NCBI GenBank assembly: GCA_947259865.1
Contig: CAMYNZ010000244.1
Coordinates: 1-5,849, forward strand
From: an uncultured Desulfobacterales bacterium
GTDB lineage: Bacteria; Desulfobacterota; Desulfobacteria; Desulfobacterales; G020354645
Direction of reading: 5' to 3'
Length of the DNA: 5,849 nt
Shown piece by piece: positions 1 to 5,849 of this stretch. The position numbers and the translations under genes are program-made. Within the stretch, counting starts at the first letter, position 1, and every line of letters begins with the position of its first letter. A model generated the notes under the pieces. The model saw only the letters and a program-made list of their open reading frames with translations. It made no database searches and was not told the origin of the DNA.

Positions 1-3
1 ATT

Positions 4-25
4 CAAGGGGTCAAGGATTCAAGGG
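4..25 (+). repeat. left arm of 22-bp inverted repeat bounding the IVP remnant
   Basis: This arm matches the reverse complement of 234-255 at 21 of 22 positions; the only difference is A at position 21 against G in the other arm. The arm is built from short direct repeats (TCAAGG and TTCAAGGG units). It may continue to the left of the window, since bases 1-3 are similar in character. The two arms bracket about 210 bp of AT-rich sequence that carries a protein remnant. Confidence 0.85.
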
Positions 26-223
26 TTTGTTTTCTAAAGACTTTCTCAACACCTTTAACCTTCTTTCGATTTCTGCGATGTTCTTTTTTAGTCTACCCTA
101 TACGCCTTTTTCAATTAAACCTAAATCCCCAGTTAATAGTATCTGCGTTGCCAGTTCGTAAACAGAACCATTATTTTGGTATGACTTTTGCGCGGCTTTC
201 AATTTTTTGTAATTCTTTAGCAT
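11..223 (-). pseudogene. internally deleted four-helix-bundle (23S rRNA IVP family) remnant
   Basis: Reading from ATG 223 gives 41 codons, then TAG (98-100), then 28 further codons in the same frame to TGA at 11-13. The first 16 residues (YKKLKxxQKSYQ) resemble the start of the four-helix-bundle / 23S rRNA intervening-sequence protein family (pattern like FRKLKVWQKAHQ). The next part (GSVYELATQILLTGDLG, then GRLKKNIAEIERRL) resembles that family's C-terminal half. The central portion, including the conserved SIPSNIAEG-type segment, is missing, an apparent in-frame loss of roughly 50 codons from a protein normally about 115-125 residues long. The TAG falls where the family commonly has a tyrosine (EExYxxL), consistent with a TAT/TAC to TAG mutation. 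The family match is from memory of the pattern, not a search. No function is expected for the product. Confidence 0.7.
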
Positions 224-233
224 TTCACTCGAA

Positions 234-255
234 CCCTCGAATCCTTGACCCCTTG
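234..255 (-). repeat. right arm of 22-bp inverted repeat bounding the IVP remnant
   Basis: This is the inverted partner of 4-25 (21/22 identical). It lies just upstream of the ATG at 221-223 of the remnant, so the repeat pair encloses the whole reading frame and could close into a long stem in RNA or single-stranded DNA. The opposite arm also supplies the remnant's final in-frame stop (TGA at 11-13). Confidence 0.85.
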
Positions 256-360
256 TACCCTCTGGGATCATACCTGCTAAACTGGAGATAACGGTTTATT
301 CGGTTTTAAATAACTACAACGAATCCGGACATGATCCACAAATATTAACTCATTTTGCAA
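256..360. other. AT-rich intergenic stretch with no gene
   Basis: Between the inverted-repeat element and the end of the phosphatase gene I see no credible reading frame and no clear terminator. A 7-bp inverted pair (265-271 and 331-337) is separated by 59 bp and is too weak to call a structure. There is no T-tract hairpin behind the phosphatase stop codon. Confidence 0.6.
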
Positions 361-1014
361 TCAAATCAATAGATCCAAAATCTCCAGGGGTCGGTCGATA
401 AGCACCCGGCAACCGTTTTTTTTCAACTCGTCAGCCGGGCGAAAACCCCAGCCGGCCCCCACCGGGAACATGGATGCCGCCAAAGCAGTCTTCATATCCA
501 CTGCACTATCACCGAGATAGAGAAAGTCTGGAGGGCGTAATTTCAGCCGCTTGGCCACGTCCAGTGCTCCGGCCGGGTCAGGTTTTGGGGAAACATTTTC
601 CCGCTGACCGAGGACAACCTCAAATTGCCAATTCGGCAGAAGTTCTTCAACGCAAATTTTTGCAAAATTATGCGGTTTGTTGGTTAATACCGCCATCTTG
701 ATTTTGCGGGCAGTCAAAGAATCCAGCAATTCCGGGATGCCTTTATACGGTTTTGTCTTTACATTCCAATTGCGGCTGTAGTCTTTGAGAAAGGCATCCA
801 GACAATCACCAATGATGTCTTTGTGGCGCTTATCTTCCGGTAAAGCACGCCTGATCAGCCTGGCGGCCCCATCACCGATAAAATAGCGATAGGAATCCAA
901 ATTGTGCCCGGGAAAACCGCTTGCCGCTAGCACACGGTTTACGGCATCAGCTAAATCTTCCAGGGTGTCGAGCAGGGTTCCATCGAGATCAAAAAGGATA
1001 GCGTTGTAGGACAT
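361..1014 (-). CDS. gph: phosphoglycolate phosphatase-like HAD hydrolase
   Basis: The 217-residue cytosolic HAD-superfamily phosphatase most likely removes phosphate from 2-phosphoglycolate or another small phosphorylated metabolite. Visible motifs: motif I FDLDGTLLD with nucleophile D9 and acid/base D11; a helical cap (about residues 15-85); motif II VLTNK (T111, N112); motif III lysine K144 in SPKPDP; motif IV GDSAVD with D169 and D173. Length fits the Gph group (about 210-250). The start is the ATG at 1012-1014, because motif I then begins within 10 residues as usual; an upstream GTG at 1126-1128 would add 38 residues encoded by palindromic repeat DNA. The ribosome site is weak (purine-rich AAAAGAAA). 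It stands alone, over 400 bp from mttB, and an A8 run (416-423) codes its KK near the C-terminus. The exact substrate is inferred from family resemblance; HAD specificity often differs. Confidence 0.85.
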   Translation of the reverse strand: MSYNAILFDLDGTLLDTLEDLADAVNRVLAASGFPGHNLDSYRYFIGDGAARLIRRALPEDKRHKDIIGDCLDAFLKDYSRNWNVKTKPYKGIPELLDSLTARKIKMAVLTNKPHNFAKICVEELLPNWQFEVVLGQRENVSPKPDPAGALDVAKRLKLRPPDFLYLGDSAVDMKTALAASMFPVGAGWGFRPADELKKNGCRVLIDRPLEILDLLI

Positions 1015-1068
1015 GTAATTTCTTTTAGAAAGGTATGCATCAAGGCGTCCCGCGGTTTGAATGCGGAG

Positions 1069-1090
1069 TCCGCCAACGCACTCTGGCGGA
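1069..1090 (+). repeat. palindromic repeat, copy A (TCCGCCA...TGGCGGA)
   Basis: A 22-bp near-palindrome with arms TCCGCCA and TGGCGGA and a central AACGCACTC-like part. It is preceded by GCGGAG. It differs from copy B (3039-3060) at a single central base and resembles copy C (1334-1355) in inverted orientation. It lies just upstream of the phosphatase start and generates a spurious N-terminal extension of that reading frame. Confidence 0.8.
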
Positions 1091-1102
1091 TAAACGTACA
1101 CC

Positions 1103-1125
1103 TCGTGGCTGGAAGCCACTCCCAC
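1103..1125 (-). repeat. REP-like hairpin, left unit of an inverted doublet
   Basis: On the minus strand the unit reads GTGGGAG followed by a hairpin with stem GTGGC/GCCAC, a 5-nt loop and a terminal GA. It is inverted relative to 1173-1195, with which it shares 18 of 23 positions. The GTGGGAG head followed by an imperfect hairpin is the architecture of REP sequences mobilised by REP-associated tyrosine transposases; that class assignment is inference. Confidence 0.7.
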
Positions 1126-1172
1126 CAATTTTTAACACCACCGTGTATACTAAACTCGATCCAATATGAATA

Positions 1173-1195
1173 GTGGGAGCGGCATCTTGCCGCGA
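1173..1195 (+). repeat. REP-like hairpin, right unit of an inverted doublet
   Basis: GTGGGAG head, then a hairpin with stem GCGGC/GCCGC and a 5-nt loop. Compared with the partner unit at 1103-1125, the second stem pair has changed from T-A to C-G on both sides together, a compensatory change. The pair is about 47 bp apart and convergent/divergent in the style of a REPIN or BIME. A further short inverted pair (CGCGATT 1191-1197 with AATCGCG 1211-1217) overlaps its end. Confidence 0.7.
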
Positions 1196-1232
1196 TTAAT
1201 TAGCACTTCAAATCGCGGGACAACGCCGCCTG

Positions 1233-1300
1233 CCCGCCACCAGCCCGCTCGTGCCTTGCGTGGCAGGCGGGTCGCGAGCCGCTCAGGCAAGGCGGGCGGG
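1233..1300. repeat. GC-rich nested inverted repeat
   Basis: The outer arms CCCGCC (1233-1238) and GGCGGG (1295-1300) enclose inner arms GCCTTGC (1253-1259) and GCAAGGC (1287-1293). A competing internal pairing (CCCGC 1244-1248 with GCGGG 1267-1271) is also possible. The block is far richer in G and C than the flanking DNA. It is not followed by a T-tract on either strand, so it looks more like a dispersed palindromic repeat than a terminator. Confidence 0.55.
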
Positions 1301-1333
1301 CCATTGGGCGCTAGCCCACCGGAGGCGGACTAG

Positions 1334-1355
1334 TCTGCCAGAGATCTTTGGCGGA
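1334..1355 (-). repeat. palindromic repeat, copy C (degenerate)
   Basis: On the minus strand this reads TCCGCCAA, five variable bases, then TCTGGCAGA, matching copies A and B except in the centre and at one arm position. It is the most divergent of the three copies. It lies about 95 bp behind the mttB stop. Confidence 0.65.
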
Positions 1356-1449
1356 TAAAATACATTTTTGCGATAGCTTCTCGTTTTTTTACCGATTCGA
1401 GAAAAGTAGAAAATTATACCCGTAATTGTTAAAAGCTTGTCTAAGCCTT

Positions 1450-2940
1450 TTAGGCCACTTCCTTGGCTTTGCGTTCTTCTACCTCTTGTTCATATTCGGC
1501 GTAGATCCTGTCCAATTCTTTCTGGATTTTCTGGGGACGCGGTTCCGGTTTATAGTTTTCAAGAATATCGAGGGATTTCTCGTAGGCTACATCAACAATA
1601 TCCGGCGATCCGGCAGCTTCCCAGTTTTCCCGGGTGTCTCGATTCATTAATGTGGGGTGAGACAGCCGTTTAAAATTATTATAGGTATGTTCATGGGTGA
1701 TGAACTCACCGGCCGGTCCGACTTCCCTAATCACGTCCATGGCGATGTTTGCTTCTGAAACCTTGATGCCTTCAACGACCTTCAATACCATATCCAGGAA
1801 TTCGTTTTGCAGTATGGCCGAAGCATAATCCCAGAGCATCGCGCTGTCGAGCATCCCGACCCCGTAAATCAGATTGGCACCTGCCAATGCGGGTATAGTC
1901 GCGGTCAGGGTGAACTCGTGGGCGGACTGGGCATCGCAGTGTTTGCTGTCCGTCTACCCACCACCGACCCAGGAAGGCATTTTATAAAACTGGGCCAGTT
2001 TTGCCAGGGCAGCGCTGATCATGGCCATCTCCGGGGCACCCATGGCTGCCAGGGTGGTACCCATATCCATGATACTGGTGGAGCCGGCGTAAACCAGAGG
2101 AGCGCCTTTGCGAACCAGCTGTCCCAGGGTAATGGAGCCCAGTACTTCGGCGTTATGGGTTACCAGGGTACTGGCCAGGTCAACACAGGTCGTACCACCA
2201 GCCAAGCCCAAAGCATTGATTTTTACCGGAACACCAAACTTGCAGCATTCGATTAAAACGTCGGTGGCTTCTTCGGAGAGGATTAAGGGGCTGACAGGAT
2301 CGGCTGATGCGGTAAATAAGGGGCTGTGTCTGAGTTTATCTTCTCCACCGGCTATGACAGCACCCATTTTAACTGCCGCCTGGAAATGTTCCACGGTATA
2401 GATGCCCAGGAAACCGTGTTTTGAGGAATGGCTTAGATAGGCGTAAGTATTATAGATACTGGCCATATCTTCATCCAGATCACGCGGGGTCAGGGGTCTT
2501 TCCCAGCCGACAATATTGTCCAGTGTGTCAACAAACCGCACCGTATTGTCCACGTCTGCTTTGGTTGCCATTCTGGGCTTTCTGGTGACAGGATCCATCA
2601 AAGCCGGCGCTTCACCGAAGTTGACAAAACCTGTCCGGGTTCCCCCGACAACATAATCGTTTTCAGGATCAATAGCATGGGCCCGAAAAGTCGCCGGGGT
2701 GGAATGAATAGCATCCTCAACCAAATTGGGGGGAATTTTGACAATTTCGGTTTGTTTATCGACAACACATCCATGGTCCCCCAAAATATCTCTCGCATTC
2801 CGGCTTTTCACCTTGAGTCCGATATTCCAGAGAACATCAAGCGTTGCCGCATGAATTTGCTCCAGGTCATTGAGACTGAGCACATTTAACCCAAAGCTGC
2901 GCGCCTGGAGCATATTGGCATATTGATAATTTATAGCCAT
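1450..2940 (-). CDS. mttB: trimethylamine:corrinoid methyltransferase MttB with in-frame TAG (pyrrolysine)
   Basis: MttB transfers a methyl group from trimethylamine to the Co(I) corrinoid of its partner protein MttC, leaving dimethylamine; it is a cytosolic TIM-barrel enzyme. The frame runs from ATG 2940 to TAA 1450, 496 residues when TAG codon 329 (1954-1956) is read through, almost the same as Methanosarcina MttB (about 495 residues, Pyl at 334). The residues around the amber codon, WVGGG before and TDSKHCDAQ after, match the family's conserved active-site loop. Homology continues without frame change on both sides, e.g. NFGEAPALMDP at about 145-155 and GVGMLDSAMLWDYA beyond the amber. Start choice is supported by GGGAGGT at 2947-2953, six bases upstream. 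A TATAAC at 2963-2968 is a possible but weak -10 element. No mttC or pyl gene is adjacent. Standard annotation would split this into 1954-2940 and 1450-1887. A nonsense mutation is possible but unlikely given the exact position. Confidence 0.93.
1954..1956 (-). other. UAG codon predicted to encode pyrrolysine (Pyl329)
   Basis: The in-frame amber codon sits between WVGGG and TDSK, the Pyl position of Pyl-type MttB; Pyl forms an adduct with the methylamine substrate and presents it to the corrinoid. Reading continues 167 codons to a TAA. A 5-bp stem (CGGAC/GTCCG, 1948-1952 with 1923-1927) begins one base after the codon with a 20-nt loop, a possible local element, though such structures are not established as required for MttB. 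Confidence 0.9.
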
Positions 2941-2946
2941 GCTGTT

Positions 2947-2953
2947 ACCTCCC
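2947..2953 (-). promoter_or_regulatory. strong ribosome binding site of mttB
   Basis: GGGAGGT lies six bases before the ATG at 2938-2940. It fixes the mttB start and indicates efficient translation initiation, and supports an intact, expressed gene rather than a pseudogene. Confidence 0.8.
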
Positions 2954-3038
2954 GTATCTATGGTTATAAGAACCTACCTCAAAAATACGTCTAGGGGTCC
3001 AGTGCTGCGTTGCGGGCCGGCTCAAAATGTACTGCTCA

Positions 3039-3060
3039 TCCGCCAACGTACTCTGGCGGA
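3039..3060 (+). repeat. palindromic repeat, copy B (TCCGCCA...TGGCGGA)
   Basis: Identical to copy A (1069-1090) except for one central base (T for C). Here the CTCCGC extension is on the right, whereas copy A has GCGGAG on its left, so the whole extended unit is inverted relative to copy A. It lies about 100 bp upstream of mttB. Confidence 0.8.
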
Positions 3061-3088
3061 CTCCGCTTTTTCGCCATCCCGCGCTTTA

Positions 3089-3108
3089 CCCGCCGTTATT
3101 GTGGCGGG
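3089..3108. repeat. short GC hairpin CCCGCC/GGCGGG
   Basis: Perfect 6-bp arms (3089-3094 and 3103-3108) flank an 8-nt loop, next to palindromic copy B. There is no T-tract on either side. It resembles the CCCGCC/GGCGGG arms of the block at 1233-1300, so it may belong to the same repeat population. Confidence 0.5.
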
Positions 3109-3151
3109 CTTGCTCTGTACCCCGATCCACTATTTTTGACATAGGTTCAAG

Positions 3152-3209
3152 ATAATTGCCGTCTGACTATGAATTCAATGATTGTTGAAATACACCAGAC
3201 GGCAAATAT
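3152..3209. repeat. long inverted repeat between cbbY-like gene and mttB
   Basis: A perfect 10-bp inverted pair (TTGCCGTCTG 3156-3165 with CAGACGGCAA 3196-3205) extends outward to 13 of 14 paired positions (3152-3165 with 3196-3209). A second, smaller inverted pair (TTCAA 3174-3178 with TTGAA 3185-3189) lies inside the 30-nt spacer. It starts 19 bp behind the CbbY-like stop. With no following T-tract it is not a textbook intrinsic terminator; it could end or stabilise the upstream operon's transcript or serve as an operator for mttB. Confidence 0.65.
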
Positions 3210-3227
3210 TCAAGATCTTCACAAAAA

Positions 3228-3992
3228 CTAACTTGAGAAATATTTGATCAATTGGTCAGCATGCAGGACACCATCAAACTCCAATGCTTTATGGGATTCT
3301 TTCAGCAGGCCTTTTTCGCCGTCCGGATCACCCAGGGAGGTCACCACAATTGAGGCGTCGCTCAAATCCTCCTGCTCGGTATAGATATTTGTGGTCGCAA
3401 CCGCTCTCAGGCCTGCTGCTTTGGCCGCCAGAATTCCGTTGCGTGAATCCTCGACCACGATACATTCATCGGCTGCCAAACCGGTTCTTTCCAGTGCCAG
3501 AAGATAGATTTCCGGATCCGGTTTTTTTTTGCTGACCACATCTCCGGCAAGAACAAATTCGAGATCGATTTCCCCCAGCATGCCTTTGGCAATGGCGTTG
3601 GCTGATCGTTCATTGGCGGTCGTACAAACGCCGAGGCGCAGGCCGGCACCCATGGCTTCCTTCATGAGCCTTTTCACGCCGGCCCTCAGGGGCAGTATAC
3701 CGCTTTCGACCATCTCAACAAATATGGCTGTTTTCTTCTTGTGAAGCGTCAACAGTAATTCGGCGTCTTTATCGGGGTCACCCTCAAGAATGATTCCCTT
3801 TTCGGTGAAATAATGGCGCATGCGCTCTTTGCCACCCGAAATAGCGAGCAATTCGCCATAGGTGTCAACGCTCCACTCGAAATCGTGGCCGAATTCTTTA
3901 AACATTTTGTTGAAGGCCACCCGGTGACCGTCTTTTTCGGTATCGATGATCACCCCGTCCTGATCCCAAAAAATGGCTTTTAATTCGGACAT
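3228..3992 (-). CDS. CbbY-like HAD-superfamily sugar phosphatase
   Basis: A 254-residue cytosolic HAD phosphatase of the CbbY / beta-phosphoglucomutase-like group. Motif I is FWDQDGVIID (nucleophile D10, acid/base D12). The cap carries DGHRVAFNKMF (21-31) and the SGGKERMRHY segment (52-61), the GGKxR signature of CbbY proteins. Motif II is CTTANE (T124/T125), motif III the KKKPDPE lysines (155-157), motif IV VVEDS (E181, D182). Characterised CbbY enzymes dephosphorylate xylulose-1,5-bisphosphate, a RuBisCO inhibitor; whether that holds here is open because no RuBisCO gene is in view. ATG 3992 has AGGAGG at 3997-4002. It is the third gene of the probable operon, 71 bp behind the aldolase stop. 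It ends in TAG, with TGA two codons later as backup. Nine A residues (complement of 3522-3530) encode the motif III lysines, a potential slippage or sequencing-error site, but the frame is intact. Confidence 0.88.
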   Translation of the reverse strand: MSELKAIFWDQDGVIIDTEKDGHRVAFNKMFKEFGHDFEWSVDTYGELLAISGGKERMRHYFTEKGIILEGDPDKDAELLLTLHKKKTAIFVEMVESGILPLRAGVKRLMKEAMGAGLRLGVCTTANERSANAIAKGMLGEIDLEFVLAGDVVSKKKPDPEIYLLALERTGLAADECIVVEDSRNGILAAKAAGLRAVATTNIYTEQEDLSDASIVVTSLGDPDGEKGLLKESHKALEFDGVLHADQLIKYFSS

Positions 3993-4008
3993 CGCTCCTC
4001 CTTCCGTA

Positions 4009-4038
4009 AACGATCATACCTTGACCGGTACGCTCGTT
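4009..4038 (-). promoter_or_regulatory. intercistronic hairpin before the CbbY-like gene
   Basis: In the minus-strand RNA, 12-nt arms (4027-4038 and 4009-4020) pair at 11 of 12 positions, counting one G-U, around a 6-nt loop GGUCAA. The hairpin ends five bases before the AAGGAGG ribosome site of the downstream gene. No T-tract follows, so a role in mRNA processing, stability or translation initiation is more likely than termination. Confidence 0.55.
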
Positions 4039-4063
4039 GAAAAAATTTTAGGCTGTATCCGGG

Positions 4064-4939
4064 CTAGGCTTTTCCCGCTGAACCCAGCAAATCGATCCAA
4101 TAAGCCACTTTGGCTTTGATCGCCTCTTTGACGGCTATATCAATTTTGCCCGGGTTGTACTCGTCCCGGTGGGATGAAATATAATCATGGGTGGCGTCAA
4201 TCAGCGCGTGTTTCAAATCGGTTGAAACATTAAATTTTGACCCTCCCAGCGATATCAACCTTTTGGCTACATCCGGTTTGAGACCGGTGCCGCCATGGAT
4301 GACCAGGGGTATCCGGATCTGTTTGCCATTTATCAGTTCTGCTATTTGCTTTAGCCTGTCAAAATCAAGTTTGGGATCTTTGGTTTTGTAGACGCCGTGG
4401 GCGGTCCCGATGGCCGGTGCAAAGATATCTATCCCGGTTTGATCAACAAACTCCAGAGCCTGTTGCGGATCACACAGGGCCGCCTCGTCTTCCGCAACTT
4501 TGACCTGGTCTTCAACCCCGGACACCGTACCCAGTTCTCCCTCCACTGAAATACCCCCGAGTTTGTGGCAGTACTCGGCAATTTCCTTGGTTTGTTTTAT
4601 ATTCTCCTGGAAGTCCTGCTTTGAGGCGTCAATCATAATGTTGGTGTAGCCGGCATCAGCACACACTTTGCAATATTGAACATCACTGCAATGATCCAGA
4701 TGTAAACAAATGGGTATGGGTGCGGTTTCTGCCAGGGTTTTGAAAATAGCAGTCAGAACTCGCGGATTTAAGAATTTCGATGGCGTTACAGATGTTTGAA
4801 TGATTAAGGGCGACTTTTTCTCTATGGCCGTCTCAACCACCGCTTCCATCTGAATTAAATTGGTAATGTTAAAGGCGCCGACGGCATACTTTTCCTCGGT
4901 TGCTTTTAAAAGCATATCTTTTGCGTTTACGATCGACAT
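4064..4939 (-). CDS. class II (zinc-dependent) ketose-bisphosphate aldolase
   Basis: A 291-residue cytosolic TIM-barrel aldolase that cleaves or forms a ketose (bis)phosphate using dihydroxyacetone phosphate and an aldehyde. Visible signatures: CLHLDHC with catalytic D82 and zinc ligand H83; MIDAS (102-106); SVEGELG (131-137); zinc ligands H181 in GTAHGVY and H215 in VIHGGTG; and the phosphate-binding NVSTDL (237-242). Length and residue positions match the GatY/KbaY/bacillary FbaA type (about 285 residues) rather than the 358-residue E. coli FbaA type. Fructose-1,6-bisphosphate and tagatose-1,6-bisphosphate cannot be told apart here, and other aldehydes are possible. Start at ATG 4939 is chosen for its AGGAGG at 4945-4950; a GTG at 4979-4981 would add 14 residues through a hairpin. 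It sits between the aminotransferase and the CbbY-like phosphatase. It ends in TAG; reading through would add 28 residues to a TAA at 3980-3982 inside the next gene. Confidence 0.9.
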   Translation of the reverse strand: MSIVNAKDMLLKATEEKYAVGAFNITNLIQMEAVVETAIEKKSPLIIQTSVTPSKFLNPRVLTAIFKTLAETAPIPICLHLDHCSDVQYCKVCADAGYTNIMIDASKQDFQENIKQTKEIAEYCHKLGGISVEGELGTVSGVEDQVKVAEDEAALCDPQQALEFVDQTGIDIFAPAIGTAHGVYKTKDPKLDFDRLKQIAELINGKQIRIPLVIHGGTGLKPDVAKRLISLGGSKFNVSTDLKHALIDATHDYISSHRDEYNPGKIDIAVKEAIKAKVAYWIDLLGSAGKA

Positions 4940-4944
4940 CTTTT

Positions 4945-4950
4945 CCTCCT
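4945..4950 (-). promoter_or_regulatory. ribosome binding site that fixes the aldolase start
   Basis: A perfect AGGAGG five bases upstream of ATG 4937-4939. It decides the start in favour of MSIVNAKDML over the longer GTG-initiated form. Confidence 0.85.
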
Positions 4951-4960
4951 GTTCTTTGAA

Positions 4961-4993
4961 GGGTAATCGCCTGGGCAACACCCGGGATTATCC
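4961..4993 (-). promoter_or_regulatory. intercistronic hairpin at the aminotransferase stop codon
   Basis: In the minus-strand RNA, GGAUAAUC pairs with GAUUACCC at 7 of 8 positions; above it CC/GG and GGG/CCC pairs close a UGUUG loop with a small bulge. The structure contains the aminotransferase UAA (4988-4990) and ends about 10 bases before the aldolase AGGAGG. There is no T-tract, so it is more likely a processing or translation-tuning element than a terminator. Confidence 0.5.
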
Positions 4994-5849
4994 AAAGTAA
5001 TTTTTTATAAATTTTAAAAATCTTTCGTTTTCCTCGTCGACTCCGGGCGTTACTCTGAAATAACCGCTTTTGCCGTGGATTTCCCCGATTCTCTTGAGAT
5101 AAATCTTTTCCATATCGATGGCCGCATCTAAAATCTGCGCCGTGGTTTTACCGGTCATGGTTGCATCGACCAGCATGTAATTGCCGTGGGCTTTATACGG
5201 TTTAAGGCCCAGTTTCTGAAGCTCTTCATAAAAAATGTCCATCCAGCGGTTATTGTGCGCCACCTTGGCTTGAATTTCCTCGGGATTATCCAGGATGGCC
5301 TCTGCCGCTGCGGCAGACATCAGATTCACGTTCCAGGGCAGAAACATGGTGTTGAAGGCTTTGATCATTTCTTCGGTTCCCAGCACATAACCGAATCGGA
5401 TACCGGCAAAGCCATGGGCTTTGGACAACGTAACCGACAAAAATACCTGGGGGTATTTCTTGATCAGCGGCGCTTTGGTTGAAAATTCTGGATGATAGTC
5501 CCGGTAGGCCTCATCAACACACAGAGGAATGCCTGTTTCGCAGAACCGATCCAAATCAGCATCATCGATGAATACACCGGTGGGGTTGTTGGGGTTAATA
5601 ATCAAAATTAATTTCGTTTTTTCATTGATTGCATTGAGCATTCCTTCCACATCATACTGAAGATCGCCTTCCCGCAAAGGGATTGAAACAACCTTTGCCC
5701 CGCACAGCTCAGCTCGAGGTGGAAATAAACCGAACGTCGGTGTGGACATGATGATCTCATCGCCCGGCTGCAAAAATATTCGCATCATGGAGTCGATAAT
5801 TTCCGAAGATCCATTGCAAAGGGCCACATTATCCGGACCCAGATCATAC
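4988..5849 (-). CDS. HisC-type class I/II PLP aminotransferase (5' end outside window)
   Basis: A fold-type I pyridoxal-phosphate aminotransferase; 286 C-terminal residues are visible and about 70 N-terminal ones are beyond the right edge (the frame is open through 5849, so the GTG at 5827 is internal). Landmarks in order: CNGSSEIID (cofactor phosphate region), the PTFGLF segment, NPNNPTG, the cofactor-binding DEAY, the Schiff-base lysine in LSKAHGFAGIRFGY (codon 5420-5422), and the substrate-carboxylate arginine in GYFRVTPGVDEEN. The SKAHGxAGxRxGY and C-terminal pattern is typical of histidinol-phosphate aminotransferase relatives, a group that also includes enzymes for aromatic amino acids, threonine-phosphate decarboxylation (CobD) and other phosphorylated substrates. 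The lack of other his genes and the aldolase/phosphatase neighbours suggest a non-histidine role, but this is inference. It is followed after 48 bp by the aldolase and is probably co-transcribed. Stop is TAA. Confidence 0.88.
   Translation of the reverse strand, partial: YDLGPDNVALCNGSSEIIDSMMRIFLQPGDEIIMSTPTFGLFPPRAELCGAKVVSIPLREGDLQYDVEGMLNAINEKTKLILIINPNNPTGVFIDDADLDRFCETGIPLCVDEAYRDYHPEFSTKAPLIKKYPQVFLSVTLSKAHGFAGIRFGYVLGTEEMIKAFNTMFLPWNVNLMSAAAAEAILDNPEEIQAKVAHNNRWMDIFYEELQKLGLKPYKAHGNYMLVDATMTGKTTAQILDAAIDMEKIYLKRIGEIHGKSGYFRVTPGVDEENERFLKFIKNYFG

Follow-up and report, generated by a model that had tools for sequence, protein, structure and literature searches.

A conserved RNA hairpin downstream of the in-frame amber codon in a divergent clade of putative pyrrolysine-containing MttB-family methyltransferases

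We analysed a 5,849-nucleotide stretch of DNA (the window) from an uncultured Desulfobacterales bacterium, which carries on its minus strand an mttB-family gene of 496 codons (1450..2940). The frame starts at an ATG that follows a ribosome-binding site, GGGAGG (2948..2953, minus), at a distance of 7 nt, and runs to a TAA stop; its sole interruption is a TAG at residue 329 (1954..1956, minus), flanked by WVGGG and TDSK. An initial annotation made from the letters alone had described this frame, its ribosome site and its single TAG without giving a strand. Translation of the minus strand bears out both the frame and the position of the interruption. The same annotation had placed the TAG at the established pyrrolysine site of MttB, and this also holds: the TIGR02369 model (pyrrolysine-containing trimethylamine methyltransferase) matches residues 16–482, spanning the TAG, with 573 bits against a cut-off of 525, and residues 11–480 of the read-through protein align with M. 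barkeri MttB such that the TAG falls in the pyrrolysine (X) column of 7xcl. Sequence similarity to 7xcl settles the predicted fold, and the window protein resembles the TIGR02369 family and the M. barkeri structures (7xcl, 7xcm) in fold family, position of pyrrolysine, activating Gly and Tyr residues and similar length.

Upstream of mttB, and likewise on the minus strand, lie three genes that are conserved as its neighbours: a HAD-family phosphatase (3228..3992), a class II fructose-bisphosphate-aldolase-like gene (4064..4939) and a HisC-like aminotransferase (4988..5849), the 5′ end of which is cut by the window. A phosphoglycolate-phosphatase-like HAD gene is found downstream (361..1014, minus). 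Both the aldolase gene and the upstream HAD gene end in TAG, apparently as an ordinary stop, indicating that TAG is not globally reassigned; the L002 copies of both have TAA at the same place, and the HAD gene ends in TAA in L002–L004.

The amber codon of mttB is kept in relatives: a scan that took one genome per species gave 11 related loci, and all 11 have the TAG in this column. Among the matches listed, 71 of the 72 nearest protein clusters (P0122–P0193, at least 70% identical, among the best 120 listed from a large protein collection) stop exactly at the position before the TAG, the exception being a partial record, and 65 of the 72 are 328 aa long. The databases therefore carry the N-terminal fragment, as foreseen by the suggestion that gene callers would split this gene. 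Differences from the nearest relative number 27, 10 and 105 at first, second and third codon positions before the TAG and 12, 5 and 46 after it; since substitutions are concentrated on third positions on both sides, the downstream part appears to be under protein-coding selection, and with the TAG retained at all 11 related loci the earlier view that this is not a decayed gene is upheld. Relatives were sampled in a phylum draw of 198 genomes, in which G001 alone matched at E 1e-150, and a class draw of 389 genomes, which gave nine genomes with the window clade or its sister; the family of G001 consists of one genome. One scan of viral contigs found no relatives, and in 191 plasmid records every best match was <60% identical.

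The nearest relative (G001, the closed chromosome CP070652.1) encodes a protein 90% identical to the window MttB and has a complete pyl set comprising tRNA-Pyl(CTA), PylSc, PylSn, PylB, PylC and PylD, located ~180 kb away from its copy of the window-type mttB. PylSc scored above its cut-off in eight of the nine genomes behind the first loci and in two of five additional genomes, a third having an incomplete match at the end of a contig, and tRNA-Pyl-like DNA was found in nine of the 12 genomes searched. Contig G004:C42 has two tRNA-Pyl matches ~1.3 kb apart, one full and the other confined to the first 41 bases (95%). The assignment of pyrrolysine to residue 329 of this bacterial MttB-family enzyme is well supported by sequence comparison, and from its relatives we infer that pyrrolysine insertion and corrinoid methyl transfer take place in the window organism. 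The initial reading of pyrrolysine in a bacterium thus stands, with the correction that marine Deltaproteobacteria, the same bacterial group, are already in print as pyrrolysine users with pyl machinery and an amber codon in MttB, the pyrrolysine lying at position 327 of 485 (PMC8318568, abstract and part of one section); neither a separate paralogue clade nor an mRNA hairpin is mentioned in those parts of that paper.

Comparison of MttB-family proteins within and between genomes placed the window gene, by sequence, in a Pyl-MttB clade that is divergent and does not include the highest-scoring (canonical) mttB of the same genomes. The nine genomes searched contain between 6 and 36 TIGR02369 matches each, mostly without a TAG; TAG copies reach 778 bits, and window-like copies score 564–583 bits. 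In a 40-row tree the window clade (9 rows) is split off by a 100/99 branch with a long stem and has a TAG-bearing sister row with 100/100 support, while identity to the Bacillota Pyl-MttB of the scan is ~44%. Equivalents of Pyl334, Gly110 and Tyr364 are present in all nine clade rows, the latter two acting in activating pyrrolysine according to the accessible part of PMC9842639. In contrast, the clade has its own pocket and corrinoid-contact residues, all nine rows differing from M. barkeri in C219 to D, M249 to L, A331 to G and G372 to A. G372 of the M. barkeri enzyme touches the corrinoid; C219, a residue that the text of PMC9842639 does not name, probably belongs to the pocket lining, judging from its location at a strand end. 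As the gene is a divergent paralogue and not the canonical mttB, trimethylamine is unproven as its substrate, and of the original description as a pyrrolysine-containing trimethylamine methyltransferase the first half stands and the second becomes tentative. Some TAG-less MttB paralogues (L047, L064 and relatives), found beside Pyl mttB in G001 and G002, also exceed the Pyl-MttB cut-off with ~600 bits, so the equivalog model alone does not show pyrrolysine.

The HAD, aldolase and aminotransferase genes keep their order beside mttB in L001, L004 and L075, and L002 has all three in a different arrangement. L003, which is a short contig, also has the HAD neighbour, and L074 has the aminotransferase. 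At least one of the three lies upstream in six of nine related genomes. The conserved neighbours were not found at L008, and L005–L007 carry a different aminotransferase beside mttB. An alanine dehydrogenase gene is also located beside mttB in L002, L004 and L075, and a GntR regulator in these three loci and, as a fragment, in L001. The downstream HAD gene was matched by BLAST in L001 only among L001–L011, and an ORF resembling it was recognised by eye downstream in L075. No corrinoid protein turned up among the five window proteins that were scanned, a further difference from the M. barkeri system, although such a gene nearby is not an absolute requirement; beside L005 there is a corrinoid-protein-like ORF that scores short of the family cut-offs, and both L006 and L007 have homologues of it. 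In four of four genomes the aminotransferase stands as a paralogue alongside a true HisC, and the aldolase is the sole strong class II copy in three of the four checked and may accordingly be housekeeping. Three intergenic parts of the window (1-260, 1050-1350 and 3030-3125) contain repeat-like or inverted stretches visible by eye, for example around ‘ccgccaacg.actctggcgga’.

The initial annotation, sound on the gene and the site, had overlooked a conserved feature 3′ of the TAG. At 1873..1888 (minus), 66–81 nt past the TAG, the mRNA can form a hairpin with a 6-bp stem, AUUGGC/GCCAAU, closed by the tetraloop AGGU (1879..1882, minus; AGGN in relatives). The consensus in mttB is (G/A)UUGGC-AGGN-GCCAA(C/U), the last base of the 4-nt loop being free. 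It is written in the codons of the segment P-A-L-A-G-A-N, which read GCR TTG GCA GGN GCC AAY, and the loop A, a synonymous site, is A in 87% of 54 TAG-containing rows. None of these codons is a favoured one, TTG making up 19% of leucine codons in these genes and GCA and GCC 20% and 44% of alanine codons.

Codon identity at invariant residues rises sharply just past the TAG, and a permutation profile located the synonymous constraint more closely, in groups that were hand-picked from the available rows with the near copy L007 left out. For the window clade (10 rows) it peaks at +23..+37 codons with z 6.7, a value reached gene-wide in 0 of 500 permutations, and for 11 Desulfobacterota mttB at +16..+30 codons (z 5.2, P 0.028). 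A sister group of four gave z 4.3 with a gene-wide P of 0.074, which is not significant; in the permutation profiles a Bacillota group of five had no peak in the hairpin region, and in a TAG-less group of four the constraint was significant nowhere. Pooling all 36 TAG-containing mttB rows gave z 4.5 (P 0.036), with a second peak at -3..+11 codons (z 4.0, P 0.07). The choice of codons for PALAGAN, which is to say the hairpin sequence, is the cause of the constraint peak.

Presence of the hairpin follows presence of the amber codon. The exact core was found in 45 of 54 distinct TAG-containing mttB regions and, as read from the listing, in 0 of 37 TAG-less rows, several of which are weakly aligned (scores 61–123); when only genes that encode LAGAN are compared, it occurs in 45 of 47 with a TAG and 0 of three without. 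The nine TAG-containing genes that lack it, five rows of Bacillota genomes together with L042, L054, L057 and L059 from the Desulfobacterota side, imply that the hairpin is not required, and three other rows of Bacillota genomes (L040, L045, L052) have it. A genome-wide search for TTGGCAGGNGCCAA in 14 genomes gave 51 matches, of which 46 lie in TAG-containing mttB (35 assigned by checked 23-codon spacing and 11 placed by coordinates), four lie elsewhere and one falls in an mttB whose upstream part is masked; the same pattern reversed gave two matches in these genomes.

The outer pair of the stem covaries. It is G-C in 27 rows, A-U in 15, G-U in two and U-U in one, with A-C in none (Fisher 5.9e-10 over 44 rows, a value that ignores kinship), and in a tree of 52 of the 54 rows the A-U state requires eight changes, five of them forced by well-supported branches. 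By corrected mutual information over 53 rows the outer pair ranked 2 of 15,576 column pairs and 1 of the 2,233 that pair in at least 80% of rows, a cut adopted after a first one of 85% had missed it (it pairs at 84.9%); other high-ranking distant column pairs look like shared ancestry. Among 1,962 local hairpins tried, the three best paired are all parts of this helix. Paired cells amount to 93.5%, and none of 500 shuffles matched the hairpin on paired cells, double-changed cells or covariation; two of five measures were not above shuffles, the number of pairs with double changes being reached by 99 of 500 and the number of pair types by 104 of 500. Slid versions of the hairpin pair in at most 54% of cells. 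RNAalifold applied to the 54 rows returned three inner pairs of the helix and nothing else. Folding energies were unremarkable for the window (z -0.63) and one other mttB (z -1.23). A larger RNAalifold fold around the TAG, obtained from ten clade sequences, consists mostly of invariant pairs and is hence not claimed. Overall there are strong signs, from comparative sequence evidence, that selection has preserved the hairpin as an RNA fold across the majority of the pyrrolysine-coding mttB genes analysed.

The same 100 nt of the gene (1857..1956, minus) match Rfam RF02510, PYLIS_3, with 63 bits against a gathering score of 38, yet the pairs drawn in that model leave out the hairpin described here. 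Over 54 rows the drawn pairs are formed in 73.6% of cells versus 73.9% in shuffles, and 198 of 500 shuffles attain their covariation. RF02510 also gives 57.9 bits, above the gathering score, to a TAG-less paralogue (L009, 10356-10455), which indicates that the model follows coding sequence and not the element. Both archaeal mtmB PYLIS (RF01982) and bacterial SECIS resemble the present hairpin in concept, that of an RNA element serving a recoded stop in cis. SECIS lies directly 3′ of its codon (PMC8211752, seen in part), in contrast to the 66–81 nt that separate the mttB hairpin from the TAG. According to the accessible part of a 2010 review (PMC2933860) the first mttB genes likewise showed the mtmB-type element, and the mtmB PYLIS was found not to be essential; as far as can be told, that earlier archaeal element differs from the mttB hairpin, the two being set apart by description only. 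A 2013 study, in the part available, reported no significant structure in mttB, and the titles and beginnings of abstracts among the papers listed from the PYLIS and pyrrolysine literature, with subscription journals mostly outside their coverage, contain no description of the mttB hairpin. What is known already comprises bacterial pyrrolysine, Rfam coverage of both this stretch and the corresponding one in mtbB, and a drawing of the mtbB hairpin; that of mttB is not drawn in Rfam.

The dimethylamine methyltransferase gene mtbB, which is non-homologous to mttB, was analysed in the same manner, using 24 and 37 rows picked by text pattern and 48 TAG-containing rows by alignment. Synonymous constraint peaks at +17..+31 codons (z 5.2, gene-wide P 0.088, 24 rows), and a hairpin with the core NGCCGG-AGAU-CUGGUN′ lies 72–87 nt past the TAG. 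Across the 48 distinct TAG-containing copies all six pairs form in 39, five in eight and four in one; the outer pair takes six pair types and is a standard one in 42 of the 48. Covariation was 0.236 compared with 0.082 in shuffles (37 rows), and the loop A, again a synonymous site, is A in 48 of 48 TAG-containing rows. This is essentially the 3′ hairpin already drawn in RF02509 (PYLIS_2, mtbB), which resembles the mttB hairpin in place and loop but belongs to another gene family and has AGAU in place of AGGN. In both families it is selection on synonymous sites that makes the hairpins visible. The only TAG-less mtbB that we met (L208, G550:C365:2100-3600) scores over the family cut-off, has TCG (Ser) replacing the TAG and keeps the hairpin; a tRNA-Pyl match lies on the same contig, and recent loss of the TAG or a sequencing error would fit.

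Whether an mRNA signal aids the reading of UAG as pyrrolysine has been debated for about two decades, and the mttB hairpin may be one of these long-doubted signals. We propose that UAG 329 is decoded by tRNA-Pyl charged by the split PylSn/PylSc, which would give a full-length, corrinoid-dependent MttB-family methyltransferase whose pyrrolysine, by comparison with relatives and with the solved M. barkeri enzyme, would activate a methylated amine so that its methyl group can pass to a corrinoid protein. The mRNA 66–81 nt past the UAG would fold into the short AGGN-capped hairpin retained by selection; this element most likely raises full-length yield at the UAG in cis, with a mild effect and without being obligatory. 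Taken as a whole, a pyrrolysine-decoded enzyme with a selected hairpin that raises its full-length yield and a substrate that is perhaps not trimethylamine, this explanation seems to us probable, and for the hairpin in particular a role in pyrrolysine decoding is plausible. A more ambitious idea, which we put forward tentatively and with more doubt than belief, is that the two gene families share a common bacterial cis element, a 6-bp hairpin with an A-G-purine-N tetraloop ~66–87 nt past the UAG, which would have arisen separately in mttB and mtbB and be recognised in trans, raising the reading of UAG as pyrrolysine over termination. Yeast Rnt1p is one of the double-stranded-RNA-binding domain proteins that bind AGNN tetraloops, and this points to a possible trans factor. 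If such an element exists, bacterial decoding would be partly gene-marked and not plain amber suppression; with two unrelated pyrrolysine gene families each having a covarying hairpin at a near-equal distance past the UAG, the question is directly testable.

Against a decoding role counts the distance, for the hairpin is well past the mRNA entry site of the ribosome when the UAG is in the A site. The same distance favours the idea that the hairpin is a real RNA structure serving another purpose: it might govern how stable the mRNA is or how it is processed (by RNase III, for instance), pause transcription so that polymerase and ribosome stay coupled, or bind a protein. AGNN-type loops in both gene families, a type that dsRBD proteins bind, and the single TAG-less mtbB that retains its hairpin would be at home in such a scheme, whereas the way the mttB hairpin tracks the TAG (45 of 54 TAG-containing versus 0 of 37 TAG-less rows) and the similar hairpin at a near-equal TAG distance in non-homologous mtbB are harder to accommodate; we hold it to be a serious possibility, though not the expected one. 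That the repeated stretch is instead a DNA inverted repeat, such as a regulator's operator, or was spread by gene conversion is very improbable. The mttB core is indeed nearly palindromic as DNA and common to paralogues within genomes, but G-U occurs at the mttB outer pair and inside the mtbB stem in 37 of 37 rows (there with letters fixed by amino acids), same-genome paralogues differ by compensated double changes (for example in G001, G002 and G004), and mtbB is non-homologous with a hairpin sequence of its own. Scarcely credible is the view that the locus is decayed or split and its TAG either a genuine stop or an error: TAG does look like the ordinary stop of the window's aldolase and HAD genes, but at this site it is conserved in all 11 loci and, judged by length, in 71 of 72 protein clusters among the matches listed, coding selection continues past it, and the nearest relative has the full pyl set.

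The substrate is less clear-cut, and there is close to an even chance, if slightly less, that the window gene encodes an ordinary trimethylamine methyltransferase and that its neighbours are housekeeping genes adjacent by history. The equivalog cut-off of TIGR02369 is exceeded, the aldolase may be housekeeping as the only strong class II copy in three of four genomes, and L008 and L005–L007 do without the window-type neighbours. It is at odds with the long, well-supported (100/99) stem of the clade and the four replacements shared by 9/9 rows, with an aminotransferase that is in 4/4 genomes a paralogue next to a true HisC, and with neighbours that remain clustered in L001, L004 and L075 and persist, if rearranged, in L002. 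Retention of upstream neighbours in six of nine genomes suggests that the substrate may not be trimethylamine, and the differences in active-site and corrinoid-contact residues, combined with gene neighbours of its own, hint that it may be another methylated amine; the neighbours could possibly form a dedicated pathway for it. A dedicated phosphonate- or sugar-amine pathway was considered and set aside, as two GntR regulators scored below the PhnF cut-off and the aldolase is maybe housekeeping in three of four genomes. Three methylated-amine substrates of pyrrolysine enzymes are known, and a clade of this kind hints that there may be more. Matches to the mtmB family numbered 15 (L215–L229) in eight of 14 genomes, with an in-frame TAG in G007:C233 alone and no stop inside the match in the others; these TAG-less copies are perhaps akin to the non-pyrrolysine MtmB homologue named in the title of PMC13044021.
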